Origin: Reticulascus tulasneorum
Taxonomy: Eukaryota; Ascomycota; Sordariomycetes; Glomerellales; Reticulascaceae
DNA length: 64,000 nt
Assembly (NCBI GenBank): GCA_001557505.1
Contig: LSAX01000003.1
Span: 4,650,001-4,714,000, forward strand
Direction of reading: 5' to 3'
Part shown: one piece after another, positions 1 to 64,000 of the stretch
Layout: each line of letters starts with the position of its first letter
Numbering within the stretch: the first letter of the stretch is position 1
The notes under the pieces: model-generated
Databases searched by the model: none
Seen by the model: only the letters and a program-made list of their open reading frames with translations
What the model was told of the DNA's origin: nothing
Translations under genes and position numbers: made by a program

Positions 1-367
1 AGGCAACTGTATCAAGACTTTAATAGGTCACGACAACTGGGTGCGTGCTCTAGTCTTCCATCCAGGGGGCAAGTACCTGCTCAGTGTGTCGGACGATAAG
101 ACGATGCGGTGCTGGGATCTTTCGCAAGAGGGAAAATGCGTGAAGGTGTTGGCAGATGTGCACGGGCATTTTGTATCTTGCCTACGGTGGGCTCCTGGAC
201 TCGTTCGAGATACGGCAGTCAATGGCGCTGCAACCGATGGCCAGAACGGTACCAATGGAACCCCAACAAAGGCATCATCATCATCAAGTCCCCCGAACGA
301 CGTACAGATTCGCTGCGTGATCGCAACGGGCAGCGTGGACCTCAACGTCCGGATTTTCGCGAATTGA
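1..367 (+). CDS. pac1: Lis1/PAC1/NudF nuclear distribution protein, C-terminal part
   Basis: The frame is open from base 2 to a TGA at 365-367, so 121 C-terminal residues lie in the window and the start is off the left edge. The residues show the last WD40 repeats: a GHDNWVRAL start of repeat, a DKTMRCWDL repeat end, and a final SVDLNVRIF strand. Lis1 proteins act at the microtubule plus end with dynein and NudE in nuclear migration and hyphal growth. An insertion rich in Asn, Gly, Thr and Ser lies between the last two blades, and such loops are usual in fungal Lis1. The identification rests on the repeat spacing and the short C-terminal end. Another WD40 protein is possible but less likely. 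Confidence 0.85.
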
Positions 368-1609
368 GGGTTCTCGGCGGTACAGTCATCGCGACGAGTT
401 GACGCTGGATCGGGCCTAACAAGGCGAGTGGACTCTTATCGAAACACACTGAGAACCCTCCGAGAATAAAGCAGTCGGTCAGATGGGGTAGCAATACTGG
501 ACGAGATGTGGGAATATGAGTGATACGAATTATGATTACAGGCATGCGATCAAAATGAAGATCTGAAGGCGTCAGGGGATAAAAGGATGGAGTATCTGGA
601 CAAGTTCGAACAACATTGCTCAAGACTCCTACCGGAGCGTGATTCTGAGCTGATGTATAGATTTAGGGACATGTACATAAGGAATAGATACCCGCGTTAC
701 CTGTCAATCTTCCACTTCCCGGCACCGGTGACGCTAATTGGTCTCCCACCGAGTTTCGAAGCCTCATCTCTTCCAACACAAGTGAACAAGCGGGGTAGTC
801 GTATGGGCGGATGCATGGTGTCCAGACCGCGCAGGGGCGCTGTTCCTAGAATACAGAGCCTAGACCGCTTTGCTTAATACACATCCTGCGGCATGTTCTG
901 TTCGATAGGGCAAGAAACCATTTATACTTGCGTGAATAACATTGTGGCTTGCAGCATTCAAAAGGCGTGGTGTGGTGCCATTGGTAGGCCTTTCGTCGCT
1001 AGCTCTGCTAAATATGTCGCAGAGTTACTAACATGCGTGAAGTCGGCCTCGACCTTCGAGCAAGCACGAAAGGGATACTCTTCCATGTGAGTATTATTTC
1101 GAGTGGTTACGGGTTCCGTGCGCTTACATCCCAGGAAGACGTCTACCTTTGCAGCGCACACTTTCTCCACGGAAAGGTGCCAGAGGTTCCAGGTTGCTCT
1201 CGGTGTGTATCGGGGTTGCTTCCCCCACTTGGCTGCCTGCCGGAACATGCAGATACAAACGGGAAGGTGGTGATCCCGCAACCATGTCGAGTCTGGTGTG
1301 CCACGATGCTCAAGCCACAGCTGGCAAGGCTCTCTACCTGGGCGTAATCGACCTACATCTGCGGGCGGTGGTGGACGCGATATTTTGCCTGCGTGTGTTT
1401 ATTGATGAGGAGATGGCTGGGATATAATGCCACCAAGTTCCTGGAATGTTGGAATGAAGGTTATATTAAGGAGGGACCCTTGTGGTGCTGGTGCTGCTTT
1501 GTTCTCAACTTGATTGAGTTTAATATACTGGACCAAGTCCTTGCGTCAACAGGAGCTCATCTCGTTGCTTTCGAATTAAGTAAACAATACTCGAATAGTC
1601 TTTTAAGGC
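368..1609. other. Intergenic, no supported gene
   Basis: This is the 3' flank of the Lis1 gene and the 5' flank of the next gene. Only short frames without domain signals occur. I searched it for a signal-peptide exon belonging to the protease-like gene downstream and did not find a convincing one. Confidence 0.5.
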
Positions 1610-3431
1610 ATGGCTAACCTTGCGCCTCCATATCTTATTCTCGATGAGTGTACCGTTCCCGGTCCAGGTGATGACACTGAAGTTCACTCATGGGGAGCTC
1701 CCCTGACCGTCGGCAGTGCGGGACAACAGGCATGCTTTGGACCCTCGACCGTAGTCAACACGACCTTGGTCACTTCGACTGAACTCTGCGAGCCTCAGAA
1801 CTTGAACAACATTACTCTGGCACAATGCTTGAGTCGGAGAGGAGGGCCAATCAGCATGGCAGGGTTGAATATGGTATCCGATATGGACCTTGTGACTGAC
1901 AATCCTGGCTGGGTAGTAATTATGAGGGGATTTGCACCATTCCAATATGCAATCAAGGAGATTTTGAAGCTGAGACGGGATGATACAGTCAAAATGACCA
2001 TGGGAACGATCACGCAAGGTCAGAACCACACCGCTAGTCATTTCGGACTTGAGGAGAAAAGCGCGCTGTTGGAGGCCCTCGTGAAGTTGGGGAAGATTAA
2101 AGACCGAGTGTGGTCACTGAATGTGGGATCTAAGAGTGTGCTCCATCCACGGCCAGGCAACATTGTTTTTGGCGGCATTGACGACGCCAGCGTGAAAGGT
2201 CCGTGGACTGAATATCCCATGACCTACTCGAAGATGAGAGGGAACAGACTCTGTCCTCTACAAGTGGACATCGAGTCATGGGTAGTACAGACCCCCAACA
2301 TGAAGGATCAGAGTCTGGTTGAGAAGGCCAACTCCCAAGCAGCTTGTATCGAGCCGTAAGGGGTCCTTGTTCTAAGCCGCGACGGTTTACTGGGCTTACA
2401 TAACCAGCAGATACGATAACCTCTTCAGAGTCCCAGGCCTTCAGTTGAGCAACTTCAAAAACATATTCGCCGACTCGACACGTTGGAAAGAACCACCACT
2501 GACGAACCCGGATCCAAGCATGCTCGTCCTCGAACCAGGGCTGGCATACCCAAGTTTCAAGAACAGTACCGCAGCATTCAATGCCTCGTTCGTGATCACG
2601 CTCGCAAGAGGGTTTACTGTGACGATTCCGAGCCATGAGATTCAGCGCCCCTTACGAGGGCTGGCGGAAGATGGGCGGCCGGTATTGAATGAGAGTATCA
2701 CGGAGCTGCAGGTGTTTGCCGAAGACGCGCCGGCAGATGCACCGGTTCTCCCAAGTGCATTCTTGAGTCAGGTAAGCACCCTTGTCTGCCCTACTGATCC
2801 CATACGACTTGAGTAACTAGCATAGGTATATATTTCTGTGGATTATGACCAAAATATATTCAAGTTGGCGCATGCCAACACGGACGCGACGACTCCAAAC
2901 CCGGTGTATTCGTCGCCCATCTCTGCACCCAGCCGCTTAAGTAATGTTGCGCTGGGTCTCATAATAGTTGCAATCCTGTTATTTCTCGTCATGATCGCGC
3001 TCGCGTTTCTCGCATCTCGTATCCTCCCGATTCCGAAATTCAAACGACAGCAGAAGGAAGAGACCCAAAAGACGTTCGAATTCGTCGGCATACCACGCAA
3101 CCTCCACGCCCACCGACAAGTCCCAGCCGTAAATCCCGCAGCCGTCCAACTTCCAGCGGGCAATGAGAACGAGCTGCCTGGCGATGAGGGGCGGGCGCAT
3201 GTTGCCGTGAGACAGGACTCCGTTGTTAGTGGAGTGAGTCCGACGTCGCCGTTGGGAAGCTACGAGCGCTTCCCCGGGAGATCACACGAGCTGAGTTCGT
3301 ATCGAACGAGAAGCTCTGAGGTCGGCGTTGCCATGTCTGTTCCAAACAGTCCGGTAGAGGATAGCAGGGAGAACGGCCTTCGTATCACTAGGAACTTCAG
3401 CCATACCTCACTAAGAGAACTTGGAGTTTGA
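1610..3431 (+). CDS. Membrane-anchored aspartic-protease-like (peptidase A1 fold) protein, probably inactive
   Basis: The model is three exons: 1610-2355, 2411-2771 and 2826-3431. The first intron is GTAAGG...CAG and restores the frame as IEP-YDNLFR. The second is 54 nt, GTAAGC...TAG. The protein is about 570 residues. PLTVGSAGQ resembles the strand before the first catalytic Asp of pepsin-like enzymes, and NIVFGGIDDASVKGP resembles the middle strand of the second lobe. The DTG expected after the first strand is absent. Near the C-terminus one membrane span (about 2955-3020) is followed by a basic stop-transfer stretch and a cytoplasmic tail rich in Ser and Pro. Several N-glycosylation sequons (NTT, NIT, NHT, NST) lie before the span, which suits an extracellular domain. 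No signal peptide is visible at this ATG, so a short upstream exon may be missing. The role is unknown. A pseudo-protease sensor or wall protein is an inference. Confidence 0.6.
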
Positions 3432-3785
3432 GTGGAGGTGCGGGACACGGATGAGTGTTATGATCTGAGATACCATATACACAAATTGTATTTATGCGCT
3501 TTTCAATTTTGTTCACTAGGTCCTTTGTAAGGTTTGACATGTTGCTTATTGTTCATTCGATCGTTGTTCAATCTGTCAGGGGCGCAGCCGTGCGGACGAA
3601 GAAGCTTCTACGGCTCTAGGTCTGCTATATAGAGGAACGCAATCTCTGCCAGTAATATCTCGACTATTATCAACAGAGAGAGCCAATTCGATATCGTCAA
3701 GTACTTGTTTCTCTTTGGTATTGGTTATCCATCCCGTCCTCATTACGCATCCAACTCCATACGCAAAGAAATCGTCGTCCGGTTT
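3432..3785. other. Convergent 3' flanks, no gene seen
   Basis: This spacer lies between two converging genes and holds their 3' untranslated regions. I see no coding signal or structured element. Confidence 0.5.
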
Positions 3786-4366
3786 CTATCCTTGAACATG
3801 AAGCTCCACCCGGCCGCTTCGGTGATATGTCGCAAGCGGGATTCCGCACTGTTATGAATATTAGAATATTTCTCATGCTCGTAGCCGGAACAGAGGACAT
3901 ACCTTGCTACACTTATGGCGAGCGTCTTTCAAGCTCGTGGCCAAGTATGGGAGGCATCCAAGACATGTGACGCAACAGACAAGAGCGGCAACGGCACTGT
4001 TCTGTGATCAGCAACTTCGCCCTCAGGCTTGGTTCAGCCCTGTGGTGTACGTACTGCATAAAACCTCCAGACTGGTACTCTACCTCCGTCATGCCCCGAG
4101 CATGGCAGTTTGGGCAGTCAACCAGGGTTGGATACGACCCTAGACTAACAAGGGGCATCCCCGTGGCGTGCCCTTGCATCGGCTGCATGTTATAATGTCC
4201 TTCTGGAGGAGGAGGAGCCTGCTTTCCGGCGTCGTCGGCGGGCTGGTAGGCAGGTGGGACACCGGCAGGTACGTCCTGGGGAGCTGGGTCAGTTGTTAGC
4301 AATGCCGGCGGCTGTTGATTTGGTACAGTCTACGGCACCAGAGGACGCACCTGTTTTGCTGTCCAT
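3786..4366 (-). CDS. LITAF-domain zinc-ribbon membrane protein
   Basis: The model is four exons on the minus strand: 4351-4366, 4055-4283, 3903-3996 and 3786-3848, giving 133 residues. All three introns have GT-AG ends and keep one frame. The N-terminus is Pro-rich with a PPAY motif near residue 15. A CPNC pair (about residue 60) opens the zinc site. A short hydrophobic Cys-rich stretch, AVAALVCCVTCLGCLPYLA, then dips into the membrane, and HKCSKC closes the site. This CxxC - hydrophobic - HxCxxC order defines the LITAF domain of late endosome and lysosome membranes. In animals LITAF binds NEDD4 through PPxY motifs and helps sort cargo. The fungal role is not established. The largest single frame here hides the real C-terminus, because exon 3 is read in another frame. 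Confidence 0.88.
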
Positions 4367-6112
4367 TGTGGAGGTCGGAGGAGATGAGTCGGAGGAAAAG
4401 ACTTGGAGATCCTAATGGCGATGCTGGTCAGGCCGTTGCGTGGTGCAGTTGACTTGGCAATTTGCTCTGGGCACAGTGCGTACGGAATTTTACTTGAGTA
4501 TGTCGAAGAAAGAGCAGAAAATTGGAGGTCATCTGGGAGATGAAGGGGAAAAAGGAGCTGGGGATGAAATCTTATAAGTCAAGAAGCCTCTTTTTGGGTA
4601 TTGACATCCAGCGGCACCTCTCAGACACCAACATCACAGTGCTTTATGACAGGACATCAGCCAACATCCTTCCAACATGGCACTCGACATTCAGCTACAC
4701 CTGCAAGGTACATCTCAATTACATGGATGTTGGAGGATCAAAGCTTCCTGAAGGCAGAATCGCTGAGAGGTTGACTGCCTTACTGGCCAGAGCCAACAGC
4801 CGTTAGGTTGTTTCGTGTGAAAAAGGGTTGTCAGTGGCCAAAGTCGTGTCCGCCAAGTGCTTATTCGTGTCTCACGTGCGGCGAAGCATAACGGACCAAC
4901 ACTGTCAGCTATCAATAGCATTGAAGTACAGTGTCTTTCAGTAACATGCTGTTCTGGCCGATCCAATCTCTCCATGTTGCGATGGTGTGGCTGTTGGGGC
5001 GGGCCAAGTACCGCATCCAGCGTTGGGCGACCCTCTTAATATTGGCGCTGATCATGGTAAAGGAGAATTGCGCCACACTCAAAGTCGAAGTTCTAGTGCT
5101 GAGCCGCAGGAAGGTTCTTGAAGGGAGGATAAAGATGAAACGGTGACGTCGGCTGATCTTATGTCATTTAGTTGGCATGCCGAGCCACGTCGTAGCAAAG
5201 GATCATGTTGTTGGTTGTTGGCTCCGAGTCTACATAATGTGTGGAAGTGTGTCACCATGTTCATGTCACTTGAAGCAGAGAGATATCAATAGCACGAGGA
5301 AGAAGATGTCCCGTTGACATACGACAGACTGATCAATTTGAGGAGTCGCGAGAGAGTCAGTTGAAATGATTTCCAGCTGCACCTGGTGTTACTGTTCAAA
5401 AGGTGGTCTTTTGGGATCCGTGAGCATGTACAATTCGCAAAACCTATTGTGGGGGCGGTGATCAAAACCATGCCAGGCTTCCATGCCATCGTGGGGCACT
5501 ACCGTCTGTACAACATAGCATGAACTTTCTTAGTGTTGCCAGAGATTCGCTAATAGAATGACGCTGGCGATCGTCCTTCGATTGATGTCATGGGAGTCCT
5601 CGCCATCGATTCGCCACAGGCTGGTTACGAGTGCCGTGCCGGGCGTGTGTTGTGTGGGCCAAGCTGATCCCCGCGGACTCGGAACTCCGCGGCACTCCAG
5701 GCCGCTGCAGCACCCGACAAGGCTGTAGTAAAATATAGTGACCTGTAAAAATAGCGGTCTTGGTGAGAATTTAGCGCCTGCCCCATGCTGATCATTCCGT
5801 GACGGAGCCTTGCTCTCCTGGTAGCCTGTGCTAAGTTGCCTGTTCAGACGGCTAGTAGGGGTTAGTTCTCTAAAGTAGGTACACAGCTTGAGCCTTTTGA
5901 AAGCCTACTGTGGCATTTTGTGGCACACATGGAACTTTTTCATCAAAGCTAGCAAGTGGCTATCTAATCGTCTTTGATTTTGCTCTGGCAAGTGCCTGCT
6001 AATGAGCACTAGAGAGGTATGTACAAGTTTTGTTATAGAAGATACAAATTTTAAGCCCCAAGGATCTACACCCATCCCAACCCCCTTTTCCGCTCTAGAG
6101 GACACTTCTCCG
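4367..6112. other. Intergenic, no supported gene
   Basis: This is the upstream region of the LITAF-like gene and the 3' flank of the large fusion gene. Frames on both strands are short and show no domain, signal peptide or repeats. Confidence 0.5.
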
Positions 6113-9100
6113 TCAGAAAGTGGGTGCAATCTTTGTCTCCGTGTGGTTGTTGACCAACTCCCTTAGCTTGAACGACCTTAACGTAGTCGTCGACGCCCGT
6201 GTCCGGTTCGGGACAGTCAATGAAGCCACGCTCGGCTGTGAAGGCCGCCTGGCTCGCATCTTATCGGTCGTCATTTCCGGCGATAATGGCGCGACTGCGT
6301 TACGAGACCTAAGGTTGAGCCTGCTCACCATCGACTGGATCGTCTTGCTCGAGTCCAGCGGCGGTGACAAGACCGGGGAAGGAGGTAGATGCCCGCCGTA
6401 TCCCGACGTACTGGCACCGTCTGAGGCACTGGTGCCGCGACGGTTCAGATGGGCACGGGGCATGGATTCCTCTGTTATAGAAGGGCCGCGGGAATGGGCC
6501 ATGTTATGCATGTGCAGCCCGTTAGCCGAGAGAGCACCAGACCGTGATGGCGAACGGCTCGATCCGCGACTCGATGGCGGTGTGGTGATACCGTGAGACG
6601 GGAACATCGGCTGCCTTGCCTTGGTTATTTGCTCAAAGTTGAGTGGCATCGGCGGCATCTTGCTTAGTCTCCGCATCGCGCGCATATTCTTGTCGATGAA
6701 TGACGACATGCGATGCAGCGCCGTGCTGTTCTCGTGTGATTCGGACGCTGACGTGCCGTTGACTGGTGGCTGTATTCTTGCTTGGTGCCGTTCATTGAGC
6801 TTCATCGGTTGCGTGTTGACTGGTGGCCATTGCGGCGCATCGCGGATGGTTTGCTGGACAGTCGAGAGGACGCGGTCAAACTCGACGGTATTCTGCGCTG
6901 GTTTGTATGACTGCGCGGCTCCCATGACAGTGCTCTGTGTAAGGATGAAGAACGATCCATCATTAATCCGACGACGCACAAGGTTCCAACGCGTCCTGGC
7001 TGGGTTGCGTTCGATTTCTGGCTGGTAGATGGAGTGCTGTGCAAGATTGGAGTAGAACACCTCGAGTCTCTTCGCCATGCGCTCAAGAATTTGCATCAAG
7101 AACGAGCAGAGAGCCATGACGCGCTGGTTGTCTGAGGAAGTATCCAGGTTCATGACCGTGTCGAACGCATCCATGCCATGGCAAGCTTCCTCGCGGATAT
7201 CTTCCAGGAGCTCGATGTCAAGCTGAACCGACTTGTTCGCATAGTCCATGATGCCACGTTCCTGGAATCGAGCTGGTTCGCTATCGCAAATGAACTGTCC
7301 AATTAAAGATACTTCCTTCGAGGTTGTCACCGCGTCGCTCGAAGTCTTTGCTCGCGCGATTATGCCCAGAATGTCGGGAAGCTTCGTGTCCGATCCAACA
7401 GAGGCAACGTTCGCCATTGTGAAGGAGAGCTTGAGAACCAACTCTTGGAACTTGGGCCCGAATAGAGCAGAGAATCCGGATTGCAAGAGCCGAGATTGAT
7501 ATTGGTAGAAGATGCGCACGCCGAGCATGTTGATGAGGCTGCCCTGGAACCAGAGCTTGGATGAACCGAGGATATCATCCATCTCAAACTGTTGGGCGAC
7601 AAGTGTCTCGACCGTGGTCCTCAAATAGTCGGACCAGATGTCATACAGATTGCTGAGTTCTTCGCTATCATGGTATTCCGGCTTCGGAGTCAGGTGGCCG
7701 ACAAAGTACTTGGTCAGCAAGCTGGCAACCTCCGGGTTGTTTGTATGCGCGAGATTGTCGAACGATTTCGTGCAGTCCACGCCAGCGTTGGACCTGATGA
7801 TGAGCGTGCCTCCGGGGTGCATTGGTGCGAAGTCTGTGACGTCGTATGCACTCCCGTGGACCCCTATCCACATCCTGCTACCGGGTCGATGGCCAGTGTG
7901 GACAGCAAGCTGTGACCAGGGAATGGTGGGAAGATTGCAGGGCAGGGGCTTTGGTGTCATGAAGACATCAAGCATGATTCGGCGCTCTGCAAAGGCTTGG
8001 TTAATAATCAGGTCTGTGGATTCCATGGTTGCGGTACGATGGTTGTAGATGGCCTTCCGAAGCCCGTTCATCACGGAGTCGAAGACCGCAACGGAGCCGC
8101 AAATGAAAAGATACCCTCCGAGCCCACCTTGCTTCTTCGACATGACCATGTCGCAAACGGTGGCTCCCTGCTCGACAATGAGCGCATCAATGTATCGAGG
8201 TTCCATTCGCCGCTCGACCAGGTCTCTCATAGTGCCGTCATAGACCAGCCCGCGAGAGTCTCGCGAGAAGGCAAGGTGGACCTCCATGGCGCCAGCATTG
8301 ATGTAATGGCGCAGCTCGTCTTCGTAGCAGAATTTCTCTCGGTTTTGGACACCAAGATAGAGGATGTTGCGGCCCACAGATCGCCCAACTCGAGATTGCC
8401 AGAAGCTCCTAAATGGAGCGATACCGCTTCCACCAGCGAAAAAGGCACACGGCGCAGCTCCATCTAGCGGCAGCTGGAAGGCGACGGGTCGGGAGACTCC
8501 GATCAGTATCCCGTCATCTGATGCGATGAAATCGTCTGGTGATCCAACCAACGGATTGAGGAAGCCGCTGCTGACGCCGGATCGGGAAATGTCTGATTTT
8601 CCTGCGAATGTCGCACATAGCTTGTACTCCGAGCGCGAGATCGTCAGGTCTACGCTGGATGGCAGAAGTTCTTCAGGGTAGTTGGAGATAGAGTACGTTC
8701 GCGGAACTTCGACAGGAATAAGATCGCTCAGCCACGGAATGTCGCCCGAAAGATCAAAGGCGCGATCCCAGATGTGCGTTGGCGTATCCATCACGGCAGC
8801 CTGCAACAAGTCGCCGAGAGAGCCGCGAACTGGCCATTCTTCTGTTGCCAGGACTTGTAGTACGGTGTTGGAAGACGCACGAAGCATGGCATGAATCTTG
8901 ATGGCCAGCTCTTGTGTAAGTGGTGCAAGATGACCCCGCCGAAGGATGTCTTTGACTGTAAGCAGATTTGGGTGGCCCCGAGGGCTTGCTCCGCCGTGGT
9001 TTGAGACTGAATTCAAATGCTCCGCAAAGCGAGACCATTTGCGATCCAGTAGCACGGGGGTGTCGAGCATGTGCTCCAAACCAAGGGCGGCAGCAATCTT

Positions 9101-11101
9101 CGCACACTCCTCCCAGCTGTTCAAGGGCATTACAGCCAGTCTGTCCCCAGGCTGGAACGTTATACCCGTGTCATGTAAATCCAAGGTCACCATCGCAATT
9201 GACCGCTGACTGTCCGAGTCCACGAACGATCGAGCAAGGACACTCGACATATATCTGCACTCCTCGAAGGTGCCACGCATCTCGTGGGGCTCGACGGGAA
9301 TGTTTCCACGATAAGGTTCCAATCGTTCCTTCATCGCATCTGAGAACTGCCGATGAACTACCTCCCAAGGCCGGCCAGAGTCGTCGCCACCCCCTGAGTT
9401 TCCATTGGTTTCTGTGCGGCCTGTCTTGGATGCAACCTCGAGAATTCCGAACACCTTGTATCGGTGTGTGCCCATGAACCCACGCTCCCCAGTATATGCT
9501 TCGATGATCCCGTCCAAAACGCCCATTAGCCTGCGGTCGCCAGATTCCTTCACAAATTCCGGAATCCGATAATGATATTCCACTGCGGCGATAAATGCGC
9601 GCAGGTTGGATGGCAACCACGCACGAAGATGAAGGCCTTCGTTTCCGAGGAAAGAATCATATCTCTTTCGGCCCAGAAACGCGTCCATCAGCAGGTAAGG
9701 AGGGAATTGGAGACCAGAAGCTGCTGGGCATCGTTTAGATAATGGGGCGGAGAATTTGCCCCATCGGACCCACTCGGTGGCCGAGACGTAGTTGTCACCA
9801 GAGTTAGGATTCGTAGAGATGGAATGGAATGCATTTGGCATTCGTTCCAAGACCTCTTTAAGTCTGATCATCTCCCGAAGAAGTCCCTCGACATTTCTGT
9901 TCATGACGTGCTCTTGGCAGGCAGCAATTGCATCTGGGCCATGCTGGAAAGATGCTATCAAAGTTCAAGCTGTTAGTTTCCAGCAAAAGAAAAGGAGGGC
10001 AGCACGGCCAACTAATACGGCAAGCTGGCAAGATTACAAAAGAAAGACCATGACTAACCTGAAGTGTCGGCACATCCTTTCAAAAATGCAATCTCTGTAC
10101 GCTCCCCGAACATGGGCCATCGCAAGTCTGTGTTGTCGAATCGTCCGACGTAAGGATATGTAGAGGTGGGATCCCGAACTCTGATATTGTAGGAAGCTTG
10201 GTCGAAGAATGTTAGATGCGGAATAGCCCTCCCCATCCGCCGGGAGATCTGCCAGTACGGAAGACCAATACTTCGCGGGATACCAATAAGTTCTGGGCCA
10301 AGATCGTCACTCATTTCAACTCGAGGTTTTGTTGAAACGGAGTTCATGATCACTCCATCGTAGCCGTCATTCTTGTCTTCGTATCGGTAGATCGAGCACA
10401 GCATGCCCAAAGCAACGATTGCTGCCCATAAAGCTTGATCGGGGATAGCATCTTCTGTGCCTTCGACAATCGGCAACGCGGCGACGGACTCTCTGACTCG
10501 TCCTCTGGATACACAACCTGGCATCCTCTCGCAGAGGTCGGACCAAATACGGCCTGGACAATTGGCGAGCGCGCCAGCTGATTCATTGGAGTCTGGAGGA
10601 CAGAATCCATATTCGGCACTAAGGTAACCATCCTTCCACCCCGTCCGAGACCCAATCCCTTCCGCTCGGAGAATGACTTGTCGCGCAGGTGCCCCCAAGG
10701 CGATGGCGAGGAGGTCGCGATCATCTGCTACTAGGGTATCGACATTTTTGACCTGCTTGATATAGTCTGCTGAAGGGATGTCCGAGTACATGACCTCATT
10801 GATCGCTTTCCGCTCCCTGTAATCACTGCTTAGTAGTTTAAACGTGGAGGTAGAAGCAATATATTACCTATCACGGAGCCATTCATCGACATCAACACCC
10901 CGCGGGATCTATAGGGCCATTAGTATAGATGTGTGGTTCAGTGAGTATGCCACGTACATCAAAGGCAGAGTGTAGATCCCCTGACTGAGTGAATCCAGAG
11001 AATGAACATCCTCGCGGGCCAACCCTCCGGTTCGCAGAGGTACCACTCGCAGGGCATCTTCCGGCGAGTGAGCCGGACACAGGACAGGATCTTTCAGACA
11101 T
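6113..11101 (-). CDS. IDO-like heme domain / FAD-NADP reductase / cytochrome b5 fusion protein
   Basis: The proposed exons are 10958-11101 (start uncertain), 10868-10908, 10059-10816 and 6113-9954, for about 1594 residues. Residues about 60-500 resemble indoleamine 2,3-dioxygenase: LGIPRSIGLPYWQISRRMG early on, then GFMGTHRYKVFG, whose His (about 9465) is the likely proximal heme ligand, and SKTGRTETNG after it. Residues about 540-930 form a ferredoxin-NADP-reductase module, with PRTYSISNYPEE (about 8690) for FAD and FFAGGSGIAPFRSFW (about 8420) for NADP. No FMN-binding flavodoxin domain is visible. Residues about 990-1075 are cytochrome b5, with MHPGG and DNLAHTNNPE supplying the two axial His. 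A conserved-looking helical region follows to about 1380, then a Ser/Arg-rich disordered tail. The expected role is electron transfer from NADPH through FAD and b5 heme to the oxygenase heme. The substrate is unknown. The start could instead be the ATG at 10791. Confidence 0.7.
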
Positions 11102-13239
11102 CGTTTTTTTATAGGGTTTTATCCAAGGACCTGCCTCCGGTGAAGAGGTAGAGTAAGATGCAAAAAGCCCCCAGGGCGAGAAAAGAAAGCCGTCAAGGCG
11201 GATGAAGAAAACTAGAGGTACGAACACAAGGCAGAGGTCTTGACGCACACGGAAACAGCAAAAGAATCTCTGGATGCGTTTGCATTATGTACGGTGAACG
11301 AGCCCTCTTAGCAAACCGTCGAGAGAGCACGAGCCAAACACTTTCCACTCAGGAGGGCACACCCTGGCCGGGGATGGAAGCCGCTCTTGGACTGTTCGTG
11401 GAACGTGGTCCATTGACTCGGGGAAATTCATGAGGCTGAAGCGAAATTATCTAATATGGGGTGCCAATGAGGCGATTCTTGCCCCAGCATGCCCCTGTTT
11501 TGGAGATGTGTTGAGACGATGCCAAGTGCCGCATGATGGTCGACCGACATTTGGACAGGTTTGGAATATCAGGTGATAGGTTACTTATTGCTACTTGTGC
11601 AACGCCTGTTAGCAGATGTAGCTCGTGAGAATCTCTTAGTTAGCTACACCATCATATCGATGCATATGGTGGCCTAAACTTGTACAGTTCATGCCTAGCC
11701 GACGATAAAACCCCGTCATCTGCCGGTATTCACATGGCTCTGCCAACATCGTTGCATGTTGCTCAATGTACTTTGACGTGAGGAAGTTAAGCATTGGGGC
11801 GCGTCGGGCCAAAGCGCTAAAGGAAATGACACCAGTGGCCCTCTAGAATGATATGATTGCGTCCACCTTGTCATAATATGATCCGAGGTGATCGTCTGGA
11901 AGATGCCCGCGGCCCATCCCAAGTCTGTTCGCAGGGAAGCACAGTCCAAGCCCAGGGGCTCAAGCAAGACGACGCGAGACGAAGTGTGAGCTCAATGGAA
12001 CCAACCACACACACAACTGCTGAGTGTGAGACACCCGAGGACAAACTTTGTCTTCCCGTCTTTACTTGGGGAGCGAGATGTGTGGCATGGGAGCACCGAT
12101 GCCTCGTCCAAGGTCGAACGGGGAGTTGCTCATGCTCGTAGAAGGTGGCGACGACCAGGGCAAGCTTGTCTTCAAACACGACGTGGCGCTAACCACCTGT
12201 GGTCGGTGAAAAGTATGCAGGCGAGCATGGGCGTTCCCCGGGTTGTTCGTCGATGTCGTTGTTTCAAAGTAGTGACGACGTTGGGTGGGGAACACCTCAT
12301 TGGCGCATACCCCCAACCCACATCCCGAAGGCGCTGGCTCCCCGCCCTAAGGCACCTAGGGAATCAACTCTGTTTTGGGTTCTGACACACTCAAGCCGCG
12401 CTACTTCGTACCACCAGTCTGGCATCCCGCTCTTCCCTAGTCTTTCGTCTTAGAATTTTACTGCTTCGATGATTTTGATCTACATGAAAAGAATCTTAAT
12501 AGAAGTTACTTGGGCCTCATCATTAGAGAGGCAACCTAACCATAAACGGACTGCGATCACTCCCTCACCTATCACAGTTCAGTTCTCATGCCCGACGGCT
12601 GCTGAAGAAAAGTGTGGGACATGATCACCTTCACTCCCGATGATTTGCTTCGCCTGTGTCTGTTTCTCCAACACTTCACGACGATCATGCTCGCATGGCA
12701 CAGCGCCAAGGTGACACTGGGTCGAAGTCCCGCAGGAACTTGCCGCCCAGACTATATTTATGCTTCTTCTTTAGCCCTGTCTTAACAGTAAACCAGGCAA
12801 CCGGGGGGCACCGGGGATGTGGGTGAAGCAAAGTGACCAGCCCCCCTGTCGTCATAACCGTTTTTGGTCTGTTTGAAAGGTTGACACTTCTATGATCCTA
12901 GTACACGTCAACGCTGGGTTTGTATCAGATCACAACTTATTAGCTAATGGAAACAAATGTTGACATGGATGGGACTGTAGCATTGCTTCACTCAAGATTT
13001 ACCCTTTTGAAAAGGACCTTCGCGCACACGAGCAAGGAGCCGCTGATGGAGACACGAGTGGATTTGGTGGATCAGATAAGAACATCGATATCATTAAAGT
13101 TGGCATCCAGCCGTCGTTAATCTAGATATGAAAGCCCGGAAACAATATCATACCCGAGTAATCCAATTAGTAAATACGTGTAATTGCCGCCAATTCATTG
13201 AGACTGTCCAACAAAACCCCCCTATGAAACGCAGGAAGT
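11102..13239. other. Intergenic, no supported gene
   Basis: This spacer holds the promoter of the fusion gene and the 3' flank of the subtilase. Overlapping frames on both strands around 11.8-12.4 kb have no coherent domain or splice structure and are treated as chance. Confidence 0.5.
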
Positions 13240-14541
<1,302 letters not shown>

Positions 14542-16448
14542 ATTTCTTGAGATTTGAGTAATGCTGCGAGAGTGGCGCCGGTGTTTGGATCCAATGCTGA
14601 TGAGTTTCTTTGATGAAGGCAAGCCAAGACAACAGCATGAGCCCAGTCTTTATATAGTCGATCTATAGCATCAAGCTATCCAAACAGCCTTCAAAATCCA
14701 ACATCCTTCTCTTATTGTCATCATGGCATCCTTTTCGGTGTCAAACTTCCCATTCAGGGTATTTCAAACCCAGGACTGCAGCCGCATGATGGGTAAGCCA
14801 GCTCATGTGTGGTCCGGAATACCGATAAGGCGATACAGAATGTGGAAGGAGATGAGGCGAAGCACACTGGCTTGGAGTCACACTAGCCAATGAAGATTTG
14901 TCTGGTGCTTGAGTGTGGTCCTTCCAGACATACATATGCTAAAGATACATTCACATCGAAGACGTTGTTAGTGCGTTACTTGGCGGTCGTCCGTGGCATA
15001 GTGAGATGCTGACACTGCTCGCGTTAGGAAGATGATGAATATATACAGCCAGGTAGTGGAATACTCCTTAGACTTATCTATTCGCAAGTGCAGTACTAGA
15101 ACGGCTGGAAATGAACGAGTTCGTCGTCTCTTGATCGTGAAATGCCGGTCTCTGTTGACAAAACCATGAAGCGAACAGCCAGGAAACGGCCGGCCATGAT
15201 CTTGGAACCGATATTCGAAGCCGTACCGATGAACCTTTCTACTGTGGCTCAGAAGTATCCAGATCCCGTGGGCAATGCACCTACAAGCGCGTGTTAATAT
15301 AACTGCCATATTCGTAAGGAGCAGTTCTGGGTTCCCACTGCAGCGCGTGAAGCCGTACTAGGGGAACGAAGCCTCACTGCGCACGGTTACTTCTTTAATC
15401 GCCCGCGGCCATTTCTTAATTGAAGCCTAATTTTTGGTGCTCAGACCCGGTAGTTGTGCCCTCGGCGCGAGCTGAGGGGGTGGCTCTTAATATAATGGAT
15501 AGATTGACGTGACAGCTCGCTCGATACCCACCCCCACGACGGGCAAATGACCTCGCGAATCTGACATCTGTCGCATGACGTGAGGTCGCTACCTTCCTTA
15601 TTCCATGGGAGATGGTGGCGGATAAGAGCATCATTGTGCTGACGATTGGGGTGGATGCAGGGAGAACGGGACCACACACGAAAGCAATGCTGAAGCGATG
15701 TCGCCTCGATTATGCTCGTCGACCCTCCGTGATGTTGTATGACAGGATTCTTGGAGGCTGAGGGAAGGCCATTCCTAAAATAGAGTAACTCATGGGGATT
15801 ATTGAGTTGATGCGTCGGGGTCTTTACGAATGGTAGAACTTTGTGGAAAAGAGGTTGATGGCTGATGGCGCAATGAGCCTCAGCCTACAGCAGACCCAAG
15901 TTCACGATGCTTACTCACAACTGCAACCATACGCCTTGAACGATTAGGGGCACTCCGAAACCGCTCAATCTAAGTGTAGGCTAAGGCCCGTCCTGCAAGC
16001 TTCACAGCTTCGGCAACTCGCTCAGGGCCAGCCGCAGCAGTCTTCCCATGACGTGGAGTAGAGCGTGCCATCAGTCCTAACCAGCCAAAGGAACCTTCCG
16101 CATTCATAGGAAAGTAACTTGCACAATGGCGGCACGGACAGCATCAACAGCAGCCGATATTGTCTAAAGTCGGCCAATCATAGCCTCTGGGCTACGTGTC
16201 TCAATTTGCACACCCAGCAGCGATCGAGTTGAATGATCGAGCTGACAAAGGTTGAAGCTTTATTCTGTGAGCATAGCATGAAAAGCGCACATGGATTGCA
16301 ACTTCTAGGGAAAAATCTTGGTACCAACGGCGTGCTGATCGATCTGTTAGTTTTCAATTGCAGTCTCTTGCATTCACAGCATACCGAGCCCTGTGTTGGA
16401 TTGGGAATGGAGCTTCGATTGAGAAAAGAGCCAGTGGGACACGATATG
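14542..16448. other. Intergenic: subtilase promoter and 3' flank side of TFIP11 gene
   Basis: Apart from the TATA box I see no gene. Frames at 14.97-15.68 kb lack domain features and starts with good context. Confidence 0.5.
14648..14656 (-). promoter_or_regulatory. TATA box of the subtilase gene
   Basis: TATATAAAG reads on the minus strand about 107 bp before the start codon. Secreted-protease genes of moulds are often TATA-driven and strongly induced. That expression pattern is inferred here. Confidence 0.6.
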
Positions 16449-18848
16449 CTATAGTAGCTTTTCTAAAGCAGTCTCGATGACTTGGAATCCCCTCGCAAAC
16501 TCGGCCTTGATCGATTTCAGGTTAGAAATCGCTTCAGGGAACACCTGGTCTCTCCACCATTCAAGCCAAGCCCCTACCTCCTCAAAGTTGGCTTCAGGTA
16601 GTTCCAGCCATTCGTTCAACTTCTCGTGCCACCTCGGAAAGATCTCTGCCACTATCACTTCCCCCAGAACCTTGCTCGTCAGGATATCGGACCACTTCAA
16701 CGCGCCGGTGAGCATTGGTAAGTAAGGTTCTTGATCACTCGGGTCGACTCTGAAGTTCCGGAGGTACCTGCCCATACTAGGAAGAGTATGGCTCATTATG
16801 AGGGGCATCCATTGGTCGCCTAGCACATCCCGCCATTGCTCAAGCCCGGGAATTACTCCGCGGTCGAAGTCCCAAACGTCGATCAATTGTCGGAACTTTC
16901 TCCTGACGTCCGCCACTAGCCCGGTACCGCGCGGATCGAGATGATAAGTGGGTAGATACGGCAGCCAAGGGAATAGCCATAGATGCGGGAGCTTGTGGCT
17001 TCGTTTCTTTTTAGGATTCCATTCGGATACGGCTGTCTCGAGCTTGCGAACGACGTTGTCGAGAAATTGTGCACGGACGAACGGAGGAAGCAGATCATTC
17101 CAGGCATCTAGGACTGCTAGAAGGGGTGTCGGGTTGTACACATCCCAGTCTCGGATGGCCGTCATTGCCTTTGGGAACCAAAGCTTGTACATCAGGGTTT
17201 CGTATGAAGTCGTTGCTTTGTGATGTTGACGGTAGAGGTCAGTATCGTTCAGTGCCGTCGAGTCCCATTTTTCTACCGTCTTCGCTCCACCCGATTTGAC
17301 CAGAATGGCCCCAAGACCCTTGAGCTCGGAAGCGAATCGTGTGGGCTCTTGCAGCAACACCCAATCTGGCTCACGAAAAAAGGGGTGGATAGCTGCCACG
17401 GCTATATCCGCAACTTCCTCAGTAGAGGAGCCAGAGGCAATGTGGTCGACTGCCTTTTGTAGGCAGTTGATTGTTCCACTCCATTCCTTCGCAGCCGGCA
17501 GTTGGTTCATGATAATTTCTGAAAATACTTGGAGCCTCTTGAGATCAGACGCTAGGTCGCTCATTTCCAGCTCCTGCTCGCGAAGATCCAGATCCACCCA
17601 TGTCTTTCGTTCTTCCAGGTTTCTCCATTCTTCCGAGAAGGCAGAAAGGTCAGCGTGGGCTCGCCGCACAAGCTTTCTCGCCTCAGTGATCTCGGTTGAC
17701 TCAGATACTGCCCCAGACGTAGGTGTAAGTAATCCAGAGGCGGACGTCAGCAGCTTGTTTCCAGGAGCGGTCATATCCAAAACAGGAGCAAATGCATCCG
17801 GGATATGCAGGCCAGGGGCAGCTTTCCTGAGCTCCTCTGCCGTCAGGTATCTTGTCTTTTGTCTTCTCGGTGTACTTGCATTACTGTCGATGCCGCCACT
17901 TGCCAGCTTCTTCCTCCTCTCCTTCTTTCGTTTCTTCTCTTCTTCGTCTGAATCCAGGACAACCTCGCCTCGGAGTTTGGCCTGTCTCTTTTCTTCTGCC
18001 CTCTCCTGTACAGACTTCTCTTTCACCGCACCAAGACCAACACCTTGTGGTCGTAGATTTGCTTCGATGATGACATTTCGCCCCTGACCCTCGCTTCCCA
18101 ACCCCTGTCCTTCAACATAACCCATCTTGGCCATCATTCGCGCACCGAAGGACTTGGGATTAGGCTTCCCGTGTGCCCCTTTGGCGGAAAAGGCACTCGG
18201 ATGGGACATCTTCGGCATCGAAGGGGTATTACTGGCCTCTGGGTTTTGTAAGACAGGGTCATTTGCGGACGACGGGACAAAACCTCGACCAAGAGTGGTA
18301 CTGCCGTCGAATATTGTTCTCGAGAAAGACCGAACTGGCGTGTCCGGCTGCTCTGCTCCATCGCTGTCTTCGTCGGGCCGCGCTGGCTTGAATCCGCGGC
18401 CTCTTTGAGGGCCACCAAACCCCAAACCAACCCCACCTCCGTCCTCGTCATCGTCTTCATCTTCAATATTGTCATCGTCGTCGAATTCGTCGTCATCGTC
18501 GGATTCCTTGGCGGGCCTGCCATTCTCCGACTCTGCTTGTTCCTCGTCGAGCGTAGTCGTCCCTTTGGAGACAAAGCTCATGCCTTTGGCCCTCAGGGTT
18601 TTCTTCTTCCAGTGTCTGCCCGGGCCATCATCCTCACTGTCGGAGGCAAAGATGCCGAGTGCTGCGCGTTCCTTGGTGTCGCCAACGCGGCGGCGCTTGC
18701 GAGGGTTCAAGTCGTTAAACTCGTTGCCTAAAGGGTGGACGTTTGGAGCCGAATAGTCATCGTCCTCTCCCGACTCTGACCCAGAAGAGTACTGCGCGGC
18801 AGCCGCCTTTGTGAGGCGGGAAGGGTCGAATGTGGGGTAGTTTGACAT
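16449..18848 (-). CDS. G-patch protein TFIP11/Ntr1 (spliceosome disassembly factor)
   Basis: This is an intronless frame of 799 residues. The N-terminal third is acidic and low in complexity (GSESGEDDDYS and a run of Asp/Glu near residue 110) with a basic NPRKRRRVG that may be a nuclear signal. The G-patch lies at about residues 230-280: FGARMMAKMGYVEGQGLG, then further glycines. The C-terminal half has the helical TFIP11/GCFC region with conserved aromatic runs such as HLWLFPWLPYLP and EWLEWWRDQVFP-like segments. TFIP11/Ntr1 recruits and activates the DEAH helicase Prp43 through its G-patch to release the intron-lariat spliceosome. It should be essential and nuclear. A long open frame on the opposite strand (17296-18087) is a shadow of this gene. 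Confidence 0.92.
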   Translation of the reverse strand: MSNYPTFDPSRLTKAAAAQYSSGSESGEDDDYSAPNVHPLGNEFNDLNPRKRRRVGDTKERAALGIFASDSEDDGPGRHWKKKTLRAKGMSFVSKGTTTLDEEQAESENGRPAKESDDDDEFDDDDNIEDEDDDEDGGGVGLGFGGPQRGRGFKPARPDEDSDGAEQPDTPVRSFSRTIFDGSTTLGRGFVPSSANDPVLQNPEASNTPSMPKMSHPSAFSAKGAHGKPNPKSFGARMMAKMGYVEGQGLGSEGQGRNVIIEANLRPQGVGLGAVKEKSVQERAEEKRQAKLRGEVVLDSDEEEKKRKKERRKKLASGGIDSNASTPRRQKTRYLTAEELRKAAPGLHIPDAFAPVLDMTAPGNKLLTSASGLLTPTSGAVSESTEITEARKLVRRAHADLSAFSEEWRNLEERKTWVDLDLREQELEMSDLASDLKRLQVFSEIIMNQLPAAKEWSGTINCLQKAVDHIASGSSTEEVADIAVAAIHPFFREPDWVLLQEPTRFASELKGLGAILVKSGGAKTVEKWDSTALNDTDLYRQHHKATTSYETLMYKLWFPKAMTAIRDWDVYNPTPLLAVLDAWNDLLPPFVRAQFLDNVVRKLETAVSEWNPKKKRSHKLPHLWLFPWLPYLPTYHLDPRGTGLVADVRRKFRQLIDVWDFDRGVIPGLEQWRDVLGDQWMPLIMSHTLPSMGRYLRNFRVDPSDQEPYLPMLTGALKWSDILTSKVLGEVIVAEIFPRWHEKLNEWLELPEANFEEVGAWLEWWRDQVFPEAISNLKSIKAEFARGFQVIETALEKLL

Positions 18849-21753
18849 GATGGCATTGACGCTGAGAAAGATTAAATATCACGATATTCTTTTTGGTCGC
18901 GAGAGACAGCTACTCCCATCGTAGCTAAAACTTTATAATCTTATCGCCACGTGACTCATTTCAACGGTTGGAGGGTTTGCGGGGTCCCGCAATTCGTAGG
19001 GGGATCCAGGAGGCCTAAGTCGGAGCTGTCCACTGTAGGTGTTCTGATATCCCTATCCCAATGCCTTCTTTGTTACTCTACTCAGGCAGGCATTGGTAGC
19101 AAACTATGGTTTAAGAATGAATAACCTTTGATGGCTGGCTCACCAGCTATGGATAAGATTTCTAGGTATGCAAGTATGCAAGATCTTCCAAGTCAGCCAT
19201 TGCAGCTGCCTGACTCCCACGTTGGCTGTACCTCGCTGGGTTGATAATTTTATAGCACAAATTAGGTACATGTTACTGACTTCCAGTACTGAGCTGTTCC
19301 GGAAGTGACTAGGTAGACATGCAGTGAATTTTCCTTGCTGGGAGCTTGGATGCCCACTGCAGACATGCCAGGTGAGTGTGTTAACTACCTTCCAAGATAC
19401 TTCGTAGTACGTACCTTAGGTAGTTGGTTGAGGCACCAAACAAGGCGTAGTTCTAAATGCAACAGCAGCCCTATGCACTTGCAAGTGGGCGTCAGGCAGC
19501 ATCGTTTAATCATCCACCTGTTAATGACGCTAAAGTAAGAAGCGCTATAACTATGTATGTAAGGTTGAGATAAGGCGAGAAACGTGGCATGCCAGGGTTG
19601 CACAGTGGTGGCAATTGAATGAAGGAGGTGGTCTGTGGTTGAGTTTGATGAGGTGCGACAGCGGGAGGCCGGGGGGCTACTCTGTTGGAAAACGGGAAAT
19701 TGGGAGATCTACAGAGAAAACAAGATTACAAGACGAACGCTCGATTACACGCCTACGTGCCGTGGTGCCTAGGTACCTACGTCGGTATTGTTCACTTACT
19801 TGTACGACTGCTGTATGCATATGTATGTACGTTCGTTGTTAAACCACGAAAAGGTACTCTTGTACACTAATTAAAACGAGATGGCCACAACTGATGCGCA
19901 TCACACGCAATGCTACCGACCTGGACACTACGGAGTTCTCAACATCGATCTTGCCCATGGTCCAAACAATTGTAAGGGCACTAAGCTATATGCGTGCCCC
20001 GACCCTACCACGTTTAATATTGCGCTGTGCATCCCCCATATGCCGTGCGATGCTAATCGCCGAGCCGAGGAATTTTTGTTTCCACGAAGGGACGGCGGGA
20101 ACCCACGCGTCGTTTCGATTGTCCCTCCCCCCCTGGCCCGGCTCATCACCGTCATCCTCGCGGTCATGGGGTGAGAAACGAGCAGTAAAATTCATCAAGC
20201 CTATCGATCAATAGCTGGCCCAGAAGGCCATTTCCTTACAGAAGTATGAGCAATCACCTTCCACAGATATCCCCACGAGTCAGTGATAAGGATGGTAGTT
20301 TAATAACTACGTCCATTAGGCTCGTACTGTACCTACACATGGCTGCAAATGGAACCATGCTCGCTTGTTTAAAAATCGCCATATCCGACGGATCATAAAG
20401 CATGTATGTTTGTATGTACCTAGTACTCCGTTCGCATCGTTTCAAGACCTCTGCTCTGCTCTTTGCCCCATTCACACGTAGCTACCTACTCTCGGTGCCT
20501 ACCTATTTAGGTTACATACATATCAAAATGGAGCGACGGTCGACATCAGTTCACACTGTAGCATCCTTGGGAACATGTTTTCGAGTGAAGGGACATGATT
20601 AAATAGTTTGTATGAAAATGCAGTACCTCGAGTGTCGGAGGCAACAAGTAACTTAGCTCACAGCTGGCGAACCGAAGTGAATACATTGATCCGACTGGCC
20701 TGACCAGACCCGCACCAGCGCCTGGTCCAGTGCAAAATCCTGGAGCCCAGCGGACGGCGGCAGCCCAACCATTATCCGTGGCGGACGGTGACCTCCAGGG
20801 CTACCACGGGCAGCCTGCAGTGAGCATACTGGACTGTACCTACCAAGGTACAGTGTACTTTCAGTTCCATGGACGAGGGCGGACGGAGACTGCAGTGGCT
20901 GGACTGGGCTGGGCTGGATGTGAAAGGCAAGGAAAGCAACCTGGAGACCAAACTCTTTCCAATTTGGCATTTGCTCCCACCCAAACCTCCATCCAACAAA
21001 TATCTAGTCCTGAATGTGACAGCGCGCTTTCAACATCGTTGTCTGGCATCTGACCGACCCGAAGCCCACCGCATCCATCACTCGAGTGTCTTTCTTGCCG
21101 ATGCAAGTTCTTGTACACCCCGTTTCTAATTTTGTACGTATGCCTCTTCCATTCCATCCGCCAGTCTGATGGATCTGCTGCCTGCTCTCTCCCCGAGCCG
21201 CTGCGCCTGATGACTGTGTTCCGCTTGCAACCCTGCCCGCAATGGAAAAGTTTGCTCCTAGCCTTCCTGCGCACTGCATCGCCCTTCTTGACGCGATTCA
21301 CCTCCCCATCTCCAGTTTATCCCCTCCTTTGGACCTACCTGTCTTCGTGTTTAGGGTCCCTGCGACGCCAGTTGAGGCTCTTTCTCACCTGGCCCGTGAC
21401 CCGCCCGAGTCTCCTTTCTAGCAATTTCTTCTGACATCACCGGCACATGCTTGGCCGCGACTCGCCGCTGACAATCGAGACAACAGGTTTAGTCGGGCCA
21501 TTCTGCCCAGCGATCGATACCCGCGACGAGCATTCATGCATTGAGAAACGGTATAGACGGCAGTTTACAGATCTTCGATTCGCATATACCCACTTTGGCG
21601 CTATTTTCTGCTTTGCCTTGCCTCCGGCTGACCACGACCTTTTCCTGCCCAACCGTCCGGTCCACGTCCACCAAACACCGTATCGCCTTGTGTCCAGCGC
21701 CGGGAAACCTTCGTCGGCGCCGCGACATAAGGTCGCAATAAAGCCACGCCAAG
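18849..21753. other. Divergent intergenic region, no supported gene
   Basis: This 2.9 kb region separates two divergent genes (TFIP11 on minus, SIT4-associated protein on plus). It is rich in short GTAC- and CTAGG-containing palindromes, for example around 19400 and 19780. The last 500 bp are pyrimidine-rich, as in long fungal 5' leaders. No frame has a recognisable domain. Confidence 0.5.
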
Positions 21754-24700
21754 ATGTTTTGGAGATTTGGCGGTTACGCCAACATATCGACCATCGATAC
21801 AATACTCGAGAAGCCTGACTTCACCATCGAAGATCTCCTGGATGAAAGTGATCTCATACAAGAGCTCAAGCAGCATAACACAAAGCTCATCGAATATCTC
21901 CGCGAAGACAAGGTGCTGGAGAAGCTGCTGGACTATGTCGTTGCACCGAAGCTTGAGCCCGTCGCGGCACCAGAGTCTGCGGACGACCAGGAGGAGGAGA
22001 AAGGAAAAGGCAGATTGCTACCATTCTCTCGGCCTCGCGCATCCTCGCGAGCGACCAACAACGAAAATGAAGAGGAAGAGCTGGAGAAGAAAAGAAATCG
22101 GTATGCATATGTCGCCGCCGAGGTGCTGTCATCCGACACGTGGTCTATCTACGAGGCTCTGATGGAGAATCAACCGTTGATACGCGATTTTTGGAAATTC
22201 CTCAAGCGACCAACTCCTCTCGATCCTCTGCAAGCGAGTTACTTTACCAAAGTCAACGAGGCGCTGTTTGACAAGAAGACGGAAGAAATGGTTGATTTGC
22301 TCAAATCCTTGCCCGACGCCGTGGCCGATCTGCTTCGTCACGTCGAGTGTCCCATGATTATGGATCTCCTTCTAAAGATTATTGCTCTGGATCGTACAGA
22401 AGGGGGCCAGGGTATTGTGGAGGTAAGTTGCACTCCATGCATGACTAGTAGCAATCACTGACGATGCTACTTTCGAACAGTGGCTTTATTCACAAGACGT
22501 TATTCCGACATTGCTCTCTTGTTTAGGCCCAGAGCACAATTGGGTAGTCCAGACCGCCGCTGGCGACTTCATCAAAGCAATCATCACAATCTCTGCCAAT
22601 GCTTCGCAAAACGAACAGCAATGCATAGGCCCAAACGAGCTGACACGCCAACTCGTTTCCCAAGACTGCGTCGAGCAACTGATTCAATACATGCTAGGAG
22701 GTGGCAACCCGCTTACGGTCGGTGTTGGTATCGTCATCGAAGTTATTAGAAAGAACAATTCGGATTACGATCCAGATGTTGGAACGGAAGCCAACTCGGT
22801 CCCGTCCAGCCGTGACCCGATCTATTTGGGCACTCTCCTGCGACTGTTCGCCCAGCATGTTCCCGATTTCATGAATTTGATCATGCACGCACCGGTGCAG
22901 AAGCAGAAGCAGGGGCTCGAATCGACATTCGGCGAGAAGATAGAGCCTCTCGGTTTCGATCGATTCAAGACCTGCGAGTTAATGGCTGAATTGCTTCATT
23001 GCAGCAATATGGGACTACTGAACGAGGTGGGCTCCGAGGAAGTAATTGCCACGCGGGACTCGGAACGACAGCGTCTGAGGACAGAAGGGAAACTCACCCC
23101 TAATCGGGGGGAGGAAGCTCCGTCCTCGATAGAAGATCTTACCATGCGGATTGGCCACTCGTCCCCGGAGGAGGGCCGGCGGCTAGAAGTAACCAATGTC
23201 TCCGACGATGATGGTTTCGAAGAAGTCGAACACAGCGGCGAGATGAACGACGATACCTCGCATGAATTTGTGAAGGCCGAGGAGGAGATTACGAATGTTC
23301 CAGCTTCGTCCTTTTTAGATAAGGATGGCGATGATTTTGTCGATGAGCCGCTCAGCTCTCCAAGATTGATCGTCAATGAGGACAAGATGAAAGAACAGGA
23401 GTTTGAGGATCCAGACCTCGTCGTTGCCCCTCTATCGCCCACGAAGCCCAAGCCTGCTGCCTTGGCTGAAATAGCAGAAGCTGAACCGATTGCTGAGTCA
23501 AAGGAGGTTTACAAAGAGGAACCGAAGGAAGAGCCGAAGGACGACCCAAAGACGGACCAACAAACCGAAGATGTTGCTGTTAAGGTGGAGGACATGTCTC
23601 TTGAGAATGAGCCCCAGACTGAATCGGCCCAACCCACTGAAAACAGCCAGAAGGATGATGATTCTGATCTGTCAGTGGTGTACACACCGAGTGCTTCGGA
23701 AGCAGACCAGAAGTCGGAATCGGGGGTAATAACACCTCTCGAATTTGAACCTCCTAAATCAACACCTGCCCTCTCGCCGCGAGCTGAGGATACGCCTGCG
23801 CCATTGTTTGCGAAGCCGTCTGCAGACCCTGACTTGGCGCATCTAAAGACGGAAACGGAGGAGTTCCCTAACTTGGAACTTGTTCCTGCAGTTCCTCAAG
23901 TGCCTGAGGCTCCTGTACCTCCAGCTCAGGATGACCGCACCCCCACTGAACCGCCTAAGGAGGCGTCCGTTGTTGCACTTCCTATCTCCCATGGAGTGGA
24001 AAAGGGCGACGAGAGCTCCGTCGATCCGGTGGTTGGGGACTACCTTAAGATGCAATTCGTTGACTATCGTGTTGTTCCCACGATCCTCGTAAGTGGCTGA
24101 TACAGACCATTGGATCCGATCGAAATGTCTTGCTAATCATCATTTCTAGTCTTTCTTCTTCGCTTATCCGTGGAACAATTTCCTTCATAATGTCGTATAT
24201 GACATAGTACAGCAGGTGTTTAATGGTCCAATGGACAGGGGCTGCAATCCCACCCTGGCAGTGTCTCTGTTTGAAGCCGCTGATATTACCACGGCTATCA
24301 TCAACGGCCAACTCGCTAGTGACGAGTCCCAGGCCAAGATGAAGACCCGAATGGGCTATATGGGTCACCTCACTCTGATCGCTGAAGAGGTGGTCAAGTT
24401 TACGGAGCGGCACCCACCAGAGCTCCTCTCCGAGACGGTCCTAGACCGAGTCATGGACCAGGGCTGGATCAACTATGTCGAAGGCGCTCTTGCAGAGACT
24501 AGGGAGCGAGACAATGCTATCCTCGGTGGTGTGCGACCTGAGGTTGCCCTGGGCAATCGGGCTGGCATGTCTGGTAATGGTCTTGCTGCTGTCGGTCTCT
24601 CTTCACTTGGTTCGGCACTTGGGCTGGGCAGCAGCTCTCAGGGAGGCACTGGCTCCAGTGCTCTCGCTGATGCAGGTCTAAATGGAGGCATGGATCTGCA

Positions 24701-26281
24701 AGAAAACAGTGGCAACGGCATTGGTCCGTTTGCTATTAGCGCAGGCACTCTCATGTCTGGGTTTGGAAGTTCGAGCGATGAGGAAGATGATGATGGAGAA
24801 GAGAACGACGAGGACGTAAGCAACGAGGTGAGTTCAATGCTGTCAGAACTGTGTGGTTCAGAATCGGCATCATCCGACCCCGATGCACCGCCTCTGCTTG
24901 GGAACCAACCGGACCGCCATCAACAGTACGATATCGATGAGGATGCGTAGTACGCATGTCATGATCTTCGTGGTCAGGATGTCGGTTCCAAGTCCCCAAG
25001 TGAACTTGCGAAGTCACCGCCGGCATTCAAGGACCTGGGTTGCCCAAGGATCTTAAAACGAGGAGCAGAGGATTTTGATTCGCCACTGTCGAAGGATCCG
25101 AATCTGTTCGAGAAGCAGTCAACTACGAATCGAATGAAGATGTCCATCTTTGTTGTCCAACTCTTCAGCTTAAGTAATTCGACGAAAGAATATTGCGGGC
25201 CCCGAGACTCTCGGCGTGGAGCACAGAACCCTGCGACACAAAAGCACGCGGACAATATTCCGGATGGCATGTTTCTTGTGCAGCGTCATGATTCGGCCTC
25301 AGTGATTAGTTTCTGCACCACTCACACAGGACCTCCAGCACATTGTCTCCCGATGGCTCCTCAGTATCGGACCAGGACTTCTCAGAACGACCGATTTCGA
25401 CGAACCCGTGTGCCGTGGATTTCTTTTCAGTTTTACCGAAACGGCGGTATCGTAAGCTAACGTGTACTCTTACCTAGTTCCGTGCCTACACCGATCCTCT
25501 AGGCACCTCGGGTTCGTCATCGTTGAACCCACCATCAATTCCTCCCCCACCACCTCCGCCGCCACCGCTGAACATTCCTCCCTCTAGAGCTCGTCTCCAA
25601 CTGGCAGCGCGACTAGCCATGCACCAGAAGAACAATGCTGCCGCTGCTGCCTCGCGAGATGAAAATGGGGAGACAGCAGATGACGACAATGAGAAGATGG
25701 GTGACGGTGATGGTGAGCCTGAGCGACTGAGAAACCCATTTGCCGACGACGAGGAAGAAGACGAAGACGCGGACAGCGATGATGGCAATGACAACGATCG
25801 CCATGGTTCAGGAGCAGCTGCCGCCTTGACTGGTGCCTGGGGCTCGTCCGGACGCGGCTCTTGGTGGCGGGGCGTTGTCCGAAGGAAGCAACCCGACAAG
25901 TTCGGCGGCAGGGAAGATTCCGATGAGGAGGAAGAGGAGGAGGAGGAGGATGAAGAGTTTGGTGATTTCGCAATGCCGGAGGTCACGTCGGCGCCGGGCT
26001 CAGATGAGAATGAAAAGATCCTCAAACCGCTCGCGGTCCATCCACCTCAAGGTGGATCCGCTGGTGGGCCAAACCAAAAGTCGGCATTTGGCAGCCTATG
26101 GCCATTCACGACGGGTAGCGGAACAAAAGACCCTAAAGACGAGAAACACAGTAATGACGAAGATGAGGCTGTTGAGCACGGCTCCATTGACGAAGACGGG
26201 AAAAGAGTCAGGGCTGCGGTAGAGGCGAAGAGGAGGACGAGCATTGAGGATCCGGATGAGGAAGAAGAGGTTGTCGTCTGA
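21754..26281 (+). CDS. SIT4 phosphatase-associated protein (SAP family)
   Basis: The best model is join 21754-22422, 22481-24088, 24150-24827, 24978-25409 and 25478-26281 (about 1396 residues). The first two introns are certain. The last two are inferred to keep frame. The N-terminus MFWRFGGYANIST and the following helical repeats match SAP proteins (yeast Sap155/185/190, fission yeast Ekc1), regulatory partners of the PP6-type phosphatase Sit4 in cell-cycle and nutrient signalling. SFFFAYPWNNFLHNVVYDI sits in exon 3. The C-terminus has a nine-Pro run with IPPSRARLQLAARLA, acidic runs, and a DEEFGDFAMPEV motif. An in-frame TAG lies at 24948-24950. It is avoided only if 24828-24977 (GTGAGT...GTCAG, phase 0) is an intron. 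The final intron has a good GCTAAC branch site but a weak GTGCCG donor. If the TAG is translated, the protein ends about 450 residues early. Confidence 0.85.
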
Positions 26282-27349
26282 TTAACTTGGGCATGATGCA
26301 TCAAGCCTCGTAGCAGCCGGCTGAGGCTGCATAGTTGGTTGACCAATGGGACGAATGCGATGGGCGTAGAGATGAGGCCCTAGAAATGGCGGTTGACCGA
26401 TCATGTTGTATTATATATGTTTGTTTTAGTTTGTACGGATAGAGCCCCTGAATGAAGCACAAATGGCTACCCCGACCAGCTTGCTGCCACCAGTGTGTTA
26501 ATCACGTTTAGCTTTGCGAGAGTGTCTTTCGCCTACGGAGCGCATACTACGTAAGCACATGTCACACGTGGATGCTAAATTGACTGCTGAGCCGCGAGGA
26601 TGATCAGGGAGTGTTTCTCTGACTCGAGATTTTATCGCAGTTGGAAAGCTCCAGGACCCGAGACTGTTGTCATTCTGACTTGAACTGCACATTATTAGGC
26701 AAGGGTTTCGGGGATCCAAGGGCAGGGAGAGACTGCGAAGGACGTTGGAAGAATTCGGCGCTCCCAAAGGTCTTCCTTTCGCCCCAATATTTGGTGCTCT
26801 GTATACTTGTGTAAATACCCAGGCAGCCTGGAGCACTCGAGGTAACTTCTTAGGTTAAGTGGGTAAGCAAACGAGGTAGCTGCTCCTGCTAACTAAGGTA
26901 AGGTAGCATCCATCGTCCTGCGGCCGCCGTAACGCTCCTTCATCACATTCACTAAACTATGCATCGCCATCGGGGCGCCCGCCTGAGGCTGCTGGCGCGA
27001 CATCGACGTGAATATTTAAAATGATCTTTCGAGTCGTGTTTGCAGTTCTTCTTTTTTCTTATGTCTATGTCTACCTACGCGTGAGTCCCCTCCAAATCCC
27101 TTTGAAAATTGTCCTGGGCATCCTGGCGGATCCGAAACGTTGTAGATCCGGCAACACGGCTTGAAGTGGCCAGCTGACCCTTAAGCTTGTTCGTTGGAAA
27201 GGATTCGAGCTGATTGTCCTTCGTCGGCTTCAGATTCTTTACTGGAATCGCCCGCAACCTCGATTACGCACCTAGGATCTACTTTCAAGATCCATAGATA
27301 TCCATCACCAACCCAGCGCCAACCGAGACAACGCAGGGCCAAACTGCAC
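26282..27349. other. Intergenic: SAP 3' flank and hydrolase 5' region
   Basis: Apart from a small hydrophobic open frame at 27021-27164 (listed separately), no gene is visible. Confidence 0.5.
27021..27164 (+). CDS. Possible small hydrophobic ORF or upstream signal-anchor exon
   Basis: This ATG (context TTAAAATGA) opens 47 codons. The first 19 are strongly hydrophobic (FRVVFAVLLFSYVYVYL), like a signal anchor, and the rest are basic. A consensus donor GTGAGT begins at 27081, in phase 0 after the hydrophobic stretch. A matching phase-0 acceptor at 27288-27289 would join it to the hydrolase frame. It is therefore either a tiny membrane protein or uORF, or a first exon that anchors the hydrolase in a membrane. 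Low confidence. Confidence 0.25.
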   Translation: MIFRVVFAVLLFSYVYVYLRVSPLQIPLKIVLGILADPKRCRSGNTA

Positions 27350-28554
27350 ATGGACGGAACGGCCTCAAGCCTGCCCACCGTGGGTGATGAGCAGCAGCTT
27401 CTGAAGCAACAGCCTCCTCTCCTCACCCGCCTCCAGTACGCCAGCACCATTGGCGCATTGCAAACTTTCTACAAGCAAGGAGTCTGGTTCAATGGCTGGA
27501 AAGACTACTTCTACCCGCCTAGTCAGCGGCCAGATCTCGTCAAGAAATATGACTCGCGTGCTCATTTACCTGTCCGGTAAGTGATATCAGAAATGCGACG
27601 GCAGAAACCCCCCGCTGACAGTTCTTGGTACTAAACAGCATCTTTTTCCCCTCCTCCTATGACCAGACTTCTCCGCAGTCGCTACCGACACTGTTTACAA
27701 TCCATGGAGGGGGCTTCTGTTTGGGCATACCGGAGGATGACGATATCTGGAACCGGTCTTTCGCCGATTTGCACAATGTCCTGGTTGTGGCGCTGAACTA
27801 CTCCAAAGCACCGTGGTCTTCGTGGCCGGGTCCGCTCCACGACGTTGAAGCGCTCTTCCTGTCCGTTCTTGAAGACGAGTCACTGCCCATCGATGAATCG
27901 AAGACGGCCCTCGGCGGCTTCAGCGCCGGAGGCAACCTTGCTTTGGCGCTCTCCCAGCTCCCCTCAGTACATGGTCATCCTACGGCTGCGCCCAAGGCGG
28001 TTGTACCCATATACGCACCGCTTGACTTCTCCATCGCAGCGGAGACGAAACGGCAGCGTAGACCTTACAAGAAGGGAAAGTTGAGTGGCATACGAGGCGA
28101 AGAGAAGGACTACATCTTGCCGTTGGCTGAGGTCTTCGACTGGGCATACATCCCCTACGGCGAAAACCTGCGAAATCCGCTCATATGCCCCTTCTTCTCC
28201 AAGAAGGAAGACCTCCCGCCACACGTATTCTTCATCGCTGCAGAACTTGACTTCCTATCCTGGGAATCATTGGCACTGGCCTCCAGACTTGCAGGACGGG
28301 AGGTCAGCGGTACCAGGGCGGGGAGGCAAGATGCGGCGACTACGCAGGAGTTGGAGCTGGGGGATGAGAGATTTAGTTGGGAAGCGAATAGAGTCAAGTG
28401 GTTGCTGGTGCCGGATGTGATTCACGCTTTTGACCTGCATCCTCTGGGCAAGATGGTGAGTGACCCCGAGACTGCGAGGGATGGGGATGCAAAAGGAATT
28501 AAGGTGGTGAAGGTGCTAGGCGATTGGCTCTTGGAGACTGTGTGGAAGGCATAA
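27350..28554 (+). CDS. Alpha/beta hydrolase, HSL/arylacetamide-deacetylase-like esterase
   Basis: The model is two exons, 27350-27576 and 27639-28554, 380 residues, joined by a 62 nt intron (GTAAGT...ACAG). The oxyanion motif is FTIHGGGF, the nucleophile elbow is GGFSAGGN (Ser), the acid is likely Asp in AAELDFLSWE, and the catalytic His is in VIHAFDLHP. This HGGG plus GxSxG layout defines the hormone-sensitive-lipase family of carboxylesterases. Substrates are usually short acyl esters and cannot be read from the sequence. A basic insertion (KRQRRPYKKGK) follows the Ser strand. Before the His there is a charged insertion of about 30 residues that is probably a loop. The start has a fair context. 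An upstream membrane exon is possible. Confidence 0.85.
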
Positions 28555-31532
28555 GTCCAACGCCGTGAGTTTGGAGGGCAGATAGAGACGTAACGTGGTA
28601 TGGCATGAGAGTATACATTGTGTTGGCTTTTAAGCGTAAATCCCCTAGTTTACCTTACGATGGGCATTAGGCATGAATTAAGTGGCGGACACATGCATGT
28701 TGACGAGCCTCGGTAGCAGCACCGGGAAAGCAACAAACTTATTACTTAGTTAATGCGGACTCTGCAGGACGCATACAGCTCCATTGCAACTTTATTTCTG
28801 CAGTCAAAGGGGTAATGCACGATGCGCGGTGCCCTGTGTTCCTAATTGCGAAAGGGAATCCTCCATCAACACCAAGAATCGAGACGTGTCGACCCCCCGG
28901 GCAAGGCGAGTACCGGCAACTGACCCAGCAAAAAGCGCCGTAGGAACTACCGACGTTGTATCGGAAAGTGTTATCCCCGCGAAGTTTTCGGAAAAGGGCA
29001 AATTTCCTGTTGATGTCATTGAACCGATCGTGACACAAAAACGGGGCCCGTTCCGTGCCATCGCGGCGACGTGACGAGGAGAGATGTTGTGCAGCATGGT
29101 GGAGCGGCTGGCTGACGTCAATTAGGCCATCAGACCGTAGGTGGTGTGCAGAGTGGGCAGTTGTCTGGAGTTGAGGAGTAAGTTCATGTTGGACCTGTGA
29201 TCCTGCTCGATCGACGGAGGCACAGCAGCTATCTTTCACGGAGATGTGTTGGGTCGATGGGTGATGTTGGTGTGGACAGCTTCAAGTGGGTTTTGGATCT
29301 AGGAGCTCTCCTTGTCACGCCTCGGTTGCGTCAATAGCCTCATTCTCCGGCCACACAATTTACGCGTATACGTCGTCGCGAAAACCTGAAGGGCTTAATG
29401 TCGTCATGTACACCTGATGTTTTCGCAAATCTTTTCCTTGAGAACTACGATATGAGTTTACGAATGATGGGATTGTCACCAAAGTTCCCCATCAACCCGC
29501 TCATAGAAACTGTTCGTCACAAGTTTTGGGGTTTCATTTTTGTTGGGCAATCTCAACTCCATATGGACATGAAGGGTTGGCCCTGAAGAAAGTCAGACGG
29601 ACTATCTCAGGTAACCCAAGGTAGTTGGGATGATAATTTGGAAATGTTGACCACCCGGCCCAACGGTCCGTTGGCAGTCGAAGGCATCACGCGCAGAGCT
29701 TGGAGGTTGTAACACGCGCCCACCACTTGACTCGGTGTCCGTTGGATCATGGAGCGGTATCGCCTTCATCGCTAACGAGATGGGGGATGGAGAAATCACT
29801 ACCTCGTGTCGGTGTGAAGGATTCCTCCAACTGGATAGCTCCATCAGATTTCGCGATCCACAGCCTTGTCCCGCCAACAACCGTTAGATGCTGGATATAC
29901 AATGTTGGCAGGAAATTAGGTGTTGGGGTCGATGTACACCTTTGTAGTTGGCCGGCGTGTTTCTGTCTGCGACGTTCAGGAGACCAACAAGTTGCACGTA
30001 GCCAACGCAGCCAACGCATTCCAATGCCGATGATTGCACATCGAAGGATGAGTGTGAAGTCGGGGGCGGCATCTCGATGACCTTTCCGGGAACCCCCCCA
30101 GCCTGCCAAAGTTCCCACCAGCCATGTCCAGAATTTTATAATCTTCCGAAGCAGAACTCCGAATATCATTCCTCATAGTCCGTAGTCTTATCACATTAGC
30201 CGGTCGAGGCTTCATCCTTGGTGATGCTCAAGCCCTCTGCCGAACATTCACGATCACACGAGTGGGAATCGGCTCAGCCTTCGGGATCCAAGCATCGCCA
30301 GCCCCCACGCTGCCACCAATGGCCTGGGAATACTGATGTAACTATCGTTCCAACGATCGCGCCCAAGTTAACTACATCTGTGCCTGTAAACGACCACAGG
30401 GGGGAGGCTTGCTAAAATGTGTCGGCATTGTGCCCGTGGAGTAGGGCTGAGGGCTGTGATTCGTTCGGGTCAGCGCCGCCTCCTGAACCCCTGCCGCGGA
30501 GTTTCTATGTAAAGCTCTTGGGTGGGTAGCTCAGCCCCCAACCACTGCCAACCTTGACAAGTGTTTAGGGGCGGTTGGTTACACTGTATCGGGTGCCTCC
30601 CCAATTTAGCAGCATGAAAGGCAGGCAATGCACTAACTCCCACTGTGCAAGGCACTGTAACCCCACCTCCCCCCGGGACCTCCCGCCTAATCTTCACCAA
30701 AGTCTCCCAGTTGCCAGGTACCTAACGTACCTAATACCGCGGCACCTTAGCATGGAGATCCCCCAAAAGTTCCAGGCTACAATGGCTTGGGGGGGAGGAG
30801 AAACCCTGCCACCTCCGCCTTCCATCTACTGCACATCCGCACTGTTGCGGCGGCTGCAGCTTGCCAGGACCCCAGCCTGCCACCAATTGCGACATACGCT
30901 GGTGCCGCACTCGCGCTCCTATCTTCAGATCTTCGAGTCGTTTCACCTTTTTTGCTCTGCAGGGGTGCCGGGGCTGAGCATAAACATCTCCCGATCGTTC
31001 AAGGCATTCTTTCATGCCATGGGCTGCGCTGTCATCAACCCGACTCCTGGTCGCCTGCCAGCCCTCCAGGATGGCTCGGGAAGAACCAACCTTCGCGCGG
31101 GGATGCGCGGCGTACCCCATCCACCCCCCCCCCCCCCCCCCCATCCTGCTGATGAGCGGCGGAGGCGTCAAAATGTAAGATGGGGCAGCTATTCCTCGAA
31201 CGCGTGAGCAAGTGGCACTGCAGTATTTGACAGCCTGTCCCCCTTCTACTCCCCTTGTCTTGATGTTTGCTTGCCTCTCGACTCTTGCTTCCATGTTGGT
31301 CGTATTCTGTTGGTCAGTATTCCAGCAGCTAGTTACCTCGTGGATTGTATCAGGCCTGATATCTGTCCCGTCCAACATCGCCGAAAGCGTCATCCTCGAC
31401 TTAGACGCCATTGCCTAACAAACACCTGAGACCGCCTTCCGGCCCCGTGTTAGGCCACACTGCTTCGGCCATTTCTTCTATGTGTTTTTGAGATACCCCC
31501 AAAGCTGCAAAGCTTCTTCTCTTCTTTTCAAC
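28555..31532. other. 3 kb intergenic region upstream of the pseudo-NRPS
   Basis: No frame here has a supported domain. Opposite-strand frames at 30575-31411 are long but overlap each other in several frames and cross a poly-C tract, so they look like composition effects. The part from about 30570 to 31530 is the probable promoter and leader of the pseudo-NRPS gene. Confidence 0.5.
31124..31142 (+). repeat. Poly-C tract (19 C)
   Basis: An uninterrupted run of 19 C lies about 390 bp upstream of the pseudo-NRPS start codon. The exact length is prone to sequencing error. Confidence 0.9.
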
Positions 31533-34500
31533 ATGGCCGACTTGGAGCATCGGAGAGTAACCCTTCCACGAATCGACACCACCATGCCGTCGATACCTGG
31601 ACCGTCTGTCGAAGACCGACTACTGTCGGCCGTCGCCAACGTGCTGGCTCTTCCAAGAAATAGCATCGAACTCTTTGATTCGTTTACTGACCTGGGTGGA
31701 GACAGAGCCACAGCTCTGACATTGAGGAGAGCCTGTATGAGCTACGGGCTCGGTGTAAAGACAAGCGATATCCTGCGATGCCAGACATTGGCAGAGCTAC
31801 AGACTTGCGTGACGCCTTTTGACCAGCTCACTCCCATCTCTAACAGATCGGATGAGCGGTCGGAATCGCCATCAGATGTCTTCAGCGAGGGCACTAAACG
31901 GAGCAGCGACTCTGATTCTTGCGGCGGATCGGTCGACTCGGAGGAATCACAGGCGAGAATGGAGCGAGAAGCAACAGAAAAGTTCCTCGTTGGGACATCG
32001 AAAGTGTCAGCCGCTGCGCTGATTCGGCCAATGGCGGGATACTTGGAAGGGAAACTCGTCGCTTTCATCACCATGGCCAACTCAACTGCAGCCCAGTCCA
32101 TTCTTTCTAGCATCAGACTCATCCCGCAGACACAGATTCACTTTGCGGGAAGTCAAGTCGCCGCCCTCCGACTAGCTCTAGAGAGCTCGTCAGGGTCTTT
32201 CCTGATACCAAACACCTGGATCGTCCTTGAGCACTTGTCGACAGATGACGCAGGGCATGTCGACAGGCGGAGGCTGCAGACGTGGGTGCAGAACCTAAAC
32301 GAGGACCAGTACCAGCAAATCACAAGTCTCGAGTCTGACGAATTATTTCAAGAACCTTTGACAGACACCGAACGATCGCTCCAAAAGATTGTCAGCCGAG
32401 TACTGAGAGTGCCGCAAAGGCAGGTCGGCATGAACTTTTCCTTCAGCCAGCTGGGCGGTGACGACATCTCGGCCATGCTGCTCGTATCCGCCTGCAGAAC
32501 CGAGTCCATTCTTCTCAAGCCGGAGGACGTCCACCAGAGCACATCGCTTGGTCAGCTTGCGCTGCTAGCCACCTGGAAGGGAACACTCGGCAAAAGGTGG
32601 AACGAGGAATCGCTGGACGGGTTCAGGCTGTCTCCAATGCAGCAGATGTACTTCGACACGGCGATGGGTGGCAACCTCGAGGAAAGGATGCAGTCCGATG
32701 GCAGCTATAGATTCAACCAAAGTATATTGCTTCGGATTCGCAACAGCGCCACCTTGGAGGATGTTCATGCAGCCATTGAAACCGTGGTTGGCCATCACTC
32801 AATGCTTCGAGCACGGTTCAGACTAGGAGCTGAAGGCTGGACCCAAAGAATACTAGCAGACTCAAAAGCGTCATATGGATTTGGTTACCACAGCGTCAGC
32901 ACCAATGAAGAAGTTATGGTTGTTATTGAACGGTCACAAGCTAGCATCGATATCGAGAATGGTCCGGTCTTCGCGGTCGAGCATTTCAATACTTGTGACG
33001 GGCAGCAGATGGTATATATCATTGCGCATCATCTTGTCGTTGACCTGCTTTCCTGGCGGATCATCATCCATGACTTGGACGAGCTGCTTCAAGAGGGCAC
33101 TCTATTCTCTGAACGGTCGATGCCCTTCCAGCGCTGGAACGAACTCTCAGAACAGGAAATCAATCATGAAGAGATGCCCGAAGCATTACCGTTTCAGGTG
33201 TCGGGAGGTGATTACAGCTACTGGGGCCTGGAGAACTCGCTCAATACCTACGGCGAAGCTCTTGAGGCCAGCTTTTCATTGAGCTCCGAGCTGACGGCAA
33301 TCCTACACAAAACATGTAATCAAGTATTCCGAACGGACTCAGCAGACATCTATCTGGCTGCTCTTCTCCTTTCTTTCTGCCAAACATTCCATGATCGTCG
33401 AGCTCCGGTCATATGGAACCAGGAGCACGGCCGTGAGCCTTGGTCTCAAGACATCGACATTACTGAGACGGTTGGCTGGTTCAATTCTCTTTGCCCTATT
33501 GGGCTTGGGGCAGATATGGCCGAAGACTTTCTGCACATACTTCGGAAAATGAAGGACATTCGAAGGTCGATAGCACGCCACGGATGGAGCTACTTTGCCT
33601 CACGCTACCTTGGATCCCGGGCTACACAACTCTCAGCTGAGGGCTGGCCATTCGAGATCCTGTTCACCTACGCTGGCTCGGTGCAGCAACTAGAGCGCGA
33701 GAACGGAGTTCTAGAGCAGCTCGCCATTCCCGGACGAACGCTGACGTCAACAACATCTGACATTGGACCTAATGTGGGCAGGATTGCCTTGTTCGAAGTC
33801 TCTGCCACAGTCGACCAGGGAGCAGCCAAGATTAAGTTCCTCTACAACCGGAACTCGAAGCATCAAGATCGCATCCGCGATTGGATACAGTGCTACGAGC
33901 ATCTTCTACTTGAAGCAATTGGTAGGCTGAGATACCGAGCCCAGGAACTTACCCTCGCCGACGTCCCGCTTTTGAAAACCAGCTACGAGGGTCTGGCAAA
34001 GCTTAATACCGACCGACTCGTCGCGCTCAACCTCTCCAGCGCGAGAGATATCGAGGATGTCTATCCGGTTACCGCCACACAACAAGAGATTCTTATCAGC
34101 CAGACTCAATCGCTTGATAGTTGCCACATCCATACCATCTACGAGCTTGCATCGTCCAGTGCGGTGCTTGCCGACCAGGCCCAGATCTGTGTTGCTTGGC
34201 AGCAGACTGTGGCTAAATATCCGGCTCTGAGAACTGTTTTCATTGATAGCATCTCAGAAGATGGTCTATTTGACCAGGTTGTGCTACGCAAGTGCTCGCC
34301 TGATATGCTTTTCATCGATGCTGGTACGGGCGATGATCCGATCGTTGCCCTTAACACCCTCCCGCCGTTGAAACCTTCTCCCGCAGAGCCCCGACATAGG
34401 CTTTCCGTATGCAAAGCTTCGAGAAGCACGTTCTTGAAGCTGGAGATCAGTCAGGCGCTCTGCGATACCTTAAGCGTGCAGAACGTGATGGCTGACCTGA

Positions 34501-37500
34501 AAAGAATATACAACTCCAGCAAAGCTCCTATGAAAGTTATCGATCCGTCTTATACTGCCTGTGTTCAGTATCTTGGGGCTGCACGACTCAATAATAGCCT
34601 TGAATTCTGGCGTACCCAGCTTCAAGACACCCAACCTTGCCTGTTTCCTCGGCTTACTGCGACAGAAGACACCCGACTTCATCGGACCGAGTATGAGCTC
34701 GACATCGGAGCTTTGCAGCTTGATGAGTTTTGCCGCACTCAATCCATCAGCCGAGCAACGGTCATGCAACTCGCCTGGGGCCTCGTCCTTCGTGCCTTTA
34801 CTGGCACGAGCCGAGTGTGCTTTGGATATCTGACTTCTGGCCGAGAAGGGCCAGCCTCCCCAAATGGGCTGCAACAGTCAGTGGGATGCTTCCAAAGTAC
34901 AATTGCTTGTGCTCTCCAGCTGTCGGCATACAAGCCTCTCGCTGCTATCCTGCGGACAACGGAAGATAACCTTGTCGCCTCTTTGCAACACCAGCATGTT
35001 TGTTCTTCTGAAGTTCAGCATGCGTTAGGTCTCCGAGGAGAAAAGCTGTTCAATACATGTCTCACCTTCCAGGAAGATCCACCAGAGCTGAAAAGTCGAT
35101 TCAGCAATGCCCGACCTCAAATGGCATTGTCCTGTGTCCAGGCATTCAATACCCTTGACTACGATATCACTTTCTCGACGATGTTTGTCAATGGACAGCT
35201 CGTGGCGGGCATCTCGCATCGCATCTTGACGACCTCTCAAGCGCAAAACATTGCAAACACTTTTAGCCGCGCTGTCCAGTCACTTCTTGAAAGCCCTAAT
35301 GGATCTCTGGGTGGGATCGACCTCTTCACGGATCGCGATTATGCGCAATTGCTGATCCATGATTGGGAGGTTGAAAATACTAGCGAAACCCCGGAGGCAT
35401 GCATCCACAATCTGATCTCAATGGAAGCGAAGAAGCAACCCGAGGCTCCGGCTGTGTGTGCTTGGGATGGAGACTTCACTTACCGACAGCTTGCACGTCT
35501 TGTTTCGCGATTGGCGCGCTATCTCGTTGATTTAGGTGTCAAGCCAGGTGTAATTGTTCCTGTGGTGCTCGAGAAGAGTCGGTGGGCTGTTGTTGCCATG
35601 GTGGCGGTGATGAAGGCCGGGGGCTGCTTTTTGCCTATCGATGGTGAGGACAAAGGTCCCGTCGAGGCTACGATCAGACAACTTAACCCCAAGGTTGTTC
35701 TTACTACCGATATGGCTTGGAAGAGTCTGGAGTCTGTCACCGAGAGCGTCATCATCGTCAACGATGCCTTGTTCTCGGCAATCCTCCCTTCTGAAACTTC
35801 ATCGCCAAAGATTTCGACCAGGGATCCTGCTTGTATTCTGTTCTCTCCTGGAGTGCCCCGATCCAAGGATGCTCGAGGCATTGTATTCTCTCACTCTGCC
35901 CTCTCATCTGCATTCCTGTCTCAGGGCCCAGCTTTCAAGATCGACTCGAGCAGCCGCGTCATGCAGCTATCTTCCTACAACGTCGATACTGCGCTCGTGG
36001 AGACACTGACTACACTTGTGCATGGCGGTTGTGTTTGCATTCCGTCTGCAGAAGAGAGAATTCACGATTTTGCTGGTGCTGTCCGTCGTATGCAAGTTAC
36101 TTGGACTTATATGACTCCTGTTCTGGCCAGACGACTTAGTCCTGCTTGTGTGCCGAGTCTCAAGATTACTTGCTTCAGAACTCGCCGGTTAGACGAGGAC
36201 ACATGCAAGCCATGGATGGAGAAGACCAAGGTCCTTCTTGCCTACGGAGCCCCTGACATTTGCCCGCTCGGGATATCAATGATCGAGGTCACGAGAGGCA
36301 ATGATCTCAACCGGATTGCCCGCCCATTCCTCGGGAAGTTCTGGATTGTGAATCCAGAAGACCATCGCAAGCTCATGCCGATTGGCGCTATTGGCGAGCT
36401 CATCGTTGAGAGTCCGACCCTGGCTTACAAGTTCGTCCCTGGCCAGCCACTCCTGCCTATGGCCCCACAGTCAGACGTCCCTTCCGAAGATGGACGGCCG
36501 AAGATGCGATATTTCAAGTCGGGACACCGAGTACGTTATATGGAAGATGGCATGATGGAGTTTATTTCGAGTGCCCGTGATGATGTTTCAATTGACGGAA
36601 AGGTTGTTCCTGTTGCTGAGATTGAACAGCAACTACGAAGATGCCTTGGCCAGGGTGTGGACTTGGTTGTCGATGCGATTAAGGACAGAGACTCAGTCCA
36701 AACCTTGGCCGCTTTCGTCGAACTTGGTGACAAGCTATTCGATGGTATGCAGGATCTATCAAGATTGAGTACGACGACCAAGGAGCGCACTTTTATCGCA
36801 AAAAAGCTCGTCGAAACTTCTCTGAAGAACAACCTACCTGCCCACATGATCCCCACCATCTTTGTCCCCGTCAAGCACCTACCCATCACTCCATCACTCA
36901 AAATTAATCGACGCAAACTGCAAAAGATGGTTCGATGGCTATCCTATAATCAACTTATTGAGCTGTCATCAGTTCCTTGCCCCGATGAGATTCGAGCTGT
37001 TGGTCTCAAGCCTCTTCCTCTGACGCAAGTAGAGGAGCGCATGAGATCAATTTGGGCATCACTCCTCGACATTGCCGAAACAAACATCACTGGAAATCAG
37101 GGTTTCTTGAAACTTGGTGGCGGCAGATACCTTGCTGCCCAGCTAGTCGTCGCGTGCCGCAAGCATGGCCTCTCGATTTCGATTCAGGATATCCTCCGAA
37201 ATGCCTCGCTAACAGAGTTATGCCAGGGCATCACTCTGAGCTCTGAGTACATCTTCGAGGTGGCAGAGGGTCGCAACTCCACCCTATCGACTGCACCAAT
37301 CTCAGGAATGCTCGTTGAGGAAAAGTTCCTCCACGAAGTGATTGCACCGCAACTAGGCGTCGAGCGGGATGCCATCAAGGATGTTGCCGAAGCATCAGCT
37401 GCACAGATTAGATACCTGGAGACGGGAATGCTCAAAGGCCGAGCCAACGTCAGCTACCTGACGTTCAACTTCATTGGTCTAGTTCCGGCAAAGAGGTTGG

Positions 37501-39497
37501 AGTTGGCCCTTCAAGCTCTTGCAAAGATCCACCCGATCCTGCGCACCGCATTCGTCGCACATGATCGGCGACTATACCAAGCCGCCTTGCGATCCTTCAT
37601 TCCGGAGTTCAAGAGAATCCAGTGTCCGAGCTGGAGACTTAGTGGGTTGACAGAAAAGCTGATCAGGAAGGACCAGTTGAGTCCATTGACACTTTCAACA
37701 CCGATGACCAAGTTTATCTTCCTGGACTCTGGCAAGCAATCGACACTCGTCATTAGGCTAACGAAGGCGCAATATGACGATGCTTCGATCGCATTGCTGC
37801 TGCAGGATCTAAAACAAATCTTCAATGCCATGCAGAGTCCACCGCGAAGAGCTACCTACTTTGACTTCATGCGATCCGCCCAGCTTGCTCAGTCTCAAGG
37901 TGCTCTTGACTACTGGACCATCTTACTTGAGGGAGCAAGGATGACCCAGGTGGTGTCTCATGCAACGCCTCAGACACTGACCTCCACTGTCAAGACGATC
38001 CGACAAGAGATCCCCCTTACATCTCTGTCCAGCTTGGGCATCTCTTTTGACACTGTCCTCAAAGCGGCATGGGCGATGGTGCTTGCCAATCTTTCGGGTA
38101 GAGGGGATGTCATGTTTGGCGAAGTCATTGAGGGACGGCACACGCGCTTGTCGAATGGCTCGGGGATGTCTGGCGTCCTCGGACCTGCAGCGAATACGAT
38201 CCCTGTTCGTGTGAGATTCTCCGAAGTTGCTAGCACTCCCTTGGAACTACTGCAATATGTGCATGGACAACGTGTCATGGGCATCCCCTTCGAGAACCTG
38301 GGATGGATTGAGATTGTCGAGAAGTGTACTAAGCTGCCATACTGGACACAGCTCAGCACGGCGGTACAGCATAGGTACCACGACAACTTTCATTTCACAG
38401 AGCAGTCGACATTCAATCTCGGCTCGGCCACTTGCAAGTTTAGCATTCAGGAATCGGCTCACCAGGATGTATATGATCTCTTCGTTAGCTCAACTCAGCT
38501 GTTGACGGAAAGGGCTGAGATTGCGCTCACATTCTGCGAGAATCGTATCCCAACGACATTCGCCGACGAAACTCTCAAGCTGTTGTGCTCCACCATCGAG
38601 CTGTTGACATCTGTCTCTATGATGCACCCGATTATCCCATCAGCCGCGGAGTATGCGAACACAGTTCCCCAAATCCCTCTGCCACAACCAGAAGTCGAGC
38701 AGCAAGCAACCCAACTGGGCTTCCTTATGTCTACAGACCACCGCTTCGCAGTGCAGGCTCTTATCTCTGCAGCTTGGACACAGATCCTTGACCCTCGCAC
38801 ACTGGGTGTTCCAGAGCTTCACATCCACAATGCGGCGTTCTACGATCTTTGGGGCAGCTTGATCCCTGCTGCTCAACTAGCGAAGTACCTGACCCAAGAG
38901 CTGCCCAAGCTGGGTATCTCGGGTCTAGAGGATATGTCCATAACAATGGAAGACATTGTTTCGCATCCGACGATGCTGGCACAGTTCGAGCTTGTGGCTC
39001 GCAAGTTACGAGATCGAAATGAACCCAGGCGAAGGACGGTCGGCTTCTCACCTCGTTCTCCCACAGCCTGGGGACGTAGTATTCGACGTCTAACGTCCAC
39101 AGTTGTTCGCGAGACCATTGGTCACGAAAGAACAAACAGCAATGGCAGCATAGTGGATACGCCCCCCTTCGTTCAGCCAGGACTTGCGCCACCGGCAGAG
39201 CCAATTAACCAAGGCGCACCAATCAACCCTCCAATCTTCGAAGCAGAGGCCCCCAGCCATCGAATAAGGCCGGCTATGTCTTTGATACTAGAAACAGATG
39301 ATAGAGGCAGTATGGAGTCGATGACAAGCGGTAGTACAAGAAGTGATGAGGAGGAAGATATTGTTAGCCCCCTGAGCCCAATTGGGAAGGCTGGGCATAT
39401 GGAAACTGGCACCGGCAATGCATTGAGAAGGAAGGCGAGTAGCATGTTTGGAAAGATGGGGCTCGTGAGCCCCGTTAGTGTTGCAAGCCCGACATAG
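31533..39497 (+). CDS. NRPS-like pseudoenzyme (T*-T*-E-C*-A*-T*-C*-T*)
   Basis: This is one uninterrupted frame of 2654 residues, started at an ATG in good context (TTCAACATGGCC). Four carrier-like domains are present, but the phosphopantetheine Ser of LGGDS is replaced: LGGDR (Arg58), LGGDD (Asp311), LGGGR (Arg1865) and DLWGSL (Leu2443). The first large domain is epimerase-type with HHLVVDLLSW intact (His499-500) and TVGWFNSLCP. The next condensation-like domain has SQALCDT for HxxxDG (Gln974). The last has TKAQYDD (Lys2078). The adenylation-like domain has LFSPGVPRSKDARG for TSGSTGxPKG, YGAPD for YGPTE, SGH for TGD (His1665) and PSLKINRRKL around Lys1790. A tail of about 170 residues is rich in Ser, Arg and Pro. 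The architecture is therefore NRPS-derived, but peptide synthesis looks impossible. The missing stops and frameshifts argue for a retained, non-catalytic role, which is unknown. Confidence 0.88.
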   Translation: MADLEHRRVTLPRIDTTMPSIPGPSVEDRLLSAVANVLALPRNSIELFDSFTDLGGDRATALTLRRACMSYGLGVKTSDILRCQTLAELQTCVTPFDQLTPISNRSDERSESPSDVFSEGTKRSSDSDSCGGSVDSEESQARMEREATEKFLVGTSKVSAAALIRPMAGYLEGKLVAFITMANSTAAQSILSSIRLIPQTQIHFAGSQVAALRLALESSSGSFLIPNTWIVLEHLSTDDAGHVDRRRLQTWVQNLNEDQYQQITSLESDELFQEPLTDTERSLQKIVSRVLRVPQRQVGMNFSFSQLGGDDISAMLLVSACRTESILLKPEDVHQSTSLGQLALLATWKGTLGKRWNEESLDGFRLSPMQQMYFDTAMGGNLEERMQSDGSYRFNQSILLRIRNSATLEDVHAAIETVVGHHSMLRARFRLGAEGWTQRILADSKASYGFGYHSVSTNEEVMVVIERSQASIDIENGPVFAVEHFNTCDGQQMVYIIAHHLVVDLLSWRIIIHDLDELLQEGTLFSERSMPFQRWNELSEQEINHEEMPEALPFQVSGGDYSYWGLENSLNTYGEALEASFSLSSELTAILHKTCNQVFRTDSADIYLAALLLSFCQTFHDRRAPVIWNQEHGREPWSQDIDITETVGWFNSLCPIGLGADMAEDFLHILRKMKDIRRSIARHGWSYFASRYLGSRATQLSAEGWPFEILFTYAGSVQQLERENGVLEQLAIPGRTLTSTTSDIGPNVGRIALFEVSATVDQGAAKIKFLYNRNSKHQDRIRDWIQCYEHLLLEAIGRLRYRAQELTLADVPLLKTSYEGLAKLNTDRLVALNLSSARDIEDVYPVTATQQEILISQTQSLDSCHIHTIYELASSSAVLADQAQICVAWQQTVAKYPALRTVFIDSISEDGLFDQVVLRKCSPDMLFIDAGTGDDPIVALNTLPPLKPSPAEPRHRLSVCKASRSTFLKLEISQALCDTLSVQNVMADLKRIYNSSKAPMKVIDPSYTACVQYLGAARLNNSLEFWRTQLQDTQPCLFPRLTATEDTRLHRTEYELDIGALQLDEFCRTQSISRATVMQLAWGLVLRAFTGTSRVCFGYLTSGREGPASPNGLQQSVGCFQSTIACALQLSAYKPLAAILRTTEDNLVASLQHQHVCSSEVQHALGLRGEKLFNTCLTFQEDPPELKSRFSNARPQMALSCVQAFNTLDYDITFSTMFVNGQLVAGISHRILTTSQAQNIANTFSRAVQSLLESPNGSLGGIDLFTDRDYAQLLIHDWEVENTSETPEACIHNLISMEAKKQPEAPAVCAWDGDFTYRQLARLVSRLARYLVDLGVKPGVIVPVVLEKSRWAVVAMVAVMKAGGCFLPIDGEDKGPVEATIRQLNPKVVLTTDMAWKSLESVTESVIIVNDALFSAILPSETSSPKISTRDPACILFSPGVPRSKDARGIVFSHSALSSAFLSQGPAFKIDSSSRVMQLSSYNVDTALVETLTTLVHGGCVCIPSAEERIHDFAGAVRRMQVTWTYMTPVLARRLSPACVPSLKITCFRTRRLDEDTCKPWMEKTKVLLAYGAPDICPLGISMIEVTRGNDLNRIARPFLGKFWIVNPEDHRKLMPIGAIGELIVESPTLAYKFVPGQPLLPMAPQSDVPSEDGRPKMRYFKSGHRVRYMEDGMMEFISSARDDVSIDGKVVPVAEIEQQLRRCLGQGVDLVVDAIKDRDSVQTLAAFVELGDKLFDGMQDLSRLSTTTKERTFIAKKLVETSLKNNLPAHMIPTIFVPVKHLPITPSLKINRRKLQKMVRWLSYNQLIELSSVPCPDEIRAVGLKPLPLTQVEERMRSIWASLLDIAETNITGNQGFLKLGGGRYLAAQLVVACRKHGLSISIQDILRNASLTELCQGITLSSEYIFEVAEGRNSTLSTAPISGMLVEEKFLHEVIAPQLGVERDAIKDVAEASAAQIRYLETGMLKGRANVSYLTFNFIGLVPAKRLELALQALAKIHPILRTAFVAHDRRLYQAALRSFIPEFKRIQCPSWRLSGLTEKLIRKDQLSPLTLSTPMTKFIFLDSGKQSTLVIRLTKAQYDDASIALLLQDLKQIFNAMQSPPRRATYFDFMRSAQLAQSQGALDYWTILLEGARMTQVVSHATPQTLTSTVKTIRQEIPLTSLSSLGISFDTVLKAAWAMVLANLSGRGDVMFGEVIEGRHTRLSNGSGMSGVLGPAANTIPVRVRFSEVASTPLELLQYVHGQRVMGIPFENLGWIEIVEKCTKLPYWTQLSTAVQHRYHDNFHFTEQSTFNLGSATCKFSIQESAHQDVYDLFVSSTQLLTERAEIALTFCENRIPTTFADETLKLLCSTIELLTSVSMMHPIIPSAAEYANTVPQIPLPQPEVEQQATQLGFLMSTDHRFAVQALISAAWTQILDPRTLGVPELHIHNAAFYDLWGSLIPAAQLAKYLTQELPKLGISGLEDMSITMEDIVSHPTMLAQFELVARKLRDRNEPRRRTVGFSPRSPTAWGRSIRRLTSTVVRETIGHERTNSNGSIVDTPPFVQPGLAPPAEPINQGAPINPPIFEAEAPSHRIRPAMSLILETDDRGSMESMTSGSTRSDEEEDIVSPLSPIGKAGHMETGTGNALRRKASSMFGKMGLVSPVSVASPT

Positions 39498-41614
39498 CTT
39501 GCTCCATGTAAATGTATAATGATGGTTAGGCTGCACGGCGTTCGGATTGGATGCCTCGTTTGTGGGCTCTCCTTTGTACAATGAAGATATACCAAAAATC
39601 AGATAGAGAGTAGGCGCCATGTACAGATGAATTCAACAATTCAATCAAACAATCGCGTCAAAGTTGCCATGACACACCGCATTTAAGCAGATCAAGGGTG
39701 ACGACGCATTTCAACCCTCACCAAGTCACTCTTTAACGGGGCATTGGAGATTGGGTTATACTAGGAACGGAGTTTGTTAGTAGACTCTGGTTCGATTTAT
39801 GTTTACTCAATCACAGTGTAAAGGCAGAATCAATCAAATTCGCTACCGAAGAACCCGGCACTACTAAGTTGTACGATTCACGGAACGTATCAGAATGTCA
39901 TGAGCCCGGAGAGAATGCAGAATAAAAGCAGCAGTTCGCATCAAAAGGGCCAATAGGAATATTGCGCGAAATGAGTCGATTCTGATTGCATTGCACGCTC
40001 ATAGAACGCCCTCATCTACATTGGATCTGTCCTATTCGACCGGACTCCCAGGCCACATGGACTACTCGTAGTGCATCGTCCACGTGCTTAGTTGGCAAAC
40101 CGTGGTCACCGCCAACAGGTGTCCATAGAATCCTTCCCGCCCTCCAACCAGGTTCCGACCGCCTGACTCGTACACATCGGCGACGACGATGCTGTGCCCG
40201 CGACCGGGAATGGCGAGTGTTACTTCGCGTCCTGGCGAGGAAGAGACGCTACAAGTCATGTTATTCCAGAAAGCAAGTGTCGGAGCACTTAAGAGGGCCC
40301 ATTGTCCCCCTGGCTCATGAGCGGAAGTGTTCACGAGTTCGAGAAAGTGGTACCAACCCCGACAACAATGCTTCCACCGAAGGAGTAGGCTGTGAGGCGG
40401 AGCACCTTCCGTCCTTTCCGAGGTAGAACCGAAAAGCGAGAACCAGGAGTATCTGTGTTGGGGGTACTCGCATGTCGGAAGAGAGATCACTACGCCCTCG
40501 GTGTGTCCACGGCATCCGCGGCTCCGCGGCCAAACATGTTCTGGATGATACCTTAGATGAATATCAAGTCACCCCTATGATGGCCTATGCGAGTCTGGCA
40601 GTTTTGAATATGCACATACGTGTAGCATAACTGTATGCCCCCCGACACAAGGGCATGAGCCAGATTGGCCAATGTTTGCGTGGTGTGTTTCCTGGGTTAG
40701 GAGAACCTTTTGACCGTCTTCAGGGCCTCATTCATAGACCCGATAATACCATACTGTACACAGAGGTTTTAGAAAAGCTATGTCGAGAGCATAAGAGAAT
40801 TGGAGTACGCCAAGTGGAGTCCGAAGATGCCGGGCTCCCAGGAACCGTGTCAGGTTGTATCCGGGGGTTATCTGACTGGGGACTGAATGCTCTCCTATCT
40901 GGAGGAGGCTATTTATGACTGCTCAAGGCCGATTGGCAACTCCATGCTCATTTGGGCGAAATCAAAAAACTTCCGTAGTGGGAATTGCTACTTTCTATTG
41001 AATGAGTTTAATCGTGGACACTGGCTAACAACTTGCGATGGCTGCTTAGAACTAGCGTTTCTTCCAGAACGGACGATCTGTCTAACCTCTTACTGCATTC
41101 CTGCATTGCCATCCTATCAGGCGACGCACGCCGTACAAAGAACATTCATTCGTACAATTTTGACACCGCAATGTCATTTTTCGTTCGCAATGCGTATTAG
41201 CGCTTCACTACACTGTACACGTCTTACATCCGAAGCTCAGCAACATTGCTTCTGCACCTCCACTTCTTGCAATCCACATAAAGCCTCCCTTCCTTCGTCT
41301 GCATCTGGATCTCGTTGTGGGAGGAAACCGACCCACATGTGTTCGTTCTGAGTCCAATTACAAACGGTGAGGTCATCAGATATGCGCTAATGAAATTCAC
41401 TACGTCGGATATACGCGTATCGCTCTCTTGAAATTCAATCAAGTGCAATGGCAATGACGATCAGCAGCAGTGCCAAAAGCTGATGCCAGTTTTCCTGATT
41501 CCGTGGCCGTCTTCTACGGTTCAACGCCTTTTAATAACAGTCCCATAGCCTCTAGTGGATGGTACAGCTAAGAAATTCCATGTTATCTTTCAGACTTTCT
41601 CATTGCAACTCATC
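39498..41614. other. Intergenic, no supported gene
   Basis: Frames at 39986-40490 (both strands) and 40655-40918 have no start, splice or domain support. Decayed gene remnants cannot be excluded. Confidence 0.45.
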
Positions 41615-43125
41615 ATGTCGAGTATTGAAGCCAGTGCTGATTTTCGGGTGCCTCACCCAACTGGCGCTTCCGAGGATCAGATAGCATCTGATGCGCCATG
41701 GCTCCTTGGCCTTCTCACTGCCCTCCCGGATCTTCTCATCTACACCCAGTCGTCCAAATCCTACGAAGATGTCCGATTGATGAAAAGTCTCGAGGCCTCG
41801 GGGCGGCCCCGTGCTATTGTCCGTCCCCGTATAGACAGTGAAGTGTCTGCGATCCTGAAGGCAGTTCAAGCAGAGAAAATCCCCTTTGGAGTCCGATGCG
41901 GAGGCCATGATTATTTCCCAGTCCAACCTCAAGAAACTGATATTGTAATCGACTTGCGCGGCTTGGATGAGATGAAACTTGCTGCAAACAAGCAATCGGC
42001 ATCGATAGGAGGAGGCGTCTTCTCCCAAGAGTTTCAGAGGTTCCTCGCTCCACAAAAGCTCGTCGCCGCGTTCGGGTGGTGTCCGACTGTTGGATACACA
42101 GGATGGGCACTTGGGGGCGGATACGGGGTCGCCAGTTCCTTCTACGGCCTAGGGGTGGACCAAATCCTCGGTGCCCGTGTTGTGCTTGCAGACGGCCAAA
42201 TTGTCGACTCGGACAATCACCCTGATCTACTCTGGGCTTTGCGGGGTGCTGGGAACGGGAATTTTGGAATCGTTGTAGAGCTTCGTGTTAAGGTATATCC
42301 ACAGACGGGATTCCTTGGAGGCTTTCTTGTGTTTCCATTTGACCAGGCAGAGTCTGTTCTTACAGCCTATGGAAAGCTCGAGCATTCTTTACCTCCAAAT
42401 TATGCTGGGGAAATTATGGTTATGACAACGCCTGGCATCGGTCCAACTGTAACATTCTTCTTTACTTGGATATCGGAAGATGACAAGGTCGATAAGGGCT
42501 TTGAGTTCTTGCAAACCTTAAAGAGCCTGGGCAACCCAATCGTTGATACCACCTCAGAAGGTATGGTGTGCCTCGTGTTGACTTGATTCTTCATTTCTAA
42601 CCGTAATCAGGAAGCATTTATACGTTCTTGGAGTCACTCCCTGTGTTCCCACCTCTTCATTGGTACATTCGCCAAAGGACTATCGAGTACTTCTCGCCTG
42701 CAGCATCCAAGGTCATGGTCAACCAGCTTCCCGCCACCTCGACCTGTGCCTGCGTCATCCACAGCAGCCATGGTCGTGCCATGCAACAAAATCCAGCCGC
42801 GTGTTTCTCCGTTCGGAAACAACATCGAGTCATGGTAATTGGTTGTTCAGTCACGGATTTGTCTGCTGAGGCCCATGATTACACTAGTGGTAAGGCATGG
42901 TCTGATATGCTGGCCGATGCATTGACGAAAGGCGGCGTGTCGATTCCGGAAGGGAACCGAAACCTAGGTCCAGATCGGGACATGAACTGGGTGGCAACCT
43001 TTGGCCGAGAAACCTTGACTAAGCTGAAAGAGATCAAGGACAAGTATGATCCAGAGAATCTGTTTAAAAGGGGCTACCCGCCTTTGGCGGATTCATCTGT
43101 GTGGGAAGCAGGGTCGCCTAAGTAA
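41615..43125 (+). CDS. Berberine-bridge-like FAD-linked oxidoreductase (bicovalent FAD type)
   Basis: The model is two exons, 41615-42560 and 42611-43125, 486 residues, with a 50 nt intron (GTATGG...TCAG). The PP-loop FAD-binding domain contains RCGGHDYF, whose His is the usual 8-alpha attachment site, and GWCPTVGYTGWALGGGYG, whose Cys is the usual second covalent site. LLWALRGAGNGNFGIV follows, and the C-terminus carries the BBE motif KYDPENLF. Enzymes of this family oxidise carbohydrates, alkaloids or secondary-metabolite intermediates with O2, giving H2O2. No secretion signal is obvious, which favours a cytosolic or biosynthetic role over a secreted carbohydrate oxidase. It lies 2.1 kb downstream of the pseudo-NRPS in the same orientation, so a shared pathway is possible but unproven. 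Confidence 0.9.
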
Positions 43126-44803
43126 CGTTGAAAGGTTTGCAGGACTATCTTGCCACTCACAAAATCACCAGTTCGTCTCTTGCTTCCATCGAATCGTGTT
43201 TGAATAACTAGCCAACATTGTGGACCTTATGATTAACCTGTGCCAGTACATCCAGAATGGGTATGTGTACTCAGATAAAAAAGTAGGTATAGAGGAGGAT
43301 TTCAACTTCCGTAAAAGAGAAGCCCTGCTAAATAGAGCACTTGAGGATGGTAGAAAGGGCGTAAATTCTGACATTGACCAATAGATCAATCTGCTGTGAA
43401 GTGTCCATAGTTCACTTAATAGCTTTGTAGTTGTTGGATGCGCTCTTGATCACGATTGGTTTGATAACTCTGAGTTGAGCAGATTACCCATTCAGTTCGA
43501 ATTGTCACATCCTCGGCTGTTAAGCTGAACGGAATTAAGCATCGCCTGAGCAAATTCGTTCCAATTAGGCATTCGATCGGTAGTAAACGTAAACGTCCTC
43601 TTGTGGCAAACCGTAAGTAGAAGTCTATTTTCGGTTGCGATGGCGGCCGAGGATGGACTGTAAAGAGTCTCACATTATTGTCTGGCATCGCTTCATCTCC
43701 TTTTTTTCTAGAACAAGTGTACATCCTGGCCATTGTTGCCGTACTAACCAGAGTGTTTGTAAAGCAGTGTGGTAAACATAAGGTTGTCCAGTAGCTCAAA
43801 AAAGCACTAAACCCTGTCTTGACCTGCAGACCGCCCTCAAACTAAAACTACTAGCCTATTGAAGGATAACATCGCCGGTATCTCCATAATTCAATAGTCT
43901 CGGTTTTATTAGGATGACGGTTTCTAGGAGGGTTACGTTGTTGCCACTTCTGCAACCCCAAAGAGTTGCCGTACTTTCTAAAGGCCTTTTATCTGAAACT
44001 CAGCTTTGGCACTCTACAGCTCGTCCAGTAGCCGAGAGACGACTGCGCAAAATGGAGGAGTGATCAGCAAAAATTAGACAACTGCTTCATTCCGGCCGTT
44101 GTTGAAACGATAGCGTATGCCTGGCTTCCGGTCTGCGGTTCTTGTGCCCTGTTATGGATGGTCATTAGGCAATGCAACCAGCGCCCTTGAGCCTCGTATG
44201 CCATTGGCAGACGTTCCATTGGCTTGATTTACAAAGACAGGAAGTTCCACTGCGATTGTGTGTTTATTCTCGCATCACTTGTAACTGAGCGTTCAAAGTT
44301 GCACTTGTCCCCATGTCAAGAGTGCTGTTTGCCTCAAGATGTACTGCAACGGCCATTACGAGTTTAAGAACAGTTCATGAGATGTGTTGTTTTTCGGAAG
44401 GAAGTGCTAGATCGTCCTTGGGCCTTGGATGATCGTCCAGTCGATGTTACTGAAACATGATATGACGATAAGAGCAGAGCAGACGGTGCCCAGTGGGACA
44501 AAACCTTGCATGGCCGGACCCGTGATATACTTCACAAGCACGGGTATCCAACGGGTATGGATCTCTCCTGAGTTTAAGAAGAGACTGATTCATTACCAAG
44601 GTTCATTTGCACTTGGTGAAGCAGGATACATCTGTGGCACGGGTTATAGATAAACGACTTCATTTCTGCAGCCAATCTAGCCTAGGATCTCGCGTCCAGA
44701 ACGTCACATAATGCCTCCAACGCCATGCTCTCCCATAAATAACTAGAAACGTGAACCGTAGCTAAAGCCTTAGATGCTGGGGTTGAGCTCTACGAAGACC
44801 AAC
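43126..44803. other. Intergenic, no supported gene
   Basis: The sequence between the oxidoreductase and the convergent Cys-repeat gene shows only short frames without domains. Confidence 0.5.
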
Positions 44804-45313
44804 CTACTTCCTCCTACCACTACAACAACATGCCTTGTTGGACGAAAAGCAGCAAGCCTCGGTATCTGAAAAGCAGCAGCCTCCACGTTCAGAGAAGCAA
44901 CAGCCACCCGTCGAAGAACAGCAGCAGCCGCCACTGTCACTAAAGCAGCACCCCGGAGTATCCTTCATTTTCTCCCACTTGTCCTCGTCGAAGCTCATCG
45001 GCTCGGAGGGTTTATACCCCTCGCCAGTCTGCTGATTTCTCGCCTCAGCGCTATACTCGAAGCTGGGGCCTCGTTCATAACCTCCTGCTTGATTTGTAGA
45101 ACGAAAGCGTGTGGAGCTAGAGGTGGAGAGAGTTCGGGCAGCTGAGGTGGGGGCTTGGTTGGCGGGAACAGTAGATGCTCCCCCGGAGGCTGATGTTGAA
45201 GGCTCGTAGGGCGGTGGGAGGTCTTGGAATTCCTCAGCGATGGGAATAGTTTGGCGCCGGTCACCTCGAACGGGCAGATCGGGAATTTTGGAAGCTGTCG
45301 AAGTGAATGCCAT
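44804..45313 (-). CDS. Small protein with PPPY motif and C-terminal Cys-Cys octapeptide repeats
   Basis: A single exon of 169 residues starts at the ATG 45311-45313; the frame is also open a little upstream without an ATG. There is no signal peptide or ordinary membrane span. The N-terminal 115 residues are polar and disordered, with a PPPYEP motif at about residue 35 and Ser/Thr-rich runs. The last 49 residues are six tandem units of eight: GCCFSDSG, GCCCSSTG, GCCFSERG, GCCFSDTE, ACCFSSNK and a last ACCCSG before GRRK. Fourteen cysteines fall in this block. I do not recognise the family. Clustered Cys-Cys with Phe and a basic end suggest S-acylation at a membrane, or metal binding. Both are inference. 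The perfect eight-residue period and the open frame make coding likely. Confidence 0.7.
   Translation of the reverse strand: MAFTSTASKIPDLPVRGDRRQTIPIAEEFQDLPPPYEPSTSASGGASTVPANQAPTSAARTLSTSSSTRFRSTNQAGGYERGPSFEYSAEARNQQTGEGYKPSEPMSFDEDKWEKMKDTPGCCFSDSGGCCCSSTGGCCFSERGGCCFSDTEACCFSSNKACCCSGRRK
44807..44953 (-). repeat. Six tandem 24-bp units encoding Cys-Cys octapeptides
   Basis: Each unit is 24 bp and encodes G/A-C-C-(F/C)-S plus three variable residues. The last unit is followed by a short basic end. The units differ in nucleotide sequence, so the array is not a recent slippage product. Confidence 0.85.
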
Positions 45314-46577
45314 TGTTTTGGCTGTCTCTGAAAGCAATCTGGCGCGACTGGCTTGCTGGTGGTATTTTGCGATAAATCAATTAATGGTAGTTATTCAACA
45401 ATATGTTCAGGTCCAATTCAATACAGGTCTGAAATGAAGCATATTGATCAAGCCATCTACACCGAGATCAAACCAAGAGCTGCATACATACCTTATGCGA
45501 CGAGAGCTTCAATCAGTGACTCGTCATCCACAACGTACCACCGCCGAAAGCGGTTAGACTGTTCTTTCAGCTGGGGAAGCACGTGATGACATCGCATTGT
45601 GTTTGACAGAAGTTCCTCCTTCGCTGGACGGCTTCGTCATTATAAAGGACATTGCTGGTTTGACTGGTTGTGAACGAATGGTATCGTATCATGCCACGAG
45701 ATAAACATTTAGGAAGCCGGAGGCTAAGATGGCGCAACTTCCAACCTTGTATCGTTGAAGCCAAAGCCTGCAAATAACAGGACAAGCTCGAAGTGTCTTC
45801 CAAAAAGATATCAAGTTGCACCATGCAATTGCTATCTCCGCTAGGGGATACCGGCTTGGTTGGCAGAATCACACGATTGGCAAGCACCATGTGGCTTTTG
45901 ACAGCAAGCACTTGCTCGTCCGTCGCCCCTAATCGCATGTCAGGAACCGGGGAGAAGGAGATTCGATGTAGAGCTTCGCTTCGAGAAGTGGCAAATGAGT
46001 GAATCAAACGAGGACTTTGGTGCGAGTAAGCATTCAGGGACTTTGTGAATCCTTATGCGAGAGCTCCGAGCGACTCTTACCACAGAACCTCGGGCGGGAA
46101 ACTTTTGTGTTTCTGAGCGCTTTCCGGATGTGGATCACGCCCAGCACAATCGAGCTTCCGAATTCGAGTACGTATCTGCAAGATCTTCAACCGTGAAATG
46201 CACGCTTAGAACGCCAACCTGCCACCTCAGCTTTGGCTATCTCTTGGCCTCGCCCGCCTCATATCGCCTCATGTCGCCTCATGAATAGCTCGACAAGCGG
46301 AGAGCTTTTGGAACGAGAGCGGATACCGTCGCCTTGTGTCGCCTTCGCCGGGTGCGCCGAGGTTAGTGGGCAAAAGCTGTGGGATGGGCTGACCTGACAC
46401 CGCAATGGCACAGACCACAATGTCCAGGCTCGCCTAATGCCATCTTGAGTAAGAGCAGTACCCCCAGCGCGCCCAGTCTTTAGAAGCAGGCATCCTGAAT
46501 CGCGATCCGAAGGGGCGTAGCCAATATGAGCCAGCGAATTAAAATGCACGAGGTCCGTTCTTCCGTATCGCGAGCCC

Positions 46578-46643
46578 TCTTGGCATGATAAAGACCGTTC
46601 GAGCCATCCAACCATCGTGAGGTTGTTCTTGGCATGATAAAGA
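46578..46643 (+). repeat. 17-bp direct repeat
   Basis: The 17-mer TCTTGGCATGATAAAGA occurs at 46578-46594 and again at 46627-46643, 49 bp apart. Its function is unknown. Confidence 0.8.
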
Positions 46644-49393
46644 ATCTTGCCCAATACTGGACGGGCGAAGGGGACGAAGCACTACAAAAGGAGTCCAAGA
46701 TTGCAGCGCCAAGAAGTCTAGCTCGGGAAGTCCGAAGAAAGATCTGACACTGTTTAAAATGAGTGTTTACGATGGATCCAGTAGTGGTGTAAGAGTGTCT
46801 GTGTGAAACTTAAACCCTAGAATTACGTACAGGGCTTGCGCAAGAGGCCGCGATAAGGAGGAACTGCCCCAATCGGAGGCAGCAAGGGCCTGCTGGGTCG
46901 TACATGGATCGTGGACGATACGCACGGAGTACTTCGTACACATCTTAGTTACTGGGCGGGCAGTGTGTATACATTGGCAGCCAGAGCGCCACTCCCCACA
47001 CCGTAGTTCGTTCGCCGCATGATGGCGGAATGCTTATTATTGCCTGGTTCTCTGGCGGTTGGGCCAGATCCATGCTGGATGAACAGCGCTACCGAAAGCC
47101 TCGTGGGTCTCCCAAGACACACCTGACGTCGACGGCTTCACCCAGGGAGCGGTGGCCCCGATGCTCAGAGATAAGTGCAAATCCACAGTGGTTTCGTCAT
47201 GGATAGGCGCATCGCATTGGGCTGACTGGCTGTCCAGTAATTGGCCTCGAGCAAAAACGCCGCGATGCCTTGTGAAGAAAAGGTTGAGGGAGAGATGTGT
47301 GTGGAATTCACCCGCTGGCACACACAGACTTGATCAGCCGGGGCGTGCGATATGGACTCCCCATTCGCCGCTTGCAACCGCAATCAGTTTTGCGCCGAAA
47401 AAGCAATCAATGTGCGATTGAGTGGCGGCTCGTGACGTCAAACGCGCCGGTAATGGCTCGTCTCCCAGCGATCCATCGGGGATTTCTTTTTGATAGTACA
47501 TATGTACATCGCTCGGCAGAAGTGAGATTGCGAGCGCTGAGGACGGCTGTTATTGCTGTGAGGGGGACCAGACGACAGCGCGAAAGCAGAACATCACAGC
47601 AGCAGTGTTAAAATGCCTGGTGGGGATCTCTAATTCCATTGGTGGTGAGACTCAAAATGCCCATCTTACTCACCAAACGGCCCCAACCAATTATGGGGTT
47701 GCTAGCATGGGATAGAATTTGGATTTGTGTGCACCGCATCCCGATAATGTATGTATGTACGTACAAGCCCAGCATCCTGACCAGACCACCTTTTCCCGAA
47801 GAACTAACAGCGTCGCACTGGGGTGATCCATTCATCAAACCATTTCATTTCCATCTCGATTGTCATCACCCCTCCTTCTTATTCGGGAAGAGCTTCGATT
47901 TGTCGCTTGCCGCTCGCTCCCCCCTGACCCATGCTTATAAGTACGTACATACATATCTCTCTCCGGAGCTGGCGTGGCTGGGGTGCTGGGCTAACCTCAC
48001 GACTGGGACGGGAGCAACCTAAATCATTCCCCTAGTGTACCTGAAGAGGGGTCGCATTTCCGCCCCTGGTCGGCGACGGTGAACAGAGATACAGTCAAAA
48101 GTCTCCATTTGTACATCTGTACGAGAAAACACGATAGTTTCAAATATTGGGGCGATCTAGTGGCCACTTGGTGAGATAGCCGGCCGAAGCGAGTGTAGTG
48201 CTCATGCGCGCTCGAGAGCCTCTGGGTGTTGTCGCCTGCATCATCCCGGCTCTGTCAGTAAGACGGCGGGAGACGCGAGCGGACGCTAGAAGCTCCCATC
48301 GAGCTTCTAGACACATATTTCAGGTGGATGCTGGCGCAAAGGATCGGCCCTGTTAGAAAGCTCGGATCCATGATTGCGATAGTGATGTTTCTCAGCTTTG
48401 CCTACTTCCAGCAAAAGGGCTCGGCCCAAAGCCGGCCAAAGTCGGTTGTGGCTTGATGATAGCTCTTTTACTAGGTACGTGGTATTAGTCGCCCCGAACG
48501 CCTCTGTGCGAATTGCAAGTAACCAGGAGTTCGGAGTTCCATACGTGGCAGCAAATCAGCGACCATCATGTCAGAGGAGGATCAGGCCAGCGGGCGGGCG
48601 CGAGGTGGATGTGCCACTCAGTTGCGTGCTGGGCCACTCATGGCAGCTCAGAAAGATGATTTCCCCACACCGGCATATGTTCGTAGGTACACAGGCGGGC
48701 AGACACGAATGATAGACTTCTGACGGAATGCGCATGCAAACAGCAATAAAAATGCTCCGCGTGATGACATGGTGGATGTTTAGCACTCCTCGCCGTTGCC
48801 AGCGAATAATTGCCACCTGCCGGCTTAAGTTCGTTTGCGTAAAACACCCCCCTCCCACTGCAGTGTTTTAATAATTAAGGCACTAGGAAACGGAACAAAG
48901 TATAGCGCGGGGGGCAGCAGCTCGACCTGGTGGTGGTGCATTGATTGCCTAGCCACCTCCGCTCTGGTGTCCAGCCTTCCTCAGCGGCTGGGCATATGTA
49001 CATACATCTGGTAATCTGTAGGCGTGAGATATTAAGCATAAACGCGGAAGACCAAAGAGCCAACAGGAGGGCGACTTTAAAATATTGACTGCGACTGGCC
49101 AGCCTGCCTGTGCCCGTCGAATATAGTGGTACCGACCGACACTGGCAGGACTGCGGCCCAGGAATGCTACATATGTAGTCCGTAAATAAGGTACATACGA
49201 GTGGCAGCCTAGCAATCACAGGTGGTATCTGACCAGGACCTAACGCAGCAGTGCAGCAAATCTCATCTCCTTGAGTAGTACGGACTACCCTAAACACCCC
49301 AATTTGCGACGAAACAAAACCGATTCTTGGGCAGTACGAAGAGCACAGGCAGATCACAGATTGTCCCTGTGCTTGCAGGGGTCGCAAAACTGC

Positions 49394-49446
49394 GGGGGGG
49401 GGCAAGGAGAGGCACACCACCACACACACTCACTCGCTCACTCACA
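49394..49446 (+). repeat. Low-complexity tract: G9 then CA/CTCA repeats
   Basis: A run of nine G is followed within 15 bp by CA and CTCA microsatellite-like units. No function is implied. Confidence 0.7.
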
Positions 49447-51363
49447 AACCCATCCCCTCGGGCTTGGCGTGGGCCGCCTCCAAAACGGCTCGCCCTGTGT
49501 GGACTTGTCGACATGCGCACCGCGCTGACCCTTCATAACTCCTCTCGAGCTATCCGAGTCTTCCTGGCTTTCCCAGTCTGACAGGCGAATACAACGGGGG
49601 AGGGTGCGCCAAGATGGCTCAGGAGCCAATGCAGACCTACCTACCCGGAGAGGGCTGCTGCAGACCTACCCGGAGAGGCAGCTGGGAACTTAGGCGGCTC
49701 TTGGCGATGGGGCCATGGAATTATTGTAGAATCCGCATCGAAGCGCCGCTGCAACCATACGACCGTTCCGTGCGCTCCTCCACATGCGGCCTCTGCTGGA
49801 GGGGTCCTCTTACCCTCCCCCTCCTTGCCGCCTCCCAGCCGTTCGTTCTTCAAGCACCCAGGAACCGTTGCTCTCTGCCAGGGAGAACTTGGGGGGCGGC
49901 GTCGCATTGCTCAAGCTCTCAAGAAACTTTAGATAGAAAGGTGCAAAGCTACACAGACGAGCTTACACTCAAGACGGCGCTTGTTGAAGAACCCCCCATC
50001 CCTCCCCTCTCGCTATTCGGACGCGACGTTGCTCTTCGAACTGGCGAGGGAGACGCGTACAAATCCACCCTAGCTCATTTTTTCTTTCAAGCTATCGTGA
50101 GGCAAGTGACGCGAAAAGCGTCAGAGCTTCGAGATTGCCCAACCGGAAACAGCGCACCTATCTGCCAATATGCGCCATCGCACCCACTGGGGGATCATTT
50201 TGAACTTCACAAGGTGGTGGAGATCTCCAGGAGCTAGGGGGTCCTTTGATCAGCCACTTGGGTGGAGGGCTAGTGTTCTTGCGGCAGACGGAAGATGGCG
50301 TGAATGGATCTTGCCTCGTCCTCCCGCCTGGCTCGCCTGGTCTACCAAGCCAAATAAGTACAAACTCCTGTGTGGACCCCATCTCTCGTAATCCGCACCC
50401 ACCTTCACCCAAAAACCCACGGGCTGTCGACTCGCGTGCCCAGCGGGAAACAATTCGACCGCGGCCGAGTCTGCTCTCCGTTGGTGTGTTAAAATGAGCT
50501 GCGAATGGAGGCTGGATGTATTGGATTGTACATAGTAAGCCGGTTTTGTTTTGCTTTAGGGGTTCCCTTTCGGCTTGCTTTTGTTGCTTGGCTCGGATCT
50601 TTGGGATTTCTTCTCCTCGATAACATCCGTGCATAGCACGTTAACCAGACAGAGCTGGTACCTGCCGATTCGCACTTTCGCAGCGCCATGGCACCTCAGC
50701 CTCTGCCCAGGAAGCCCAGCAACTGCCCAGCCTGACAAGCTTGGGGCCAGGCCCGATCCTCTTCGACCCAATGCAGTAGCTACACCGTACGGGTGCGTGC
50801 AAGCGTGTAACCTCGCAAGGCAAAAGGAGTACATCTGCATGCAGAGAGTTCATGGGCTCGTTTGGAAGTAATCGGCCCCTTATCGTAGTTATTTGCGCAA
50901 ACGGGGTACCTAGACGGGGGTACATTAATTAGGCCTGGCAGGGGGTGGGGAACACATGCTTTCCCGCCAAGATCTGCGCTGCGAGATGCTAAATGTAGTA
51001 TCGCGCAACAAGACCACCTGCTGTGGTTTTTGGTAGGCTGGGCCCATCCCTGCCCATGCGCATCTGTGCCAACCCATCCCATCCAGCAGCAGAAGGAGGA
51101 GGAGGACGACGAGGCCGAGGAGCAAGTGGTGGTAGTGGTTGTCGTACGTACCCAGATGGATGGGGGTTGCAAGCAGTCCTTTGAGATGGGGACTGGCAGG
51201 TAAAACTAGTCAGACCGACCCGCATGTGAAGCCCCCCCCATTCTTGGTGAATGGCTCCGGGCCTGGGTCTCAGACCAGGTTCGATTTCCCTTCGAGCAAT
51301 TTTCCATACATATACAGGTTCCAGTGTAACCCACCGAGCTTCCATGCATAAATAACCCATAGC

Positions 51364-51370
51364 TATATAG
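51364..51370 (+). promoter_or_regulatory. TATA-like element and pyrimidine tract of the permease gene
   Basis: TATATAG at 51364-51370 is followed by a C/T-rich tract to about 51405, the usual layout just upstream of transcription starts of well-expressed mould genes. The start codon is 233 bp downstream. Confidence 0.45.
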
Positions 51371-51602
51371 AGCTATCCGTCTCCCTTCTCCCCCCCTCCT
51401 TCCGCGTCACTTGGGTATTCCTCTTTTCCTCTGTCCGCCTTTCCTCTTACTTTCCTACCAGAGGGGGTCTATTCGTCGTGTCGTATTATCAAACGGCATC
51501 CCGCAGCCTGGTTTCTTGAAAACCGGCGCGTTCTCTCAACATCACTGTCCGTCGACACCTCACTCCCATCGCCTGCGACTGTTCACGACATCGCCGCCCA
51601 CC

Positions 51603-53601
51603 ATGACCAAGGAAGACACCGCGGTCGGCGTCACCCCGCCATCTAATGGCAGTGACAGTGCCGTGCCGCCAACCTACGATGCCGAGAAGGGCGTCCAGGA
51701 GGGCCACGGCCATCACACCCACGTCTCGGAGAACCGTGAGGAGGATTTCATGACCCGTAATGGGCTGAATCTCCGCTCTTTCCAGAAGCGTATGTTTTTT
51801 CATCCGCAAGCTTTTCCAGCTTGTCAATGTCCGTGGGAGAGGCGCAGGTGACTGACAGAACCACAGGTGAGGAATACCAAGGCATGTCGCAGCTGGACCA
51901 CTCGATGAAGTCCCGCCATCTCCACATGATTGCCATTGGCGGCTCCATTGGAGCTGGTTTCTATGTCGGTTCCGGTAACGCCCTCACCCGAGGTGGTCCC
52001 GGTTCCGTGCTCATCTGTTTCCTCATCGCCGGTGTCATGATCTTCAACGTCGTGTATGCCCTCGGTGAACTCGCTGTTATGTATCCTGTCTCTGGTGGCT
52101 TCTACACGTACTCCATTCGCTTCATCGACCCCTCATGGGGTTTCGCCATGGGTTGGAATTATGTGAGTTCTTCTTTCTGTCAGCGGTCTGCACAATTCAT
52201 TCCTAACGCCTCCAGGTCTTCCAATGGGTTATTGTCTTACCGTTAGAATTAACAGTCGTCTCATTTACCGTGCAATACTGGGACAAAGAGATAAGCGTCG
52301 CTGTTTGGATTACCATCTTCTGGCTCTTCATCATCTTCATCAATATTTTCGGAACTCTCGGTTTCGCCGAGGAAGAATTCGTGTCGTCACTCTTCAAGCT
52401 GACCGCAACCGTCATCTTCATGATTGTTGCGCTCGTCCTTGTCTGTGGTGGTGGCCCGGCCGGCGGCAAATACGACGAGTACTGGGGTAACCGACTATGG
52501 TCCGACCCTGGCGCTTTCCAGAATGGCTTCCGTGGCTTCTGCTCCGTCTTCGTCACCGCTGCTTTCGCCTTTGCCGGTACTGAGCTTGTCGGTCTTGCCG
52601 CTGCCGAATCCGCCAACCCTGCCAAAGCGCTGCCCGGTGCTATCAAGCAGGTCTTCTGGCGAATTACCCTGTAAGCCTTCATCTTACATTGCGATTATAA
52701 AGCAACTCCTCCTAACAGTGGTTGATTTAGATTCTACATTCTCGGTTTGACTTTCGTCGGTCTCCTTGTCAGCTCCACCGACGACAGACTGCTTAACTCT
52801 TCCAACCCATATGCTGATGGCACCTCGCCTTTCGTGCTTGCTGCCAAAGATGCCGGTCTTATCGGATTCGACAGCTTCATGAACGTTGTTATCCTGGTTT
52901 CTGTCGTCTCTATTGGAGTCTCCTGCGTTTATGGCGGTTCTCGAACTCTCACGGCTCTTGCCCAGCAAGGCATGGCCCCAAAGATCTTCGCCTACATTGA
53001 CCGATCTGGACGACCTCTCCCGTCTGTCATCCTCAATCTCGTCTTCGGTGCCCTCGCCTATGTTACCCTTGCCTCTTCCGGCGGTGTTGTGTTCGATTGG
53101 CTTCTGGCACTCTCTGGACTTGCCGCCCTCTTCACCTGGGGATCCATCTGCATTGTAAGTCTTTATTCCGGTCGGTTCATGCGGGTCTTGAGGTCTAACC
53201 AAATTCTGTAGGCACACATCCGTTTCCGCAAGGCTTGGGCTCTCCAGGGCCACACCACCGATGAGATCCCATTCAAGGCTGTTGGCGGTACTTTCGGTTC
53301 TTGGCTCGGCCTTTTCCTCGTCTTTGTCTCGCTCGCCGCCCAGTTCTTCGTTGCCATCGCACCGCCAGGCACGAGCGACTTGAATGATGCCCAAGGTTTC
53401 TTCAAGGCCTATCTTGCTCTTCCCGTCGTCCTTTTCTTCTGGGCCATCGGTTACGCCTGGAAGCGACAGGGCTGGCTCCGACTCGATCAGATCGATGTTG
53501 ACACGGGTCGTCGTGATCACGACTGGGAGCGTATTAACGCATACCGCGCCGAGGTTGCCGCCTGGCCCAAGTGGAGACAGTGGGGATCCAAGATCTTCTA
53601 G
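51603..53601 (+). CDS. Amino-acid permease (APC superfamily, fungal YAT type)
   Basis: The model is five exons, 51603-51789, 51867-52162, 52216-52670, 52731-53154 and 53212-53601, giving 583 residues. The cytosolic N-terminus has a VPPTYDAEKG PPxY motif and His-rich stretch. The first membrane span carries the diagnostic HMIAIGGSIGAGFYVGSG substrate loop, followed by an ALGELAVMYPVSGGFYTY-type segment and about twelve spans in all. FAFAGTELVGLAAAESANP is the conserved span-6 region, and VYGGSRTLTALAQQG the span-8/loop motif. The C-terminal DHDWERINAYRAEVAAWP matches fungal permeases such as INDA1-type transporters. It should import amino acids at the plasma membrane by proton symport. Specificity cannot be read. 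Introns of 53-77 nt all keep frame. Confidence 0.93.
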
Positions 53602-55588
53602 ACGGTCAAGTTTTGTTCATTCGACTCGCGTTCAGTCGTTTGGGATAGTGTGTGAACAAGTGGAGAGCAGTATATACCTGTGGGGCTGTCAAGTATGAGT
53701 GCAGAATGCACAACGATGGCAACGGCATTGACTGGTTCTTGTCATGCCGGCTTGAGAGGAAAGCGTAGCATTCATATTCATACGTGGACGGCCGCCCCCA
53801 ACCCGCATGTCTTTCTGCTACTAGAGATACCAGACAGTTTTTGAGTCTTTATTACATCTCAAATACCTTGATATTTTATCTGTGCTCCTCGTGAATGCTC
53901 CATTCTGAAGGTAGTGATTACGCGCATCGGGCGCATTGTGTGCGAAGACTTGAGATAATTGCTGCTCCAAGTCGAAATTTGTACGAAGGTATGTGCCCAT
54001 AAATTCGGAAGCCCAGGTGTCAATATCTGCTACTCCTGCAGTTCGTAAATCATGGTACAGGATTTTGCATTGGAAATCGGGACTGGTATGGTTTCGCCCA
54101 GAGGCCTTGCTCTCCAGTTGGCCATCTGTCTCGCGGTACTTTCTGCACATAGGTTCAACAAGTCAGCCTACAAATGCTGGAATACAAAGGCGTCAAGAAA
54201 CCCGAAGATGAAGCCCACCGCCAATGCCGAGTCACACGTGCAGTTAACAATTTATGCAGGCCATGAGCTGCGCGGGCCTAGAGAGGAAGGTGTTTGGGCT
54301 GGTGCACCATGTCGCTTGCGAGCCTGCGAAAGACTAGGAGTCCGCCATCTATGTGTGTATGTATTGGTGACTGTGGCGCGGCTTTCTGAGCGGCATTTGA
54401 CGTTGAGATGGACGAGTTCACGCTTTGAAATCTTGGTGTTTTCAGCGTATGTAAGCAGGCACCGAGGAACAGGCTAGCAGCTGCGGGCAGAACGGAAGAG
54501 TTGAGTTTTAGTGATTTTCTCATCCCCGGGCACTCCTTAAAGAGAGAAACTTGACATGTCAATATCCCGCCCTTGTGGTCTCGCTACCCTATTGCCCCGC
54601 TAATAATAAGACGTTGGACAGATCCCCCGTCAGTGGGAGCTCGTTGTTACTAGGGATTATTAGACCACGCCTTTGTGGCGTTATGTAGCACCATCATGAC
54701 AGCCCCTGCTGGAGACTTCTGAGTGTCAAACCCTTTTTGGGCAACTGGAAACAGACGTTATGTCGAAACCAGCCGCACCTAGGGTACCTAAGCCCCTAAG
54801 TTAATTGCCAGCGCCGCAATGCGGGTCATCAAATCTCATGACAAACTCTACTACGTAATAACACTTACACGTTCTTACCTTCTTCTTGTAGCCCAGCACC
54901 GAATTATGGCTTACGACAATGCCCATTAGGATATCTGCCACAACGCTGTATGGATCTTGGAGGCATGCTGCTGTCATCTTGTCATCATCTTTGTGTATGT
55001 TACTGCACGTGGTGTACTACGTTGACTACGTATACCCAAAGCTAAATTACCTCTTGGGATTGTACTGCCTGATCGGAGGCTCTCCTACTCCAGGCTGTCC
55101 AAGGATGCGAACTGTGACGCAATTGTATCTGGCAAAAAGGATTGGAAGTTACACTGCGGTTCTTGGACCCTATTAGGAATTCATTATGCTGCATTTTGAT
55201 AGTAGATTAAAATGAAGTTTGCAGCCCTAAGAACTTGCATTTCTACGGATGGTATGACACGATCCTGGCAGGGTCGGTGTTACAGTGGGCGGGAGACGCT
55301 ACCGTCGAGGTTACCAGACACGGCATTATGTTTGAAATGCCTAACAGTACTCGCTACGCATCCCAGCCTCTGTCATGGCTGAGTACCTCCAATTCTTTCA
55401 TACTTTCTGCCGATCCAGGTAACGTTTTCTTGCGCCGCCGCGCAAAACTGCTCATGGCCTTGCTCTGATGAGCCCCGACTAAAGCCCCGCAACAATCCAA
55501 CATTTCCCACAAGCTAGCAGATTCTCATTACCCAGCCACGTATCCTACTACCTTGCTTTGAGTTGTCATAAACGGCGGCGAATCAGTC
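53602..55588. other. Intergenic: permease 3' flank and C2H2 gene promoter
   Basis: Apart from the weak minus-strand candidate at 53821-54150, no gene is supported. Two ACTACGTA motifs lie at 54850 and 55025. Confidence 0.5.
53821..54150 (-). CDS. Hypothetical protein, possibly last exon of a small gene
   Basis: An open frame of 109 residues begins at an ATG preceded by an acceptor-like CAG. The residue mix (FDLEQQLSQVFAHNAPDARN) and codon choice look protein-like. A short upstream minus-strand frame at about 54280-54520 begins with a signal-like MRKSLKLNSSVLPAAASLFL and could be its 5' exon, but I could not find a clean intron joining them. No family is recognised. Confidence 0.3.
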   Translation of the reverse strand: MCRKYRETDGQLESKASGRNHTSPDFQCKILYHDLRTAGVADIDTWASEFMGTYLRTNFDLEQQLSQVFAHNAPDARNHYLQNGAFTRSTDKISRYLRCNKDSKTVWYL

Positions 55589-57582
55589 ATGAGGCAGCGA
55601 CCAGCAGCACCCCCGTCTTCCAAGTCAACTGGCGACGGGGATCACGAATCTCCCGGCTCGGAAGGTGCATCGTCACCTCCGCCTACACCGGCCGACAATC
55701 CGGACGGTGTTGAGGTTAAGCCCGAAGAACTCCAATCCGACAATGAGGGCTCGGAAGTCTCTAAGGCAAAGGTCGAGGATGAATCTGATGACGTCTCAAA
55801 GGAAGACAACTTCAAGCAGGAAGAGGACGTGGCAGGAGCTTCCGAGCTTGTAGTTCCGCGTCGCGAGTTGGCCCGTGAGCGGGATCTTTCCATCTATCCT
55901 CACCGACTTGCAAAACAACATCCAAGGAGCGTTGGGGCTTTTGAGTTCCGCCGTGAGCTGGATGATGATGTTCCGTCTAAGGCTAGGGAAGAAAAGCCCA
56001 TCGCTGCGAAAAAGCGATCCCGAATTCAGCAGCCTCTGCTGCACCAAGCTCCGGGCTACAGTAATTCGTCTCAGTTCATGCCGGCCCCTTTGCGCCGAGC
56101 TCAAATTCCTCCAAGCCCTGCAGGGTTTCCAGCATTTCAATCGCAGGATAAGCACTCAAAATTGTTCTCGCGGACGCTATCACCCGTGAAGATGTCGCTC
56201 ACGAGTCCCGCGGCCAGTAAATCCGCGGCGGCCGATAACACGAGCACTCAAACCCGGGCAGAAGCCATGGGGGACTCTGAAGGCGATGCTTTGTATCCCG
56301 TAAGGCATGGAATTATCAACGGCGTTATGTCTATTTTTATAGACTGGATGGATTCGCGTCTTGGTGTCAGAGTCCGCACCGGACCCAGCCACCAGCCACA
56401 AGCCCAAGGGGATAGGAGGCCCCGGAAAAGCAAACGATTAGGGGCTGCGAGTTTTGGGTCGCCTGTGAAAAGAAGGCGCTCGAATAGTGATGCAGAGGAC
56501 GTAAACGATGATGGGAGTAAGCCGCCTCGTAACAAGCTGACGAAACTTGCTGGGCACGACCAGGACAAGTTAAAGCTGGCTTGCCCGTTCTTCAAGCACA
56601 ACCCCAGGAAGTATAAGAATCAACGACCGTGCTGCGGTCCAGGATGGGACCACGTTCACCGAATCAAGTATTCTACTTTCTTTCTATCCTACCTCTTCTG
56701 CTGCTGTTCTGACATTGATTAGGGAACATATCTATCGCAAACACTCACTTCCAAAGTTCACCTGCCACCGCTGCTGTGAGCCATTTGAGGTCGAGGAGCA
56801 GCTGCAGGCGCATGCTAGGGCTGCCACACCATGTGGGGTTCGCGAACCGCAGCCATCTGATGGCATCACTCAAGACCAGGAGAAGAAACTTCGTTCACGG
56901 AAGAAGAACGGCGTCAAGGAGCTTGCGGAGCCAGAGAAGTGGAAGCAAATGTTCCAAGTGCTCTTTCCAGACACTCGGGAGAACGAGATTCCTTCCCCCT
57001 GTGAGTGGCACGGCTTGAATGGATCGTGCGTTAGCCGCTACTGCTGACACAATATCAGATTATCTCGACGACAGTGACAAGACAAATTTATCTGGCTATG
57101 AAGACTATCTCCGAAGGGAACTACCGCCACTGGTGCGCAGGCGGCTTGAGGAGGAAGTCGAGAGAGAGCTGCACTTTGTCGAGGATGGACTGAAGGGACG
57201 AGTCATTGAAATCGCCCGTAACCTACAACTTACGCTCTTCCGCAGCTATCAACAGACTGAGCTAGAGGAGGAGGCAACGCCAGGGCTCACACATTCGTCA
57301 GGCTCGGAACCAACAACCATATCGCCTCAAACGCTGGAGAGTAGCAGCACACCTGAGTTTCCCGATCCTCTCCACCTTCTCGACGACCCTTCATTCGCAT
57401 TACCTAGTGGAGATGACTTCGATTTCAGTTTCTTGTCGCACTCGTACGATTTACCCAGCCTGCAGTTGTCTGCTGAGCTGGACCTTGCTACAGAGCAGTC
57501 AGATTCTCGATACAATTCAATTATCCTTGGTAATGACAGGAGCCTGCAAGACAACACAAAGGTAGGGAGCGGCTTTCAGTAG
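55589..57582 (+). CDS. Fungal C2H2-type zinc-finger nuclear protein
   Basis: The model is three exons, 55589-56667, 56723-57000 and 57059-57582, 626 residues. Residues 1-330 are disordered and acidic, then basic (RPRKSKRLG, VKRRRSNSD, likely nuclear signals). From about residue 345 comes the conserved module: ACPFFKHNPRKY, CCGPGWDHVHRIKEHIYRKH and a classical FTCHRCCEPFEVEEQLQAH finger. Then come EQEKKLRSRKK and EKWKQMFQVLFPD. This arrangement occurs in a large, mostly uncharacterised Pezizomycotina protein family, so a nuclear regulator or DNA/RNA binder is likely but no target is known. The second intron joins IPSP to YYLDDSDK. The acidic, Ser/Pro-rich C-terminus could serve as an activation region. 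Confidence 0.85.
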
Positions 57583-59007
57583 CATCTGAGTGCACCATCC
57601 AGCTGTTCTCCTCGTCGACCTTGCAAATGTGCAATCGTCAAGAGGATTCGAAACCCTGGTCCTCACAGCATGGCTTCTGTAGGAACAAGTTCGTGGCCCA
57701 TGTACCGTTCGTTGCTTCGGGGCGATTCCACATTCTTCAGGGACAAACCCACTGCGGAAGCTAGAGTCTCTAGCGATACAACGATTGCGATATACGATTT
57801 CCCATATTGGGTGCAGTGAAATGAGACCCACTTCTGGTTCCGTGCTTGGAAATTTGGAATTACGAATGTCCTCGTCAGATAAGGCGTACCTATTAGGGTT
57901 ATTTGAGAGCTACATACTGTAGTCGATTGCTTGGTTGGGGGGACGCCTTCACTTCGGGAGCCGTTGTATTTGCTTAACTTAGCGTGACTCTCAGGACCGC
58001 CCGTCCAGGGTCAGGCCCAACGTGTACGGACATACCAAGAAGAGATTTGCAGTAATTGTATCTCGGCTTTTTTTGACTCGCAAAACTTCACAGTACAAAG
58101 TACGCTGGATAACTAGAAATGGGGGCCGGAGGATTCGACGCCTTTGTCCATCATCCTCCAGGTTACAAATGTCCCCGTCTGCCGCGCCCTCCTGCACTCG
58201 ATGAGGTCTAGTGTGCATGATTGGTTAGTTTGACGCATATGCGGCAACCGTGGGCTCATTATGGGGGGGCTGAAGAGGCTGAGACGTGAGTGGGTGAATC
58301 CCACAGGCAGACTCGTTTGCGCTGCTGAATAAAGCAAGAAGCACGACCCCTTGCTCCAGCCCTACGGAGTACAGGATAAAACGCGAAATGGGGTAATTCG
58401 TATCCTTGATTTCTATTAACCCCGGTTGCGGGATCAGGATCCCTGTTTACTTGGTTCAATCAGAATTGTTGCTGGGACGGCTGTGCTACGACCCACGTTG
58501 CAGATTGGCTTGCGCAGCAAGTTGGAGACGTGAGCGCCTAACTGGCCCTCAAACTAAACCCCCATCGGTTGAAATCTCCGTCGTCGCCGTCTTCATGATG
58601 GCTGCAACGCCCGCTGGGATTGGGAATAGCACCCCTGTTGGATCGGTATGCCTACATTGAGACGCGATCCTTCCGCTAGCGAGTGCGAGACACAGGATAA
58701 CCCGGACATGAACATGCACTACTTGACTACCTACGTAGTACGCAGATTGAGGTGTCCTGTAAATGCCACTCCTGTTTGATCTGCCCTTTGTTTTCTTGGC
58801 TCTGTCGTCTACTCCGTTGTGGAATTGGAGTAGGAATCTCTCTGTATTTCTTCTTGCATCCTCGGTCGAACTCTCCTACTGTCCTACCTTGCCAGTTTTT
58901 GCAACCTCGATTACCCCGATTACAGACTTGCCTGGGATCGGACGAGCGAGTCCTGCATGCAATCGCAGCACCGAAGCAGCTCACTGACACGGATGAAGTC
59001 ATAATCG
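57583..59007. other. Intergenic, lectin-gene promoter side
   Basis: No gene is supported. The frame at 58752-59048 lies in the leader of the next gene. A CTACGTAGTA motif occurs at 58731-58740. Confidence 0.5.
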
Positions 59008-60455
59008 ATGGAGGACAACGCGATACGAAATTCACAGCCTGGGCTTGAGGTTCATTATCAAGAGGCACCAATTGCGACGGACCCAAAGCCGGCTCAATAC
59101 CCAGAAGTATCTGAATACCAAGACCAAGGGAAGCCAGCTCCCATGTACGGCCAGTACACCGGTTACAGCCCGCCAGAAGACCAGCATTATTCAGAAGCGC
59201 CCGTCAAAACCTCCCCCAACAAGAAGCGTCTGAGATGGATTATCATTGGTGTGGCTGCTCTGGTACTCATCGCTGTTGCGGGAGTCGTCGGCGGAGTAAT
59301 AGGATACAAGATGAAAAGCGATGACCAGAAGTCAACAGAGGACGACAAAACCACAAGCCCCCCAAGCACAAACGGCACAATACCTGCATCGACGAAAATA
59401 CGAGCGAACTCGCAACTTGGAGCAACGGGCTATTACTTCGGGAAGGACTATCGCATCCAGATCTTCTACCAAGGCCCCGAGGATAGGCTGCGATACTCTG
59501 TGTATCAGACCGGCTTTGAAAAGTGGACTACACCACAGGAAGTCAACGCTGCGGCAATTCCTGGTACTCCTTTTGGCGCAGCCACGCTCGCGATATCTCC
59601 GAATCCAGTACGTCTCCGAAGCCCTACGGCTTTTTGTGTCATGCTCTGGGCAACGGCTAACCTTTACTGCAGGATCTCCCCCCTTCCTTTCAAACCGAAG
59701 TGTTCTTCATCTCCACGCCCAACAGGCTGAGCGGCCAGAACTGGAGGGATGGCTTTGACGCCGCGGGTCTCTCGGACAGCATTTCCAAGAACTCGATCAC
59801 TCTCGCGCCAGAGACCCAGATGGGTGCGTATTGGCCCAGCATTATCACGCAAACCAGCTCAGGCACCGTGCAAGAGACCTTTTTCAACGCCAGCACCGCC
59901 AGTTTTTCCGGGCCCTTGGATCTTCCGGTCGAGGGGTCGCCCGGCTCTTCACTTCTTGCGCTGCCAAGAGATGTAAATCACTCTGCTGGAGAACAGACAC
60001 CACTCCCGAGTATGAGGATCATCTACCGCAACAAGGATGGTCAGCTCGTTGCATTCGACCGCGATCGCACTGGTACCCAGGTCTCCACGTCTGGCTCCCT
60101 TCCCGTCAGTCTCGGCGAGAACGCTGCCATAGCCGGCTTCGCGACAGCAAGGTCAGGCACAGTAGGCGCGGTCAACACCTGGGTTCTGTATCAGGCGACT
60201 GATGGCTCCATCGAGTACGTCTTCCAAGATGATGACACAGGCTGGAAGGGGCCTAGGAAAGATCCCGTGTTCGATGGCGCCGATAATCCAACACACATTA
60301 CCTGTGTCACAGCTTCTTCGATGGGTGCCCCGAGTGTGCCGCTAATAAGCTCCAACAACATCAGCAATTGCTTTTTCCAGGTGGGCAAAGCTCTGAGGCA
60401 AGTGCATTTTGATGGAACGAAATGGGTCACTGTTGGCTTTGTGCCCATCCCGTAG
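59008..60455 (+). CDS. Single-pass membrane protein with fucose-specific-lectin-like ectodomain
   Basis: The model is two exons, 59008-59607 and 59673-60455, 460 residues, joined by a 65 nt phase-0 intron. The cytoplasmic N-terminus of about 75 residues is rich in Pro, Tyr and Gln. KKRLRWIIIGVAALVLIAVAG opens a signal-anchor span (about 75-100), so the topology is type II. After a Ser/Thr/Pro stalk, the ectodomain has repeated blades with the pattern of fungal fucose lectins (AAL/AFL): RIQIFYQGPEDRLRYSVY, MRIIYRNKDGQLVAFDR, TWVLYQATDGSIEYVFQDD and a final QVHFDGTKW. Such domains form a beta-propeller with sugar sites between blades. Cell-surface glycan recognition is the expected role. Whether the sugar-binding Arg/Glu/Trp set is complete needs a structural model. 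Confidence 0.82.
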
Positions 60456-60869
60456 AGAGGATTTGGAGATTTTTCTAGCATGTGGCTTGCCACTATTTTG
60501 TTGGGCATGCCTACACATGGTGGTGTAGGTTGTAGCATTTGGGAAGCATGGGTTTAGGAGCGGAGTTCATATTGGGGGAGATTACTATTAGTTGCTTCTA
60601 TTGAATTACATCTTGTGATCCTTACTCCCGGGGTACTCTTATTGGCATTGAGAAGCTCATTCAAGATGTTGAACTCGTGTGCCTCAAAAGCGAGTTTATC
60701 AGGCACATCCTTACAGACGGTCAGGGCTCTGAAAGATGGACAGGCATGTTGATAGTCAGCTAGCGCAGAGAGACGGCACGGATCCAGTATCCGAGAATGA
60801 GTTTGACCTTTTGAATATCAGTTCATGCTATGTGCAAATGTCCCGTGACACGGCATTTCTGCTCTCTCT
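60456..60869. other. Convergent 3' flanks
   Basis: This spacer is between the lectin-like gene and the superoxide dismutase gene. No coding signal is seen. Confidence 0.5.
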
Positions 60870-61718
60870 TTATTTCTCGAATCTCTTCGCAACAGTCGAC
60901 CAGTTGATTACATTCCAGATAGCGTCAAAGTACTCGGCCTTTCTGTTTTGATACTGTAGGTAATACGCATGCTCCCAGGCATCGATTCCCAACAAGGGAG
61001 TCAAGTTGCCGGTGACAGGATCTTGGTTTGCTCGGGTTACTAGGCCGAGCGTACCGCTCGTCTTGTCCTTGACCAGCCATGCCCAGCCACTGCCTTGAAT
61101 GCCAGCCAAGGCGGTATTTACTTGTTTCCTGAGGGTATCGAAGGAGCCAAAGTCCTCGCCGATTGCTTTCTGTAACACCAAAATGTGAGTGCTGGTTCTA
61201 AAAATATGCGTACGACGAGCCGCATGGGGGATGGATCTAAACGCACAGCCAAAGCACCTTCTGGCTCACCGCCACCTCCCTTGCTGTTTGGCGCGAGGTT
61301 CTCCCAGAACAGCGAGTGATTCACATGACCGCCACCGTGGAAGTTGATTAGTGGTGCTTGGGCGGCAGCCTTGGTATAATCGCCCTTGGCCTCGGCTTCG
61401 GTAACAGCGTCGAGAGCGGTATTCAGGCCATTGACGTAGGTCTGATGGTGCTTGGAGTGATGCAGCTCCATGATCTTGCCGTTGATATAAGGCTCAAGTG
61501 CGCCATAGTCATCTACGCCCGCGAGAAACCCAGATTAGTGTCGTGTTCGGAATGGATGGCCAGATGAGAAAGCATTGAGTCTGCTCACACTGCAGATCGG
61601 GCAACGTGGCTTTGCCACGTACGAAGACGGTGCTGGCGATGGCAGCCACAGGCGTCGCAGCACGAGCTCGAAGCGCTGTGCGGAGAGCCGGAGCTGTTCG
61701 AAGTAGAGTATTCGACAT
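60870..61718 (-). CDS. sod2: Mitochondrial Mn/Fe superoxide dismutase
   Basis: The model is three exons, 61589-61718, 61247-61512 and 60870-61169, 231 residues. The first 35 residues ([18 protein letters not shown]) are Arg/Ala-rich without acids, a typical mitochondrial presequence. The mature part starts near [18 protein letters not shown]. Metal ligands are visible: His in [12 protein letters not shown], His in [13 protein letters not shown], and Asp and His in [15 protein letters not shown]. The enzyme should dismutate superoxide to H2O2 and O2 in the matrix. [10 protein letters not shown] with the overall form favours manganese, but metal use is inferred. Introns of 76 and 77 nt keep frame. 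It is divergent from the Psf3 gene, with 500 bp between start codons. Confidence 0.95.
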
Positions 61719-62218
61719 ATTGTCTGTTTGTTCCGAGTGGAAGTTAGCGCGAAGAAAAGGAAAGGGGTGGTCCAAATGGAAGTTTCTTTTCGGTGAGGGC
61801 AGTCAGGTGATGTCTAGTTAGGCTTGGGAAGGAATTGAGGAATACCTGTGATGGAATGTGCGGATGTATTTCAAGTCGAGATCACAGCGAGGCGTTGGAG
61901 CTGGCTCGGTTTGCGACCTTGCAATGCCCGAGCTTCGGGCATGTGACGCATGTCGTCATGCCCATGACATAAGGTCACGAATGTACCTAAGTAGCACTAC
62001 GTAGTACTTGCCTCATTCAGGCGAGGTACATACACAGGGTGGGTGGGCAGGCTTCCAATCATTGTGGCTTGTCCATGTGGCTCCAAATGTGGCTGGTTCA
62101 GGCCCACTGGCTCCAACGCGTCCAATTCCGTCGCGGTCTCCCCAAAGCTCTACCCCTCCAACGGCGAAGTTGTTGTATGAGCGCAACCGGCGTTCAACGC
62201 AAATTCGGCCTCTCAAAG
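61719..62218. other. Divergent promoter region between sod2 and psf3
   Basis: A 500 bp shared upstream region. It contains CTACGTAGTA at 61997-62006. No gene is seen. Confidence 0.5.
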
Positions 62219-62839
62219 ATGGCTTACTATGATATTGATGCTATTCTGACAGATGCGGAGGTGCGTATCACAAACATTGCCCTTGTCATTCCGGTCTCTT
62301 CAGGCTTACAGCTGCTAACTCTTTCCCAGAAAGTCACCTGCACATTCCAACTCGATGTGTCCGGTCTAGGCTATCTGGACAACACTCCGTCCCAACCCCT
62401 CAAAGCCGGCACCCAAGTCACCCTCCCTCTCTGGCTTGCCGAAATGCTCGCACTTGCCAGTAGCGGAGAAGCAGAAGAGTCCAAAGCCCCCGTCAAGCTT
62501 AGTCTTCCCAGTGCACTATCCAACCATGTAGTGCAAGCGCTGAAAGCCGATTCGCGAGCCGTACCTATCCGAGACCAGAGCGCGCACTTTTACGGCTTGG
62601 GGACACGGATGCTAGATCTGTTTGAGGAGAAGGGGCTGAGTGCTATGCTCAGGAAGACATTTATGACGAGGGCGACGGATATCTCGTTACACGCGAGGAA
62701 GGCTGGGGACGATGGTGTTGGCGGGTCCGGGGAAGAGTTCCTGCGGGGCCTGGACGAGTGGGAGAGGGTGTTGTTTCGCAAGGCACATGATGGAACAAAG
62801 GCAGGGAGGGAGTGGATGGAAAATGTTAAAAAGCATTGA
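62219..62839 (+). CDS. psf3: GINS complex subunit Psf3 (DNA replication)
   Basis: The model is two exons, 62219-62260 and 62330-62839, giving 183 residues, the usual length for Psf3. The start MAYYDIDAILTDAE joins KVTCTFQLDVSGLGYLD across a 69 nt intron. The conserved B-domain-like N-terminus (YDID..L.D....C.F) and the Leu-rich KAGTQVTLPLWLAEML segment are characteristic. The helical A-domain contains HFYGLGTRMLDLF. GINS (Sld5, Psf1-3) joins Cdc45 and Mcm2-7 in the CMG helicase at replication forks. An in-frame longer start upstream exists only as a chance extension. The disordered Gly-rich loop before EEFLRGLDEWERVLF is ordinary for the family. Confidence 0.9.
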   Translation: MAYYDIDAILTDAEVRITNIALVIPVSSGLQLLTLSQKVTCTFQLDVSGLGYLDNTPSQPLKAGTQVTLPLWLAEMLALASSGEAEESKAPVKLSLPSALSNHVVQALKADSRAVPIRDQSAHFYGLGTRMLDLFEEKGLSAMLRKTFMTRATDISLHARKAGDDGVGGSGEEFLRGLDEWERVLFRKAHDGTKAGREWMENVKKH

Positions 62840-63402
62840 GAGGGACAACCATCATATCCTGACATCGGGACTGGATGGTTTAAGTGATCATTTCTCCAAT
62901 GATACCACGACACTGGCAGACACAATTCCAACGCAGACTCCGATCAAGAAGAGCGACGAGGCAGGGTAATGGTCCCTCTACAGACTCAGTCACTGGGTCC
63001 GCTAGCGTTCGCCATACACAACGCGCGCAGCACAGGCGAGCTCGCTCTTCCGCGGCACAATAACAGCCTTATAGCAGCTGGGATGCTGCTGAATGGCTAC
63101 ATGACATGGACCCTCGGTCTCGCGCTTGGAAATGGAGATGGGAGTCTAAAACCCATGCTGATAACGCAGTACATGTCACCCAAGGTTCTGCTCGGGGCTC
63201 GGTGATTTGCGTTAGGCGCGATGCATGGATAGCCAAATAGATTCCTCCAAGATCACAACGATATTCCAAGAGAGCATGTACAGGTCGGTAGTATGGTTTA
63301 TGTGCATGCCAAACTTAATGTCTCGATGTTCCAAGTGTACGTAAGTTCTCCGAGTTGGGCACTGTTTGCGGCATAGTGGTTTTAGCTTGATGCTACTACG
63401 TA

Positions 63403-63416
63403 GTAGGTACTAGGTA
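63403..63416. promoter_or_regulatory. 14-bp perfect palindrome CTACTACGTAGTAG
   Basis: The palindrome is perfect and lies about 390 bp upstream of the ATG at 63801, followed directly by overlapping GGTACTA units. It contains the CTACGTAGTA word found upstream of the lectin gene and between sod2 and psf3. A dimeric transcription-factor site is an inference. Confidence 0.4.
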
Positions 63417-63645
63417 CTACGCGGTACTTGGAATGGTATTGCACAGATATATGCTCAACAGCCATAACTTTGCTCCTTGGTTCTTTGCATATTTGCCCAG
63501 TGCCATATAACTTACACTGCGGGCGATCGCCCCCCTCCCAACTCCAGGTTGGGCGATAATAATGGCGGGGTCGACCGAGGAGATAGCGATTTTCTGGGTA
63601 GTCGGCGGGCTCCGAACACTACCCGCCTACTCTCCGCCAACAGGA

Positions 63646-63653
63646 TATATAAG
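63646..63653 (+). promoter_or_regulatory. TATA box of the last gene
   Basis: TATATAAG lies 148 bp before the ATG at 63801, in a GC-rich promoter. It supports that ATG as the real start. Confidence 0.6.
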
Positions 63654-63800
63654 GAGCTGCCAGCCAGCATCCCAGAGGTCGTTGGAATACAATTTGAAAA
63701 CAGCAAGAAGTCAATCCTGAAGATTACCTGATCTTGCGAAACCATTTCCGAGAAAGACACTCAATCGGTGCCAACTGCTCTATTCACCAAAACACTTCAA

Positions 63801-64000
63801 ATGGCCTCCAACGCGACTGTCGAGCCCCTCTCCCTCCCTGACCAATCCGGGTTGGATATCGGGGCCATCGTCTCCAATGTTGATGTTGAGAATCTCACCG
63901 GTAAGATAACAAATCTCTGTGGCTTGGAAACGTTCCGATGATGCTGTGACATGTTTGGGAGAATACCCGTGTAATCGGTAACCTCCTCTGGTAAGCAACC
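63801..64000 (+). CDS. 5' end of a gene, possibly a TauD-like 2-oxoglutarate dioxygenase
   Basis: The ATG (context TTCAAATGG) opens 33 codons in exon 1 (63801-63900), ending at a consensus donor GTAAGA in phase 1. The rest lies beyond the window or in the intron. The only hint of function is LDIGAIVSNVDVENLT, which resembles the IGAEIxGVDL start of taurine/sulfonate dioxygenases. That is weak, and many other families could fit. Confidence 0.4.

Follow-up and report, generated by a model that had tools for sequence, protein, structure and literature searches.

The uninterrupted open reading frame at 31533-39497 on the forward strand of a 64,000-nucleotide stretch of Reticulascus tulasneorum DNA (the whole stretch is called the window below) encodes a member of a protein family of the Sordariomycetes. 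The explanation that accounts best for our data overall, and which we hold to be probable, is that this protein is a full-length pseudoenzyme derived from a nonribosomal peptide synthetase (NRPS) and acts by binding. Judged from its sequence and that of its relatives, it is very likely dead as an enzyme and kept by selection, and it is quite likely that it acts by binding and not by unknown chemistry. An ancestral NRPS would have turned into a full-length pseudoenzyme in an ancient Sordariomycetes family, the one called 'NRPS3' in Fusarium.

Reading frame and domain layout

Translation of 31533-39497 (+) gave 2654 residues with no internal stop. At the triplet composition of the window, such a run would arise by chance with a likelihood of some 10^-39; the remaining five frames across the same interval contain 71 to 143 stops apiece. 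This confirms the statement of a preliminary description of this DNA that 7965 bp remain open without a break. The ATG start is backed by relatives that open with M..LPRIDT. A mis-annotated orphan reading frame was considered and ruled out, since Colletotrichum proteins and one other match 98-100% of the length at 60-64% identity. The Pfam matches in the frame comprise three condensation-type domains, one adenylation domain and three carriers, and the domain order is T1, linker, A1 remnant, T2, E, C1, A, T3, C2, T4 and tail, as follows.

31533..39497, +, whole gene: uninterrupted open reading frame of 2654 aa, putative NRPS-derived pseudoenzyme
31533..31604, +, N-terminal tail, contains LPRIDT
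31605..31817, +, T1 carrier, Ser site occupied by Arg58 (31704-31706); PF00550, 28.9 bits
31818..31982, +, Ser-rich acidic linker where the A1 core would lie; mean identity between relatives 0.20, the lowest of any segment
31983..32318, +, A1 remnant, C-terminal subdomain only; family profile match to active NRPSs
32358..32567, +, T2 carrier, Ser site occupied by Asp311 (32463-32465); PF00550, 32.8 bits; model m2572522762b2
32625..33992, +, epimerization-type (E) domain, Glu site occupied by Gln630 (33420-33422), HHxxxD present; alignment, predicted fold as in 9bfg and 5isw
34038..35357, +, C1, catalytic His site occupied by Gln974 (34452-34454); PF00668
35394..36932, +, presumably dead A domain; A3 and A8 lost, A7 Asp replaced by His1665 (36525-36527)
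Within the same A domain, +, retained residues: Asp1485 (=D235, 35985-35987) and Lys1790 (=K517, 36900-36902)
37020..37232, +, T3 carrier, Ser site occupied by Arg1865 (37125-37127); PF00550, 30.4 bits
37410..38672, +, C2, fungal terminal type, His site occupied by Lys2078 (37764-37766); sequence match to TqaA
38715..39032, +, T4, carrier-like, DLWGSLIPA, site occupied by Leu2443 (38859-38861); no Pfam match, likeness to P0295 of 28 bits
39033..39494, +, C-terminal tail of low conservation, with ESMTSGS (39315-39335), VSPLSP and RRKASS

The A1 remnant alone had no match in the Pfam scan, and its family profile hit the C-terminal subdomains of A domains in active NRPSs (best E value 1.5e-25), shortly upstream of a carrier. 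C2 is akin in sequence to the terminal condensation domain of TqaA. Descent from the NRPS fold families is indicated by sequence homology of the C, A, T and E domains together with the folds of A and T2-E, which are predicted to be intact. The structure models covered A and T2-E, and the VIA-align fold list spans model residues 1-516, a range within which T3 barely falls.

Range and phylogeny of the family

Three protein searches yielded at least 303 proteins including the window's own, namely at least 258 family members and 45 active relatives; the length of admitted proteins was confined to 0.55-1.75 times that of the query, which leads to an undercount of broken copies. Among the matches listed, 242 of the 258 members have at least 2200 aa and 16 are shorter. 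Recognised members come from Glomerellales, Microascales, Hypocreales, Sordariales, Magnaporthales, Diaporthales, Coniochaetales, Xylariales and Amphisphaeriales (one example per order was checked) and span all three subclasses of the Sordariomycetes; among the matches listed none was recognised from beyond this class, although orthologues there may have escaped the search. In trees of the E, A, C1 and C2 domains, built from 67 representatives (66 for C2), the family forms one clade (FastTree local support 0.998-1.0). The active sister differs by domain, being P0190 for E (parent support 0.833) and P0186 for A (0.84), with support below 0.5 for C1 and C2. Read by eye for 45 representatives, the E tree has groups that track species groups, with Xylariomycetidae branching first. 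Four Diaporthales proteins, P0082 (3493 aa), P0099, P0112 and P0115, carry 688-810 residues past alignment position 2450, compared with 205 in the window protein, and the LGGD motif is gone from their T1 region.

FGSG_10523 (P0140) of Fusarium graminearum sits in the family according to search, alignment and E tree, and the window protein falls in a clade with it and has its layout in common, which makes this the orthologous family of Fusarium NRPS3. In the available text of PMC3814326, FGSG_10523 is tabled as NRPS 3 with no product given, and F. graminearum NRPS3 was not expressed under the conditions described there. An excerpt of PMC10455376 reports NRPS3 in ten of the ten F. solani complex genomes studied, and one of PMC6502550 places the third NRPS of Verticillium dahliae on a long branch. 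For N. crassa, the available part of PMC9239088 tables three NRPS and three NRPS-like clusters, with NCU04531 in one NRPS-type cluster, refers to a large gene-deletion set, and reports that few of 126 cluster-gene knockouts gave a phenotype, NCU04531 not being named among these in that part. Neurospora and Verticillium contain family members among the matches listed, and from this presence and the short NRPS lists of these fungi, NCU04531 and VdNrps3 are probably family orthologues. We infer that two of the three N. crassa NRPS clusters are the siderophore ones.

Carrier sites

The carrier Ser positions of the window protein hold Arg58, Asp311, Arg1865 and Leu2443, and the replacement of all four, residue by residue, had been reported correctly in the preliminary description. 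That description also counted four carrier-like domains; T1, T2 and T3 are upheld as such by Pfam PP-binding matches (28.9, 32.8 and 30.4 bits, all above the PF00550 cut-off of 20.8 bits), and T4 is the weakest case. Since T4 is the sole one among the four with no Pfam match, 'carrier' is the least firm of the four labels there. The best support for T4 as a carrier comes from a homologous Ser-less C-terminal domain in the Xylogone NRPS P0295. In this protein, which has three GGDS carriers, the Ser-less T4-type domain occupies residues 4018-4083 (FYNVWGKLIAAAQ), and it is possibly a trace of the ancestor. Because such an end occurs in an otherwise intact-looking Leotiomycete NRPS, T4 may have lost its Ser ahead of the death of the other domains. 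An earlier caveat, according to which a one-residue shift could place Ser2442 at the T4 site, fell away: the gap-free alignment gives Leu, and Ser stands at the site in 0 of 252 family members among the matches listed, the residue preceding the site being Ser in 180 and Ala, Cys or Thr in 72 of these 252.

Among the listed members of at least 2200 aa, no usable carrier Ser was found in 158 of 158 outside and in 61 of 84 inside Xylariomycetidae, so that 219 of 242 are without the usable carrier serine expected of a working NRPS. The listed Xylariomycetidae that retain one comprise 22 with the T2 Ser and one with both T2 and T3. A Ser that stands at the carrier site without the motif was seen in T1 of 5 of 229 listed proteins and, outside Xylariomycetidae, in T3 of 2 of 157. 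Orthologues with intact motifs, which the preliminary description had named as evidence against its reading, do exist to this extent (T2 Ser in 23 of 73 Xylariomycetidae among the matches listed, one of them also with T3); as the remaining catalytic positions are mostly dead in Xylariomycetidae, the T2 Ser restores no enzyme. On the question whether this Ser was kept or regained, parsimony favours neither, requiring eight changes with an undecided root, or 16 losses if it was never regained.

Catalytic residues of the E, C1, C2 and A domains

Beyond the carriers, E, C1, C2 and A are likewise without their catalytic residues. Alignment with PvdL (EGHGRE against NQEHGRE) places Gln630 at the Glu of the E-domain EGHGRE motif, and this Glu is missing in 244 of 244 family members among the matches listed. 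The E domain retains HHxxxD, with His500 present in 206 and replaced in 38 of the 244 listed members; a surviving epimerase, considered because of the kept HHxxxD, was ruled out by the loss of the catalytic Glu in all 244 of these. The C2 His occurs in 0 of 255 family members, and the C1 His in 13 of 237, being missing in 224 (matches listed). All 13 members with His at site 974 are from Colletotrichum, close kin of the window organism, and we regard this His as a regain or a chance change. In the A domain, the A3 loop is gone, the A7 Asp is replaced by His1665 and A8 is lost. Among the matches listed, a canonical A3 was found in 0 of 258 members and the A7 Asp in 3 of 257, being missing in 254, while position 413 is occupied by His in 211, Arg in 22, Gln in 19, Asp in 3, Ser in 1 and Glu in 1. 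Because these residues are lost, it follows from general NRPS chemistry that the protein would be unable to adenylate, hold a thioester, epimerize or condense.

Selectivity of the losses

The E-Glu, C1-His, C2-His and A7-Asp positions were also scored jointly, with a gap counted as unreplaced, and among the matches listed 218 of 242 members have all four replaced, 23 have three and one has two. Of 60 E-domain columns conserved in active relatives, the family has lost a single one, the catalytic Glu, and of 22 such columns in C2 it has lost one, the catalytic His. A smaller run with 63 representatives gave losses of 1/55 columns in E, 1/25 in C2, 3/27 in C1 and 20/88 in A. No conserved column of T2 passed the loss criterion, its Ser being at 0.14 among representatives, and the corresponding analysis of T4 rests on one matching active copy and is hence uninformative. 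The loss is selective: it falls on catalytic columns, and other conserved columns are largely kept. Catalytic residues have been lost while, according to column conservation and the structure models, the fold and other columns have been retained over the long term, the pattern expected of a selected pseudoenzyme. The orthologue search and the alignment of carrier motifs that had been proposed earlier as a check were thus carried out, and they revealed the same losses across the Sordariomycetes in proteins that are mostly of full length.

Adenylation pocket and tail motifs

Positions of the PheA specificity code were placed by alignment with active relatives, and the PheA numbers 235, 278, 299-301, 330, 331, 413 and 517 are taken by us to denote these A-domain sites. 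D235 binds the substrate amino group in working A domains, and K517 is the carboxylate anchor. Among the matches listed, D235 is present in 257 of 257 family members versus 76 of 90 active copies, and several new residues are nearly fixed, namely Y278 (252/255), C299 (255/257), F300 (253/257), R301 (254/257), P330 (248/257) and L331 (252/257); in the window protein, 299, 300 and 301 correspond to Cys1547, Phe1548 and Arg1549. Code positions 236, 239 and 322 vary. Mean conservation is 0.85 over the ten specificity-code positions and 0.58 over the A domain; 6 of 20000 random ten-column sets did as well as the code positions, and A3 and A8 lie under the average (0.46 and 0.45). These values fit a pocket in which something, perhaps an amino acid, may still be bound but is no longer activated; as pocket positions are partly buried, their conservation need not signal a ligand and could reflect a role in the core. 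K517 is present in 157 of 158 members outside and 14 of 83 inside Xylariomycetidae (182 of 256 overall, matches listed), and since it is mostly gone in the latter, it is less likely that all members share one amino-acid ligand; the variation at code positions 236, 239 and 322 also speaks against the pocket reading.

Short motifs recur in the poorly conserved ends more often than chance would predict. Of the 242 listed members, 79 carry [ED]S[MLFI]TxGS in the tail, 81 a VSPL-type motif and 102 P[RKS][ILV]D[TAS] within the first 100 aa, whereas the means after shuffling were 0.05, 1.7 and 1.95, respectively; none of the three motifs occurs in as many as half of these members.

Gene neighbourhood

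A Pfam scan of 30 open reading frames around the gene, in which 13 were matched and 17 were not, gave no clear biosynthetic cluster. Neighbours of housekeeping type include SAPS/Sit4-associated, G-patch/GCFC splicing-factor-like and GINS Psf3 proteins; further ones are a subtilase and its inhibitor domain, IDO, a reductase/cytochrome b5 protein, an alpha/beta hydrolase and an FAD/BBE oxidase, with an aspartyl-protease match just below the cut-off. The alpha/beta hydrolase (27619-28554, +) and the berberine-bridge-type FAD oxidase (41549-43125, +) lie a few kb to either side of the gene. At 6113-10863 (-), an IDO-like frame (10054-10863) adjoins a 1283-aa frame with P450-reductase-type FAD/NAD and cytochrome b5 domains, and these are possibly a fused or paired dioxygenase-reductase-b5 system.

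Discussion

Decay of the gene into a pseudogene with a frame left open by luck would agree with the loss of catalytic motifs and with the 16 of 258 listed members shorter than 2200 aa, which are perhaps fragments or broken copies. However, it is very improbable, given that identical losses recur in all three subclasses, that 242 of the 258 listed members reach 2200 aa, and that most conserved non-catalytic columns are retained and new residues fixed; a recent pseudogene and a chance open frame were ruled out by the shared family losses, the selective column loss and the stop statistics. It is also scarcely credible that the protein is a working NRPS with unusual sites, for instance with Ser2442 as the T4 carrier Ser: this residue is Ser in 180 of 252 members but Ala, Cys or Thr in 72, canonical A3 is found in 0/258 and the A7 Asp in 3/257, and His is gone from C2 in 255/255 and from C1 in 224/237 (all among the matches listed).

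It appears improbable that the protein serves a working NRPS as partner, decoy or dosage regulator by docking the carriers or the phosphopantetheinyl transferase of that synthetase. The E and A folds, predicted intact, and the T2 Ser in 23 of 73 listed Xylariomycetidae would suit such a role, but N. crassa, with a probable orthologue, has only three NRPS clusters tabled in the available part of PMC9239088, two of them presumably for siderophores. Hence the decoy role offered in the preliminary description fits poorly in that fungus, where NCU04531 is the probable orthologue, while its broader proposal of a non-catalytic NRPS kept by selection gains from class-wide shared losses that hit catalytic columns in mostly full-length proteins. 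Rather improbable, too, is an enzyme with new chemistry in a rebuilt A or E pocket. The near-invariant pocket residues Cys299, Phe300, Arg301, Pro330 and Leu331, the nearly or fully fixed state of Cys299, Arg301 and Asp235, and the HHxxxD of the E domain, with His500 in 206 of 244 listed members, speak in its favor; yet position 413 varies, His500 is replaced in 38 of the 244, and a catalytic arrangement of known type was not recognised.

We therefore return to a pseudoenzyme that acts by binding, and what we propose for its mechanism beyond 'dead and kept' is inference. Some observations weigh against this reading: the T2 Ser kept in 23 listed members, the entry of F. graminearum NRPS3 as unexpressed in PMC3814326, and the small number of phenotypes among the 126 N. 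crassa knockouts. The ancestor would have been a working NRPS with the layout T-A-T-E-C-A-T-C(terminal)-T, of which selection would have retained the folded scaffold and some tail motifs; it is this retention that suggests action by binding. With the body kept, the chemistry gone and motifs in loose ends, the protein is best read as a binding device, that is, a scaffold, a sensor or both. A plain protein scaffold is quite possible, and a ligand-binding sensor is a more tentative suggestion. As a sensor, the dead A domain might have its conserved new pocket occupied by a small molecule, which is probably an amino acid, and the state of this domain might be relayed through the multidomain body to the short motifs in the loose tails. 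The most specific version, a class-wide ligand receptor made from a dead NRPS, in which the A domain binds an amino acid or a similar metabolite with no activation and the open or closed megaprotein shows [ED]SMTxGS and VSPLSP to partners, is unlikely as it stands; if true, it would be the first known nutrient or metabolite sensor made from a complete NRPS.

Comparison with known systems

In genome surveys this gene counts as an NRPS whose peptide has yet to be discovered; if the protein is dead, that product will never be found and NRPS products are overcounted in these fungi. Kinases and proteases offer well-known examples of pseudoenzymes. Fusarium NRPS3 and its orthologues belong to the same family and are filed, in the available parts of the sources, as NRPSs without a product and with no mention of death; as the family is already named in Fusarium, the gene is not new. 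In the accessible portions of the literature on dead NRPS families, no earlier description of family-wide catalytic death was found. The T, E, C and A domains of active fungal NRPSs (such as P0072, P0193 and P0295 of Xylogone) are related to those of the family, and the 45 active relatives, unlike the family, have as a group kept the GGDS motif in their carriers and, in E, C and A, the catalytic columns. With PheA and PCP-E of GrsA/TycA (1amu, 5isw, 9bfg) the window protein shares about 21-23% identity, with the catalytic residues replaced. In NPS6 siderophore synthetases, according to an excerpt of PMC2823734, one A domain is degenerate yet retained in all homologues; there, a single degenerate A domain is part of a siderophore-making enzyme, whereas here every catalytic domain is affected. 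A complete NRPS that became a pseudoenzyme under selection would add a new variant to what is known, and a complete multidomain NRPS kept non-catalytic across a fungal class would, if true, represent a new use of the megasynthase scaffold.
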